Part shown: piece after piece, positions 1 to 51,760 of the stretch | How positions within the stretch are numbered: position 1 is the first letter of the stretch | How the letters are laid out: every line of letters starts with the position of its first letter | From: an uncultured Schlesneria sp. | GTDB lineage: Bacteria > Planctomycetota > Planctomycetia > Planctomycetales > Planctomycetaceae | Length of the DNA: 51,760 nucleotides | NCBI GenBank assembly: GCA_903899985.1 | Contig: CAIULL010000262.1 | Location: forward strand, 1 to 51,760 | Direction of reading: 5' to 3' | Translations under genes and position numbers: made by a program | Notes under the pieces: model-generated | Databases searched by the model: none | What the model was told of the DNA's origin: nothing | What the model saw: only the letters and a program-made list of their open reading frames with translations

Positions 1-336
1 CTGATCGATTTGGAACAGCGTGGATTGCTTGAGAAAACTCTGGTGGTCTGGCTGACCGATTTCGGTCGTACGCCCAAGATTAACTCCGCCAGTGGCCGTG
101 ATCACTGGGCCTCGGCCGGCTTTGCCATTATGGCTGGAGCGGGTGTACCCGGCGGCAGCGTTCTCGGTGCTACCGATGACGAGGGTGGCCAGCCGATCCG
201 CAATCAATACTTCAGCGAAGACATTGTCGCCACGATCTATCACAAACTCGGTCTGCCACTCGATCTGCACGTTCAAAGCCCTGATGGCCGCCCCGTCCGC
301 CTGATCGAAGGTCATTTGATTAAGGAATGGGTTTGA
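1..336 (+). CDS. DUF1501 family protein, C-terminal part (5' cut by window edge)
   Basis: The frame is open to the left edge, so only about the last 111 codons are present. The visible part has the typical DUF1501 ending: a VVWLTDFGRTP strand-loop (the alkaline-phosphatase-like metal-site region of the family), then GRDHW, then a segment on delivering the next 'gift' domain (FSEDIVATIYHKLGL), and a short tail. DUF1501 proteins are secreted, usually by the Tat pathway, and are numerous in planctomycetes, often paired with DUF1549/DUF1553 cytochrome genes. Their substrate is unknown. A complete paralogue lies at 18614-20095 and shares the GRTP...GRDHWARA and KDIIATLFHAMG blocks. A terminator follows at 424-470. 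The family call is confident; the start is unseen. Confidence 0.85.
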   Translation: MIDLEQRGLLEKTLVVWLTDFGRTPKINSASGRDHWASAGFAIMAGAGVPGGSVLGATDDEGGQPIRNQYFSEDIVATIYHKLGLPLDLHVQSPDGRPVRLIEGHLIKEWV

Positions 337-423
337 TCGATCGGATGCAGCAGCTTCGTGGCGTATGTCGACGGGGACATCTGTAACAGAACGGCTATCG
401 GGTGCCACTTCGAACTTGAATTA

Positions 424-470
424 TAGGGCATATAAGTCGTATGAGACCTATATGCCCTAATTGTTTTTGC
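424..470 (+). terminator. Rho-independent terminator after the DUF1501 gene
   Basis: An 11-bp perfect inverted repeat (tagggcatata at 424-434, tatatgcccta at 449-459) is followed by attgtttttg on the plus strand. It lies 88 bp after the DUF1501 stop, and the T-rich side faces that gene. The stem is AT-rich and the T-run short, so termination may be moderate. The loop contains an ataagtcgtat word that recurs at 18393-18412. Confidence 0.6.
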
Positions 471-572
471 CAAATTGGCGCAGTCAAATCAGCGATTAAT
501 TCACTGTCGTTTGATGTCAGCCAGGGCTACCGTTGTCATCGATTCAATGCCAGGCAATCCGGCGAGCGTCCC

Positions 573-1262
573 TTAGCATGAACGAGTCAAGCGACGTCGA
601 GCCATTCCGATTACCCCGAGCCCGAGTGCCGAAAGTGCCAGACTAAAGGTGCCGGGTTCTGGTACAGTCGTCACCTGCATCTGGTACGGGCCGCTAGCTG
701 ACAAGTCCGTGTTCGCGGTGACGACGAAAGTTCCAGTCGTATATCCGGTGCTATAATACGCACTGTATTCCGATAGAATGCCCACTCCCGTGTCGTCTTG
801 CGCAAAGCTCCATGAAAGATTCGAACTCGCGCCACTGACCTCAATCCAATAACGGGTATTTGCAGCGAGAGCAACGGATAACCCTGAGACATCGTAGGCA
901 GTCGGGCTGCTTTGCAAAGTGCTGTCGGCAAAGTTTCCGAGTGTTGCAATCGACGTACCCGGGCTGTTTGACCCATTGTCAGCGACTAGGCTCACAGTAA
1001 AACTATCCGCGGTGCCACTGTTGTGGGACAGCAACAGCTTGACGTCACTCAGGGTCAAACCGCTGAACGCGCCGCCAGTTGAAAAAGAAGCATACTGTGG
1101 CCCGTCGCCGCTTAACGGATCAGGATTTGGGTTTGACGGAGGAACACCGGGAGAAGTGACGGAATTCAGATTATCGAAGACGACACCGGCATTGACAGTG
1201 TCGCCCATTGAGACGAGCGCAGCAACAACAGCAACCAGCAAGAAATTGCGAACACGGACCAT
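573..1262 (-). CDS. PEP-CTERM sorting-domain secreted protein
   Basis: A 229-residue secreted protein. Residues 1-25 form a signal peptide (MVRVRNFLLVAVVAALVSM...AG). The centre is a beta-rich 'choice-anchored' type domain (VFDNL..., SVSLVADNGSNSPG, ANTRYWIEVSG). The C-terminus is a PEP-CTERM tripartite signal: VPEPGT, a hydrophobic helix (SLALSALGLGVIGM), then ARRR. Such proteins are recognised by an exosortase and released at the cell surface; no exosortase gene is in the window. It is paralogous to the next gene (1754-2422): both share VTLV/VSLV-DNGSNSPGT, ANTRYWIEV and FQMQVT/YQMQVT blocks, indicating tandem duplication. Start ATG at 1262. Ligand or role unknown. Confidence 0.85.
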   Translation of the reverse strand: MVRVRNFLLVAVVAALVSMGDTVNAGVVFDNLNSVTSPGVPPSNPNPDPLSGDGPQYASFSTGGAFSGLTLSDVKLLLSHNSGTADSFTVSLVADNGSNSPGTSIATLGNFADSTLQSSPTAYDVSGLSVALAANTRYWIEVSGASSNLSWSFAQDDTGVGILSEYSAYYSTGYTTGTFVVTANTDLSASGPYQMQVTTVPEPGTFSLALSALGLGVIGMARRRLTRSC

Positions 1263-1753
1263 TCTACCAGACTCCTAAATTTCAGTGGCCGATTCAGGCA
1301 GAAAATCCTGAATCCAGATCGGAAGTGTGGGGCAACATGCTCCGTAACGTGGGCATGAGTCACACGTCCGGCTGCAGTATGCAACAAACCAGCTGACGAC
1401 AACGATCTTTGTCATATCAGGAGCAGCTCAAATCAGTTTGGCATGGACCCAATTGGTTAAGATCACCAAATGGACATCTGGCAAAGTGATTGACTGAAAT
1501 TCGTAACGACGTCCATCACGTTGGTGAAGGTGTCAGATTCGTTGGTGAGAAATCCTGGTCTGCATCGACCGTTTAATTCAGCGGCGGCCACGGTTCCTCA
1601 AGGGAGACAATAGCAACTTGAGCTGAGCGAAATCTCGATCACAAGCATCGTTTAAATAAAAAACCTGGAGCAAGCGACAACGCGCTTGGGCCAGGTTTCA
1701 ATCAGACGAGTCAATTCAAAAGCAATCTCAGCGAATTCGCTGAGCAATCCGGT
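1263..1753. other. Intergenic stretch between the two PEP-CTERM genes
   Basis: No coding sequence is convincing in these 491 bp. The part next to 1754 carries the terminator of the upstream paralogue (1651-1698). The part next to 1262 must hold the promoter of the 573-1262 gene, but no clear -35/-10 pair was recognised. The short frames present have no family signature. Confidence 0.5.
1651..1698 (-). terminator. Rho-independent terminator of the 1754-2422 gene
   Basis: Read on the minus strand, a GC-rich hairpin (arms aaacctgg/ccaggttt plus an inner caagcg/cgcttg, loop acaa) is followed by ttttttattta. It begins about 55 bp after the stop of the minus-strand PEP-CTERM gene, a classical position. 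This separates transcription of the two paralogues. Confidence 0.8.
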
Positions 1754-2422
1754 TTACGAACGAATCGCGCGACGTCGTGCGATTCCCACAACACCAATTC
1801 CAAGCGCCGAAAGAGCAAGGCCTAGCGTACTGGGTTCAGGTACTGAAGAAACCACAGATGCAGTCACCTGCATTTGAAAAGGTGTGTTAACAGAACCAGT
1901 CGAAGCGTTTTGAGTAACCGTGAGATTGCCACCCGGATTGTATGCCCAGTATTCTCCCGCAATACCCGTTCCGGAAGCGTCGGGCGAAATGCCCCATTCT
2001 ACGGCTGAAACACTATTAGCGTTCACTTCAATCCAATAGCGAGTATTGGCGCTAAGAGCGATTGAGCTGACTGAAACATCGATTGTGGAGCCATTGATGG
2101 ATAATTTGTTGTCAGCAATTGTCGCAAGTAATGCTTTAGCCGTGCCAGGGCTGTTCGATCCGTTGTCATTGACGAGAGTCACGGTGAAGCTCTTATTGCT
2201 CGCCGCGTTAGTGGTGGCGAGGTTTAATTTGACGTCAGTCAGTAAGAAGGGACTTCCACCTGTCGAAAATGAATCGAACAATGGCCCATCGACGGCGGCT
2301 TCGTCGTAGCCTTGAGGGGACAAAGAGGTGTTGTCGTAAATCACCCCTGCATCGACCACGTTACCCAGCGACAAGACGGCAATGGTGGCCGCAGCAAGAA
2401 CAAATCTTCCAAGACGAACCAT
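1754..2422 (-). CDS. PEP-CTERM sorting-domain secreted protein, paralogue of 573-1262
   Basis: A 222-residue protein with the same architecture as its neighbour: signal peptide at residues 1-26 (LGRFVLAAATIAVLSLG...DAG), a beta domain starting VIYDNTSL, conserved LVNDNGSNSPGT and ANTRYWIEVNA blocks, and a PEP-CTERM tail (VPEPSTLGLALSALGIG, then ARRR). The two proteins differ mainly by an N-terminal insertion in the other copy. Start ATG at 2422. It has its own terminator at 1651-1698, so the pair is probably not one transcript. Function unknown; surface-exposed by family rule. Confidence 0.85.
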   Translation of the reverse strand: MVRLGRFVLAAATIAVLSLGNVVDAGVIYDNTSLSPQGYDEAAVDGPLFDSFSTGGSPFLLTDVKLNLATTNAASNKSFTVTLVNDNGSNSPGTAKALLATIADNKLSINGSTIDVSVSSIALSANTRYWIEVNANSVSAVEWGISPDASGTGIAGEYWAYNPGGNLTVTQNASTGSVNTPFQMQVTASVVSSVPEPSTLGLALSALGIGVVGIARRRAIRS

Positions 2423-2829
2423 ACTTTTCCCCTCCCTAAGAATTAGTCACAGATTCAGGAAAACTCCTTTATGACGTCACCGACCGAGTTGGCACGTCAC
2501 TCCCGGCGCGAACCATATTAAAGTAAAGAAAATAATGCAACGTCTTTTTTGAACAGAGGTGCAATAAAAGGGAGCGGGCCTGATTCTTCGATGTTGACTC
2601 GAGATCGCCGCCAGAAAATAAGAATCTAAGTTCTGCAGAAATTCTGTAACAATCGCCACGAAACTTTGCACACGGCGAACGAATTCCAGGCAAGAATCAT
2701 GACAATGTCGAACAGGCGTTTGATGTTTCTGCAAGTTTGATAAGAGGGTTGTTTGACATTCCGTATCGCTCGTGAGATTTTTCGACAAGAGTTAGCTGGA
2801 TTGAGTTTCCCCTTTTCTTTACATAGGGT
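2423..2829. other. Intergenic region between divergent secreted-protein genes
   Basis: This 407-bp stretch separates the minus-strand PEP-CTERM gene from the plus-strand amidase and should contain both promoters. It is AT-rich around 2510-2560. No ORF with recognisable content, no RNA gene and no clear palindrome was found. Confidence 0.4.
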
Positions 2830-2838
2830 GTGATCGTC

Positions 2839-3909
2839 ATGCGTAAGGGATATTTCGCTGGACTGATGGCATTCATAGCCGCGACTTTAGTACGCATGCC
2901 AATTCTTGACGCCTGTTCAAGGGTGACTTGGATTGGTCCGCAGGGGCTGGTCGTGACAGGTCGCTCGATGGACTGGCCGTATGGGTTCAATTCACATTTC
3001 TACATCGTACCTCGGGGGACAAACCTTGACGGATCAGGCGGCAAGAACTCGCTCACCTGGACTGCGAAATACGGGAACGTCGTTGTGGCCGGGACTTCCG
3101 ACCCGCAGGGGCCAATCGATGCCGTATTTGATGGAATGAACGAAAAGGGTCTGGTTGCCAATTTGCTGTACCTCGCTGAAGCAGACTTCGGACCCGCTCC
3201 TGAACGTGACAAACCACGCGTCTCCTTTGCTGGCTGGACTCAATATGTCCTTTCTCAATACGCCACGGTTGACGAGGTGGTGAAGGCGTTCCAGACAGAT
3301 CCACTGTACATTGTGCCGATCAGCTTTGGGCCAGGTAAGAAGGCTCATCCAACGGTTCATCTGTCGATCTCTGATCCGAGCGGAAATTCAGCGATCATCG
3401 AATACATTAAGGGGAAACCGATTATTCACCAGGGCCGTGAATTTCAAGTGATGACCAACAGCCCGACGTACGACCAGCAATTAACGCTTAACAATTACTG
3501 GAAACGACTCGACGGGACGAAGATGCTACCCGGTTCACATCAGTCCGAAGACCGATTTGTGCGTGCTTCGTATTATCTGTCACATCTTCCCGAGACAAAT
3601 GACCCGCGACAGGCGGTTGCCGGAGTCTTCAGTGTCATGCGAAATGTGTCTGTCCCCTGGGGACAACCAGACGAATTGCATCCGAATATTGCACCGACTT
3701 ATTGGCGAACCGTGCTGGACCAGACAAACCGTCGCTATTATTTCGAATCGACGCTCAGCCCGAATATCGTCTGGGCCGATCTCGGTCAGATTGATTTCTC
3801 GCCCGGATCTGGCATTCGCAGCGTGCGAGTTGAAGAAAATGACGAGATCATCGGCAACGTCAACAAAGCCTTTAAAGAGGCGAAGAACATCGTGTTCCTT
3901 TCACCGTGA
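2839..3909 (+). CDS. Choloylglycine hydrolase / penicillin V acylase-like Ntn amidase, secreted
   Basis: Linear-amide C-N hydrolase of the Ntn superfamily. A hydrophobic leader (FAGLMAFIAATLVRMPILDA) ends just before Cys-Ser-Arg-Val, which fits the family's N-terminal nucleophile cysteine exposed by cleavage (Cys26 from this start). Family blocks follow: VVTGRSMDWPYG, FDGMNEKGLVANLLYL, and GNSAIIEYIKGKPIIHQG with the conserved Asn/Tyr surroundings (VMTNSPTYDQQL). Length (356 aa) fits the family. The substrate cannot be told from sequence: bile salts are unlikely in this organism, so penicillin V-like or N-acyl-homoserine-lactone-like amides are candidates. ATG 2839 is preferred to GTG 2830 because an AGGG lies 10 bp upstream of it. 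A 6-bp hairpin overlaps the stop codon. Confidence 0.85.
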   Translation: MRKGYFAGLMAFIAATLVRMPILDACSRVTWIGPQGLVVTGRSMDWPYGFNSHFYIVPRGTNLDGSGGKNSLTWTAKYGNVVVAGTSDPQGPIDAVFDGMNEKGLVANLLYLAEADFGPAPERDKPRVSFAGWTQYVLSQYATVDEVVKAFQTDPLYIVPISFGPGKKAHPTVHLSISDPSGNSAIIEYIKGKPIIHQGREFQVMTNSPTYDQQLTLNNYWKRLDGTKMLPGSHQSEDRFVRASYYLSHLPETNDPRQAVAGVFSVMRNVSVPWGQPDELHPNIAPTYWRTVLDQTNRRYYFESTLSPNIVWADLGQIDFSPGSGIRSVRVEENDEIIGNVNKAFKEAKNIVFLSP

Positions 3910-4425
3910 ACGCTTTCGACGTTCATTTCAAAAATGTATCTGCAAGTCGGTGTTGGGAAAGAATCTCGTATTATCGCGGGCACGACGCTCAGCATTTCGG
4001 CAGTCACGATACACGGTATCGTTGACGACGGATTGGACGAATTTTCAGAGGAAATCCCGCGCGGTTTGGGCTTGGTTGAAGTCTGAAGTTGACACCCAAT
4101 GGCAGGTCTTTCAATCAAGCCGTTTTCTCATGATTCTCGTGCCCACGCATCTTGATCGCACTTCTGCAGCTCAACATGAATTCTCTACATCGATTCCACG
4201 CCATATCACTTGTTCAGTGAATGTCGATTAATTTAGAAAAATTTCATTTCTATATGAATTTTGAAATTTGCCGATTGAAACTGTACTTCGTGGGCCTAGA
4301 ACCTCGCCACATCCTTGAGTGCAAGCCAGCGCCAGTTCTGGCTGACAGGGAGCATTCGTTCGATGAAACGTGACCTTTAAGCTAAAGCGGACGTTCATTG
4401 AAACATCTATTTGGAGTCGGTTCTG
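3910..4425. other. Intergenic stretch without recognisable gene
   Basis: These 516 bp contain frames on both strands, but none has a signal sequence, domain motif or ribosome-binding site. A small inverted repeat (tgaacg / cgttca, 3907-3925) overlaps the amidase stop codon and could be a weak terminator. The last 100 bp should contain the promoter of the next gene. Confidence 0.4.
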
Positions 4426-5133
4426 ATGGGCAGTGGACGGCAGTTTATTTTTGGGATTTCGGCGATGACTTTGACGCTCGTGGCCGCCGGTAGAGCCCAT
4501 GCGGGTAATCTAGTGGTTAATGGCGACTTCGAAAACACCAGCGTGACCGCCGGGCAAAAGGTTCAATTTAGTTCCGCGAGTGTTACAGGATGGACCGGCG
4601 GCTCTCACTTAACATACATCGCTTCTCCGGGCACTGCGAGTACCGTTTACCTGGCGGTCTATCCCGGTCTTCCATCCACAAGCCCTGTTGGGGGCAATTT
4701 CGTCGAAGCTGACGGCGACCCAAATTATTCGAGCACGATTTCTCAATCAATTTCCAATTTAACGGTTGGTCAAAAATATGATGTCACGTTCTGGCAGGCT
4801 GCCGGCCAGCAAATTAATTTCACCGGGCCGACCACCGAGGAATGGAAAGTAGGTCTCGGTAACGACTACCAATACTCGCAGCAGTACCAGCTCCCACAAG
4901 GTGCAACCGGTCCATGGCAGTTCCAGTATTTGGAGTTCACGGCGAACGCAACCACGGAGGTGCTGAGCTTTCTCGCGGTTGGCACTCCCAACGGTGCACC
5001 ACCAATCTCGTTCCTGGACGGCGTTTCTCTGCAGGCAGTACCAGAACCAAGCTCTCTGGCGCTTGTCGCATTTGGAGTCATTGGTCTTGCCTTAGCTCGG
5101 TCACGTCGTCAAGCCAAGGTTGCCGACGTCTGA
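4426..5133 (+). CDS. PEP-CTERM protein with DUF642-like / choice-anchored domain
   Basis: A 235-residue secreted protein: signal peptide (FIFGISAMTLTLVAAGRAHA) and then NLVVNGDFEN, the typical opening of DUF642 and choice-anchored carbohydrate-binding-like beta-sandwich domains. Later blocks also fit (ISQSISNLTVGQKYDVTFWQA, FLDGVSLQAVPEPSS). The PEP-CTERM tail is VPEPSS, hydrophobic helix, RSRR. ATG 4426 is preferred over an upstream in-frame TTG at 4411. Unlike the two PEP-CTERM genes at 573-2422 it is not obviously paralogous in its central domain. A strong terminator follows at 5172. Probably a surface or matrix protein; ligand unknown. Confidence 0.85.
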   Translation: MGSGRQFIFGISAMTLTLVAAGRAHAGNLVVNGDFENTSVTAGQKVQFSSASVTGWTGGSHLTYIASPGTASTVYLAVYPGLPSTSPVGGNFVEADGDPNYSSTISQSISNLTVGQKYDVTFWQAAGQQINFTGPTTEEWKVGLGNDYQYSQQYQLPQGATGPWQFQYLEFTANATTEVLSFLAVGTPNGAPPISFLDGVSLQAVPEPSSLALVAFGVIGLALARSRRQAKVADV

Positions 5134-5171
5134 CTTCGGCAGATGCAGACATCATCGCATGAAAGTCGAGG

Positions 5172-5202
5172 CCGGGAGGTAATCATGTCTCCCGGTTTTT
5201 TT
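5172..5202 (+). terminator. Rho-independent terminator of the PEP-CTERM gene
   Basis: Stem ccgggag (5172-5178) / ctcccgg (5189-5195), 10-nt loop, followed by seven T. It lies 38 bp after the stop codon at 5133. Textbook intrinsic terminator. Confidence 0.9.
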
Positions 5203-5284
5203 CTTGACGTTTCCGTCGTTGTTTCGCGATCGAGCGGCAACAAGGCAAGCGATTGATGCCCCTCGCGTCATTCTCAATTAAAAA

Positions 5285-5671
5285 TTACGGAGTCAAAGGG
5301 GAACAGATTTCGACGAGAAAGCCGTTGATGTCGCGGACATAGCAAACTAATTGTCCCCAGGGCTTTTGTTTTGGCTCGGCAACCGGTCTGGCACCCGCTG
5401 CGACAGATCTCTGAAACGCAGATGCGACGTCGTCCGTTGTGAACGCGATTTCGAATGAGGGTGCCGGCGCGTCAGGTAAAGCTAGCTGAAACGTCACTCC
5501 GTTTGACGTGGCGAGTTCGACGCTGGCAAAGGCGAGTTTCGTTTCTCCCGTAATCATCTCGCCGTATCCGCTTTCATGCACAAACTGGCGTTTTAGCCCG
5601 AAAGCCGATTCATAGAACGAAACTGTTGCCTCAACATCGCTAACGTACAAAATCGTGTAACCTAATTTCAT
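5285..5671 (-). CDS. VOC family protein (glyoxalase/bleomycin-resistance fold)
   Basis: A 128-residue single-domain vicinal-oxygen-chelate protein. It shows the typical opening GYTILYVSDVEATVSFYESAFGL, a central EIAFTTDDVASAFQRSVAAGA block, and the closing VCYVRDINGFLVEIC with the C-terminal glutamate metal ligand of the fold. Such proteins bind a metal and act as glyoxalase-, dioxygenase- or resistance-type enzymes; the substrate cannot be inferred. ATG 5671 is chosen because an AAGGA lies 7 bp upstream on the minus strand; a longer in-frame extension to 5761 has no such site. No operon partner. Confidence 0.85.
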   Translation of the reverse strand: MKLGYTILYVSDVEATVSFYESAFGLKRQFVHESGYGEMITGETKLAFASVELATSNGVTFQLALPDAPAPSFEIAFTTDDVASAFQRSVAAGARPVAEPKQKPWGQLVCYVRDINGFLVEICSPLTP

Positions 5672-6104
5672 CTTTCGTTCCTTGGAGTGCTGATTCGCGG
5701 TGAGCGTTTTTTTCGTTGTCTGGGAGTATAAAAGACAAACGTCCCGGTGTCCCACCACCAATTGTCACGATAAAGCCGGGACCCTTACAGCGAGCTGACT
5801 CCAGGAAGTGCGTGAGAGACCTGAACCGAGCGGCAGAATCGGCTGGTTTTTGGTGGTCAGTCGACGGACTCGGCAATTCATGCCAGCCTGACGTCATACT
5901 TGCGAAAAACGTTCGTGAAAAGGTCGATACACATCGCGTAAGCCCAGGTGTGGGCTTCAACCAGTGCATTGCTGCATCTCGAATTGACCGCTGCAAGCTA
6001 CCGCTTCGAGACATGACAATCTGGTTGCGAGGTCTCGGTCAGTCCTCATGCAAGGGACGAATTCAGAAATCGTTGTTTCGTTTTAATAAGAATTGGTGAC
6101 TGTG
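5672..6104. other. Intergenic region between divergent genes
   Basis: 433 bp between the VOC gene (minus) and a small secreted-protein gene (plus). Overlapping open frames on both strands (for example 5640-6014 minus, 5716-6099 plus) have no domain, signal sequence or ribosome-binding site and are judged spurious. Nothing else was recognised. Confidence 0.4.
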
Positions 6105-6527
6105 ATGATTCGCCAGCAAACGATTTTGACCAGTCTGATATTTGCCATCGTCATCGTCGGTGCCGCCGTTCGAGAGTGTTCCGCTACAGAGTATGTCTGG
6201 GCTCGCAGTGGATACGGAGCACTTCCGATCGGGCACAACGCCAGCAGTTTTTCAAACGGCTACGGCGGCTATTATGTTCCGAAAAATGCTTACGGGAACA
6301 ATCACGAATCTCGTCGGCCGTTCACAAATCCGAATGGTTTCATCGTTCCCTCAACACCCACGAATTCTCCTGTTCATCAGCAGTCGCCTTCGCCTGTTGT
6401 CGGAGCACCGCCTGTAGCAGTTCCCCAGCAAGGCACCACGGCCGCAGCGATGGCCCAACCCCGAATGCAACCGATTCCAATGCAGCCGACCTTTCAGCAA
6501 AAGCTGAAACGATTCTGGTCGCACTGA
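6105..6527 (+). CDS. Small secreted proline-rich protein, unknown function
   Basis: A protein of about 140 residues. An N-terminal hydrophobic segment (ILTSLIFAIVIVGAAV) followed by RECSATEYV looks like a signal peptide, possibly a lipoprotein-like Cys. A Gly/Tyr-rich part (SNGYGGYYVPKNAYG) is followed by a low-complexity Pro/Gln/Ser-rich region, and the end is basic-aromatic (QKLKRFWSH). Short Gly/Tyr- and Pro-rich secreted proteins of this kind are common in planctomycetes and uncharacterised. ATG 6105 is chosen over TTG 6093; no strong Shine-Dalgarno was seen. Not recognised as a named family. Confidence 0.6.
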   Translation: MIRQQTILTSLIFAIVIVGAAVRECSATEYVWARSGYGALPIGHNASSFSNGYGGYYVPKNAYGNNHESRRPFTNPNGFIVPSTPTNSPVHQQSPSPVVGAPPVAVPQQGTTAAAMAQPRMQPIPMQPTFQQKLKRFWSH

Positions 6528-6726
6528 AATCTCAATATCAATCGATTCCAGCCAATTTGGATTAGACTTAAATTAACCCGACGCTCAAGTAGCAGGTTGA
6601 TTGCCGCGCGAATTCCCGGGTAATCGCTCGCTAGTGTAATGCAGCACCTTGAAAAGATAACTCGCGACGAGGACGATTTACGCTGACCAGAAACGTCAAC
6701 TGGTAAAATTGTCCTGGAGCGTGTTG

Positions 6727-7068
6727 ATGTTGTTCCTGATGCTGATGAATACCTTCACCGGCTTACTGTTGGCAGCACTCAGTATTCCTTTAATACTGGG
6801 AAAAATCGGGCCGAATCCGTGGTATGGATTTCGGGTAAAGAAGACCTTGAACAATCCTGCCGTCTGGTATCCTGCCAATGCCTATGCGGCTAAGCGTCTT
6901 TTACTTGTCGGGCTTGTTAGCAGCCTGTTTGCTTTTCTGTTTTATTTTGTCCCTAACATCGACTTGAACACGTACGCGATCGGGTGTGCCGTTGTGACCG
7001 TCGGCGGACTGATTGTCGCTGTGATCCAGAGCATTCTCCACTTGCGGACATTGCCACCAAATTCGTAG
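6727..7068 (+). CDS. SdpI-family small membrane protein
   Basis: About 113 residues with three predicted membrane helices (residues about 5-25, 60-80, 85-105). Between helices 1 and 2 lies the SdpI signature: GPNPWYGFRVKKTLNNPAVWYPAN, ending in the conserved VWY-AN-YA-K run. SdpI was described as the immunity protein against the SDP toxin in Bacillus, but most relatives are of unknown function. No toxin gene is adjacent, so an immunity role is not supported here. ATG 6727 is preceded by GGAG at 6716-6719, which decides it over TTG 6709. The gene is convergent with the LOG-family gene, 39 bp apart, with no clear terminator. Confidence 0.75.
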   Translation: MLFLMLMNTFTGLLLAALSIPLILGKIGPNPWYGFRVKKTLNNPAVWYPANAYAAKRLLLVGLVSSLFAFLFYFVPNIDLNTYAIGCAVVTVGGLIVAVIQSILHLRTLPPNS

Positions 7069-7107
7069 TCAATGATTCCTGTATTAAAAGTCGTTTTTTG
7101 TTCGAGC

Positions 7108-7869
7108 TTATTCCCCGAGCCACCACCGCCGTTTCATGCGAGGACCGTAGGTCAGTCCAAACTGACTCGTCGCGATCTCGGTAATCACGGCGACTGCTTC
7201 TTCCGGTGAATCGAGAACGAGGATTCGATCGAGATCTGTCGCGTCGATCGTTTTCGCTGCCAGGAGCCGGTCCCTCATGAAATTCAGCAAAGGCTGCCAA
7301 TAGTCTGTTCCCATCAGAATCAACGGAAAGTCGTCGACTTTGTGAGTTTGAACGAGTGTCGCCAGTTCGAAGATCTCGTCCAGTGTGCCGAAACCTCCAG
7401 GGCATGCAATGAACGCATAGGAATATTTGACGAGCATCATTTTGCGAACAGAGAAATGGCGAAATGTAATCCACCGATCCAGATAGGGATTCGGGTTCTG
7501 CTCATGTTCCAATTCAATGTTACATCCGACGGAATAGCCACCGGCTTCTTTGGCACCACGATTCGCCGCTTCCATAATGCCGGGGCCACCGCCAGTCATG
7601 ACGGTAAACCCCGCCTTCGCAATGCGCGATCCGACTTCGCGAGCCAGCTGATAATAGGGCTGATCTTCCGTAAACCGCGCTGATCCAAAGACCGTAACAC
7701 ACGGGCCGACGAAGTGAAGGGTTCGAAATCCGTTCAGGATTTCCCAAAAAATACGAATCGCGCGAAACAATTCAAAACTACGAGGTTGAGGCCCTCGAAT
7801 GAAGCGAGCGACCTCAACATTCGGCGCCCCGACGCCCCAGTCCGATGAAGACTTGGCAGGCTGAAGCAA
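7108..7869 (-). CDS. LOG-family Rossmann-fold protein (TIGR00730 type)
   Basis: 253 residues. The LOG family hydrolyses nucleoside 5'-monophosphates at the N-glycosidic bond; plant and some bacterial members release cytokinins. Diagnostic motifs are TGGGPGIMEAANRGA (92-106) and PGGFGTLDE (157-165), which form the nucleotide and catalytic site, together with an upstream VTVFGSAR strand. The length fits the longer bacterial subgroup that has an extra N-terminal helix segment. The most upstream possible start is TTG at 7869, with no obvious ribosome-binding site, so the true start may lie a few codons inside. Whether this copy makes cytokinin or is a general nucleotide hydrolase cannot be told. 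Confidence 0.85.
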   Translation of the reverse strand: MLQPAKSSSDWGVGAPNVEVARFIRGPQPRSFELFRAIRIFWEILNGFRTLHFVGPCVTVFGSARFTEDQPYYQLAREVGSRIAKAGFTVMTGGGPGIMEAANRGAKEAGGYSVGCNIELEHEQNPNPYLDRWITFRHFSVRKMMLVKYSYAFIACPGGFGTLDEIFELATLVQTHKVDDFPLILMGTDYWQPLLNFMRDRLLAAKTIDATDLDRILVLDSPEEAVAVITEIATSQFGLTYGPRMKRRWWLGE

Positions 7870-7951
7870 TTTAGTCGCGTTTGATTGGGGTTCAGTGTCT
7901 CTTTCGATTTTTCAATACTCCCAGAATTTGTTTCAACGTTAAGTGCCAGAT

Positions 7952-9676
7952 TCAACTGCGCCCGACGACTGGCTGAATGAATTCAAGAGCCGCTTCGGAG
8001 TCGGGACGTAAAAAATCAAAGTCACAACCTTCGTCGGCCTGCAGAACATGGTCGATATAGAGCCTGGGGTAACCACGCAAGTGGTGCGAGACGGCCGGCT
8101 GCCAATTGGCCTTTCGGCGAGCCAGTTCCTGGTCATCAACGAGAAGCTGCAATCGCCGGGCATCGACATCGAGTTCAATCTGATCATCATCATGAACGAG
8201 CGAAAGTAATCCACCAACTGCCGCTTCAGGAGCGATGTGAAGAACGACAGTGCCGAAAGCAGTGCCACTCATTCGCGAGTCGCTGATGCGGACAAGATCT
8301 GTAATTCCCTCGTGCAATAGTTTTTTGGGAACGGGAATGGAACCCCATTCAGGAAAGCCAGGAACTCCTTTCGGGCCGGCATTCTTCAAGACAAGAACAC
8401 TTTCGCGAGTGACGGGCAGGTCGGGGGAGTCGATTCGATCAAGCAGGTCCTGATAGTCATGAAACACGACGGCGCGACCCACGTGTTTCATCAATTGAGG
8501 TGACGCCGCAGATGCCTTGATGATCGCTCCTTTGGATGCGAGATTTCCCGTCAGAACGGCCAACGCACCTCCCGAAAGAAGCGGCTTGTCGTGCGAGGCG
8601 ATCACATCTCGATTGAAGCTGCGCGAACGTGCGATGTTGTCACCCAGCGTTCGTCCACTGACCGTCATCACGTTCAGGTCGAGTAGATGCCGGATTTCTG
8701 CCATGACTGCAGACACGCCTCCGGCGGAATCGAATGAATCCATCAGATGGCGACCTGAGGGCATCAGATTGACGAGGAAGGGGGTCGACCGGGAAAGTTC
8801 ATCGAACCGCGAGAGGGGGAGACGGATTCGTCGACGGCCTGCCATGGCAATCAAGTGCACGATGGCGTTCGTCGATCCACCCAAAGCGAGTAAGACTCGA
8901 ATTGCGTTGTCAAAAGACTGGTGAGTCAATATTCGAGAGGGCCTGAGATCTTCTCGGACAAGTTGAACAATCCGCCGGCCTGTCGCAGTCGCTGCCTGCA
9001 GCCTTCGAGCATCCGTCGCCGGAATAGAGGCGGTCCCGGGCAGCATCATTCCCAGGGCTTCGGATAACGATGTCATTGTCGACGCGGTCCCCATGGAGTT
9101 ACAGGCACCAACACCGCATCCGTAGCTCGCTTCAATTTCATGCCACTCATCGAGCGATAAACGACCAGCTCTTAGTTCATCTGAATATTTCCACAGATCG
9201 GTTCCAGACCCAATAGAATTCCCCCGCCAGTGACCGATCGATCGAGGCCCGCCGTTGATCTGTATCGCGGGGAGATCGGCACTTGCGGCGGCCATCAATT
9301 GAGCCGGCGTCGTCTTGTCGCAGTTGCAAAGCAGAACCACGCCATCGATCGGGTTGGCGCGTAACGTTTCCTCGACGTCCATCGCCATCAGATTGCGATA
9401 CAGCATGGCCGAGGGCTTCATGAATTCTTCGCCCAGCGAAATCGTGGGGAATTCCAGCGGCAAGCCACCTTCCAGTAACACACCTCGTTTGACCGATTCG
9501 GCGATCTCACGCAGATTGCCGTTGCAGTTGTTCAGATCGCTCCAGCTATTGGCGATGCCGATTACCGGTTTTCCCACGTAATCATCGGGATTAAGCCCCA
9601 TCGCCCGAAGCGCAGCACGATTCTGAAACGCTAATTCCTCTCGATCGGCAAACCACTGCGAACTTCGTAATTTCAT
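7952..9676 (-). CDS. IlvD/Edd-family dehydratase, sugar-acid (arabonate/xylonate) type
   Basis: 574 residues from ATG 9676. It is an Fe-S cluster dehydratase of the dihydroxy-acid / phosphogluconate dehydratase family. Three cluster cysteines are visible, Cys51 (NNCNGN), Cys119 (CNCDKTTP, with the Asp-Lys of the Mg site) and Cys192 (GVGACNSMGTAST); their spacing of 68 and 73 residues matches sugar-acid dehydratases such as L-arabonate dehydratase. The INGGPRSIGHWRG block also fits that subgroup rather than biosynthetic IlvD. The likely reaction is dehydration of an aldonate to its 2-keto-3-deoxy derivative. In-frame ATGs at 9688 and 9727 are alternatives. The Gfo/Idh gene and the transporters nearby would fit sugar-acid catabolism, but they are in separate transcripts. 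Confidence 0.85.
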   Translation of the reverse strand: MKLRSSQWFADREELAFQNRAALRAMGLNPDDYVGKPVIGIANSWSDLNNCNGNLREIAESVKRGVLLEGGLPLEFPTISLGEEFMKPSAMLYRNLMAMDVEETLRANPIDGVVLLCNCDKTTPAQLMAAASADLPAIQINGGPRSIGHWRGNSIGSGTDLWKYSDELRAGRLSLDEWHEIEASYGCGVGACNSMGTASTMTSLSEALGMMLPGTASIPATDARRLQAATATGRRIVQLVREDLRPSRILTHQSFDNAIRVLLALGGSTNAIVHLIAMAGRRRIRLPLSRFDELSRSTPFLVNLMPSGRHLMDSFDSAGGVSAVMAEIRHLLDLNVMTVSGRTLGDNIARSRSFNRDVIASHDKPLLSGGALAVLTGNLASKGAIIKASAASPQLMKHVGRAVVFHDYQDLLDRIDSPDLPVTRESVLVLKNAGPKGVPGFPEWGSIPVPKKLLHEGITDLVRISDSRMSGTAFGTVVLHIAPEAAVGGLLSLVHDDDQIELDVDARRLQLLVDDQELARRKANWQPAVSHHLRGYPRLYIDHVLQADEGCDFDFLRPDSEAALEFIQPVVGRS

Positions 9677-10020
9677 GGGATTTGGCATGCGTAAAGGAAT
9701 GGAGGTGAATGACGCAACGCGACGCACGAGTCAATCTTACCTCTCAGGGGCAGCGGAAGAACGAATCTGGCGAGATTGTTTAGCATGAAAGAGAAAGCGG
9801 GGGAACCACCAATCAATCGAATTTGCTCTGGCAGTCTCTTCCGCAATGCAAACGGAAGACGCAACTCTCTCTGCCCTCCAAATCAGGTACTCGCGTCAAT
9901 TCAACAGTTCGGCGCGAGTTTCTTCTCTCTGACCCCTTCGATACCGGTTGATTTCTTGCGTCGTTATGATTCGCCGATCACTTCCGGTTTTTTCCAGAAA
10001 TTTCAGAAAGAGAGCGAATC
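9677..10020. other. Divergent intergenic region
   Basis: 344 bp between the dehydratase (minus) and the creatininase-family gene (plus). It must contain both promoters. An AAAGAG-type purine run precedes ATG 10021. No palindromic operator or RNA element was recognised. Confidence 0.4.
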
Positions 10021-10905
10021 ATGTCCCGCGCGGCTACCGAGTATCGTTATGAGAAATTGACATGGCCAGAGATTAACGATGCGGTTGACCTTGGGAAGAT
10101 TTGTATTCTTCCGTGTGGCGCTGTTGAGCAACATGGTCACCATTTGCCGCTGGACGTTGACCTGGTCTGTCCTGGTGGGATCGCACATGGGACCGGACGG
10201 GAACTTGCCGATAAAATTCTTGTCCTGCCGCACATTTCGTATGGCTACACCGGACACGTGATGGATTTTCCGGGAACAATCAACACAAATTACACGACAT
10301 TCATCGAACAGGTGCTCGATGTCACTCGGTCGCTGGCATATCACGGCTTCAAGAAGATCATCCTGTTGAACGGTCATGGTTCGAACATGCCGAATCTCGA
10401 TCTGGCTGCCCGCCGTACTAATCTGGAGACGGACGCCGAATGCTGTGTCATCGCCTGGTGGAATCTGTTGACCGTCGATAAAGACTTTTTGCCGAGTTGG
10501 CGAGAGAGCAAGTTTCCTGGCGGATGTGCGCATGCCTGCGAGTTGGAAACATCCCTGTATCTGTATCTCGATGAAGACGGCGTGCGGAAAGACAAGATCA
10601 AAAGCGGCACGATCTCATTCAACAATGATAACAGTCCGTTCAACTGGGTTGACCTGTTCGGGGCAGGGCCGGCGACGGTGGTCTCCTGGACCAGCAGCTA
10701 TTCTGGCACCGGGGTTCTTGGTGAAGCGGAACTTGCCACGAAAGAGAAGGGCGAACGAGTCTACCTGGAAGCAGTGAAACAGCTTGGGCGTTTTATCAAC
10801 TATTGGCATCCCCGGCCAAAAGATATTCGCCAGGATCTTCATCGTAAGCCACCAACGATGCCAATGCCGTGGTGGCAGCGAAGTAACACGAGACCGGAGA
10901 ACTGA
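10021..10905 (+). CDS. Creatininase-family amidohydrolase
   Basis: 294 residues. This metal-dependent family includes creatinine amidohydrolase, formamide hydrolases of flavin/riboflavin and mycofactocin pathways, and many uncharacterised enzymes. Metal-binding motifs are clear: GAVEQHGHHLPLDVD (33-47), NGHGSN (117-122), and HACELETS (171-178) with the ligand Glu. The family length is normal. Start ATG 10021 with a purine-rich AAAGAGAG upstream. A sodium-solute symporter gene follows 115 bp downstream on the same strand, so the pair may import and hydrolyse the same small amide or lactam. The substrate cannot be read from sequence; calling it creatininase in the strict sense would be unsafe. 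Confidence 0.85.
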   Translation: MSRAATEYRYEKLTWPEINDAVDLGKICILPCGAVEQHGHHLPLDVDLVCPGGIAHGTGRELADKILVLPHISYGYTGHVMDFPGTINTNYTTFIEQVLDVTRSLAYHGFKKIILLNGHGSNMPNLDLAARRTNLETDAECCVIAWWNLLTVDKDFLPSWRESKFPGGCAHACELETSLYLYLDEDGVRKDKIKSGTISFNNDNSPFNWVDLFGAGPATVVSWTSSYSGTGVLGEAELATKEKGERVYLEAVKQLGRFINYWHPRPKDIRQDLHRKPPTMPMPWWQRSNTRPEN

Positions 10906-11020
10906 TTTCTGAATTCGCGACGGGTGGAGACTCGGTCGATGTTGCGATCAGCGTCGCCAACCGGCAGAATTTCGACACAATTCCCAATTAAATCCAGGCC
11001 CACTTAGCGCAAAGTCATCT

Positions 11021-12652
11021 ATGACCCTTCTCGCTCAGTCTTCCAGTGTCCCACTGCAGTGGTTGGATGTTCTGATTCTTGTGGCCAGCATCGTGGGCGT
11101 CACCGGCTTCGGTATGTGGATTGGACGCAAAGAAGAGGACACGAATGATTACTATCTTGCTGGCAAAACCGTTGCCTGGTGGGCAGTGGCGGGTTCGATT
11201 TTTGGTACGAATATCAGTTCGCATCACATGGTCGGCATGATGGGTGCAGGGCTGAAAGAGGGATTTGCACAGGCAAACTTCGAGTTCGGTGCGATCTTCG
11301 GACTGCTCATGCTGTGCTATTTCTTTCTCCCTTTCTATCGCCGAATGGGGCTTTACACTCTGTCAGAATATCTTGGTCGCCGATTCGACGATCGTAGCCG
11401 ACTCGTCTATTCGATCACGAATATGGCTTTTCTGCTGATCCAGATGGTCGGCACCATGATTCTCGGGGCGCTGACGCTGGCCACGCTGACAGCGGACTCA
11501 CAATACGCCGTCAGCTATCAAACGGCGGTCTGTCTTCTGGCCGCTGTCTCTGCCGCATATACATTCTATGGGGGATTGAAAGCTGACATCTTCAATGATG
11601 TGGTCCAGAGCGTACTGTTGCTGATTGGAAGCGGCTTGCTGGCTGTATTGGCGATCTGGCATCCCAATGTCGGAGGCCTGTCGGGCCTGCTGGAGAAACA
11701 GCCGGACAAGTTCCACGTGTTTTTCGCTGCAGATCATCCTGAGCTTCCCTGGACCGGAGTCATGAGCGGCTTGATGGTACTGCACCTTTATTACTGGGGC
11801 ACAAACCAGTTCATTGTGCAGCGAACACTGGGTGCCCGAAGTGATTGGGATGCTCGCATGGGAACAATTGCTGCCGGATTCTTCAAATTACTCATCCCGT
11901 TTCTCTGCATCGTTCCGGGAATGGCGGCTGGCTATATCCTGGCAATCGATCCGGCCACAGAAAGTGATACCGCATTTGCTGGATTAACGAGAGCTTTATT
12001 GCCTGGTGGATATGGACTGGTCGGACTGGTCATGGCGGGACTTGTCGCCGGAATTCTCTCGACAATCGACTCGATGATGAACTCGACGGCGACCCTCTTT
12101 ACCTTTGATATCTATAAGAAATATATCCGTCCTAATGCTTCTGAAAAGCGACTGATCTGGGTTGGGCGAGGGGCGATGATGCTGATGGTTGCAGCAGCAA
12201 TCTGGCTCTCGTTGTACTTCGGCCAGACGAAGGGGGGGATCTTCAACCGGATGGCCGACTACAACGCCTATCTCGTTCCCGGAGTGATCGTGGCTTATGT
12301 CGCTGGTATGATCCAGCCGTTTGTGACCCGAACTGCGGCGCTGATCTGCATCCTTGCGGGGCCCCTCTTTTCGATCGTGTTTGACCGTGTGGCACAACTG
12401 GGTTTCGGGCATGATCTGCAGGCATTTCACCGAGCCGGCCTGGTCACGCTTGCCTGCTACGCGATCGTTATCATCGTCAGCGCGGCAACACAGAGCGAAC
12501 GAGACACTGATCGGGAACGGTACACCTGGGGACGTTTTCAAGGACCACAACAGACCGACGACGACGCCAAACGTGCGTGGTGGTTGCACGACCGGTTGTG
12601 GGCCTGCGTGCTGGTCGCATGCGCTCTCGGAATGTGCTGGTTCTTCCGCTAG
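11021..12652 (+). CDS. Sodium:solute symporter (SSS family)
   Basis: 543 residues with 13-14 hydrophobic helices, the topology of the SSS (SGLT-like) family that couples Na+ entry to uptake of sugars, amino acids or other solutes. Characteristic parts are GRKEEDTNDYYLAGKTVAWW near helix 1, the SIFGTNISSHHMVGMMGAG unwound-helix region, TLSEYLGRRFDDRSR, and LVAGILSTIDSMMNSTATLFTFDIY around the second Na+ site. The His-His after ISS resembles sugar-type members. It lies 115 bp after the creatininase gene on the same strand, so joint transcription is plausible. The C-terminus ends with an additional helix. No terminator seen before the pseudogene at 12747. Confidence 0.9.
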   Translation: MTLLAQSSSVPLQWLDVLILVASIVGVTGFGMWIGRKEEDTNDYYLAGKTVAWWAVAGSIFGTNISSHHMVGMMGAGLKEGFAQANFEFGAIFGLLMLCYFFLPFYRRMGLYTLSEYLGRRFDDRSRLVYSITNMAFLLIQMVGTMILGALTLATLTADSQYAVSYQTAVCLLAAVSAAYTFYGGLKADIFNDVVQSVLLLIGSGLLAVLAIWHPNVGGLSGLLEKQPDKFHVFFAADHPELPWTGVMSGLMVLHLYYWGTNQFIVQRTLGARSDWDARMGTIAAGFFKLLIPFLCIVPGMAAGYILAIDPATESDTAFAGLTRALLPGGYGLVGLVMAGLVAGILSTIDSMMNSTATLFTFDIYKKYIRPNASEKRLIWVGRGAMMLMVAAAIWLSLYFGQTKGGIFNRMADYNAYLVPGVIVAYVAGMIQPFVTRTAALICILAGPLFSIVFDRVAQLGFGHDLQAFHRAGLVTLACYAIVIIVSAATQSERDTDRERYTWGRFQGPQQTDDDAKRAWWLHDRLWACVLVACALGMCWFFR

Positions 12653-12746
12653 CGATCGGGACGAGGCTTTCGACGCTCTTCGTTTCGTAACATTGTGCCA
12701 AACTTACAATGCAGCGTGACCTGAAGTCGGCCGATGGCTGTCGGTT

Positions 12747-13109
12747 TTGGGCTTGGCAAACACCTATGGCCAGCAGGAATTGGTCTATTGAGGCCCGTTT
12801 TATAGATCGATCAAGGTGGATGGTAATAAGGCCGCACTCAGCTTTAATCATGCTGCCGGACTGAAGGCACGCGAAGGAAAAGATCTCTCGTAGTGGTCAG
12901 TTGCTGACGACAACACAAAGCGTGTCAAAGCATCCGCGAAGATCAAAGGTGAGACCGTCGTTGTTTCAGCAGAGGGGGGCTCCAACCCTGTCGCGGATCG
13001 GTTTGGCTGGCATCATCTGGCAGAGCCGAATCTGGCTAACGGTGCAGGCTTGCCAGCCTTGCCGATCAGGACTGATACGTGGAACGATGCCGAGAACGCC
13101 AAAACGTGA
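12747..13109 (+). pseudogene. Decayed 3' end of a sialate O-acetylesterase gene
   Basis: Read in one frame, the stretch gives about 120 codons that match the C-terminal beta domain of sialate O-acetylesterase (SASA/DUF303) proteins: GLANTYGQQELVY, then GPFYRSIKVDGNKAALSF, SAKIKGETVVVSA, FGWHHLAEPNLANG and the closing LPALPIRTDTW. Two in-frame stops interrupt it: TGA at 12789-12791 (where intact relatives usually have Ser before GP) and TAG at 12891-12893. The frame then stays open to the natural-looking TGA at 13107. The N-terminal 80% of the gene, including the GDSL-type catalytic part, is absent: the DNA before 12747 does not continue the homology. Intact relatives in planctomycetes are secreted carbohydrate esterases. 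Because of the stops, no single long ORF covers it. Confidence 0.8.
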
Positions 13110-13146
13110 CGGTGCTTTTCATGCGGCGCTGTTTGAGAGCGATGTC

Positions 13147-14151
13147 TCACACGGCGCCACTTGATGAATCAACGGCATTCTCCAGGCGATTCATCCATCG
13201 CTGGACTTGCATTGCATTGTAATAGGTCGCACCGGCGGGGACAGGAGTCTGTCCCCGCACGACGCGGCAGAAGCATCGCAATTCTTCGGCCATCATTCCT
13301 GTTGGAACGCCTGAGTCGGCGCGTATTTCTAATGCCATCGGCCAGTGTGCCTGATGATCCCATACTTCGACGGGACGCGGATTCGGCAGGATTCTTGCCG
13401 CCCAGCCCTCTCCAAAAACTTCCATCCGATCGTATCCACGAGGAGCCATACCTCGGGGTGTCAGGTAAGTCGCTTTGAACGAGGCAAGCGTGCCGTCTGG
13501 CCATTGCAGTTGTGCGAGCGCGACGTCGACGTGACCCTTTCTCGTCCGATGGTGTTGGCATGTGAATCGATCTGGTTCCTCGAAGTCCATCAGGACTTGT
13601 ACGGAATACAGATCATGGATCATCGCAGCAACAAGAGGATTTTCGCCAGGAAAGTCGGTGACAATCGAGGCAGGTCGATGCCGAACACAATCAATCAATG
13701 TTGGTCGGCCGCGGCGGGCGACTTCTTCACGCAACTGTTTGAATTCACTGTTAAACAAAATGATGTGGCCGAGCATGAGGTTTGCGGAATCCGCTGAGAC
13801 GAGCGATGCAAGGCTTTCTGCTTCGTCCAGATGGTTGGCGATCGGTTTTTCCAACAGCACTGATTTGCCGGCCAGCAGAAGCTCCCGAGTGATGGGTATG
13901 TGGTCTTCGGTCGAACAAGCAACCACCCACGCTTCGGCTTCAGAGTTTTTGATCGCTTGAGTTAAATCCAGCCAGCCGCGAACGTCAGGTAATTCAGCGT
14001 GAATGCGATCGAGACTTTCTTGTCTGCGAGCAACAATTGCGACAAGCTCTGCCTCTGCCAGGCCAGCGAGGGTCAACGCGTGAAGCCGACCGAATCGCCC
14101 AAGCCCGATTACGCCGATTTTTACCGGTTCGATCATTCCCGGTCGATTCAT
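13147..14151 (-). CDS. Gfo/Idh/MocA-family oxidoreductase
   Basis: 334 residues. NAD(P)-dependent sugar or sugar-acid dehydrogenase family. The N-terminal Rossmann fold shows IGVIGLGRFGRLHA (12-25). EKP with upstream LLAGKSVLL (about 93-103) is the conserved lysine motif, and MIHDLYSV holds the typical catalytic-region histidine. The C-terminal alpha/beta domain is complete. Start ATG 14151, with ATG 14136 also possible. It is the last gene of a minus-strand run pepA, hisH, MFS transporter, response regulator, oxidoreductase; only 40 bp separate it from the response-regulator gene. A role with the MFS transporter in sugar use is plausible but unproven. Confidence 0.9.
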   Translation of the reverse strand: MNRPGMIEPVKIGVIGLGRFGRLHALTLAGLAEAELVAIVARRQESLDRIHAELPDVRGWLDLTQAIKNSEAEAWVVACSTEDHIPITRELLLAGKSVLLEKPIANHLDEAESLASLVSADSANLMLGHIILFNSEFKQLREEVARRGRPTLIDCVRHRPASIVTDFPGENPLVAAMIHDLYSVQVLMDFEEPDRFTCQHHRTRKGHVDVALAQLQWPDGTLASFKATYLTPRGMAPRGYDRMEVFGEGWAARILPNPRPVEVWDHQAHWPMALEIRADSGVPTGMMAEELRCFCRVVRGQTPVPAGATYYNAMQVQRWMNRLENAVDSSSGAV

Positions 14152-14191
14152 GCTTTGAGTCCACTGTTTCCAATCATCCTGCTTCGACGAA

Positions 14192-14671
14192 CTAGAGAAT
14201 CAAAAGGTCTGTCTCCCCAGCCTCCGTCAAGGGCTCCGTCGACGGCAAAATCATATCGGCTTGCCAGAAGCTCGACAGCTTTTGGACAATCTCGATGAAT
14301 TTGGTCAAGTCCAGCGGCTTTGTGAGAAACGCTTCGACGGTTAAGTCGCCAAGTTGAGCCTTTTCCCCTTCTCCGGTCATGACCACGACCGGTAGTGATT
14401 TCAGTCCGTCGTCGGCTCGAACTTTAGCGAGCAGATCGCGTCCATCCATCCCCGGCAACTTCAGATCGAGCAGCAACAGATCGGGACGAGGTGCGACAGC
14501 GTACTTTCCCTCGCGCTGCAGAAACCGCAGCGCTTCGGCTCCGTCACTGAGCCACGTCAACCGATGCTGAATGCGACCCTGTTGAAGGGCGCCAATCGCA
14601 ATCCGTGCAAACATCAAGCTATCTTCGACCAACAGGACTTCCATCGGTCGGCCAACGGTTTCATTAGACAT
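14192..14671 (-). CDS. Single-domain response regulator
   Basis: About 159 residues consisting of one receiver domain and a short tail. Visible are the acidic pair in LLVEDSLMF, the phospho-acceptor Asp in DLLLLDLKLPGMDG (residue 69 from this start), Thr in VVMTGEGE, and Lys in FLTKPLD. No DNA-binding or enzymatic output domain follows, so it acts in a phosphorelay or by protein contact, like CheY/Rcp-type regulators; the EALRFLQREG...LKLPGMDG pattern resembles the Rcp1 group often linked to phytochrome-like kinases. No histidine kinase is nearby. ATG 14671 is preferred to an upstream GTG 14686. It lies between the MFS gene and the oxidoreductase gene on the same strand. Confidence 0.9.
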   Translation of the reverse strand: MSNETVGRPMEVLLVEDSLMFARIAIGALQQGRIQHRLTWLSDGAEALRFLQREGKYAVAPRPDLLLLDLKLPGMDGRDLLAKVRADDGLKSLPVVVMTGEGEKAQLGDLTVEAFLTKPLDLTKFIEIVQKLSSFWQADMILPSTEPLTEAGETDLLIL

Positions 14672-14823
14672 GTTGAGCACTCGCACACGGTCAATTCATG
14701 AAATCGCCACCCAGTTTGTCAGTTCTTGTAAATCGAAAGCCTTCGCATGGGCTTCAGCCCGTGCGCCCCGGGATGTCGTGGGACAGGAACCCAAATTGCA
14801 ATGACTGACAACTGCACGGGATT

Positions 14824-16074
14824 CTACTCAATTTCAGGTTTATTTGCTGGCCAGAAGAGTAATAAGATAATCAACGCCAGCGTTGGAAACCCACAAACGA
14901 TGGCCATCCCCTGGTCATATGATTTTGTCTGATCAATCCAGCGTCCAAAGAACTTGTGCATTGGCGATGATGTCAGCCATGCCAGTGCACCCAGGCACCC
15001 CATCACCTTTCCCTGGTGTCGAGTCGAAATCTCTTGACTGAACGAATAGTAACAAGGAAACAATCCGAGAGCTCCGAACGCGACGATAATCAGAACGATT
15101 TGCAGTCCCGAACCGTCCGTCGCGATCCATGGAATCATGCCTCCCGTCGCCACCAAGGCTGCACAGACTCCAAAACCAAAACACCTTGAATAATGAGTAC
15201 TGAAGCCAGCATGATGCAGTCGTCGTGTCAGTAGCCCTGTCGACAGACAGCCCACGTCCGTTGTCACATTAAACCAGAACATAAACGCCAGCATGGACTT
15301 CTCGTCGTAACCCCGTCCTTCCTTTAAGAACAACGGCATCCAGACTCGAAAGAAGTGCCAGCATCCGTTGATCGCTACGACAATCACAACCAGTACGAAA
15401 AACTTCTGACTGAAAATCGATGACAAGAATGTGTCTTTCACGTCGTCCGTCGAATGCAACGAGTCTTTGAGCGGCGGGACGGGTGCCAGGTCGGCCGAAC
15501 GCGTCGATAAGACCCAGACAACGGCCCAGACCGATCCGACGGCCGCGATGATCTGAAAGACTGGTCGCCAGCTTCCAGGAGCGTCAGTCAACGTTGCCAG
15601 CATGATCAGGGGAATCACGATGGCTCCGATTGCCGTTCCGCTTTGTAAGACACTATTGCCCAGCGCGCGGTCTTCAGGAGGCAACAATCGGTAAGTCGTC
15701 TTCAAAGCGCAAGGCCAGTGACCGGCTTCGAAGAGACCCAGCAGCACACGGCAGAGCATCAGCCCCAGATATGTTTCAACATAGCCCGTCAGGAATCCCA
15801 TCAACGACCAGAGCAGCAGAACAATCGGATATAGCCACCTGACGTTGGTCCGATCCGCAATCGCCCCGAACAAAACCGAACCAAAGGCAAACGCCACACC
15901 GAAACCTAATTCGAGATTTCCGTATTGTTCGTTGTTAATTGTGAATTCGGACTTAATACGAGAAGCAACGTTCGACAGCGTCTGTCGATCCATGTAATTG
16001 ATTGTGCTTGCACATAACAGCAGTCCACAGACCCACCACGTCCAGATTGATCGCGAGGCGGGTTCTGAAGTCAT
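14824..16074 (-). CDS. MFS transporter, anion:cation symporter (hexuronate-like) type
   Basis: 416 residues, 12 predicted helices. The N-terminus has INYMDRQTLS, the hallmark of the ACS subfamily (ExuT hexuronate, phthalate, phosphate/organic anion carriers). The helix 2-3 loop reads FGAIADRTNVRW (MFS signature), and LGLFEAGHWPCALKT is the helix 4-5 motif of sugar-acid carriers. The likely substrate is a hexuronate, galactonate or similar organic anion. It starts 15 bp downstream of the hisH stop, so it is probably co-transcribed with hisH and pepA. Linking it to the Gfo/Idh gene further along the run is inference. Confidence 0.85.
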   Translation of the reverse strand: MTSEPASRSIWTWWVCGLLLCASTINYMDRQTLSNVASRIKSEFTINNEQYGNLELGFGVAFAFGSVLFGAIADRTNVRWLYPIVLLLWSLMGFLTGYVETYLGLMLCRVLLGLFEAGHWPCALKTTYRLLPPEDRALGNSVLQSGTAIGAIVIPLIMLATLTDAPGSWRPVFQIIAAVGSVWAVVWVLSTRSADLAPVPPLKDSLHSTDDVKDTFLSSIFSQKFFVLVVIVVAINGCWHFFRVWMPLFLKEGRGYDEKSMLAFMFWFNVTTDVGCLSTGLLTRRLHHAGFSTHYSRCFGFGVCAALVATGGMIPWIATDGSGLQIVLIIVAFGALGLFPCYYSFSQEISTRHQGKVMGCLGALAWLTSSPMHKFFGRWIDQTKSYDQGMAIVCGFPTLALIILLLFWPANKPEIE

Positions 16075-16089
16075 TCATTCGGCTCCTTG

Positions 16090-16695
16090 TTATCGCGTCG
16101 CAAAGTTTTCTAACAGCTTCAGTCCCACCTTCTGGCTTTTTTCAGGGTGGAACTGGGTTGCAAACAGATTGCCCCGCTCGATCATTGACGTGAACCGTAT
16201 TCCGTAATCTGTACGGGCGGCAATCACCGATTCATCCGTCGGCCGGACATAATAACTGTGAACGAAGTAGACCGACGCGTCAGCAGGAATCTCTTTCAAT
16301 AACGGAGAGGGATGCGTTGGCTCAAGAGTGTTCCAACCCATATGCGGAACCTTGAGATCGGGCATCGCGGGAAAGCGAACGACGTCGCCCGCCAGAATGC
16401 CTAAACCTTTCCATTCCCCATCTTCAAAGCTGACATCAAACAGCAATTGCAGCCCCAGACAAATCCCCAGGAACGGCTTGTCTTTTCCAATGTGCTCGCG
16501 AATCGGTGCGACCAGATCCTGTCGTTCCAGTTCTTGAATCGCATCCCGGAACGCACCAACCCCTGGCAGTACGAGCTTTTCCGCAGTGCTGATCTTGTCA
16601 GGGGACGTGACGATTTCGGCAGCAATCCCAAGCTTTTCGAACGCCTTCTGGACACTTCTGAGATTACCCATTCCGTAGTCGACGATTCGGATCAT
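16090..16695 (-). CDS. hisH: Imidazole glycerol phosphate synthase glutaminase subunit HisH
   Basis: 201 residues. Class I glutamine amidotransferase subunit that makes ammonia for HisF in histidine biosynthesis (formation of IGP and AICAR). The triad is visible: Cys79 in [10 protein letters not shown], His183 and Glu185 in FHPEKS. The N-terminal [13 protein letters not shown] and VPHMGWN with YFVHSYYV are HisH-specific. ATG 16695 starts exactly at the conserved MIRIVDYG; an upstream extension to 16752 is not family-like. The gene lies 66 bp after pepA and 15 bp before the MFS gene. No other his genes are in the window, so the his pathway is dispersed here. Confidence 0.95.
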
Positions 16696-16761
16696 GTTCA
16701 ACAACTGTCGCAGAAAAAATGAACGTGGAAAACCGTGTGGACACGGAAACAAACCCGAGGT

Positions 16762-18246
16762 TCAGGTTCCGAAGCGACGAGCCAGCTCGACCAGCGTCTT
16801 CACCATGTGGCCCGTCGCGCCTGCTTCACGGTGCGGTTTGTTCGAGGATGCGAACGCAGGTCCGGCAATGTCCAGATGAACCCAGGGTTTGTCCGCCACA
16901 AAATGTTTCAGGAATCTTGCCGCAGTGATGGCACCACCCCAGCGTCCGCCAGTGTTCTTGATGTCACCAACGTCACCCTTGATCAGATCTTCGTACGAGT
17001 CCCACATCGGTAACTGCCAGACATCTTCGCCTGACTCTTTCGCGGCAGCTAACAACATGTCGCACCACTGTTGATCGTTCGTAAAGGCTCCTGAGACATC
17101 TTCGCCAAGTGCGACAACACACGCTCCGGTCAGCGTTGCCAGGTCAACAATTCGATCGACGCCGTGATCGACGGCGTAGCTCAGGACATCGGCCAGCACC
17201 AATCGCCCTTCGGCGTCGGTGTTGAGGACTTCAATTGTCACTCCGTTTCGAGCGGTGAGGATATCACCGAGCTTAAACGCTGAACCTCCTGGCATGTTTT
17301 CTACCAGGCCCATGTAACCAACAACGTTGACTGGTAGCTTCAGTCGAGCGATCGCGGTCATCGCGCCCAACACGGTTGCCGCTCCGGCCATATCGCACTT
17401 CATCGTCAGCATGCCATCAGTTGGCTTCAGAGAAAGTCCACCACTGTCAAACGTGACTCCCTTGCCTACCAGAGCCAGTCGAGGAGAGTTAGGTCCACCG
17501 CCGTCATGCTCAACAATCACCATGCAAGGCGGCTCACTGCTTCCTTGAGCTACGGCGAGCATTGACCGCATCCGCTCTTGTTCCAGTCGTGGCTGCTCCA
17601 GCACTTCCACCCGCAACCCGTAATCGTTCGCAACCACTTGAGCCCGTTTGGCAAATCCCAGCGGAGTGATTTCCTGAGGCGGACGATTGACAAGATCTCT
17701 CGTCAGGTTGATTGCCTGTCCGAGAATTCGACCTCGCTCAACTGCCCCATCCAGTTCTGCTGTTCCTGCCGCAACAACCTGTAAGCTTACGAAGGGATGT
17801 CGACCCCGTTCCGCCCGGAACAGATCCTGCCCCAATGAACCAACCATTCCACACGTGGTGGCTGATGCAACGAAGTCGGCGCGGGACACGGCACCGGTCG
17901 ATTCAGAAGGGATCACAATCGCGACCCGAGTCTCTTTCTTGTCGGAAACGGCACGTGTGGCAGTCATGAGCGCTTTATCAAGTCGAGCGATTGTCAGTTC
18001 AGCTTCAGTGCCAAGTCCAACAAACAGGATTCGGCTGGCCCCAATCCCCGAAACGCCGCGAAGAGGCAACGTGGAAGCGAGTTTACCCGTCAAATCGCCT
18101 AGAGATTTCAGCCGAGTGACAATTCCACCCAGCGCCTGATCAAGTCCGGCAAGCGAGCTGGAAAGTTCCGCAGACTCAAGGACAGGAATGATCAACCAGT
18201 CTGCTTCGACTTGCGTCACGGGTCTATCGGTTCGGCGAATCTCCAT
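16762..18246 (-). CDS. pepA: Leucyl aminopeptidase (M17 family)
   Basis: 494 residues, the normal length for PepA/cytosol aminopeptidase. It removes N-terminal residues from peptides using two metal ions in a hexamer. Metal and catalytic residues are visible: Lys262 and Asp267 in VGKGVTFDSGG, Lys274 in LSLKP, Asp285 in MKCDMAGA, and Asp344/Glu346 in NTDAEGRL (342-349). The N-terminal macro-like regulatory domain (1-170) is more divergent. ATG 18246. First gene of the minus-strand run that continues with hisH. Some PepA proteins also bind DNA at cer sites; nothing here tests that. Confidence 0.93.
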   Translation of the reverse strand: MEIRRTDRPVTQVEADWLIIPVLESAELSSSLAGLDQALGGIVTRLKSLGDLTGKLASTLPLRGVSGIGASRILFVGLGTEAELTIARLDKALMTATRAVSDKKETRVAIVIPSESTGAVSRADFVASATTCGMVGSLGQDLFRAERGRHPFVSLQVVAAGTAELDGAVERGRILGQAINLTRDLVNRPPQEITPLGFAKRAQVVANDYGLRVEVLEQPRLEQERMRSMLAVAQGSSEPPCMVIVEHDGGGPNSPRLALVGKGVTFDSGGLSLKPTDGMLTMKCDMAGAATVLGAMTAIARLKLPVNVVGYMGLVENMPGGSAFKLGDILTARNGVTIEVLNTDAEGRLVLADVLSYAVDHGVDRIVDLATLTGACVVALGEDVSGAFTNDQQWCDMLLAAAKESGEDVWQLPMWDSYEDLIKGDVGDIKNTGGRWGGAITAARFLKHFVADKPWVHLDIAGPAFASSNKPHREAGATGHMVKTLVELARRFGT

Positions 18247-18613
18247 CGCGTCAAATATCCTTCATTTCAGGCGGGTTCTAAAGGCACTTCGCACCCCTAT
18301 TCAACGCGAAAGCAACCAGATTCACAAGCCAAGCGAGTTGTTTATGAGTCTCCGCCACTCAATGCCAGAAGCTTCCGCATCGCGGCTCGCGAATAAGTCG
18401 TATAAGTCGTATACGTCCTACGCGGCCTGCGCGAGTTTACTGACTGCGTCGACGCGACACTCCAGGCTGCTCTCCGTTTCCTTTCCGCTAAGGAAAATCT
18501 CAATTCATTCCAGGCCACATTGCGCTTGTTTTATCGCAGTGGCTCAGCGTAAGTTTCTTACTCGTGATTACCCAATCGCAATTCATCCTGCGCTTTTGTT
18601 CCGAGATTTCGAC
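18247..18613. other. Divergent intergenic region with short tandem word
   Basis: 367 bp between pepA (minus) and a DUF1501 gene (plus). An open frame crosses it in phase with the DUF1501 gene, but the translation is low-quality and lacks a Tat signal, so it is not used. At 18393-18412 the word ataagtcgtat occurs twice overlapping by two bases; the same word is at 432-442 near the terminator of another DUF1501 gene. No RNA gene recognised. Confidence 0.4.
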
Positions 18614-20095
18614 ATGCTCCCCTCCGAACGCCTGAGCCGATGTTTTGACGAACGTCTCTCGCGAAGAGACCTTCTTCGGATCGGCGCTCTCGCTCCTCTG
18701 GGGATTTCGACGGCCAATATCGCTCGCGCGAATCCTCACGCAGACATTGCGAACGGTGCCGGGTTCGGAAAAGCGGATCGGTGCATTCTGATCTATTTAT
18801 GGGGTTCACCCAGTCAGCTGGAAACCTTCGATCCGAAACCCGATGCCCCCCTGGAAGTCAGGGGAGAATTTCAATCAATCGACACCGCCATTGCTGGTGT
18901 CCGAATTGGCGAGATACTGCCGCGCATTTCTCGAATTCTTGATCGCGTGACGATCCTTCGCTCGCTATCGCATGAATATCCGATTCACGGAACCGCATTC
19001 GCACTGAGCGCAGTGCCGACGACCGACCTTAACTTGGAGGGGAATCTGCGCGATCCCCGGCACTGGCCCTATATCGGCTCGGTTGTCGAATATCTCGCCG
19101 AACGGAATGATCCGACGCCAAGTCTTGTGCCCCAGAATTTCGGGCTGCCGTTTCCCATCGGATCAAGGCGCCGAGCTAAACCAGGAGCGCTCGGTGGCTT
19201 CCTCGGATCGGCCTATGACACGATCTGGTCCGAGTTTGCCGCGCTCGGCACGCGCGAGCTCCTACGTGATGCAGGCGCGCCGGACGTTTTGCCCAAGATG
19301 GTCGCCGATCCGTTTGTGGGGATTCGTCCAACTGACCGGCTGGAAACGATTGAAGCGGACCAGGCCGTTTCCGTCGAGCGTTTGAGTGGACGGTCGTCGC
19401 TTCTGGATCAACTCGAACGTTCGAATCCTTCGCTGGAACGTCAAAAGCCCAGAACGTCGTTCGACCGATATCGCTCATTAGCCCGATCGATGCTGATGAC
19501 CGGAAAACTTCGCGATGCGCTCGACGTTCAGCAAGAGCCTTCAATCATACGTGATCGATACGGGATGACCTTGTTCGGCCAATCCTGTCTCGCAGCGCGG
19601 CGGCTTCTGGAGGCGGGTGGGAAATTTGTCACCGTTTGCTGGGACGAGTATGGACTGGTCAACACTGGCTGGGACACGCACATCCATATGCGTTCGCGTC
19701 TGAAAGACGAACTGGGACCGGGTTTTGATAATGCGTTCGCCAGCCTGATTGAAGATTTGAGCGATCGAGGTATGCTCGATTCAACAGCGATCGCAGTCAT
19801 CAGCGAGCACGGCCGAACGCCTTTTATACAAAATGTATCAGAAGGAGGCCGCGATCATTGGGCCAGAGCCTATTCCGCTTTGTTTGCCGGCGGACCATTC
19901 GCCAAGGGCCGTGTCGTCGGGCGTACCGACCCCATCGGGGGTGACGTGGTCGAAACCCCATTTTCGCCGAAGGACATCATTGCCACACTGTTTCACGCGA
20001 TGGGCATCGATCCTCAATCGGAAATCCAGGACCGATTCGGTCGGCCTTATAAAATCGGTGGCAATGGTCTTGTGAGAAACGAAATTCTGACGTGA
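18614..20095 (+). CDS. DUF1501 family protein
   Basis: 493 residues from ATG 18614. The N-terminus LSRRDLLRIGALAPLG is a twin-arginine-type signal. The DUF1501 body follows: CILIYLWGSPSQLETFDPKP, a central HGTAFALSA block, CWDEYGLVNTGWDTH with the metal-binding Asp/His, SEHGRTPF, GRDHWARAYSALFAG, and the C-terminal KDIIATLFHAMG. This is an alkaline-phosphatase-superfamily relative of unknown substrate. DUF1501 genes commonly sit beside DUF1549/DUF1553 cytochrome genes, but here it stands alone between pepA and a transglutaminase-like gene. In the same reading frame a start at 18188 would overlap pepA; it is rejected because the signal peptide begins at 18614. Confidence 0.9.
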   Translation: MLPSERLSRCFDERLSRRDLLRIGALAPLGISTANIARANPHADIANGAGFGKADRCILIYLWGSPSQLETFDPKPDAPLEVRGEFQSIDTAIAGVRIGEILPRISRILDRVTILRSLSHEYPIHGTAFALSAVPTTDLNLEGNLRDPRHWPYIGSVVEYLAERNDPTPSLVPQNFGLPFPIGSRRRAKPGALGGFLGSAYDTIWSEFAALGTRELLRDAGAPDVLPKMVADPFVGIRPTDRLETIEADQAVSVERLSGRSSLLDQLERSNPSLERQKPRTSFDRYRSLARSMLMTGKLRDALDVQQEPSIIRDRYGMTLFGQSCLAARRLLEAGGKFVTVCWDEYGLVNTGWDTHIHMRSRLKDELGPGFDNAFASLIEDLSDRGMLDSTAIAVISEHGRTPFIQNVSEGGRDHWARAYSALFAGGPFAKGRVVGRTDPIGGDVVETPFSPKDIIATLFHAMGIDPQSEIQDRFGRPYKIGGNGLVRNEILT

Positions 20096-20243
20096 TTGGA
20101 ACGCGTGGTGTCATTTGTCGCCCATTGACAATCCTGTTTCTCGTGGCCATCTTCAAACTCATTCCGGGGCAAAACGGCTGAAAAACGAAACCTGACCATG
20201 CGGCGCTCGTCGCAATCAACTGATCGCAGGCAAAGGCGAGAAC

Positions 20244-21314
20244 ATGAAGACGCTGACATTTCTTTTCTCAATCGTTTGCTGTGGCTCACTCGTTCCGAGA
20301 CTCCTCGCCGATCAACCCGTTTTTAATTCGATAGACTATGCATCCCCAAAGAAGTACGTCGTGATCGCAGACGATTTGGGTGACCGCGACGCCATTGCGA
20401 ACCAGGCCAATTCACTGAAAGCTGCCGATGACCGAAAGACACTGGCGAACATCCTGCGCTGGATGGAAAGTCAGTTAAAGTACGATGCCCACCGGGCTTA
20501 CGAATGGCGAAACTTCGACACGGTTGTGTCACAGCAATGCTACGGGGGTTGTGCGGATCAGGCCATCGTTTGTGGCGTCTTACTCCAAAGCGCCGGAATT
20601 CCGACCGTCTGGGTCAAGACGATGGATGTCGACTGGATCTGGGATTTCAAGAAGAAGAGACCGTTCAATTCGTGGTCGGGGCACGTGTTTCTGGAAATCC
20701 ATCTCGACGGAAAGTGGGTCTTGTTGGACCCGGGTGCGTCGAGAATCTACGTCGACTACTCGCCTCAATCGCGAATTCTCCCCGGAAATCGATTTGCGTA
20801 TCACAAAGGCAATGATCCCAAGCGAATGCTCATGTCACTTCAATGGGAGGATTGGAAGCGCCAGACCACATCCTTCTTCAATGATTTGGATGAAGGGATG
20901 CTTCCCATCGACACGAAGTCTTCTCAGGACATCAGGCCGAAGTGCTTCATCATCGCCAATTCGCCTTACTATCAGTTGTTCGGCGAATTGGTACGACAAA
21001 GTGGTGCGGCGGCAGGACCTTCGTTCAACACTGAATACGATATGTACCTGCCGATGGCCAGGGGAAACGTGATCTTGGTGGAGACGCACGACGGAGTTCC
21101 CATTGTCGATGTGGCAATCTTGCATCGACATTTTCCGACGGTGTCGGATGGAAAACAAATGGGCAAAGTGATTGACGGTGACACAACGATTGTTTTCATT
21201 GATGTGGCAGCGCTGTATGACCAGATTGCAACCTCTTCGAGCAAAGAATTGCGCGCACCGAAGCCCGTAATTGAGCCAGCTTCAAATCGACGGTCTTCAC
21301 CGCCGAACCGGTGA
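20244..21314 (+). CDS. Secreted transglutaminase-like protein
   Basis: 356 residues. Signal peptide at 1-22 (TLTFLFSIVCCGSLVPRLLA). A transglutaminase-core (papain-like) fold is indicated by the Cys-His-Asp triad: Cys103 in QCYGGCADQAIVCGVLL, His147 in WSGHVFLEIHL and Asp162 in WVLLDPG. The order and spacing match bacterial transglutaminase-like peptidases and amide-transfer enzymes. The C-terminal half (170-356) has no recognised domain. Predicted to act in periplasm or outside the cell on proteins or peptides; substrate unknown. It follows the DUF1501 gene by 148 bp on the same strand. Start ATG 20244. Confidence 0.8.
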   Translation: MKTLTFLFSIVCCGSLVPRLLADQPVFNSIDYASPKKYVVIADDLGDRDAIANQANSLKAADDRKTLANILRWMESQLKYDAHRAYEWRNFDTVVSQQCYGGCADQAIVCGVLLQSAGIPTVWVKTMDVDWIWDFKKKRPFNSWSGHVFLEIHLDGKWVLLDPGASRIYVDYSPQSRILPGNRFAYHKGNDPKRMLMSLQWEDWKRQTTSFFNDLDEGMLPIDTKSSQDIRPKCFIIANSPYYQLFGELVRQSGAAAGPSFNTEYDMYLPMARGNVILVETHDGVPIVDVAILHRHFPTVSDGKQMGKVIDGDTTIVFIDVAALYDQIATSSSKELRAPKPVIEPASNRRSSPPNR

Positions 21315-21529
21315 GGTTTGAATTTCGACGGCATTCAGAGAGTGTATATCTCGCGTCACTCAGGTGAACCGATGACACAAAAGGCGACTGCTGCAATCCT
21401 GGCGGCAATAAGAGCCGGCAAGTTCCACCCATGCCGACGCAACTCCCAATTCATGGAACTGGGGGATCGGAATGCGGCCGGAAGGTTCTGCCATCCCAAA
21501 CGACGACTCGATATGAAAAGGAAGAATCT

Positions 21530-21775
21530 TTGTCGGACGAACAAAAGATTCAATTCGCGCTGACAGAATTCTGGCGACAACTCGCATGCGAAATCGGTAC
21601 CGGATGTCACGGAAAGTACTGGAACGCGTTGTGCGTGGATGCCACCGTGGACTACGGTCATCTCGGCGGTAAGGCGTTCATTTTTACGAATCGAGCCACC
21701 AAGACCCTCGACATCCGAAACATGCCTTGCCAGATCCATGTGACGCTTTCCATCCTTCATTGGAAAAGAGAGTAG
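21530..21775 (+). CDS. Small protein of unknown function
   Basis: About 81 residues from TTG 21530, which has AAGGAAG 4-10 bp upstream; an in-frame ATG at 21431 would give 114 residues but the extra N-terminus looks non-coding. The body has two Cys (CEIGTGCHG), WNALCVDATVDYGHLGGKAFIF and a C-terminal MPCQIHVTLSILHWKRE. No family is recognised. The stop codon is one base before the next start (21777), which suggests the two small genes are translated together. Left edge of the accessory island. Confidence 0.4.
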   Translation: MSDEQKIQFALTEFWRQLACEIGTGCHGKYWNALCVDATVDYGHLGGKAFIFTNRATKTLDIRNMPCQIHVTLSILHWKRE

Positions 21776-21776
21776 C

Positions 21777-22052
21777 ATGCACTCGAAAAAACCGATTCGA
21801 ACTGAGGCTGAGTGGGAATCAGCTGCGGCGGAATTGCAGTCACTCGTTTACGACCAGATCGAGCGTGCGGCGGTTCAGGAGCCCGCTCGGTCTGCACTCG
21901 ACGAACTCCGAAAAGCCTGTCAATTCGATATCTGGGGGCAGCCGAACGACAGCCCGGAAAGTGGTCGATTGATTAAGTTACCAACTTTTCATAGACCACA
22001 ATGGAGAGAGGGATTCGCGAGCGCAATGCATTGCGAACGCATGAATCTATAG
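21777..22052 (+). CDS. Small protein of unknown function
   Basis: 91 residues; ATG 21777 with a purine-rich AAAGAGAG 5-10 bp upstream and a 1-bp gap to the preceding small gene. The sequence is mainly helical and acidic/basic (TEAEWESAAAELQSLVYDQI, ALDELRKACQFDIWG). The last third may be read-through into decayed DNA, because it overlaps a frame containing an integrase-tail relic (22001-22309). A 14-bp perfect palindrome, cgcaatgcattgcg, lies at 22022-22035 inside its end. No function assigned. Confidence 0.4.
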   Translation: MHSKKPIRTEAEWESAAAELQSLVYDQIERAAVQEPARSALDELRKACQFDIWGQPNDSPESGRLIKLPTFHRPQWREGFASAMHCERMNL

Positions 22053-22309
22053 TTCTAAGTGACAATCTGTCAGAACTTACGGCGAGCGATGATACCGCTT
22101 GTACCAATGCTTGTACCAGCGAGCCGAAAAATCCTCGAAATCCGGGTTTGGATGCCTCTTCTTCGATCGAAGAAGGCAAGACCGAAGTGATGCCTGATTC
22201 GGTCAACTCGGACTTCGCCGCTGCTCTCAAAATGCTCGCCTCATTGCCGCTGTCGGATGAAGAACGAACCGAAGCGGTTCGACGGTTGATTGCTGGCAAT
22301 CACAAATAG
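22001..22309 (+). CDS. Unknown short ORF over a probable integrase-tail relic
   Basis: A 102-codon frame whose 3' end codes for a plausible small helical segment (DFAAALKMLASLPLSDEERT). At 22097-22119 it contains 23 bp identical to the recombinase gene at 31935-31957, but read one base out of phase; in the recombinase phase the DNA gives LVPMLVP here too. This suggests the region holds the decayed 3' end of a second, related integrase, as is usual where planctomycete islands are stacked. Whether the present frame is translated is doubtful. Confidence 0.3.
   Translation: MERGIRERNALRTHESIVLSDNLSELTASDDTACTNACTSEPKNPRNPGLDASSSIEEGKTEVMPDSVNSDFAAALKMLASLPLSDEERTEAVRRLIAGNHK
22097..22119 (+). 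repeat. 23-bp direct repeat, left copy
   Basis: Identical to 31935-31957 inside the recombinase gene. The repeat itself holds the word gcttgtacca twice, 12 bp apart. The two copies bracket about 9.8 kb containing the unknown small genes, restriction remnants, ART candidates and recombinase. It most likely records homology between two integrase tails, not a target-site duplication. Confidence 0.7.
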
Positions 22310-22393
22310 ACAGGAACTACTATGCAAGCAACGATGCACGTTTGACACTTTAACAAAACTTCACTTCTGAATTCTTGCGGGGAGAACGTTGCT

Positions 22394-23116
22394 ATGTTTC
22401 TCAAAACGGATTTTCGAAAGGTTTCGCTGGTCGCCATTGCTTGCATCTTCGTTGGATCGCTCGTTTCTGGAGACGATGAGCCGAAAGCAATTGCGCCGTT
22501 AACGGCCGAGCAAAATGCGGTCTTGGAAGCCGATCCGTTTCTCAAGAAAGCGTCCGTCACATTTAACGCCGAAATGTTGGCTGCCGAGTCTGCATTCCTT
22601 GCCGCAAAACAGAAAGCCGCAGAAAAGCGGCTGGGCGTTTACCGAGACCAGTTGAAGGCGTTCACGAAGGCCGGGGATTTCGAAAAAGCCGTGGCGTGTA
22701 AGGCCGCGATCGACATCCTTGAAGCGGCTGGATTGGACGGATCTCTGCCCCGACCGAAAGATGCCGTAAAGTTTGGTGGCCACACGTATGCATTAATTAA
22801 GGAACCGGCCACTTGGCACGTTGCAAAGCGACGGTGCGAAATCATGGGCGGGCACCTCGCCTACGTGAAGGGAGCGAAAGAACTCGAATTCGTAGGAAAA
22901 CTGGCGGGACAAAACGTCGCCTTTCTCGGGGCAACAGATGAGGAACACGAAGGAGATTGGCGATGGCTCGACGGGTCGAAATGGACCCCAAAGCCACGGG
23001 AAGCCGACAACGATAAAGGAACTCAACATGTCCTGTCTTGGGATGGTACCCGCAAAAGGCTTGACGACACGTATAGCTGCGATCGAATGCCCTACGTCTG
23101 CGAATGGGATAACTGA
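22394..23116 (+). CDS. Secreted C-type-lectin-like domain protein
   Basis: 240 residues. Signal peptide at 1-26 (LVAIACIFVGSLVSG). Residues 36-112 are Ala/Lys/Glu-rich and helical, probably coiled coil, with a repeated FEKAVACKAAI-type pattern seen in planctomycete lectin proteins. Residues 125-240 form a C-type-lectin-like domain: WHVAKRRCEIMGGHLAYV, FLGATDEEHEGDWRWLDGS, and the final YSCDRMPYVCEW supplying the conserved cysteines (148, 229, 236). The Ca2+-site EPN/QPD motif is not obvious, so sugar binding is uncertain. Start ATG 22394, GGGGAGA about 10 bp upstream. It could belong either to the island or to the host flank. Confidence 0.8.
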   Translation: MFLKTDFRKVSLVAIACIFVGSLVSGDDEPKAIAPLTAEQNAVLEADPFLKKASVTFNAEMLAAESAFLAAKQKAAEKRLGVYRDQLKAFTKAGDFEKAVACKAAIDILEAAGLDGSLPRPKDAVKFGGHTYALIKEPATWHVAKRRCEIMGGHLAYVKGAKELEFVGKLAGQNVAFLGATDEEHEGDWRWLDGSKWTPKPREADNDKGTQHVLSWDGTRKRLDDTYSCDRMPYVCEWDN

Positions 23117-23306
23117 ACGCTGACCGCTTGACTTTAATTCAAATCAAAAGTCACCCTGAGTTCGGAAACGAACGAATCATGACCGGAAAATCTTGTCAAA
23201 ATATCATCATTCATTACGTGGTACTGTCAGTTGACAAGAAAAATCAATATTTGGCCTGACTTCAGGGCGTTTTGTTAACAATCGGGCGTTTTTGGGACCT
23301 TACACA

Positions 23307-23630
23307 ATGTCTGCAACAAATTGGGGGCCGCTTGACCAACTTTCGGCGGCAAAACGGGCATCTGCCCGAGATGCTTGGAACAATCGCCGACGATTGCGTG
23401 CCAGTGTTCGCCGATGGAAAGCAATAAGGCTGTACTTTGAAGCTGGTTGTAAACACGGAACACAGGCAGACATCGCCAGAGTTCTTGGCGTTCACCGATC
23501 GTTTGTCAGTCGAGCGATCGCGATGTGGTATGAATCTTGTCAAAAGGGAATCGCATTTTGCCAATTGGAAGAATACCAACGGATCACGGCTCGGCTCGAC
23601 AAACGACGAAGTCGGGGCCGTGATTGGTGA
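23307..23630 (+). CDS. Small helix-turn-helix protein
   Basis: 107 residues from ATG 23307. The N-terminal half is basic (NNRRRLRASVRRWKAIRLYF). Residues about 50-72 (GTQADIARVLGVHRSFVSRA) form a classical helix-turn-helix, similar to sigma-like or resolvase-type HTHs. The C-terminus is again basic (RLDKRRSRGRDW). Likely a DNA-binding accessory protein of the mobile island. It heads a run of three same-strand genes (23712, 24038). A TTG 15 bp upstream (23292) is in frame but less likely. Confidence 0.55.
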   Translation: MSATNWGPLDQLSAAKRASARDAWNNRRRLRASVRRWKAIRLYFEAGCKHGTQADIARVLGVHRSFVSRAIAMWYESCQKGIAFCQLEEYQRITARLDKRRSRGRDW

Positions 23631-23711
23631 TCCCATCGGCCAACGCGGGATGTACTGCCGATTGAATCCCACTTTGAATGCACGCCTAGTTCAATAAACG
23701 GAGTGTTGAGA

Positions 23712-24026
23712 ATGCCAATTAGTGACCCTGAAAAGTCTCGGACTTACCAACGGGAATATAAACGGCTGGTTCGCTCGGGTTCTTGTCAAACCCCTGGTCA
23801 AACCGCCGTTCCGGCGGAATATCGGCTGGCGACCGCTGCCGATGTTCTGGCGATGGTTGGCGAACAGGCTGAAATTGTCATGAACGACGAGACTTTGGGA
23901 ACCGTTGAACGAGCACGAACGATCGGCTTTTTGGCGGGAACGCTGCTCAAGGCGATCGACGTTGCCAACATGGCCGGACGGCTGGAATCGATCGAAGCCG
24001 CTTTGAAATTACGTTCTGCAAACTGA
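23712..24026 (+). CDS. Small island protein, unknown (phage-like)
   Basis: 104 residues from ATG 23712. The N-terminus SDPEKSRTYQREYKRLVRSG resembles the start of small phage/terminase-associated proteins. The C-terminal two-thirds is helical: ATAADVLAMVGEQAEIV, then GTVERARTIGFLAGTLLKAI, and RLESIEAALKLR as an amphipathic closing helix. Proteins with this 'erAR-igfLag-llkai ... RleslEa' pattern are frequent in mobile regions, usually unannotated. It is 81 bp after the HTH gene and 11 bp before the next gene, so one operon is likely. No function assigned. Confidence 0.5.
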   Translation: MPISDPEKSRTYQREYKRLVRSGSCQTPGQTAVPAEYRLATAADVLAMVGEQAEIVMNDETLGTVERARTIGFLAGTLLKAIDVANMAGRLESIEAALKLRSAN

Positions 24027-24037
24027 GGGAACAGGAA

Positions 24038-24646
24038 ATGAACACGAATCAAATCGCCAAGTATTACAAATCGTTGTCTTTGCCGGAACGGTTGCGGCTG
24101 ATTCACGACGCCGATCGTCGGGGCGATTCCAGTGAACGACGGAAATTGAAGGACGCAGCGAACAATCATTACCAATTAGATGACACGGGGAAACTCGAAG
24201 AAGAAATGCGGAACCTGACCATGTACCACCATGCTTTACAACTGGAATTTGCCGCCGAGTTCTGGTTCGCGCAAACGCGGGCAAGTTGGGCATTGGACAA
24301 TTGGGACGAAGCGGCAAGCCTCAACGTATCAGAGGAAGAGGAAAAAAAACTTGAAGACCAATACCAATTCTGGCTGCGTGCCATCAAGGTTTTTGAATCA
24401 AGGTACGTCGTCGAACGGGAGGGATTTAATCTGTTCATTCTGCAAACCGGGTTCGATAAAGAACGATTGGACCGGACGCCGGATAGTTGGTTGATTGACT
24501 ACATGAATGAAAACGCCAGAGTTCACGATGACTTGGTCGAGTGTCTACAGACCATGAGGAAAAGCAAAGAGCCGTTGCTTCTAAAAACGGCGGAATCTGT
24601 CGCGATGGGTTGGCATAAGACCGTTGCCGAATTGGTGGCAGGATAG
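24038..24646 (+). CDS. Hypothetical helical protein of the island
   Basis: 202 residues, almost entirely alpha-helical and charged, with no signal peptide or membrane segment. ATG 24038 has AGGAA just upstream and begins 11 bp after the previous stop. Notable parts are SLPERLRLIHDADRRGD near the N-terminus, an acidic run SEEEEKKLEDQYQFWLRAI, and a C-terminal LLLKTAESVAMGWHKTVAEL. No motif of an enzyme is visible. A gggggc-ag-gccccc-type hairpin (24665-24678) follows the stop but lacks a T-run. It may form a unit with the HTH and phage-like genes upstream. Confidence 0.5.
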   Translation: MNTNQIAKYYKSLSLPERLRLIHDADRRGDSSERRKLKDAANNHYQLDDTGKLEEEMRNLTMYHHALQLEFAAEFWFAQTRASWALDNWDEAASLNVSEEEEKKLEDQYQFWLRAIKVFESRYVVEREGFNLFILQTGFDKERLDRTPDSWLIDYMNENARVHDDLVECLQTMRKSKEPLLLKTAESVAMGWHKTVAELVAG

Positions 24647-24832
24647 TGTAAGTCCGAGACCCACGGGGGCAGGCCCCCAAATCGATTACCGCGCTATTCC
24701 TATCTCGACTCAGTGGAACTTTTTAAGATTTTGAGACATTATTTCCTTGCAACGGAACTCCAAGCACTATCTGGCATTGGGCTAGAACTCGTCAAATGAG
24801 GGGGCTAGGGGCAGAAACCAACAAGGAAAACC

Positions 24833-25264
24833 ATGCCACAGTTTACATTGAATAGAACCGGCAAACCCCCGTTGAGCTTCGAGGGCGAACTGATCGCAGA
24901 GGGTAAATCACCATCGCACCGGCGGCATCTGGCCAACTCGGAAGCAAAGGCCCATTGGTTTGAGATTACGGTGTATCGCACGACAGGCGGTTTGCTCGTT
25001 GGTCACATCGCGTATCGTTGGGCGGGCGAATTGTTTCGTGAGATTGATCAAGACGTTACGCACGTTGAATCGGACATACCAAAGCTGATGGCTGAAATGG
25101 GCAAATTCGACGCTACGGCTTGTGTCGGCGGCTTCCCCCACGGGAGCGAATTCAAATCGAAGCAAGAAAAGTTGATGCGTGCCGTTGCTGAGGACTACAA
25201 ACTGCTGACTACGTCAATTGGTCAATCGCTGCTGTCCCAGGCACAACCTGAGGTTTTGAAATGA
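24833..25264 (+). CDS. Hypothetical protein of the island
   Basis: 143 residues; ATG 24833 with AAGGAAAA 3-10 bp upstream, so translation initiation is well supported. The protein looks like a small mixed alpha/beta fold: TLNRTGKPPLSFEGELIAEG, HWFEITVYRTTGGLLVGHIAYRW, then a helical C-terminus. The first block (polar beta-strands with ELIAEG) reminds of short proteins found near restriction and helicase genes in planctomycete islands, where their job is unknown. No catalytic signature. Confidence 0.5.
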   Translation: MPQFTLNRTGKPPLSFEGELIAEGKSPSHRRHLANSEAKAHWFEITVYRTTGGLLVGHIAYRWAGELFREIDQDVTHVESDIPKLMAEMGKFDATACVGGFPHGSEFKSKQEKLMRAVAEDYKLLTTSIGQSLLSQAQPEVLK

Positions 25265-25342
25265 AACGTAAAAGTTTCAGGAGTCGAATTGACGGTTAAT
25301 CTATCAGCTTGCATGACTGACATACTGATTTGAAGAGGCGGA

Positions 25343-25480
25343 ATGGCGAATATCAAATCGTTTTCGCTGTCCGACCGGAAAGACGAAATTGTTACGATTG
25401 GGGTTTTGCTCGAATCAAAACCGTCCATCAAACTCGCTATTTCTGGTCACGTAGGCGATCGGCTGCCAATGCCAGTTTAA
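25343..25480 (+). CDS. Possible 45-residue protein
   Basis: ATG 25343 with GAGGCGGA directly upstream (spacing 1-6 bp, rather close). Product starts MANIKSFSLSDRKDEIVTIG and ends GHVGDRLPMPV. It overlaps the 3' end of the minus-strand zinc-ribbon gene by 44 bp. It may be a truncated gene; nothing similar is recognised. Confidence 0.25.
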   Translation: MANIKSFSLSDRKDEIVTIGVLLESKPSIKLAISGHVGDRLPMPV

Positions 25481-25820
25481 AAAAGAATAACGCGGCATTG
25501 ACTGAGACGGTCTGATTCTTGCGATTGAGCGCTCCGGCGATTCGGTCGGCAAACGCCTCTACGCCGCCTACTTTTCTACAGGCGGCTGCGATTACGCATT
25601 CGACCTTTGACGCCGGGCTATCGAGTCGGACGTACTTTGCGACTTGACCGAGAATTGCGTTTCTCTTCACTTTCGTGCGAAGGCGGGCCGATTCGTTGAT
25701 GCAATCGCGACACCATGAGAGCCGAAACCCTTGTGTGTTGGATCGTCGTTTGAAACGGCTCAACGGCTGGTTGCGACCGCAATGAGTGCAGATTTTTTCT
25801 GGTGGAAGAATTGTTTCCAT
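25437..25820 (-). CDS. Zinc-ribbon protein, unknown (phage/island type)
   Basis: 127 residues from ATG 25820. The N-terminal third carries a treble-clef/zinc-ribbon: ICTHCGRNQPLSRFKRR followed by LSWCRDCINESARLR, that is C-x2-C-x22-C-x2-C, typical of small phage and island proteins that often precede HNH nucleases. No HNH motif follows here; the rest is helical (VECVIAAACRKVGGVEAF, VSVNAALFFFKLAL). It is the only minus-strand gene within the island. In-frame codons up to 25964 are open but add nothing family-like. Confidence 0.5.
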   Translation of the reverse strand: METILPPEKICTHCGRNQPLSRFKRRSNTQGFRLSWCRDCINESARLRTKVKRNAILGQVAKYVRLDSPASKVECVIAAACRKVGGVEAFADRIAGALNRKNQTVSVNAALFFFKLALAADRLRDQK

Positions 25821-26103
25821 ACCTAGGGAGTCCGTCGCAGGGGGGCGATTAAAACGCGTCGATTGGAAATCTCGTATTGAATCGTCGAAGTTGTTTTCCT
25901 GTCTGTAGTTCGATGGCAATCGCTCAGTGATTGTACCACATACGTGATGCCGACAATCAGTCAAAGATTCGATATAATTTTCGCTACGGGGTCCGATCGG
26001 GTTCGAAACCGATTCGGCTGAAATCTGCTCGTTGCGGGAATGAGGTTCCTCATCCCTCGCCCGCTACGAGCGTCCCGGATCTTCATGATGAGGAGTCTTC
26101 ACT

Positions 26104-26217
26104 ATGGCAGAAGTGACTGTCGATATATCTGATGGGTTGATCGCCCGCTCGGACTCGGGCCGGTTTATATGCCGATCGGCGGATCAGATTCTACAGGCCG
26201 AACGCACGCACCCGTAA
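26104..26217 (+). CDS. Possible 37-residue protein, translationally coupled to 26217 ORF
   Basis: ATG 26104, with GAGGAG 8-13 bp upstream. Product begins MAEVTVDISDGLIARSDSGR. Its TAA stop overlaps the next ATG (taatg at 26215-26219), a coupling arrangement more common in real gene pairs than by chance. No family recognised. Confidence 0.3.
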   Translation: MAEVTVDISDGLIARSDSGRFICRSADQILQAERTHP

Positions 26218-26471
26218 TGCTCAATCCTCCTGACCCGATGCGGGATCATTTGAATTACTTGCTCAGTGCGATTGAGAATCACCCAACGTTGGATTGGACG
26301 ACGACGGAAAGCCTCTTAACGAAGGGGCGAAACGTCGAAAGCGTTCCAGAACTTCGACTTTTCATGCGGGAATCAGAAGCGGCGCATTCACCCGACACAT
26401 TCTCGGGGTTCAGACGGGCATCGGCGTGCCTCATATCAGTGGACAGCAGATTAAAGACTTTGTGTTTCTAA
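26217..26471 (+). CDS. Unknown ORF running into the hsdS fragment
   Basis: 84 codons from ATG 26217, coupled to the preceding short ORF. The first 60 residues look like a real protein (MRDHLNYLLSAIENHPTLDW, then ESLLTKGRNVESVPELRLFM). After about 26390 the same DNA, in another frame, codes for the C-terminus of HsdS, so this ORF ends in out-of-frame sequence. It is best read as the 5' part of a gene cut by a recombination junction. Function unknown. Confidence 0.3.
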   Translation: MLNPPDPMRDHLNYLLSAIENHPTLDWTTTESLLTKGRNVESVPELRLFMRESEAAHSPDTFSGFRRASACLISVDSRLKTLCF

Positions 26472-26626
26472 TGCCCCCTGTAGAAGAACAGCGAAGCATT
26501 GCGGACAATTTCGAATCACTCCGAAATGAGACTCAACGTCTCGAAGCCGTCTACCAACGCAAACTCGCCGCACTCGACGAACTGACGAAGTCACTTCTTC
26601 ACCATGCCTTCAGCGGTCAATTGTAG
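26294..26626 (+). pseudogene. 3' fragment of a type I restriction specificity gene (hsdS)
   Basis: The last about 75 codons code for the end of an HsdS subunit: TGIGVPHISGQQIKDFVF, then PPVEEQRSIADNFESL and a coiled-coil helix (LEAVYQRKLAALDELTKSLL) ending HHAFSGQL, the standard HsdS closing pattern of the second conserved region. Homology begins near 26395; codons upstream in this frame do not fit HsdS. Both target-recognition domains and the central conserved helix are missing, so the fragment cannot specify a DNA site. It ends 9 bp before hsdR, which keeps the normal hsdS-hsdR order. No hsdM is in the window. Confidence 0.8.
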
Positions 26627-26635
26627 GGCCAGACC

Positions 26636-29044
26636 ATGAACGAAGCCGAAACCCGTGCCGATCACATCGACCCCGCGTTGAAAGCCGCTGGCTGGGGTGT
26701 CGTCGAAGGAAGTCGCATTCGACGTGAATACGAAATCACGATGGGACGACTCGAAGGTTTCGGGCGACGAGCTAAGAAGCTCAAGTGTGACTACGTTCTG
26801 GAATACCGCAATACAAAACTTGGCATCGTCGAAGCCAAGGCTTGGGACGAAGCCCATACCGAAGGGGTTGCGCAAGCGAAGAACTACGCCGAAAAAATGG
26901 CGATCCGTTTCACGTATTCCACGAACGGACAATTGATCTATGGCATCGACATGGAGACGGGAACCGAGGGGGACATCAACCGTTATCCGACGCCGGATCA
27001 ACTCTGGAATCTGACGTTTGCCCAGCAAAACACATGGCGGGACCGTTTCGCCGCCGTTCCGTTTGAAACCAAAGGAGGCTATTTCCAAAGCCGCTATTAT
27101 CAGGATATCGCTGTCGAACGAGTGACCGAAGCGATTGCCGCCGGAAAACAACGAATTCTGCTCACGCTTGCCACCGGGACAGGAAAGACTTTCATCGCGT
27201 TTCAGATTGCCTGGAAGCTGTTTCAAAGCCGCTGGACGTTAAGCAGGGAAGGTGGTCGCCGCCCGCGAATTCTGTTTCTTGCCGATCGGAACGTTCTCGC
27301 CAATCAAGCTTTCAACTCGTTCTCGGCATTTCCTGATGATGCGATGGTACGAATTGAACCTGATGGAATACGCAAAAAGGGCCGCGTACCGAAGAACGGC
27401 AATTTGTTCTTTACGATCTTTCAGACATTCATGTCCGGGCCGCCGAAAGACGGAAAGCCGTCACCTTACTTCGGGGAATACCCGTCCGATTTCTTCGACT
27501 TCATCATCATCGACGAATGCCATCGGGGCGGGGCAAACGATGAAAGCACATGGCGAGGAATCCTCGACTATTTCGCGCCTGCCGTGCAACTCGGTCTGAC
27601 CGCGACGCCTAAGCACAAAATCAACATCAACACCTATGAGTATTTTGGGAAACCCGTCTACGTCTATTCGCTGAAGGATGGCATCAACGACGGATTCTTG
27701 ACGCCGTTCAAAGTTCGCCAGATCACGACGACGAAAGACAAATACATCTACACGCCTGATGACAAAGTTCTTCAGGGGGAAGTCGAAGAGGAAAAGGAAT
27801 ACGAAGAGAAGGATTTCAATAAACTGATCGAAATCAAAGAACGGGAGTCGCATCGAGTCAAGCTGATCATGGATACGATTGACCAGCGACAGAAAACCTT
27901 GTTCTTTTGTGCGACCCAGCAACATGCTCTTCTCGTTCGTGACCTGATCAATCAGATGAAGACCAGCGCGGAACCGAATTACTGTGTTCGCGTCACTGCC
28001 GATGATGGCGAGTTGGGCGAACAGTATTTGCGAAACTTTCAGGACAACGAAAAGAGTATTCCGACGATCCTGACGACATCACAAAAACTTTCGACAGGCG
28101 TCGACGCTCGAAACGTGCGAAATATTGTGTTGATGCGTCCGGTCAATTCGATCATCGAATTCAAACAGATCGTCGGGCGGGGGACTCGCCTGTACGAAGG
28201 GAAAGATTATTTCACGATTTACGATTTCGTAGAGGCGTACAAGCATTTCAAAGACCCCGAATGGGATGGTGACCCCGTCGACGAAGAACCCTGCAAAGCT
28301 TGTGGCAAAAACCCATGCGAATGCGTTTGTGAAAAATGCAAATTATCCCCGTGCGAATGCGTGAAGGAACCGCCAAAGCCCTGCAAAGTTTGTGGTAAAC
28401 GACCGTGCGAATGCGAACGCGGACCTTGTCCCGTCTGCAATCAGAATCCGTGTGAATGTCCGAAACGGCAGATGCTCAAGATTCAACTCGCCGATGGGAA
28501 AGCTCGGTTGATTCAACACACGATGGCGACGAGTTTCTGGCATCCTGACGGTACACCGATGTCGGCTCAACAGTTCGTCACCGCTCTGTACGGCAACTTT
28601 CCCGAGTTCTTCAAGGATGAAGCGGAATTGCGAACGCTTTGGAGCGCACCAGAGACACGGGCGAAGCTGCTGGAAGGGTTAGCCGAAAAGGGGTTTGGCG
28701 AAGAACAGATGACCGAGATGCAACGGATCATCGACGCCGAAAAGAGTGACCTGTTCGACGTTCTCGGGTTCGTGGCATTTGCCCTGGCACCGTTGACCCG
28801 TGAAGAACGGGCCGCTCGGGCAAAACTACAAATCCAAACACAGTTTGACGACAAGCAACAAGCGTTTCTCGATTTCGTGCTGGCGCAGTACGTGAAAGTC
28901 GGAATCCGGCAACTCGACCAAAGCAATGTGACGCCGCTGATCAAACTCAAGTACAACGATTCGCTGAGCGATGCGATTGCCGACCTTGGACCGGCAGAAC
29001 AGATCAGGAACACGTTCACGGGGTTTCAGAAGTATCTGTATTAA
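26636..29044 (+). CDS. hsdR: Type I restriction enzyme R subunit (EcoEI-like)
   Basis: 802 residues, full length for the EcoEI/type IB-like group. The N-terminal nuclease has Asp52 and Glu66-x-Lys68 (VEAK) of the PD-(D/E)xK site. The SF2 helicase motor has ATGTGKT (179-185), DECH (293-296), LTATP (321-325) and QIVGRGTR (511-518). Residues 553-608 are a Cys-rich insert of four C-x2-C-x3-P-C-x-C units (for example CKACGKNPCEC, CKVCGKRPCEC), probably zinc knuckles. The C-terminal domain (610-802) would contact HsdM/HsdS. HsdR needs HsdM2HsdS to restrict DNA; here hsdS is a fragment and hsdM is absent, so the enzyme is orphaned unless partners lie elsewhere. All key residues are intact. Confidence 0.9.
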   Translation: MNEAETRADHIDPALKAAGWGVVEGSRIRREYEITMGRLEGFGRRAKKLKCDYVLEYRNTKLGIVEAKAWDEAHTEGVAQAKNYAEKMAIRFTYSTNGQLIYGIDMETGTEGDINRYPTPDQLWNLTFAQQNTWRDRFAAVPFETKGGYFQSRYYQDIAVERVTEAIAAGKQRILLTLATGTGKTFIAFQIAWKLFQSRWTLSREGGRRPRILFLADRNVLANQAFNSFSAFPDDAMVRIEPDGIRKKGRVPKNGNLFFTIFQTFMSGPPKDGKPSPYFGEYPSDFFDFIIIDECHRGGANDESTWRGILDYFAPAVQLGLTATPKHKININTYEYFGKPVYVYSLKDGINDGFLTPFKVRQITTTKDKYIYTPDDKVLQGEVEEEKEYEEKDFNKLIEIKERESHRVKLIMDTIDQRQKTLFFCATQQHALLVRDLINQMKTSAEPNYCVRVTADDGELGEQYLRNFQDNEKSIPTILTTSQKLSTGVDARNVRNIVLMRPVNSIIEFKQIVGRGTRLYEGKDYFTIYDFVEAYKHFKDPEWDGDPVDEEPCKACGKNPCECVCEKCKLSPCECVKEPPKPCKVCGKRPCECERGPCPVCNQNPCECPKRQMLKIQLADGKARLIQHTMATSFWHPDGTPMSAQQFVTALYGNFPEFFKDEAELRTLWSAPETRAKLLEGLAEKGFGEEQMTEMQRIIDAEKSDLFDVLGFVAFALAPLTREERAARAKLQIQTQFDDKQQAFLDFVLAQYVKVGIRQLDQSNVTPLIKLKYNDSLSDAIADLGPAEQIRNTFTGFQKYLY

Positions 29045-29136
29045 GGGGATCACATGCTTTGTTCGCATGACCGTCTTTTTCAACATTGGTGACATGACAA
29101 CAAGGGCAAGAACCACTACTGATTGAGATTAGACCC

Positions 29137-29604
29137 ATGAAGCTGTATGAAGTTTGCGACGAGAGAATTTCCCTTAAAGAGCAAGGGGTTTACGAAGCCG
29201 AATTGGTCAAAGCGTATTTCGACGTACGAACAAATTATTCAGGTTGGTCTTTAAAGAAATTAGAAATGTTGTTCGCTTATGGCGATCGTCAGCGAATTCG
29301 AGAAGCTGGCGATCCGATACCGGAAGGAGAGAAATTCACCCTTTATCGCGGTGTAGCTGGAAAAAGACCGCTCCGCAAGGTGGCGGGGTTTTCGTGGACC
29401 AGTTCGTTAAAAGTCGCGGTTTGGTTCGCAACGAGAGACAAGGAATTGCACGACCCCGCTATCTATACAACAACTGTCTCGGCGAGCGAAGTCTTGTGCT
29501 ACATCAACGAACGCGAAGAACAAGAGTTCCTGCTTCGTGCGAAACACTACAAACGATTGAGTCTTCCAGAAATTGCCAAGAAACTCGGCGCTACTTTAGG
29601 CTAA
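29137..29604 (+). CDS. Putative ADP-ribosyltransferase (R-S-E type fold)
   Basis: 155 residues. Three blocks in the right order match the R-S-E class of ADP-ribosyltransferases: Arg71 in FTLYRGVAG, the STS-like FSWTSSLKVAVWFA (85-98), and an E-x-E pair at Glu128/Glu130 in INEREEQEFLL, the turn that carries the catalytic glutamate. In this class Arg binds NAD, Ser-Thr-Ser shapes the pocket, and the second Glu transfers ADP-ribose. The N-terminal 60 residues are helical and could be a substrate or regulatory part. No signal peptide is seen, so it would act inside the cell. It lies 92 bp after hsdR on the same strand. The target is unknown; a toxin or anti-phage role is inferred from location only. 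Confidence 0.6.
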   Translation: MKLYEVCDERISLKEQGVYEAELVKAYFDVRTNYSGWSLKKLEMLFAYGDRQRIREAGDPIPEGEKFTLYRGVAGKRPLRKVAGFSWTSSLKVAVWFATRDKELHDPAIYTTTVSASEVLCYINEREEQEFLLRAKHYKRLSLPEIAKKLGATLG

Positions 29605-29642
29605 GCCAGCGATAATCCAGACAGATTTCCGACAAATAGAAC

Positions 29643-29679
29643 TTGATGTTTACGACCAAGAGTGTATCATTTGATACAC
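29643..29679 (+). promoter_or_regulatory. Promoter with overlapping 18-bp palindromic operator
   Basis: GTGTATCATTTGATACAC at 29662-29679 is a perfect inverted repeat. A -35-like TTGATG (29643-29648) and -10-like TATCAT (29665-29670), 16 bp apart, place the -10 inside the palindrome, so a protein bound there would block RNA polymerase. The XRE gene starts two bases later (29681), making it the natural autorepressor. Transcription would begin about 29677, implying a nearly leaderless message. Palindrome and spacing are seen; repression is inferred. Confidence 0.7.
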
Positions 29680-29680
29680 C

Positions 29681-29923
29681 ATGAACAGCGATCAACCGAT
29701 AACAGACGCATTGAAGCAAGCAATCGAGAACAGCGGACTATCGATCAAGGCATTGGAACGGGAAACGGGCGTATCGCGACAATCGATGATGCACTTCATG
29801 CGAGGGACGCGAACGCTTCGACTCGACATCGCCGACAAGCTGGCGACGTTCTTCAAACTGGATGTTCGACCGGCAACAGACAACGCGACGACGAAAGCCG
29901 TTAGAATTCGTAAAGGAACATGA
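29681..29923 (+). CDS. XRE-family transcriptional regulator
   Basis: 80 residues with a Cro/CI-type HTH: DALKQAIENSGLSIKALERE for helices 1-2, then TGVSRQSMMHFMRG as turn and recognition helix, and LRLDIADKLATFFKL as helices 4-5. The short basic tail (VRIRKGT) has no extra domain. It begins directly after the palindromic operator and so is probably an autorepressor. The stop codon overlaps the next ATG (atga at 29920-29923), indicating translational coupling with the 'WHYT' family gene. XRE regulators commonly serve as antitoxins or as element repressors; both fit here. No conventional Shine-Dalgarno precedes ATG 29681. Confidence 0.85.
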   Translation: MNSDQPITDALKQAIENSGLSIKALERETGVSRQSMMHFMRGTRTLRLDIADKLATFFKLDVRPATDNATTKAVRIRKGT

Positions 29924-30408
29924 TGCAATCAACAGACTCCAAAAGCATCCTATGGCACTACACGATGCACAGTTCGTTAGTCGATATTCTGCGCTTAGGA
30001 GAAATTCGTCTCCCGCCTCCCCCTGCAAAAGGTGAAAAGCCGGTCATTTGGTTCTCAAAAAATCCAATATGGGAACCGACTGCGTCAAAACAAATAACCG
30101 CAGTCGATGGATCATCATCAAGAGAATTGACTATGGAACAGACCGCAATATTGGGTAACGGGTTGGGCCGAATTGGTGTGGATTCACAGACGGCTCCGCA
30201 CGATTGGAGGGGTTTCAAGGCACTAAGCGGGGCTGCGACAAAAGTGACGACGTCCCTATACAACGACGCTCACAAGAAGGGCGCAAAACCGAAGGACTGG
30301 TACGTTTCATTTTCATCTGTACCCAAATCCGCTTGGGTATCGGTTGAAACTTGGGACGGCTTCAACCCGTTGGGGTGGGTGACGTACGATTTCCAAGGAG
30401 GTAGTTGA
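29920..30408 (+). CDS. 'WHYT...WFS' family protein, possible ART-fold enzyme, coupled to XRE gene
   Basis: 162 residues (ATG 29920 or 29923; AAAGGAA just upstream). Conserved-looking blocks: LWHYTMHSSLVDILRLGEIRL (residues 11-31), KPVIWFSKNPIWEPTAS (40-56), GRIGVDSQTAPHDWRGFKAL, and VPKSAWVSVETWDG near the end. An N-terminal H-Y/T strand followed by a helix 'l..Il..G.ir' and then a WFS strand is how H-Y-[E/Q]-type ADP-ribosyltransferase relatives (KptA, DarT-like) begin; Glu143 could be the third catalytic residue. I believe related uncharacterised proteins exist in other bacteria, but could not check. Overlap with the XRE gene and a 6-bp gap to the recombinase gene show one operon. Toxin, accessory mobility factor or defence enzyme are all possible. 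Confidence 0.55.
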   Translation: MMQSTDSKSILWHYTMHSSLVDILRLGEIRLPPPPAKGEKPVIWFSKNPIWEPTASKQITAVDGSSSRELTMEQTAILGNGLGRIGVDSQTAPHDWRGFKALSGAATKVTTSLYNDAHKKGAKPKDWYVSFSSVPKSAWVSVETWDGFNPLGWVTYDFQGGS

Positions 30409-30414
30409 AACATC

Positions 30415-32199
30415 ATGGGTTCTGTCTATCGAGAAACGTACACGAAACCGCTGCCCGCAACGGCTGAGATTGTCACCGTGAAGGGCAAGAAGTTCGCCCG
30501 AGTGAAACCGTCGAAGGGTAAAGCAAAACTGTTGCCGATCACGACGGGCAAGAACGGCGAAGCTCGGATCGTGTACGAATCGCCGGTATACGTGGCGAAG
30601 TATCGGGATGGCTCGAATCATATTTGCAAAGTTACGACCGGATGCCGGGATGAAGACGCCGCTCGTTCGATTCTCGGCAAACTGGAACGCCGGGCGGAAC
30701 TGGTTCGAAGCCAAGTCATTTCACCCGCCGAAGCCTCGACCGCCGATCATCAGGGAACACTGATTGCCGATCACTTCGAAGTGTATCACCAGCATCGAAC
30801 CGCCAAAGGACTGAACGCGGTTCGAATCGCCAACACGAAAGCGCGTTTGAAACGATTGGCTGATGAATGCCGATTCACTCGACTGTCGGAACTGACGGCT
30901 GACGCTTTGACAAAGTGGCTTGCCATTCAGCACACGAACAAGATGTCCGCCGGGAACCGGAATGAATACCGGCAAGAGTTGGTCGGGTTCGCTAACTGGT
31001 GCGTTCAGACTCACAGACTTTCCGTCAATCCATTCGCCAACGTACTGAAAGCGGATGCGAAAACGGATCGACGACGGCAACGGAGAGCGATGACCGAAGC
31101 CGAATTGGTCAAACTGCTCGAAGTGGCTCGATGGCGACCGTTGGCCGAGTTTGGCAGAGAAACGGCGGAAGTGGACGATGAGAACACCGAAGCGACCGAC
31201 AAAATCGTGAAACGATCGAACTGGACGAAAGCCGCTCTGACGCTGGACGGGTTGTATGATGCCGTCGAACGAGCAAGAAAGACTCTGGCCAAAAACCCTG
31301 AACTGATTGCAGACCTGGAACGACGCGGACGAGAACGAGCATTGATTTACAAGACGCTCGTCCTGACCGGACTGCGGAAGGGCGAACTTGCTTCAATCAC
31401 TGTCGGACAACTGGAACTCGACGGGCCGATGCCGTTCATCGTTTTGGAAGCTGCCGACGAAAAAAACCGGCAAGGCTCAACGATACCGTTACGATCGGAC
31501 TTGGCATCGGATTTGACCGTTTGGCTGTCTGATGTCCCGATTCCCTCGACGCTTCGACTGAGCAAGAACCACGGGAAGATCGACCCCAAGCGACCGCTTT
31601 TCACCGTTCCCGCCGGGCTGGTTCGGATTTTGAACCGGGATTTGTCGGCGGCTGGAATCAACAAAGCCGACGAACGGGGCCGGACGATCGACGTTCACGC
31701 CTTGCGAACATCATTCGGCACGCTGTTGTCAAAAGGTGGCGTTGCACCACGAACCGCACAAGCCGCAATGCGACATTCCACAATCGACCTGACGATGAAC
31801 ACCTACACCGATCCAAAGCTGTTGGACGTTCAAGGTGCGTTAAACTCGCTGCCAAGCCTGGACCTTAACCCGCGCCAAACAACCGAACGGCAATCGATGC
31901 GAGCAACGGGAACTGATGACATGCTGTCTTCACAGCTTGTACCAATGCTTGTACCAGACTCTGGAAAAAGTAGGCAAATTGTGTCATTTGTTGCCCAAGC
32001 ATCAGAAAACACCAATGTGTCGAACCCAATGCGATCGGGAACAGAAAACCCCAAGAAATCAAGCGAAAAAGCCTTGTCCACAGAGTTTGTGAACAAGGCT
32101 TTTCGAGTGGAGCGGAAGGGAGTTGAACCCTCGACCTCTGCATTGGTTTTGATGTTGGTATTTGCCCTTCGGGCGCCCGGATGTTTTTGGGGACTATGA
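30415..32199 (+). CDS. Tyrosine site-specific recombinase (integrase) of the island
   Basis: 594 residues as annotated. An SAM-like core-binding domain (about 115-215) precedes the catalytic domain: Arg in VLTGLRKGELAS, His-x-x-Arg in IDVHALRTSFGTLL, then AAMRHSTIDLTMNTYTD with the His and the nucleophile Tyr. GGAGGT lies 10 bp before ATG 30415, inside the end of the previous gene, so the XRE, ART-like and recombinase genes form one operon. The last about 45 codons are unusual: the frame passes through a terminator hairpin (32066-32103) and the 3' half of a tRNA gene (32108-32146), giving RKGVEPSTSAL, a read-through tail frequent in planctomycete integrases. The functional protein may end earlier in evolution terms; the tail probably depends on the integration site. 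Confidence 0.92.
   Translation: MGSVYRETYTKPLPATAEIVTVKGKKFARVKPSKGKAKLLPITTGKNGEARIVYESPVYVAKYRDGSNHICKVTTGCRDEDAARSILGKLERRAELVRSQVISPAEASTADHQGTLIADHFEVYHQHRTAKGLNAVRIANTKARLKRLADECRFTRLSELTADALTKWLAIQHTNKMSAGNRNEYRQELVGFANWCVQTHRLSVNPFANVLKADAKTDRRRQRRAMTEAELVKLLEVARWRPLAEFGRETAEVDDENTEATDKIVKRSNWTKAALTLDGLYDAVERARKTLAKNPELIADLERRGRERALIYKTLVLTGLRKGELASITVGQLELDGPMPFIVLEAADEKNRQGSTIPLRSDLASDLTVWLSDVPIPSTLRLSKNHGKIDPKRPLFTVPAGLVRILNRDLSAAGINKADERGRTIDVHALRTSFGTLLSKGGVAPRTAQAAMRHSTIDLTMNTYTDPKLLDVQGALNSLPSLDLNPRQTTERQSMRATGTDDMLSSQLVPMLVPDSGKSRQIVSFVAQASENTNVSNPMRSGTENPKKSSEKALSTEFVNKAFRVERKGVEPSTSALVLMLVFALRAPGCFWGL
31935..31957 (+). repeat. 23-bp direct repeat, right copy
   Basis: Identical to 22097-22119. 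Within the recombinase gene it encodes QLVPMLVP, just before the read-through tail, and contains the word gcttgtacca twice. See the left copy. Confidence 0.7.
32066..32103. terminator. Strong hairpin terminator inside the recombinase 3' end
   Basis: Eleven-bp perfect stem (aaaagccttgt at 32067-32077, acaaggctttt at 32093-32103) with an inner caca/tgtg extension. A-run before and T-run after make it bidirectional. On the minus strand it lies 4 bp beyond the tRNA 3' end, so it may originally be the tRNA gene's terminator, carried with the attachment core. In the plus direction it sits within the recombinase reading frame, about 95 bp before the stop. Confidence 0.8.
32108..32146 (-). other. 3' half of a tRNA gene, probable attachment core
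   Basis: On the minus strand this reads as tRNA positions 35-73: anticodon-loop end ccaa, stem tgcag, variable loop aggtc, T arm gaggg-ttcaact-ccctt, acceptor ccgctcc and A73. The 5' half is absent: DNA at 32147-32200 does not give a D arm or matching acceptor strand. C36 and A73 with U70 (allowing G3-U70) would fit tRNA-Ala best, but the anticodon is incomplete. Such 3' halves are standard attP/attR cores for tyrosine recombinases. No second copy was found in the window. Confidence 0.65.
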
Positions 32200-32277
32200 T
32201 TCGAGTTCGGAACTCGACCGACGTACGATGTCAGCAATTTCAGACATCGCTATTCAACACAATAGATAGAGGTTGAG

Positions 32278-33747
32278 ATGGTGCGCACGAATTGTCGAGT
32301 GGATCGGGTGTTGTGGTGTGCCGTGACGGCTGCTGTTTTTGGCATGATCTCATTCAAAATCTGCGCCGCTGCCGATTTGCCACGGAACCCTAATATCATC
32401 TTTATTTTGACCGATGATCAGGGTTACGGCGACATTTCAGCGCATGGTAATCCTGTTTTGAAGACGCCGAATCTGGATCGACTTCATGACGAAGGGGTTC
32501 ACTTCACGGACTTTCATGTCAGCCCGACTTGTTCGCCCACGAGATCTGCCTTAATGACGGGGCGTCATGAATTTCGGAATGGGGTGACTCATACGATCAA
32601 CGAACGCGAGCGATTGACGCTGAGTGCCGTGACGATTGCTCAGGTTTTGAAATCCGCAGGCTATTCGACGGGGATCTTTGGAAAATGGCATCTCGGTGAT
32701 GAACCTGAGTATCAGCCGAATCGGCGCGGGTTCGATGAGGTCTTCATTCACGGAGCTGGGGGAATTGGCCAGTCGTATCCCGGAAGTTGTGGAGACGCTC
32801 CTGGAAACCGCTACGACAACCCGTTGATTCTTCACAACGGGACTTTTGAGAAGACTAACGGCTATTGCACGGATGTGTTCTTCTCGCAGGCCATCCGCTG
32901 GATCGAACAGACACAAGGTCGCCAGCCATTCTACGCCCATATCGCGACAAACACTCCGCACGCGCCGCTGGATGCTCGCCCTGAAGATAAAGCGCGCTAT
33001 GTTGGAAAAGTTAAAGATGACAATGTCGCCAAATTCTTCGGGATGATCGCCAATATCGACGACAATGTGGGAAGGCTGCTGGCAAAGCTCGAAGAGTGGA
33101 AAATCGAGCGGGACACGCTTGTAATTTTCATGAATGACAACGGAGGAACGGCTGGAACACAGGTTTTCAATGCCGGAATGCGAGGTCAGAAGGGGTCCCC
33201 CTGGATCGGCGGGACACGAGCCTCCTCATTCTGGAGATGGCCCGGGACGTTTAAGCCCGCAGAAGTCAAATCGCTCACGGCTCATATCGATTTCTTTCCC
33301 ACACTTGCCGAGATCGCCGGTGTGGCTTTGTCCGACGATCTGCAAAAACAAGTGGAAGGCCGCAGTCTTGTACCACTGCTGAAGAACCCACAGGCCGAAT
33401 GGTCATCGCGAATCCTGATCACACACGTCGGACGCTGGCCCAAAGGTGAGCAGCAGCAATACAAATTCGCGACTTGCAGTGTCCGGACGCCGCGCTGGCA
33501 TCTGGTGTGCGAAGGAAAAAAGCCGACTCGCACGAGCTTCGCGCAGGCCGAACTGTTTGACGTGGAGGCTGATCCTGGCGAACAAAAAAATGTGGCGGAC
33601 CAACATGCTGATGTCGTTAGCCAACTCAGTCAGGCATATGACCAGTGGTGGAACTCGATCCAGCCGCAGCTCGTCAACGAGGACGTTCCAATTCCGGCTG
33701 AAAACGCATTCAAACGGCTTTATCAATTACAGTTCGGAATCCAGTGA
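32278..33747 (+). CDS. Secreted sulfatase (arylsulfatase A-like)
   Basis: 489 residues. Signal peptide at about 1-32 (VLWCAVTAAVFGMISFKICAAA). The sulfatase core has IIFILTDDQGYGD (Ca-binding Asp46/Asp47), the formylglycine motif CSPTRSALMTGR with Cys85 (converted to the catalytic aldehyde by a formylglycine-generating enzyme), GKWHLG with Lys/His, NTPHAPL, and FMNDNGG. The C-terminal subdomain (LFDVEADPGEQKNVA) is complete. It removes sulfate esters from polysaccharides or aryl compounds; planctomycetes have large sets of these for marine or plant glycans. No cognate FGE or glycosidase is adjacent. First host gene to the right of the island. Confidence 0.92.
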   Translation: MVRTNCRVDRVLWCAVTAAVFGMISFKICAAADLPRNPNIIFILTDDQGYGDISAHGNPVLKTPNLDRLHDEGVHFTDFHVSPTCSPTRSALMTGRHEFRNGVTHTINERERLTLSAVTIAQVLKSAGYSTGIFGKWHLGDEPEYQPNRRGFDEVFIHGAGGIGQSYPGSCGDAPGNRYDNPLILHNGTFEKTNGYCTDVFFSQAIRWIEQTQGRQPFYAHIATNTPHAPLDARPEDKARYVGKVKDDNVAKFFGMIANIDDNVGRLLAKLEEWKIERDTLVIFMNDNGGTAGTQVFNAGMRGQKGSPWIGGTRASSFWRWPGTFKPAEVKSLTAHIDFFPTLAEIAGVALSDDLQKQVEGRSLVPLLKNPQAEWSSRILITHVGRWPKGEQQQYKFATCSVRTPRWHLVCEGKKPTRTSFAQAELFDVEADPGEQKNVADQHADVVSQLSQAYDQWWNSIQPQLVNEDVPIPAENAFKRLYQLQFGIQ

Positions 33748-33897
33748 ACGCCTCGCTGGGTAGGAATGTCAGCCCGTTTTCCACTCGATTTTGACCCTCG
33801 AATGACCATGCTTTTTCCCTTTATTCACTGACGATAGAATCACGCCACACATATCTGGCGGCAGTTTACATTTCGTGATTCTCGGGAGTCGTTCAAA

Positions 33898-34824
33898 ATG
33901 AAAAGCGTTGCGGCGAATACGGCGGGATACTTTGTCTGTCTGCTTGCTGGAACGGTTGCCTGGGCGCAAGCTGACTCGAATCGCAATGGTCCTGGAACGT
34001 CGAATGGACCCGCTCAGAATTCAAAGCAGTCAGATGAGGGAAATAACAAAACAGGTCAATCGACAAAGAAACCGGCGAAAGACAGCAAGGCAAAGCCAAC
34101 CAAATCGACCGGAAAAAACGGTGGTGGCAACATCGGACGACCGGATGAGGACCCTGGCAATCCCTCGGGAACCGGCGACGTATCAAGCAATGAGGACGGT
34201 AGCGGAGCAACGCGAGCTGCGGCTGCGCCGAATTGGTCGGCAAAGCATCTCCATCTGGCGCCACATGCGGCTCAAAGATTCGCACGTGACGGAGTAAGCC
34301 TTGAACCGCACGAAGGGCATCAATTGATCGAAGCGACCTTTCACCTCGAAGCAATCCGCGCCGACGCCAAGGCCGTCGAGAATTATTCGCGACTCCTGAA
34401 ATCAGCCAATCGAAAGGATCTGACGAGCCGTGCCAGGGCAGGTGCTCGCTTGCTTGAATTGAAAAACATCGTTTTGCGTGGGCCTGACGGCAAACGTTAC
34501 CGCGCGCTTTGGAACGTAGGGGATGGTGTCCGGACAACGATTGCCCGGTATGAAGTTGCACCAAACCACGAATCGTCGCAGCAAAGTTCGAGTGGAAGCG
34601 TCAACCCTGACGGTCCCTGGCTCGACGCCGAGCGATCGTTCATCACGCGAGTTGTCAGGCCAAATAACCAACCACCGATCACTGATTATAAAACAACCTT
34701 CACAGGGATTCTGAAGACTGATCAGGCATTACCCCTCACGTTTCTTTTCAGTGTTCCAGCCGCAGTAGACCTGAAGACGCTAATGCTAGTCGTTGATTCC
34801 GAGGTATTCTCGATTGAAGAATAG
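33898..34824 (+). CDS. Secreted protein with Ser/Lys/Gly-rich linker, unknown function
   Basis: 308 residues. Signal peptide at 1-25 (GYFVCLLAGTVAWAQA). Residues 26-110 are low-complexity, rich in Ser, Asn, Lys, Gly and Asp (QSTKKPAKDSKAKPTKSTGK), probably a flexible linker. Residues 115-308 are more ordered: AAAPNWSAKHLHLAPHAAQRF, HQLIEATFHLEAIRAD, and a C-terminal beta-rich part (YKTTFTGILKTDQALPLTFLF, LMLVVDSEVFSI). No known domain recognised. It follows the sulfatase by 150 bp on the same strand; co-function is not evident. Confidence 0.7.
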   Translation: MKSVAANTAGYFVCLLAGTVAWAQADSNRNGPGTSNGPAQNSKQSDEGNNKTGQSTKKPAKDSKAKPTKSTGKNGGGNIGRPDEDPGNPSGTGDVSSNEDGSGATRAAAAPNWSAKHLHLAPHAAQRFARDGVSLEPHEGHQLIEATFHLEAIRADAKAVENYSRLLKSANRKDLTSRARAGARLLELKNIVLRGPDGKRYRALWNVGDGVRTTIARYEVAPNHESSQQSSSGSVNPDGPWLDAERSFITRVVRPNNQPPITDYKTTFTGILKTDQALPLTFLFSVPAAVDLKTLMLVVDSEVFSIEE

Positions 34825-35291
34825 ATCGGATAATATTGCTGGGGAATTTTATAAAGATGAATGTCGGAGGCGGAGTTGTGTTGCCGCGAATCGACAATCG
34901 TGCGATGACGCAATTAACGTACCTTAATGAGTAAGCATCAAATTTCAATGTGATTCTGGTGGACACGATAAATCTGATTCGCGAGATCGAACTTCGCTTG
35001 CTGGACTTAAGCCAACGCACGAGGACGTTATGCATCACTGGTTGAAGTGATGCCGTCAAAAATAGACGGGCCCCGCGCCAATGTCGCGTCAGGAAATTGG
35101 TGGCGAATGGAATAGCCCGTGCCCGCTTGTAGAAGCGTGCACGGGCTGTCAGCCTGATATCACATGCGAACTTTGACCCGTTCTGATTCTGCCAATCCAC
35201 CCCAGTCGATGTGCACTTGACCAAAAACTCTCAGTCTCACGTTGTCGCTTTGAGAGGGAAAACAGACTTGTTGCAACGCCGTTCGCACTCA
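34825..35291. other. Intergenic stretch with a strong hairpin
   Basis: 467 bp. A minus-strand open frame (34748-35224) overlaps the previous gene's end and has no coding signature. The notable element is the composite hairpin at 35114-35147. Nothing else recognised. Confidence 0.4.
35114..35147. repeat. Composite inverted repeat (hairpin)
   Basis: Outer stem agcccgtgc/gcacgggct (9 bp) and inner stem cgctt/aagcg (5 bp) around loop gtag, single-base bulges between. Very stable as RNA on either strand, but no T-run follows, so it is not a standard terminator. Could be an RNA element or a palindromic repeat. Confidence 0.6.
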
Positions 35292-35860
35292 TCAAAATCG
35301 CCGAGAGCTATGGGACGACGGACCGTGCGACCACATTGATAGCACCGAGGTCGCATCGCGACCTCGGGAAAAGGCGATCGAGGAACCGCCTGCAGGGTAA
35401 AAGGGACTTGGAGAATCAAGAGTCAGAACCGGGTGGCTTCCGAGTGGGGTGTCCACAGCAACGTCAAAGAAAATCTCGCCCAGGATGTACGTTCCGGCGG
35501 AAACACTTTTGAATCGTCGGGTTATCGGGAATATCAGTGATGTCGGCGGTATTGACTCCACTCGGGTTGGAGAAAAAGAAATCGAAACTGGTTCCCGCGA
35601 ATACATAATTTGAAGTGGAATAATCAGCACCAGTGAACGAAATCCCTGACGAAAGGGCGGTCGTCACCGTAACGTTGAATGCACTCAGGTCGAGTGAAGT
35701 CGTGGTCAGTGTGGAGGTCACGGCATAACCTGAGCCACCCTGCATGACATTCTGGGAAATCGGAACGATTGACAGCTTGAGTGACCCCGCCATCGATGAG
35801 GCGGGGCCATGCAAGTGTCAAGCCGGTAAGGCAGACACAAACCAAATGCAGGTGAATCAT
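35292..35860 (-). pseudogene. Twice-frameshifted secreted protein gene
   Basis: Three minus-strand reading frames continue one another. Frame A (ATG 35860) gives a signal peptide MIHLHLVCVCLTGLTLAWP. Near 35805 sense passes to a second frame beginning SSMAGSLKLSIVPISQNVM and running through a beta-rich domain (TSTLTTTSLDLSAFNVTV, SNYVFAGTSFDFFF) to DIPDNPTIQK. Near 35510 it passes to a third frame, AGTYILGEIFFDVAVDTPLG, ending SPSPFYPAG. The composition and the strand pattern resemble planctomycete/cyanobacterial PEP-CTERM-type surface proteins, but the sorting tail is missing. A 10-bp stem hairpin (ccgaggtcgc/gcgacctcgg, 35345-35367) lies near the 3' end. Alternatively the frameshifts are sequencing errors; two in one gene make decay more likely. 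Confidence 0.65.
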
Positions 35861-35902
35861 GAGACCAAACGCATTTGGGCCAAAGTTAAGGATACAAAAA
35901 GA

Positions 35903-38900
35903 TTACAAAAGAGATTTACCTGATCGCGCGCGGACCAGATTGAAGTCATTCGTATCGATAATGCCGTTGCCGTCGATGTCCAGAAACGCTAAAGACACTG
36001 GAACGGTCAGCCCCAATGACGCATTCCGTGTCATCACGCCATCGGTGGAGTTCACTACGCCATCGTCATTGGCATCTCCCGGAAGGACGTCAAGCCTTCG
36101 CGTGAAGGTTGTGATACCGACGTTGCCGATCGTCACAGTCACTCGGTCACCCTGATTTATTGCCTGAGCCAGGATAATTGTATAGCTTGTCCCGCCACCA
36201 ACCAGCGTCACTGGGCCATAATTTGCGACCGTCCGTCCAGTGACAGAAACGTCCAACGGGGAAAGTGACTCCGCAGTGCTTAGAGTAATCGTGATCCGAT
36301 TGATCCCCAGCCAGGAGAAATCGGTTTTGCGACCGGCGGGTAGCAACCGCAGCCCATCTGCTTGCGTTACCAGTGGGCCAGAAGTCCCGACAGTGCCCCA
36401 CGAAACCGTCGTCTCGATAATCGTGGCAACAGCAGGTGTCACGATGCCGCTGGTGTTAAGATCGACCTCGGTCGCACCGCTGCTGACATTTGTGATATTA
36501 CCCGTGATGCTGCCAACCGTCGCGGAAGCGCTGATCCGCACTTGAATCGTGGTGGTGGCTAATGTGCCGTTAATCGGAGTCAATGTTTCGGAAGTCTGCC
36601 AAGTTGCTCCCCCGTCCTTCGAAAGTTCGACGCCTGTGGGTGCGGTGATCACGAAATTGTTCGTAAGGTTCGCGCCGCTGACCGTGTATGTCTGGACCGG
36701 ATTGGAAGCAGTTCCTGTTGTGGTCGTCCCCAGGCTGAGCGAAGTGTTACTCACGGAAATCGAAGGCAACGCGTTCACGTTTCCACTAACACTGATATCC
36801 AATTCCGTTGCACCGCTGCTGATATTCGTAATGTTACCGGTGATACTGCCGATCGTCGCTGATGCACTGATTCGAACTTGAATCGTCGTGATGGCGAGAG
36901 TCCCGTTTGTCGGAATTAAAGTTTCGGAAGTCTGCCAGGTTGCTCCCCCGTCCTTCGAAAGTTCGACGCCTGTGGGTGCGGTGATCACGACATTATTCGT
37001 GAGGTTGGTGCCGCTGACAGTGTATGTCTGGCCCGGATTGGAAGCAGTTCCTGTTGTGGTCGTCCCCAGGCTGAGCGAAGTGTTACTCACGGAAATTGAA
37101 GGCAACGCGTTCACGTTGCCACTGACACTGATATCCAATTCCGTTGCACCGCTGCTGATATTCGTAATGTTACCGGTGATACTGCCAACCTTTGCAGAAG
37201 CGCTGATCCGTACCTGAATCGTGGTGGAAGCCAACGTTCCGTTTGTCGGAGCTAAAGTTTCAGAAGTCTGCCAGGTTGCACCGCTGTCTTTCGAAAGTTC
37301 AACGCCCGCGGGAGCGGAGATGACGACATTGTTCGTGAGATGCGTGCCGCCAACGGTGTATGACTGGATCGAAGTGGATGCTGTCCCGGTCGTGGTTGTC
37401 CCCAGGTTGAGCGAGGTATTACTCACAGAAATCACGGGTGATACTGGCGTCGCCGAGACCTCGACCGAAGGGTCGCTGGAGCCATTCGTGTTGAGAGCGA
37501 CGACGAAGTAATAATAGGTCTTCCCGTTGACTGCTTTCGTGTCAACGAAGGTCGGGTCAGAGGTTGGGTTAATCGTGATCAACAGGCCGTTTTCGTATCC
37601 GGGAAGTGTGCCGCGGTAGACGTCATACCCGTCGGTTTCACCGTTCGAGGGGGTCCAGCTTAGCGCCACCTTGCCATTGGATGCTGTCGCGGTCAAACCT
37701 GTTGGGGGCGAAATTGAGGACGCTGATACCTCGCCTGATGCCGAGCTCGAGCCATAGCTGTTTACCGCCGAGACGACGTAGTAGTAGTTAGTGCCGTCGC
37801 TCACCGTGTTGTCGGTGAAAAACGTCCCAGTGACAGGACTGCTATTGATTGGCGTTGCAATCTCACCACCTGACGATGTCCCTCGGTAAATGTTGTAACC
37901 GGTGGCGCCTGCCGCCGCAGTCCAGTTGAGAGTAATCTGTTCAGAGCCGACACTCGCGGGAAATAGTGAGACAGCACGTGGCAAATTGGAGGAGCCATAC
38001 GCGATGGCAACCTGGTCCGCCGACAATGCGACGTTGTAGATGCGAACATCATCGACCGCGCCGGCAAGATACTCCGTAACGCCACTGGCGCCACCAATCA
38101 CCATATTGCCTGATCCGCTCGCGTCCTGAGCGGTCCCAGACGCCACGATCACGCCGTCAACATAAAGGGTACGCGTTCCGGCAGCACCGTCCTGTACGGC
38201 CGTCACCAGGTGCCAGACTCCGGCCGTCGCCGTTGCTGTGCTGATAATGTTGTTTGGGCCACCAAAAACCCATTGGTCCTGTGGATTGATCCAGATCCCG
38301 TACCAGGGATACGCGTCGCGGCTCTTTGTAACGATACCGGTCCAATAGGTCGGAAGACTGCTGAGATTGACCCAGACTGATTCCGTGAAACTCTGCGTCC
38401 TGCTGAATTCGAGGTCGCTGGTGTCGGGAATGCTGACGGACTGGTTGACTCCATTGAAGCTCAATGCGGAACCAGACTTGCCAGTCACATAGGCAGGGCC
38501 GTTGACGAGCGTGCCGTTGTCTGTTCCGATCGAATCGTTAGTTGTGTTGTTCAACGTGAAGCGATGAACCAGCCCCGAGACAATTCCATCGGATTGCGGA
38601 GTGCCGATCGCTTCGGCAGATGGTGAACTGCTGCCAAATCCATTAACAGCAATCACAACGTAATAGTACCTGGTTCCATTAACCAGTCCGGCGTCAGTGA
38701 ATGACGTACCGGTAACCAGGGAACTGTTGATTGCGACCGCCCCTTCCGCCCCGGGCGCGAGGCCACGGTAAACGTTGTACCCGACGGCTCCATTCGACGA
38801 ATCCCAGGTGAGCGTGTTCTGGCCGGCACTACCGTTGACGCTGATATTAGCCGGCGCTGGGGGGGCTGAATTGGAGAGCGTCCCGAAGACCTCGATCGAC

Positions 38901-41900
38901 GGAGAACTCTCTGACGGGATATTTGGACTAATCCCTGAATTACCGTTTACGGCGGTGACCGTGTAATAATAGGTGACACCAGAGCTTACGCTCGTATCCG
39001 TGAACGTCGTGTCGGTCAGGTTTTGTGCGTAGGGAATGGTGCCTTCGCTGCCAGGACTGGTAGCACGATAGACATTGTAACTGATGGCTCCGGCAGGGGC
39101 CGTCCAGGTCAGTGAGAGTGACGTCGCTCCGGCCGTGAATTTGGGGATTGAAGGAGGTGACGAGAGCGTATAGGTGTTTGTCCCGGAGAAATCATTGTTT
39201 CCAGAGCTGTTCACGGCTTCAATGTGATACTCGTAGAACGTCCCAGGGGTGACATTCGTATCCACCCAGGTAAAGGTGTTGGGTGGCGAAGTGTGAAGAG
39301 GAGGCAGAGTCGCATAATTTACGAAAGTCCCGTGATTCACGTCACGCAAGATCACGTAAGCGGTGGCAGAAGTTCCGGCGTTATCAGTCCAGCTCAAATC
39401 GACTTCGCTTGCGGTCACGTTGGTAACGGTCGCGTTACTGGGTTTGGGCGGAGCGACGGGAATTGAGACTGAAACAACATTAGAAGAACCGGAACTGCCC
39501 GCGTTGTTGAATGCCCGTAATCGGTAATAGTAGGTACCTGCCGGGGCCAGGCCAGATGCACTATCCGTGAATGAATTATTCCCGAAGGGAAGGGTCTGTG
39601 TGACAAGATTGTTCAAAAACGCAGGGTCGGTTGCCCGATCCAGATAGAATCCGCTTTGATTGGTCGAATTATTTGTCCAGCTAAGATTGATCGACGTGGC
39701 GTTGAGTGGGCTCGCGCCCAAGCCGCTTGGCGCGTTAGGTGGGACGTTACCGGCGTTCCCCGATGTCGTGGCCGTGGCGATGTTGGATTCGGCAGAGTTG
39801 CCGGACGGATTTACTCCATATATCCGGAACGAATAGGTCGTCGAGGGATTCAGGCCGCCGATTTCCAGGGCGTTGGAGCCACCAGGAGCAGTGGTGATCT
39901 GGTTGAAATTGGTTCCATCGGTAGACTCCTCGATAGCATAGCTGACCGCCAGGTTCGGCGAGGATGAGCTGTCCGTCCAGGTGAGATTAATCGAGGTATC
40001 CGAGGCTGCTGAAGCAGAAACCACAGGCGCGTTGGATACTGCTGTTGAAGGTGGGGTCAGGCCGTACACGACCAGGCCGGTCTGAGTTCCTACGAAAACC
40101 AGACCATTGGCAATGGTCGGTACTGCGAACTTGGTCACCGCGCCGACGCTGTCGCCACCATTGGCTTTCTGACCGCTATCCCACAACTCTGTCGCCAGCG
40201 AACTCGCACTGTACGCCCGGATGAGGTTCAGATTACGGTCCATGACCCAGACGATGCCGTTCTGTGTGCCGTTCGCAGATATCGTGGCCGAACCTGGAAT
40301 ATATCCCATTGTCGCATTGGTTTGTGATTTGACCGAAATTGTGCCGTTGCTGTTGATCGAATAGGCATAGGTCCAATCCGAGTAACCGCTCGACCAGTAC
40401 AGGGTCCCATTGAAGTAAGCTGGCGAACTGAACGAGCCACCAACTTGCACGGGAGGGGTGTTGTTGCCGCTGCCGTTAGGGATGGAATTGAGGACATTGT
40501 CATTGACAGGATCATACCCCCCCATATGGTCGCGATTGATGAGGTAAATCTTTCCTTCCTTACCTGAAGCGACGAGCAAATGAGGAACATTCGGAATGTT
40601 GCCGGCATTGTCTGGCAGGATCAGTGGAGCACCCGATCCAAGATCTCTGTCGCTGTTGTCGAGAGCAACCTGATTGTAGGGGATGAAGAAGTCTGCAACT
40701 TTGAACCCCCAGCCGTTCGTGTTCTGATTGCTCGGACTGGTTGTGGTGTCGGGAACCATCTTCACGACGGCTTCGTTATAGCCACCATCGCTGGGGAAGC
40801 CGGCGCTATTGAGCGTGAGGGAACCCGTACGGCCGGACCCATTACCCGTTTCGAAATAGAACGTACTACCGTCGGATTCAAACGTCAGGCCGCCACTCCC
40901 TTGCCAGATTCCTCCTTCACTCGTGTTCGGAGAAGAGTTGAACACACCCGAAAGCTGGAACCCGTTCGTGGCAAGATTCGAAACGTCCCAAGCCGCAATC
41001 CAGCCGTGATAGGGGCCGTTGTCACCATGCGATGCCCAATCGACATAAAGCTTCCCGTTAACAAGGTTGAGAGCCCCGCGTTGATTTTCAATTGCCGCGT
41101 TGAATGGGACAACCAGTTGACTCGTGTTGTTGTAGGTGTCAGCGGTCGATCCGGCGCCAGACCCGTAAACATAAATCGGCGTGTTGTTCGCGTAATTCGT
41201 ATAGTTGCCGGTTGTGTCTCCAATGGTGTAGGGGGTTACGGCATCGGTTCCATCCGAGAGATGGACGGCGTGTAGTCTCTGGACGTAATGGTACGTTGTC
41301 GTTCCGTTGGCCACGACGGCTTCCTTGGTCTTGACGACCAGGTACAAAAGGTTGGTTGTGGCATCAATCACAGGAGTGCCAGTGATGCCAATAACCGGCG
41401 TGATATCGGGGTTGGGAGTCAAGTCGTCGTAGGGGACCGCAACGATTGTGCTGGCACCGATGGTGTTATTGATGTCGGAGCCCGCCGTGTTGCCGGTCGC
41501 TGACACGTCGAGAAAACTACGTTTCCACAAGACTCCTCCACCGGCATTACTGGCATCGATCGCATACAAGCTGTCGTTTTCTGTGGCAACGAAGGCCACA
41601 TCATGCAGGCCTGACTGTCCAGCGGTCGTGTTTGGTCCATTCGTAATCGTCACCCCCGTATCGATCAGGGGCTGCGCATAAACCTGTCCATCGAGGCCTG
41701 TTGAGTAAAGCTTCCCGAACGAACCGACAGTGACATTGGTCGGACTAAGAATGGTTTCGTTCGGGTTTACCCCGGAACGCGTATTATCATCCTGGAACGT
41801 GAGAACGTTCACTGAAAGCAGCGTACGCGATTCGAGCTGCTCAAAAAGAGCCGAAGGCCGATTCAGAGGGGAACGACGATGCCGGTTCCGTCGCTGTGAT

Positions 41901-41980
41901 CGTGAGCTGGTGGTGCCCCCCAGAAGTTGTTTGAATTGCTTCCAGAAAAAACTGCCCATCGAGATTCGAATATCTTTCAT
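35903..41980 (-). CDS. Giant dockerin-containing PQQ/FN3/LamG surface protein
   Basis: 2025 residues. N-terminus (1-56) is basic and ends FEQLESRTLLS, an LEPR-XLL-like motif found at the start of large planctomycete surface proteins. About 57-640 resembles a quinoprotein-type beta-propeller (LYAIDASNAGGGVLWKRSF, repeated NGKLYVDW / GTLYWSSGY strands). Seven fibronectin-III domains follow (about 645-1120 and 1335-1515), interrupted by a LamG/concanavalin-like domain (1130-1330; TLNNTTNDSIGTDNGTLVNG, then LYVDGVIVASG). Three near-identical 112-residue modules (about 1515-1850) come next, then a region of unknown fold, and finally a dockerin-type pair of Ca2+ loops, DANDDGVVNSTDG and DIDGNGIIDTND. 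Expected to be secreted and to bind glycans or other surface proteins through the dockerin-like end. Sequence is uninterrupted. No cohesin gene is in the window. Confidence 0.85.
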   Translation of the reverse strand: MKDIRISMGSFFWKQFKQLLGGTTSSRSQRRNRHRRSPLNRPSALFEQLESRTLLSVNVLTFQDDNTRSGVNPNETILSPTNVTVGSFGKLYSTGLDGQVYAQPLIDTGVTITNGPNTTAGQSGLHDVAFVATENDSLYAIDASNAGGGVLWKRSFLDVSATGNTAGSDINNTIGASTIVAVPYDDLTPNPDITPVIGITGTPVIDATTNLLYLVVKTKEAVVANGTTTYHYVQRLHAVHLSDGTDAVTPYTIGDTTGNYTNYANNTPIYVYGSGAGSTADTYNNTSQLVVPFNAAIENQRGALNLVNGKLYVDWASHGDNGPYHGWIAAWDVSNLATNGFQLSGVFNSSPNTSEGGIWQGSGGLTFESDGSTFYFETGNGSGRTGSLTLNSAGFPSDGGYNEAVVKMVPDTTTSPSNQNTNGWGFKVADFFIPYNQVALDNSDRDLGSGAPLILPDNAGNIPNVPHLLVASGKEGKIYLINRDHMGGYDPVNDNVLNSIPNGSGNNTPPVQVGGSFSSPAYFNGTLYWSSGYSDWTYAYSINSNGTISVKSQTNATMGYIPGSATISANGTQNGIVWVMDRNLNLIRAYSASSLATELWDSGQKANGGDSVGAVTKFAVPTIANGLVFVGTQTGLVVYGLTPPSTAVSNAPVVSASAASDTSINLTWTDSSSSPNLAVSYAIEESTDGTNFNQITTAPGGSNALEIGGLNPSTTYSFRIYGVNPSGNSAESNIATATTSGNAGNVPPNAPSGLGASPLNATSINLSWTNNSTNQSGFYLDRATDPAFLNNLVTQTLPFGNNSFTDSASGLAPAGTYYYRLRAFNNAGSSGSSNVVSVSIPVAPPKPSNATVTNVTASEVDLSWTDNAGTSATAYVILRDVNHGTFVNYATLPPLHTSPPNTFTWVDTNVTPGTFYEYHIEAVNSSGNNDFSGTNTYTLSSPPSIPKFTAGATSLSLTWTAPAGAISYNVYRATSPGSEGTIPYAQNLTDTTFTDTSVSSGVTYYYTVTAVNGNSGISPNIPSESSPSIEVFGTLSNSAPPAPANISVNGSAGQNTLTWDSSNGAVGYNVYRGLAPGAEGAVAINSSLVTGTSFTDAGLVNGTRYYYVVIAVNGFGSSSPSAEAIGTPQSDGIVSGLVHRFTLNNTTNDSIGTDNGTLVNGPAYVTGKSGSALSFNGVNQSVSIPDTSDLEFSRTQSFTESVWVNLSSLPTYWTGIVTKSRDAYPWYGIWINPQDQWVFGGPNNIISTATATAGVWHLVTAVQDGAAGTRTLYVDGVIVASGTAQDASGSGNMVIGGASGVTEYLAGAVDDVRIYNVALSADQVAIAYGSSNLPRAVSLFPASVGSEQITLNWTAAAGATGYNIYRGTSSGGEIATPINSSPVTGTFFTDNTVSDGTNYYYVVSAVNSYGSSSASGEVSASSISPPTGLTATASNGKVALSWTPSNGETDGYDVYRGTLPGYENGLLITINPTSDPTFVDTKAVNGKTYYYFVVALNTNGSSDPSVEVSATPVSPVISVSNTSLNLGTTTTGTASTSIQSYTVGGTHLTNNVVISAPAGVELSKDSGATWQTSETLAPTNGTLASTTIQVRISASAKVGSITGNITNISSGATELDISVSGNVNALPSISVSNTSLSLGTTTTGTASNPGQTYTVSGTNLTNNVVITAPTGVELSKDGGATWQTSETLIPTNGTLAITTIQVRISASATIGSITGNITNISSGATELDISVSGNVNALPSISVSNTSLSLGTTTTGTASNPVQTYTVSGANLTNNFVITAPTGVELSKDGGATWQTSETLTPINGTLATTTIQVRISASATVGSITGNITNVSSGATEVDLNTSGIVTPAVATIIETTVSWGTVGTSGPLVTQADGLRLLPAGRKTDFSWLGINRITITLSTAESLSPLDVSVTGRTVANYGPVTLVGGGTSYTIILAQAINQGDRVTVTIGNVGITTFTRRLDVLPGDANDDGVVNSTDGVMTRNASLGLTVPVSLAFLDIDGNGIIDTNDFNLVRARSGKSLL
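36420..37430 (-). repeat. Three tandem 336-bp repeats within the giant gene
   Basis: The codons for SLGTTTTGTAS recur exactly 336 bp apart (tgttac at 36745, tgttac at 37081, tattac at 37417). Each unit encodes 112 residues of the type SVSNTSLSLGTTTTGTAS...ELSKDGGATWQTSETL. Units 1 and 2 are nearly identical at DNA level; the third differs more. Recent duplication or gene conversion is likely. Confidence 0.85.
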
Positions 41981-43041
41981 GGTTTCAATTTCTTTCCACG
42001 ATTGCGTTCATCAGACGAAATTCAAAAAAACAACGAATGCAGTCATTGAAGACGAAGATGACATGCGACAACGACAAGAAGCTTCTGTTGCATAATCCAA
42101 AGGAGCGAACTTCAGGGCCTGAATCGGAAAAAAGCAATATTTGTCCGCAAAAGGAATCGATCATGGGCGCGTATGGCAACGCTCACATGGGCGTGTGGTT
42201 AAAGTTAGTTCGTTAAGTTGTGTTACGAGGCACAATGGGGCGATTCGAGTTGTTGCAAAATCACATTCATTGCGCTGGATGAGGTGTAATGTATATGTGT
42301 GTTTCAAAAAAGAGTTCAATGGCAGGTCTCCTCGCCTCGGACCTATTGGACTTTCTGATCGTGTTTTCTGTTTCCGGGGAGTGGGATTTCATTGAAGCGA
42401 CATTTTGAGGTGAATTCAAGTCGGGTATTGGAAAATTCAAGAAATATTTATGGTTTCATCTTTCCCCTTAGTTGATGGCGCAAGTTCGATAACGCTCCCT
42501 TCGAGGTTCGCAATCCGAAGATGTGTTGGAAAATGAATTCATCTCAAGTGCTGAGGTGTATCAAAATAGTTTTGTGTATGCAGACGCCACTGAACGTAAC
42601 GAGATGCAGGGTACGGTGGTGTGTACATGAGTGTACTTGATTGCGGGATTGCGATTGTTATCCGGATTTGTTGAGGCTTCAGACGTCGGTTCTGAGGACG
42701 GACTCTGCGAATTGGTCTCGGCTTTATGTTTTTTAACTTGTCGACGTTACGAATCTGCGGCGAAGAAATGGATCGATGAAGGATTTGAATAATCCGTGAA
42801 GTGAAATCGAAGGTTTTGATTCTTCAGCGATCGTAGTAATTGATTGCGCGAAACCGTTCTCGTCAGCATCTTCTCAGCATGTTGAAACAAGATGCTACCT
42901 GACGACGCTTTTATGGAAGCTCGCGACTCAGCTGAAAGCAAAAGGCTGGCAGCGGCTTTAACTGTCGGCGTCGGACGCGGCGAACGAATTGAGCAGGAAT
43001 CGTCGAAGGAAGTTTACCCGTTGGAGCGTGGCACGTGGGAA
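41981..43041. other. About 1 kb without recognisable gene
   Basis: The longest empty stretch of the window. It should contain the promoter of the giant gene (start 41980) near its left end. The rest (42100-43041) has only short frames without motifs, is moderately AT-rich around 42400-42600, and shows no palindrome, RNA gene or tandem repeat that I can support. Confidence 0.5.
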
Positions 43042-44439
43042 TTACACCCGACTTAATGTCCCGGATTGCCCGCCGAATGAATCGGTTTCGACGCCGAGTC
43101 GCTGCAAGATCGTTACGAACAGTTTCGACAGTGGAAGCTCTTCCACTTCTACCTTTGCAGTCCATCCTGCATCCGTATCAATCCCTGCGCCGGCCTGGTT
43201 GTCTTCATTGCCTTTGCCGAACTTGAGATATCGGCCATTTTTAAAGCCAAGGTTCTTGCCGCCGGCTGAAATGATCGGATAGTTGCGTGAAAGGTGAAAA
43301 CTGCTGGAAGCAGAACCATGCATGGCCAGCGTATTGTCAAGCATATTCCCTTGCCCAGTCGGCTCAGGCGTCTCCTTCAATCGCTGCACGAAGCGACCGA
43401 ACTCCTCCGCCTGGTAACGATTATACGTACCAAGGTTTTTCCAGCCGTCAGGCTTCTTAACTTCGTGAGTCAGGCCATGAGCGCCATGAAGTCCAACGGC
43501 GAGTGACAACAAATCATGCGGGCCTTCGCCATTTTCTCGACCCAATTGAAACGTTGCCACTCGAGTTGAATCACTGAGGAACGCGAGATAGATCAGTTCG
43601 TACATCGTCTGGAAATACAGTCGCGCTTCTTTGGGTTCAGCATCCAGATGCAAATTGCGGGTATCTACCTCAGGGATCGGCGATTCGATCCACTTTTGAG
43701 CCTTCGCAAGCTTCAGTTCTGTATCGCGCACGGCGTCAAGATACTGCTTGAGCGTCTCTTGATCGCGGGTGGAAAGCTGGCGTCCCAGCGATCGAGTGTT
43801 GTCGATCAGAAGATCGAGGGCGCTCTTGCTTCTTGCCAGTTTTGCGGCTGCGTCTTTGCCGCTCGTTACAAACAGCATGTCGAAGATTTCTTTTGGCTTA
43901 TTCATCGCAGGAATCGGCCGACCTTCACGATTAAAAGACTGGGTCTGGGCACCCCGAGGGCCGCCAACGCCCCCGTTCGTCGACATCACCAGCGACGAAT
44001 GTCGAGTGAAGTCGCCGGCATGCTCGGCGTACACCTGATCAAGCGAGATTGAATTCTGATACGGGCCCTCACCTCCGATGGGAGCCCCCGTCAAATACTG
44101 ATCGGCATTGGAGTGTCCGTGAACCTGTCTTGCGGCTGGGTGTGACAGCCCTGAGTAGATCGTGATTTCACTGCGTAATGGCTCGAGCACATCGAGCACT
44201 TTGGTCAATTGGAAATCTTTTTCGCCACCCCGTGGGAACCAGCTCCAATCCTGCCACGCGGGGTCGGATTTGAGTGGCAGGCCGACACCGTCAGGGTGAT
44301 AGATACTGACAAACCGTTTCGGAGATTCTTCCGCGCCCGAGCCAGCCGCAGCATACGATTCAAACCATGGCAAAGCCAAAGCCAGACCGGTACCGCGAAG
44401 AAAGGCCCTGCGACTTAGCAATATCGAATGGGTATTCAT
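43042..44439 (-). CDS. DUF1552 family protein
   Basis: 465 residues. N-terminal twin-arginine signal LLSRRAFLRGTGLALALPWFE. The DUF1552 body includes VSIYHPDGVG, ITIYSGLSHPAARQVHGHSNADQYLTG (cut here), GVGGPRGAQTQSFN, and LGRENGEGPHDLLSLAVGLHG, ending in the family's DNTLAMHGSASSSFHLSRNY and GRYLKF blocks. Function unknown; the family is almost always encoded next to a DUF1592/1588/1587/1585 cytochrome protein, as here: the partner's stop is 16 bp upstream. Both are thought to act in the periplasm. ATG 44439. Confidence 0.92.
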   Translation of the reverse strand: MNTHSILLSRRAFLRGTGLALALPWFESYAAAGSGAEESPKRFVSIYHPDGVGLPLKSDPAWQDWSWFPRGGEKDFQLTKVLDVLEPLRSEITIYSGLSHPAARQVHGHSNADQYLTGAPIGGEGPYQNSISLDQVYAEHAGDFTRHSSLVMSTNGGVGGPRGAQTQSFNREGRPIPAMNKPKEIFDMLFVTSGKDAAAKLARSKSALDLLIDNTRSLGRQLSTRDQETLKQYLDAVRDTELKLAKAQKWIESPIPEVDTRNLHLDAEPKEARLYFQTMYELIYLAFLSDSTRVATFQLGRENGEGPHDLLSLAVGLHGAHGLTHEVKKPDGWKNLGTYNRYQAEEFGRFVQRLKETPEPTGQGNMLDNTLAMHGSASSSFHLSRNYPIISAGGKNLGFKNGRYLKFGKGNEDNQAGAGIDTDAGWTAKVEVEELPLSKLFVTILQRLGVETDSFGGQSGTLSRV

Positions 44440-44455
44440 CGTCTGTTCCTGACTC

Positions 44456-47083
44456 TTACTTCGAATTGAAGAGGCGACTCCTGATCATCAGTTCGATCAG
44501 ATCACCCAGGCGGTCATCACGTTGTCTCAATTGTGCGGTCAAACTGTCAATGTCAGCACGGTCACCGAAAGAAATCGGTCGGCCAAGAGCGTAAGCCGTC
44601 AGCTTATGTACCATTGCCCGGGCAAATTGATCTTGTCGGTCCGTGAGCAAATATTTCTTGAGCCCATCCATGCCGGACAGCGTCTGCCGATTGAACAATT
44701 CTGACGTCGCATCGACAGGCTTGTCCTTGATTAGAGTCCGGTAGACGCCAATCGCATCATAGTTTTCAAACGCGATCCCCCACGGATCGATCCGTGAGTG
44801 ACACGAGAGACATGCCGATTTATTCCGGTGATCCGCAATCCGTTCTTTGAGTGTCATTTTCAAAATCTCCGGATTCGTCAGGTCGACTTCCGGGACATTC
44901 GGCGGTGGAGGTGGTGGTGGATCGTCAAGGATGCGTTTCAGCATCCAGACGCCTCGCTTCAGCGGGTGAGAATCTTTACCGTCGGAATTCATGGCCAGGA
45001 TCGCAGCCCCCGTCAACAGGCCGCCGCGATTCGTTTCAGAAGTGATGTCCACTTTGCGGAAATGAGGTCCGAAAACCCCTGGAATGCCATAATGTGCCGC
45101 CAGTCGTTCATTGACGAGGGCGTAATCGGAATGAATGAAGTCCATAATGCTATGGTTCTGCCTTAAGACTTCTTCGAAGAAGGCGATTGGTTCCTCATGC
45201 ATCGCGTCTTTCAATGAGCTGTCCGTGACGTGTGTCACACTGTTCAGACGATCCAGGCCCAGCCATTGCTCAACGAAGTTCTGAGAGAATCGTCTCGAAC
45301 GAGGGTCTTTCAGCATTCGCTTGACTTGACCCGTCAGGACCTCTGGCTCGCGTAGCTTTCCATGCTCCGCCAGCGCCAGCAGTTCGTCATCGGGAATACT
45401 GGACCACAGAAAAAATGAGAGGCGGCTGGCTAACTCCAGCTCACTGATATTTCCCGGGGAATTTGTTTCCTCCGATTCTACTCGTTGAGTCAGATAGAGG
45501 AACTCCGGCGTGGCCAGCGACGTCGCCAGGACTTCCAGCATGGTCTCTTCGAATGTCGAGAATCCTGGCCGGTACTTCAAGAATAGAGCCATGAACAGGT
45601 CGACTTCCTGGGCAGTGACAGGGCGACGCCAGACGCGTCTCAAGAATCGGTTCAGGACTTCGCGGCCGTAGACTTCCTGATCACCCTTGTTATCGCTGGG
45701 GATGAAGATGTCTGTGTGAGTTTTTGGCGGCCATTGTTCGTAGAACGGAGCACTGATTTCAATGTGGTCGATCAGAACGTTCAGGCGTTCACCCTTGCCC
45801 CGTGTATTCGAGACATTCTGGATATGCAGGAACTCGTCCCGCCGAGGAAATGTTGTCGCGAGTTTCCGGAACGGATTGCGCTGGATATCGCTCAGCGGGA
45901 TATCGAAGTGAATAAACTGCGGGTTGTCTCCAGACTCCGTCACGGGAATGTCACGCTCACTAACGACCTGCGAGAAGTTGGCGTTGTTGCTGGTGTGGGC
46001 GCTGAAACGTAGACGCAGGCTCGCATACTCGTCAGGGTTCATCGTCGAGCGTCCGGCTCGAATACGAACCCGCATGATTCCTTCGTCGGGAAGAAAACGA
46101 TCCAGGTCCAGTTTCAGCTCTTTGGATTGGGGAAGAACCAGCACCACGGGCGAAACCGCCGGAGTTTGCCCGAAAACAGCCTCTGGCTGAGGCGTCGACT
46201 TTCCGTTAGCGAATTGAACACGAGTTCCTGTCTCACGATTAAACAGATGCGGCTGATTCCTGTGCTTGCGATCGTTGTCTTCACTCTTCTCAAATAACTT
46301 GGCATCCTTTCCGGACATCGTCTTATTCATCTCTTCCTGCATCGAGATGACGTAGGTGACGGCTTGCGGACGCTCTCCAATCACAGTGGCTCGCTTAAGT
46401 GCTTTAAGACCCATTTCACGATACGTCTCGAACTGCATGGCAGACATCTGCAGCAATTCTGAGCTATTCTTGAAGCCGTCTTCAGACGCAGTTTCCGGCG
46501 GCAAAGGATTCGCCAAGGCATAAGGCAGGCCAAGAAGGTCCTGCAGGGCATAGTTGTATTCGTACTTCGTCAGCCGACGAAAAGACGAATGGACCTTGCT
46601 TTCGCGACGAATAAGAGACGCCTTTGTCAGTTCACCGCTCAGCCAATCCGCAATCTTACCGCGATCGGCGTCGGCCAGGGCGTAGTCAGGTGCGTCCTCG
46701 GGGGGCATGACAGAGTTGCTGATGACGTTGTAGACCTCGCGCCATCGCTCAACGTCAGTACCAGTCAGCAGGTCAGGAGTCAGTTGATCGATACGAAGTC
46801 GGCCCTCGGACTTCTCGGGGCCATGACAGGCGAGACAGCTTTTGAACAGCACAGGTGCCACCGACGTCCGAAAGTCATCAACGTTCGCCGTCGGAAGGCC
46901 GTCGGCGGGCTTCATATCTAACGATGGTTCTTTCAAAAATCGGGATCTGGCCCGCCCCCGCTCTTTGGCCGTTTTTAAAGTCAGTGGAGCGTCCTGGCCA
47001 TCAGCAGCCGAGACCAAGCCTGCGATCCCGAACACAAGCAGAATAGTAATTGAGAAAGTCTTCATAGGCGGCTTCTGGTTCAT
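44456..47083 (-). CDS. DUF1592/DUF1588/DUF1587/DUF1585/DUF1595 planctomycete cytochrome
   Basis: 875 residues from ATG 47083; ATG 47065 is equally possible since the signal peptide is MKTFSITILLVFGIAGLVSA. Residues about 80-180 form a planctomycete cytochrome c module with heme motif CLACH (FKSCLACHGPEKSEGRLRID). Next come DUF1587 (FRRLTKYEYNYALQDLLG), DUF1595 (RFLRRVWRRPVTAQEVDLFM), DUF1592 (EFLYLTQRVE...ELASRLSFFLWSSIPDDELL), DUF1588 (VNERLAAHYGIPGV, LKRGVWML) and DUF1585 at the end (GRPISFGDRADIDSL). A second CxxCH (CLSCH, before SRIDPWGIAFENYDAIG) lies in the C-terminal part. Probably a periplasmic redox protein partnered with the DUF1552 protein 16 bp downstream. A PPPPPP run precedes NVPEVDL. 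Confidence 0.92.
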   Translation of the reverse strand: MNQKPPMKTFSITILLVFGIAGLVSAADGQDAPLTLKTAKERGRARSRFLKEPSLDMKPADGLPTANVDDFRTSVAPVLFKSCLACHGPEKSEGRLRIDQLTPDLLTGTDVERWREVYNVISNSVMPPEDAPDYALADADRGKIADWLSGELTKASLIRRESKVHSSFRRLTKYEYNYALQDLLGLPYALANPLPPETASEDGFKNSSELLQMSAMQFETYREMGLKALKRATVIGERPQAVTYVISMQEEMNKTMSGKDAKLFEKSEDNDRKHRNQPHLFNRETGTRVQFANGKSTPQPEAVFGQTPAVSPVVLVLPQSKELKLDLDRFLPDEGIMRVRIRAGRSTMNPDEYASLRLRFSAHTSNNANFSQVVSERDIPVTESGDNPQFIHFDIPLSDIQRNPFRKLATTFPRRDEFLHIQNVSNTRGKGERLNVLIDHIEISAPFYEQWPPKTHTDIFIPSDNKGDQEVYGREVLNRFLRRVWRRPVTAQEVDLFMALFLKYRPGFSTFEETMLEVLATSLATPEFLYLTQRVESEETNSPGNISELELASRLSFFLWSSIPDDELLALAEHGKLREPEVLTGQVKRMLKDPRSRRFSQNFVEQWLGLDRLNSVTHVTDSSLKDAMHEEPIAFFEEVLRQNHSIMDFIHSDYALVNERLAAHYGIPGVFGPHFRKVDITSETNRGGLLTGAAILAMNSDGKDSHPLKRGVWMLKRILDDPPPPPPPNVPEVDLTNPEILKMTLKERIADHRNKSACLSCHSRIDPWGIAFENYDAIGVYRTLIKDKPVDATSELFNRQTLSGMDGLKKYLLTDRQDQFARAMVHKLTAYALGRPISFGDRADIDSLTAQLRQRDDRLGDLIELMIRSRLFNSK

Positions 47084-47589
47084 CGCCAGCTTCTGAGTCC
47101 GATGGTGAGTGCTGGCAAAGAGGCGGCTAAGCGGAAGGAATAATCGGCAGGGGATTTCAGGTTGGCGCGATTTCAGCACCTCTGTCACGCAGACATCAGT
47201 ACGAAACCCGATTCAGTATATCAGGGCCGAGCAATTGCAACTACAGCCGGAGACCGGAGCTGTTTTTCGGGGCAAGGGTCGGGTGGCCGAGTCGCCGACG
47301 ACGAAAGACGGCTCCTGTTGCCTGTTGAGCGCCCCCATCAAAACGACACGCTGCGGACATTGCACGTTCGAAATCAAGTCACACGGTTCGTGTGAAATCT
47401 TTCGCCGACATGTCGATGTGCCATTGCTTCGGAGTCCTCGGAAAAACTGCATCTTGCAATCGGCGTTCGTTGTGTCGCTCGGCACCGCTTGACGTAAGGC
47501 CGTCACGCAGCGTCACGGTTTTCGGTTTAGTCCCTGTTTTCCTCGCGAAACATCCTTTACAGCGTTGCCTGTAAGGGGAAGGTTAGTCC
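47084..47589. other. Intergenic region between two minus-strand genes
   Basis: 506 bp between the DUF1592 gene start and the stop of the esterase gene. A partial inverted repeat (cctttacag / ctgtaaggg, about 47550-47577) just beyond the esterase stop may act as a weak terminator; no T-run follows. Frames here carry no motifs. Confidence 0.4.
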
Positions 47590-50193
47590 TTATGGTTTCC
47601 GGCCTTCAACCGTCAGGTTGCGACGATAAATCTTCGTACCGTGCGCGATGTACAGTGTGCTGTGGTCTGGGCCGGCAAGAATGCAGGTTGTCAGGGGCTG
47701 ATCCTTATCGACTTTCGGCAGCACGCCACATGGGCGTCCCGTCGGATCGAAGATCTGAACGCCAAGATCGCTCGTTACATAGAAGCGACCGATTTTGTCG
47801 ACCGCCATCCCGTCCCCTTTTGAATTCTGGAGATATGGAGGTGGCTCGTTGAATTTGAATTCCCCTTTCGGATCGATCGGCAAACGCATGGGCATCGTCG
47901 GCATTTTCGCATCGAGAATTCCGCCCGCGTTGACCCGGAATGTCCAGGTATGAGTTCCCCCGTAGTCCGAGACCGCAAGCGTACCGCCGTCAGGCGACAG
48001 CGCGATGCCATTCGGCTTGCTGATGCCGGTATCAACCGCTTTGATTTCGCCGGTCTGCGGATTGATCCGTGTCACCTGCTGTGTGCCGGTCTCTGTGATC
48101 AGAATGAAGCCGTCATTCGTCACTGCCAGATCATTGGGTTTGACCCCTTCCGCGACGACTTTCACCTCGCCGTTTATTGGGTTGATCGAGATCACTCGGT
48201 TCTTCGCTCCCTGGCAAGCATAGAGCAACGAACCATCAGGATTGAATTCCAGTCCACTGACGGATTCTTTGCAAATTTCCGTGCGAGTCCCATCGGTTGC
48301 GATGCGGACGACCGACGGTGCTTTCATGTCGCAGAAGTAAACGTTGCCTGCTTTGTCCGAGCACAAAGCATCGGCGAATCCGAGACCGTCTGCCAGGACT
48401 TCCCAAGACTGCCCGCGGATCAGCAGATTCAGTAGCGTGAGATCGCCCCCAAGGTCCCCCTTGGTATCGAGCACCGGCGTATAGGCATCCTTCCTCCACA
48501 ACCACTTCATCGCGTCCGGAAACTTCGCACCGCCAAAGTCGGCGTTATGAGCGTAGCCTTCCGCCCAGTCGAAGCGGACGTCGTAGCCCATGTACTGCAA
48601 GGCTGACGCCATCAGTTGATTGGCCCACGGCCAGCTTCCAAACGCGTTGTTGACATCACCACTCGTGTCGGCCATGTAGACACGGATCGGCTTCGGCTCA
48701 GTCTTGCGAACCAGCGACGGATAAACATTGCCGCCCCGTAAATTCGTAAAGCTGCCGACGCTCGAATAGACCTTGCGGAAGTAGTCCGTTCGCTCCCAGG
48801 CCGCCGTGAATGCACAGATCGCACCCGAGCTTGACCCGCCAATTGCGTGCATCTCGGGGTCGTCCGAGATGGAATACTTCTTACGCACCTCCGGGATGAT
48901 CTCTTCCAGCAGGAAGCGGACGTAACGATCGCCAAGGCCGTCGTATTCGAGGCTCCGATTCGAGTGCTTACCCTTCTCCTGGGGCTTGTCTTTCTCGTGA
49001 CCCGGGTTGATGAAGACCGCGATCGTCGGGGGCATCTCTCCACGAGCGATCAAGTTGTCGAACACCGTCGGTACTCGCCAGCGACCATTGACGTTCTTCA
49101 TCCCCTCGCCATCCTGGAATACCATCAATGCTGCCGGGGTGTCGGACTTGTTTTGAGCAGGCACGTACACCGACCAGTCGCGGGTGGTATTGGCGAAAAT
49201 CTTTGATTCAAAGACAGGCATCTGTTCGACGGTCCCTTTTGGCACGTCATTTTTCGCAACCGCATCCGGATGAGGTTCCCAGGCAGGCTTGGTCTCTACG
49301 ACCGGGATGTTCGTGCTTTCGGCGGTATCGTCCCACAACCACTTCAAAGCGTCGGGCAGGATCTCCCCACCCCATTTGCCGCTGTGTCCCCCCTCTGTCA
49401 TTTCGAGCTTGTACTTGTAGCCCGCGAATTGCAGTGCTGCCGCGAGATCCTGATTCCCGAGCGGCCAATTACCATGCAGGTTATTGACATCATCGCGTCC
49501 TTCCTGCAGATAGACCTTGATGGCCTTTGGCTTGTTCTTCGTTTTTCGGACGAGTCCCGGATAGGCCCAGCCGCCGCGGATGTTGGTGAAGCTGCCAATG
49601 TGACTGAGCACTTTTCCGAATTGATCTGGCTTTTCCCACGCGACCGTAAAAGCACAGATGCCGCTCGATGAGATGCCGCAGACGGCTCGCTTCGCCGGGT
49701 CGCTGGAAACATTCAGTCCCTTCAGTGCAACAGGCAGAAATTCCTCAATCAGGAAGTTCGCATACCGATCCCCCATTGAGTCATACTCGAACGACCGATT
49801 ACTGCGATCTTTTGCTCCTTTGGCCGTTGCAACGATATTGCCCGGATTCACAAACACCGCAATCGTTACCGGCATTTTCTTCTGATGAATGAGGTTATCG
49901 AACACGATCGGTACCCGAAAACCGCCCTTCACATTCGAGTATCCGCCGCCATCCATGAATACCATCAGCGCCGCCGGTTCATCTGCCTTATATTGGGCCG
50001 GAACGTAAACGCTGTAGTCGCGATTCGTCCCCGGAAAAACCTTGCTGTCAGTGAAGGTCCCCGAGGTGATCTGACCCTGCGGCACCCCCGGTTGCACAAC
50101 TCGATCGGGATGGTCTTGAGCGTCCGTTTCGCAAACGAAACAAACGGCAAAGAAACACAGACAGATCAAACCATGCTTGAGATGTTTCATCAC
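47590..50193 (-). CDS. Secreted double esterase with C-terminal SMP-30/gluconolactonase propeller
   Basis: 867 residues. Signal peptide at 1-25 (LICLCFFAVCFVCETDA). Two successive alpha/beta-hydrolase domains of the enterochelin-esterase/feruloyl-esterase-like (esterase D) type: domain 1 (about 40-290) with GISSSG around Ser176 and His270 (TEGGHSGKWGG); domain 2 (about 320-570) with GGSSSG around Ser455 and His549 (AEGYAHNADFGG). They share YSVYVPAQ/WSVYVPAQ, ALMVF-DG, YDSMGDRYANFL/YDGLGDRYVRFL and SSSGxICAF blocks, so they arose by duplication. Residues about 580-867 form an SMP-30/gluconolactonase beta-propeller (DKAGNVYFCDMKAPSVVRIA, TETGTQQVTRINPQTGE). Likely removes ester groups from plant or algal glycans and may open a lactone. 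Both active sites look complete. Confidence 0.88.
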   Translation of the reverse strand: MMKHLKHGLICLCFFAVCFVCETDAQDHPDRVVQPGVPQGQITSGTFTDSKVFPGTNRDYSVYVPAQYKADEPAALMVFMDGGGYSNVKGGFRVPIVFDNLIHQKKMPVTIAVFVNPGNIVATAKGAKDRSNRSFEYDSMGDRYANFLIEEFLPVALKGLNVSSDPAKRAVCGISSSGICAFTVAWEKPDQFGKVLSHIGSFTNIRGGWAYPGLVRKTKNKPKAIKVYLQEGRDDVNNLHGNWPLGNQDLAAALQFAGYKYKLEMTEGGHSGKWGGEILPDALKWLWDDTAESTNIPVVETKPAWEPHPDAVAKNDVPKGTVEQMPVFESKIFANTTRDWSVYVPAQNKSDTPAALMVFQDGEGMKNVNGRWRVPTVFDNLIARGEMPPTIAVFINPGHEKDKPQEKGKHSNRSLEYDGLGDRYVRFLLEEIIPEVRKKYSISDDPEMHAIGGSSSGAICAFTAAWERTDYFRKVYSSVGSFTNLRGGNVYPSLVRKTEPKPIRVYMADTSGDVNNAFGSWPWANQLMASALQYMGYDVRFDWAEGYAHNADFGGAKFPDAMKWLWRKDAYTPVLDTKGDLGGDLTLLNLLIRGQSWEVLADGLGFADALCSDKAGNVYFCDMKAPSVVRIATDGTRTEICKESVSGLEFNPDGSLLYACQGAKNRVISINPINGEVKVVAEGVKPNDLAVTNDGFILITETGTQQVTRINPQTGEIKAVDTGISKPNGIALSPDGGTLAVSDYGGTHTWTFRVNAGGILDAKMPTMPMRLPIDPKGEFKFNEPPPYLQNSKGDGMAVDKIGRFYVTSDLGVQIFDPTGRPCGVLPKVDKDQPLTTCILAGPDHSTLYIAHGTKIYRRNLTVEGRKP

Positions 50194-50324
50194 AGGGTTC
50201 CAGGTTGTTGAACGATGTTTGTTGTGGGATGAGTGACGCCGTCGACCGATACCCCATCGATTCTATCGAACAACCGCACCAATCCGCCAACGTGAGGCAG
50301 GGGGACTTTGCTAATGAACCGCAA

Positions 50325-51760
50325 CTACTTTCCTGCCGGGAAATGTTCACGCAAATAATTCGTCATCAACGAATAGAAGTGGAAAACCGTGTTCTTCCCT
50401 TCATTGATCGCATGGGATCGTGCCGGATAAGGCATCACGGTGAACCGCTTGTTGTGGGCGATCAGCTCATTGATCAGCATCTCGGTCCCCTGGTAGTGGC
50501 CGTTGTCGTCTCCGGTACCGTGAATAAGCAACAGATTCCCTTTTAGCTGATTCGCATATGTAATCGGCGAACCGAGCCGATAGCCGTCAGCGTTATCCGC
50601 CGGCAAGCCCATATAACGTTCCTGATAGATCGTGTCGTACAGCAATTGATCTGCATTGGGGGCCACTGCGATCGCCGTATGATAAAGGTCGGGATAGTGA
50701 AAAATGGCGTTCAGGCTCATGCTGCCACCGCCGCTCCATCCCCAGATCCCGACGCGATCCGAATCCGCGTAACTCCAGCGTTTGAGCAAGGCTCGTGCGG
50801 CTGCAGCCTGTTCTTCCGGTGCGATGATGCCAATCTTGCGATAGACACACTTTCGCCATTCTCGCCCGCGTGGTGTATTGGTCCCCCGATTATCCACGCT
50901 GGCGACCAGAAAACCCTGCTGGGCGAGCATCCAATGCCACAGCCCGCGCGATCCCTGCCAGGAGTCCTGCACTGTCTGGCCGTGCGGCTCGCCGTAGACA
51001 TAAAACAGTAATGGATACTTTTTATTTTGATTCGTCGACGGAGGTTTCAGACACCAGCCGTCGAGAAGGATGTCGTTCCCGATATCGACTCGAAAGAATT
51101 CGGCAGTGGGCCGGTCAAGGCGTGCGAGTTTTTCCTTGAGCTTCGCGTTGTCGGTCAATACGCGAACCCGGCTGTGATCCGCCAGCCGAATCAGTTCAAC
51201 CACCGGTGGTGTCGTGAATGTCGAATATTTGTGGATCGCCCAGTTCGCATCGGGCGAAACGTCGTAGGTATGCCAGCCTGGTTGGCTCATCGGCGAAAGT
51301 CGTTCTGGTTTCCCTCCAGCCAGTTTCCCCCCGTCGAGCGGCACTCGATACAGGTAGCGCTGGGTCGGATTGTCCGGTGACGCCGCAAAGTACAGCCACC
51401 CATGAGCCTCGTCGATCGCTTCCACGCGTAGTACATCGAATTCGCCGCTGGTGACTGTGCTCAGTTCACCCCCATCGACACCAGCCCGATAGGCATGCCG
51501 CCAGCCGTTCCGTTCGCTCAACCAGACGAACCCCTTGCCGTTGTCGATCCACCGCACGGGGTTCTCATTCTCCAGCCAGGTCGGATCAGACTCTGTGAGA
51601 ACTGTTCGAATAGCCGCAGTCTTCACGTCCCATAGCAAGACTCGGTTAATGTTTTGCAGGCGATTCATCTGCTGGACGAGAATCGCGCTGCCGTCAGTGG
51701 TCCACTCCATCTGGGGCAAATAGTGTTCACGCGAATCGCCCGGCAGATCCAGCCAGCGAA
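50325..51760 (-). CDS. Prolyl oligopeptidase family (S9, DPP-IV-like) peptidase, 5' cut by window edge
   Basis: The frame continues to the right edge; internal codons RWLDLPGDSREHYLPQM precede the visible MEWT, typical of DPP-IV propellers. About 478 residues are present. The first part is the end of the beta-propeller (VLLWDVKTAAIRTVLTE, WLSERNGWRHAY). The C-terminal hydrolase is complete: GWSGGGSMSLNAI (nucleophile Ser), LLIHGTGDDNGHY (Asp), YPARSHAI (His). The family removes N-terminal dipeptides or cuts after proline; the GREWRKCVYRKIG segment is common in bacterial DPP-IV. Probably secreted, but the N-terminus is outside the window. Confidence 0.9.
   Translation of the reverse strand, partial: RWLDLPGDSREHYLPQMEWTTDGSAILVQQMNRLQNINRVLLWDVKTAAIRTVLTESDPTWLENENPVRWIDNGKGFVWLSERNGWRHAYRAGVDGGELSTVTSGEFDVLRVEAIDEAHGWLYFAASPDNPTQRYLYRVPLDGGKLAGGKPERLSPMSQPGWHTYDVSPDANWAIHKYSTFTTPPVVELIRLADHSRVRVLTDNAKLKEKLARLDRPTAEFFRVDIGNDILLDGWCLKPPSTNQNKKYPLLFYVYGEPHGQTVQDSWQGSRGLWHWMLAQQGFLVASVDNRGTNTPRGREWRKCVYRKIGIIAPEEQAAAARALLKRWSYADSDRVGIWGWSGGGSMSLNAIFHYPDLYHTAIAVAPNADQLLYDTIYQERYMGLPADNADGYRLGSPITYANQLKGNLLLIHGTGDDNGHYQGTEMLINELIAHNKRFTVMPYPARSHAINEGKNTVFHFYSLMTNYLREHFPAGK

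Follow-up and report, generated by a model that had tools for sequence, protein, structure and literature searches.

A tyrosine recombinase gene in the window (the whole 51,760-base stretch of DNA analysed here) is the last gene of a three-gene operon that begins with an XRE regulator, and we propose, with a probability of roughly 0.6, that this is the repressor-controlled integrase operon of a planctomycete integrative element with a variable slot for toxin or defence genes, occupied here by an effector with a predicted ADP-ribosyltransferase (ART) fold. The features on which the argument draws are as follows.

29643..29670, forward strand: promoter-like TTGATG-16-TATCAT before the XRE gene, a weak match
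29662..29679, forward strand: putative operator GTGTATCA-TT-TGATACAC, from conservation and shuffles; the sole such site in the window
29663-29678, forward strand: TGTA-N8-TACA core of the operator, within GTGTATCA-TT-TGATACAC
29681..29923, forward strand: XRE/Cro-C1 type regulator, 80 aa (Pfam HTH_3, 4.7e-6)
29920..30408, forward strand: predicted ART-fold protein, 162 aa, with WHYT, WFS and VE motifs (predicted structure, family alignment A3)
30397..30402, forward strand: GGAGGT, ribosome-binding site of the integrase, within the second gene
30415..32199, forward strand: tyrosine recombinase (integrase), 594 aa (Pfam PF00589, 3.2e-13)
31932..31957, forward strand: 26-nt repeat, with a second copy at 22094-22119
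32066..32104, reverse strand: terminator-like hairpin, resembling one after tRNA-Ala(CGC) on contig C295
32104..32146, reverse strand: 3' half of tRNA-Ala(CGC) within the integrase 3' end, matching the intact copy on C295 at 95% over 41 nt

The operon of XRE, 162-aa protein and tyrosine recombinase is real, and its junctions are as the earlier note described them: the XRE stop codon (TGA, 29921-29923) and the second gene's ATG at 29920 produce a 4-nt overlap, 6 nt separate the end of the second gene from the integrase start, and the GGAGGT lies inside the gene for the 162-aa protein. The XRE protein matched eight Pfam families, all of them helix-turn-helix types or weak chance matches. The integrase combines a Phage_integrase domain with the motifs GLRKGEL, HALRTSFG and RHSTIDLTMNTY, which we take to be the catalytic motifs supplying the R, HxxR, H and Y residues of a tyrosine recombinase. 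GC content does not set the ART gene apart as foreign, as equally low values occur in 77 of 254 GC windows.

The palindrome ahead of the XRE gene had been called a perfect 18-bp one; it has two perfect 8-bp arms around a central TT, and over its full length it differs from its reverse complement by two mismatches. When the approximately 93-nt upstream region was shuffled 200 times with its dinucleotides preserved, 1% of the shuffles contained an inverted repeat at least this long. Its core form, TGTA-N8-TACA, occurs once in the window, at the XRE start, and 16 of the 32 related loci have a perfect copy at that same place (0.26 expected from the mean rate over those loci), with no further copy elsewhere in the 280,885 nt of related loci. 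These 32 are the 34 loci with an XRE match less L160, which is too short, and L180, where XRE lies at a distance of 2.5 kb, and each operator site was assigned the in-frame start codon closest to it. The core form first came to notice in the inverted-repeat output for the very loci on which it was afterwards tested, so that it was not a blind choice; the general inverted-repeat test over the 32 XRE loci gave a mean arm of 5.4 compared to 4.4 in shuffles, slightly above chance. Together, the single occurrence in the window, the recurrence at related XRE starts and the rarity in shuffles place operon and operator beyond chance, and we regard TGTA-N8-TACA as a conserved putative operator, both in the window and in half of the related loci that have XRE, in line with the operator originally proposed upstream of XRE. 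The -10-like TATCAT is present at 29665-29670 with TTGATG 16 nt upstream, but as a promoter it is no better than chance, since one promoter-like match was found against a shuffle mean of 1.5.

An AlphaFold model of the 162-aa protein (pLDDT 90.9) predicts an ADP-ribosyltransferase core fold with high confidence, bearing out the suggestion of an ART-like protein. Among the matches listed, ART-fold enzymes made up 48 of 50 in a Foldseek search of the PDB and 50 of 50 in a second-look structure comparison, with fold status judged by titles and recall and with the DUF952 protein CC0527, TreX/TreTu and typhoid-type toxin chains counted, on our assumption, as ART-fold. The structural neighbors are DarT, Tpt1/KptA and bacterial ART toxins. 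By sequence the family is uncatalogued: the 162-aa protein had no usable match in Pfam (E of 1 or less), PADLOC, NCBIfam or PHROGs, a Pfam search of 11 family members returned one weak unrelated match, and sequence searches of the PDB gave nothing or two chance-level matches. Family invariants in alignment A3 include H13, Y14, W44, S46, E52, R84, W96 and W127, while position 143 is E, Q or G in 7, 3 and 1 of the 11 members, and H13, S46 and E143 may belong to a catalytic triad of H-Y-E or R-S-E type. A second ART-like gene lies at 29137-29604; its protein found no relatives in a viral scan, gave weak matches in one phage and six plasmid records, and its single-sequence fold (pLDDT 31.6) is unusable.

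Homologues of the ART family occur in Pseudomonas phage phiAH14b, in IMG/VR contigs and on large Vibrionaceae plasmids. In six planctomycete loci a homologue stands alone, convergent with a gene that resembles pntB. Scanning viral sequences with the window protein, with alignment A2 or with a Vibrio plasmid homologue yielded no relative, and with the phiAH14b homologue one; all seven stretches found by a gapped DNA pattern were true relatives by profile, and a genome contig scan confirmed 5 of 60 stretches as family members. Seven of 17 plasmid matches were retrieved and six scanned; among the homologue loci, L032 lacked a family match and L078 was left out of the scan. The earlier note had tied the ART protein to both the XRE regulator and the recombinase, a link that the comparison across genomes did not support: homologues of the family were never found beside relatives of the window XRE or integrase (0 of 28 homologue loci outside the window, some short on one side), and none of the other 47 of the 48 integrase loci, all of which were searched, contains the family. 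Of the two outcomes that the note said would refute its reading, the absence of homologues from the neighborhood of an XRE gene or recombinase thus holds for this XRE and this integrase, and a fold unrelated to ADP-ribosyltransferases was not what the model predicted.

We then compared these 48 integrase loci (the window, L079, L111, L112 and L142-L185; approximately 281 kb), leaving out integrase sites at contig starts or in fragments. In 23 of these 48, XRE lies directly before the integrase, with no ART gene; in six, one or more genes intervene, namely ART (the window) and, by Pfam, HSDR_N-RAMA, GIY-YIG, zinc ribbon, LRR and Phd-ParE; Phd/YefM and Fic also match at this place. In another seven, ParE-XRE, Phd-ParE or Fic directly adjoins the integrase. 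ParE relatives occur in seven loci of the approximately 281 kb, every one at the integrase-adjacent place, with ParE-XRE modules in L153, L172, L175 and L176; ParE-XRE or Phd-ParE stands directly upstream of the integrase in seven sister loci. There is no XRE match in 14 of 48 loci: six have toxin-antitoxin (TA) or Fic genes, six have neither, and two (L156 and L159) have 210 nt or less upstream. In L146, L161, L169 and L185 the XRE-integrase gap measures 99-240 nt and contains no clear gene. The short upstream stretch of L156 encodes a zinc-ribbon-like C-terminus set against the integrase.

The XRE-integrase pair is the conserved unit and the gap within it a variable slot. L149 and L151 are 99.4% identical over 1,871 nt running into XRE, and their downstream integrases 96%; between XRE and integrase L149 has 629 nt that include a GIY-YIG gene, where L151 has 75 nt. 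On the integrase tree, from which L159 (translation of 4 aa) was omitted, the six inserts require six changes, at least four of them forced by starred branches. Of the roles suggested earlier for the 162-aa protein, the support for toxin or defence enzyme is positional: ParE, Fic, GIY-YIG and HSDR_N-RAMA genes are found at that place in related elements.

The 3' half of tRNA-Ala(CGC) within the end of the integrase gene is a putative attachment site, and in L111 and L112 the 3' end of the integrase gene runs into a complete tRNA-Ala(CGC). That the window element itself is seated in tRNA-Ala(CGC) was ruled out because the 3' half alone is present there and the intact gene lies on C295. The 26-nt repeat is a possible arm site of the integrase.

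In the reading we prefer, XRE would bind the operator and repress a single mRNA spanning all three genes; whenever XRE runs low, as after transfer to a new cell or when the element is lost, ART protein and integrase would be made jointly. XRE probably regulates the operon as its main role, and may restrain the ART protein by repression alone. The ART protein would be the effector, transferring ADP-ribose onto a cellular or phage target or breaking down NAD+. It may serve in addiction as a toxin or in defence against phage, by analogy with the ParE, Fic and nuclease genes at this position in sister elements. That the gene lies between repressor and integrase, where related elements have known toxin or nuclease genes, points to a possible switchable slot in which harmful or protective genes are coupled to the machinery for moving the element.

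It is unlikely that the ART gene is instead ordinary cargo, encoding an accessory enzyme of a phage or plasmid (for example for counter-defence, or for Tpt1/KptA-like repair of modified RNA), that landed here by chance. Its homologues in phages and plasmids and its lone convergent occurrences in planctomycetes fit such a history, as does Tpt1, whose rmsd is the lowest among the matches listed (2.7 Å over 85 residues at 20% identity for 8tg4; 2.8 Å over 83 residues at 16% for 9ld6). However, the gene overlaps XRE and holds the integrase ribosome-binding site, sister elements repeatedly carry toxins or nucleases at its position, and the Tpt1 alignment covers about residues 89-183, the C-terminal lobe; the PTS_2-RNA family, with both lobes, was not matched in Pfam. 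A role in modulating integration or excision by modifying integrase or XRE is very improbable: the shared operon speaks for it and nothing more, whereas the gene is missing from the other integrase loci and the family is widespread without this integrase.

Somewhat less probable than cargo is a true TA pair of XRE and ART protein with the integrase hitch-hiking behind. The parts of PMC12204516 available describe Xre-RES as a two-gene operon of Xre and an ART-fold protein with a palindromic operator at the promoter, and the window resembles it in gene order, 4-nt overlap and palindrome, with ParE-XRE modules at the same place in four sister loci. Against this, the window's relatives couple XRE to the integrase and not to the ART gene, as the locus counts above indicate, and in Pfam (E of 1 or less) neither RES in the 162-aa protein nor DUF2384 among the eight XRE families was matched.

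If the slot reading is right, the conserved operator makes regulation directly testable, and the near-identical L149 and L151, with and without an insert, would permit a clean test of a slot gene's effect on the element. It would also add an uncatalogued ART-fold family, present in phages, on plasmids and in chromosomes, whose good structural model can be put to the test, and a recombination module besides Tn3 with toxin-type genes in the movement operon rather than as ordinary cargo. The fuller claim is that planctomycete integrative elements reserve a place for exchangeable effectors within the repressor-integrase transcription unit, so that a single XRE operator controls the integrase jointly with a harmful or protective enzyme, and that the effector here belongs to a new ART family; loss or dilution of the repressor would then unleash movement together with killing or defence. 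This we advance tentatively and at less than even odds.

Among known systems, DarT gives the best Foldseek PDB matches (7omy, E 0.016, probability 0.97), and the protein shares with DarT an H-x-T motif on the first strand; it differs in having 12% identity and 162 aa versus approximately 200, and Pfam found no DarG macrodomain, the DarTG antitoxin, in ten window proteins including XRE and integrase. The arrangement did not appear among the papers listed for planctomycete integrases, for integrase operons containing XRE, for TA systems next to integrases, for defence hotspots or for cargo lying between a regulator and an integrase, which is not proof of absence given thin coverage of subscription papers and preprints, and the main text of a review of TA systems in mobile elements, in the part available, does not use the word 'integrase' (PMC12548467). 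The closest precedent for the slot is the TA pairs of Tn3-family transposition modules, which, in the available parts of PMC7157771, include ParE and mostly sit within the recombination module, immediately ahead of the resolvase gene. Sister elements likewise place toxin-type genes just upstream of the recombinase; they differ from Tn3 in using a tyrosine integrase of tRNA-targeting elements, in often keeping an XRE regulator with its own operator, and in a slot that also accepts ART, Fic, GIY-YIG, HSDR_N-RAMA, LRR or zinc-ribbon genes without a recognised antitoxin.

The contig (C262) belongs to an 8.0-Mb genome of 296 contigs, probably planctomycete by its gene content, and its operon consists of three co-directional genes.

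Genes of the operon
29681-32199, + strand: three-gene operon of XRE, 162-aa protein and tyrosine recombinase
29681-29923, + strand: first gene, XRE protein, 80 aa (Pfam HTH_3, 4.7e-6)
29920-30408, + strand: second gene, 162-aa protein of predicted ADP-ribosyltransferase (ART) fold
30415-32199, + strand: third gene, tyrosine recombinase (integrase), 594 aa (PF00589, 3.2e-13)

The sequence confirmed the 4-nt overlap between the XRE gene and the second gene, the 6-nt gap before the third, and the GGAGGT motif at 30397-30402. The earlier note's description of the operon stands with one correction: the palindrome consists of two 8-bp arms flanking TT rather than 18 perfect bases.

We found no match to the 162-aa protein in Pfam or PHROG at E 1, and only chance-level matches in NCBIfam and PADLOC (0.11 and 0.013, respectively). 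The guess that it is ART-like is nevertheless supported by its predicted fold class (AlphaFold model and Foldseek). The protein is a member of a real, widespread family, present in 10 of 392 genomes of the phylum (its own genome counted), 17 of 72,556 plasmid records (Vibrio, Photobacterium and Cupriavidus), 1 of 50,697 phage records (Pseudomonas phage phiAH14b), five genome_contigs loci (three from outside Planctomycetota by record title) and eight IMG/VR loci, near-copies among these. Thirteen positions are invariant in an alignment of 11 members (H13, Y14, P41, W44, F45, S46, E52, G64, R84, W96, G121, W127 and W153), and the E143 position holds E in seven, Q in three and G in one.

The earlier note tied this protein to both the XRE gene and the recombinase and proposed checking the bond across genomes. 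Homologues of the window's own XRE and integrase types, sought at thresholds of 0.01 and 0.001, occurred at none of 28 outside loci with the ART family, some of which have short sequence on one side (L020, L022, L073). These loci comprise 21 from one scan (L019 and L024 are apparently one contig) and seven from IMG/VR, some near-identical. Phage phiAH14b carries an annotated integrase of its own, 4.5 kb from the ART-family gene. Four Vibrionaceae plasmids (L012-L015) have a DUF6884 gene at most about 0.6 kb downstream of the ART-fold gene; in L012 and L013 an opposite-strand gene separates the two. At six planctomycete loci (L025-L028, L030 and L031), a gene resembling NAD(P) transhydrogenase beta (pntB) converges on the ART-fold gene, the pair ranging from a 4-nt overlap to about 25 nt apart.

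The supposed three-way bond is replaced by a different arrangement, in which the conserved unit is XRE-integrase and the place between them is a variable slot. Integrase relatives were found in 20 of 392 phylum genomes (1e-30) and 30 of 170 family genomes (1e-80), and we compared 48 integrase loci (the window, L079, L111, L112 and L142-L185), chosen for a match beginning near integrase residue 1 with some upstream sequence, fragments and most contig-end copies being excluded. With a profile built from the XRE of the window, an XRE gene was detected upstream of the integrase in 34 of the 48. In 23 it abuts the integrase (-1 to 17 nt between them), in four the two are 99-240 nt apart with no clear gene between, and in six one or more genes intervene. 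The ART family occurs in the window alone among the 48.

Content of the slot between XRE and integrase
Window: ART-fold gene
L111: HSDR_N and RAMA, 365 aa, with a 4-nt overlap between the XRE stop and its ATG
L145: zinc ribbon
L149: GIY-YIG (1.7e-5)
L177: LRR
L181: remnant, then Phd and ParE (match to scanned L179 genes at 1e-43 or better)

In L180, Phd-ParE abuts the integrase and the XRE gene is 2.5 kb off. Among the 14 loci lacking an XRE match, six have toxin-antitoxin (TA) or Fic genes adjoining the integrase, six have neither and two are at contig ends. The adjoining genes are ParE followed by another XRE in L153, L172, L175 and L176, Phd-ParE in L179 and Fic in L178, identified by Pfam for proteins of L153, L172, L178 and L179 and by likeness for the remainder. 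ParE relatives at seven loci always occupy the integrase-adjoining place and occur nowhere else in the stretch, a small control since the stretches are centred there.

On a tree of 47 integrase rows, 44 of them different, insert labels do not cluster. The six inserts require six changes, at least four forced by starred branches, and the TA/Fic group requires five, at least three so forced. L149 and L151 share 99.4% identity across 1,871 nt running into XRE, after which L149 has 629 nt with an altered XRE end and the GIY-YIG gene, whereas L151 has 75 nt forming the normal XRE end; beyond the insert the integrase continues at 96% identity. Together, these observations show that slot content was altered several times, by gain or loss.

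The XRE start carries a conserved candidate operator. An inverted-repeat scan first drew attention to TGTA...TACA repeats at several loci, and TGTA-N8-TACA is perfect in 16 of 32 XRE loci, with one mismatch in four, two in three, and three or four in nine. From the last base of a perfect site to the start codon, the distance is 3 positions at 11 loci, 4 at one, 0 at three and 16 at one. Across the 280,885 nt of these loci the motif is present 16 times, every copy being at an XRE start; the expectation in the examined regions at that rate is 0.26. L147, from the same genus, has the window's 8-bp arms inside 12-bp arms.

Other features of the window
22094-22119 and 31932-31957: 26-nt direct repeat, doubled CTTGTACCA, near both putative element ends
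26294-29044, + strand: Type I restriction subunit HsdR, 802 aa, next to a C-terminal fragment of HsdS
29137-29604, + strand: 155-aa protein with YRG, SWTSS and EEQE motifs (PHROG 4776, 2.2e-13; FRG, 0.06)
32104-32199, - strand: 3' half of tRNA-Ala(CGC) without 5' half, in the integrase coding end, 95% identical to the intact gene on contig C295

The integrase 3' end has a terminator-like hairpin similar to that at the C295 tRNA gene. Intact copies of tRNA-Ala(CGC) overlap the end of the integrase gene in L111 and L112. The L079 integrase tail resembles another tRNA end, and the integrase of L081 overlaps an intact tRNA-Arg(CCG). In a same-genus genome (G415), matches to window positions 20112 and 32182 lie 2.4 kb apart with different content between. 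Because the tRNA 5' half is missing and this content differs, the window element is apparently located between chromosomal genes, at a non-tRNA site. The two copies of the 26-nt repeat may be integrase arm sites.

By its motifs the 155-aa protein, encoded just upstream of the operon, looks like a second ART, of R-S-E type; its single-sequence fold had too low a confidence (pLDDT 31.6) to be usable. No HsdM was seen among the window proteins scanned and HsdS is a C-terminal piece, so the restriction system looks broken. L146 has a stretch 92% identical to window 26623-29045 upstream of its XRE-integrase. A same-genus relic (L109:5071-6514) holds a RhuM gene (PADLOC PDC-S05), then an XRE gene sharing 86% identity with that of the window; the 16-kb locus contains no homologue of the window integrase.

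The operon anatomy, the conserved operator motif and the variable slot are observed directly, and the ART fold class of the second product is predicted. We propose that XRE would repress the operon at 29662-29679, that the ART protein and integrase would be co-expressed, and that the ART protein would act as an effector. Its position, where sister elements have genes of ParE, Fic or nuclease type, together with its fold, suggests a toxin or defence-enzyme role. That XRE and the ART protein form a true antitoxin-toxin pair is less likely, because XRE accompanies the integrase.

Xre-RES likewise places XRE and an ART-fold protein behind a palindromic operator (PMC12204516), but a Pfam scan of the window proteins did not find the domains that define that system. 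The nearest published precedent for the window arrangement is the Tn3 family, whose transposition module includes TA pairs, mostly immediately upstream of the resolvase gene (PMC7157771).
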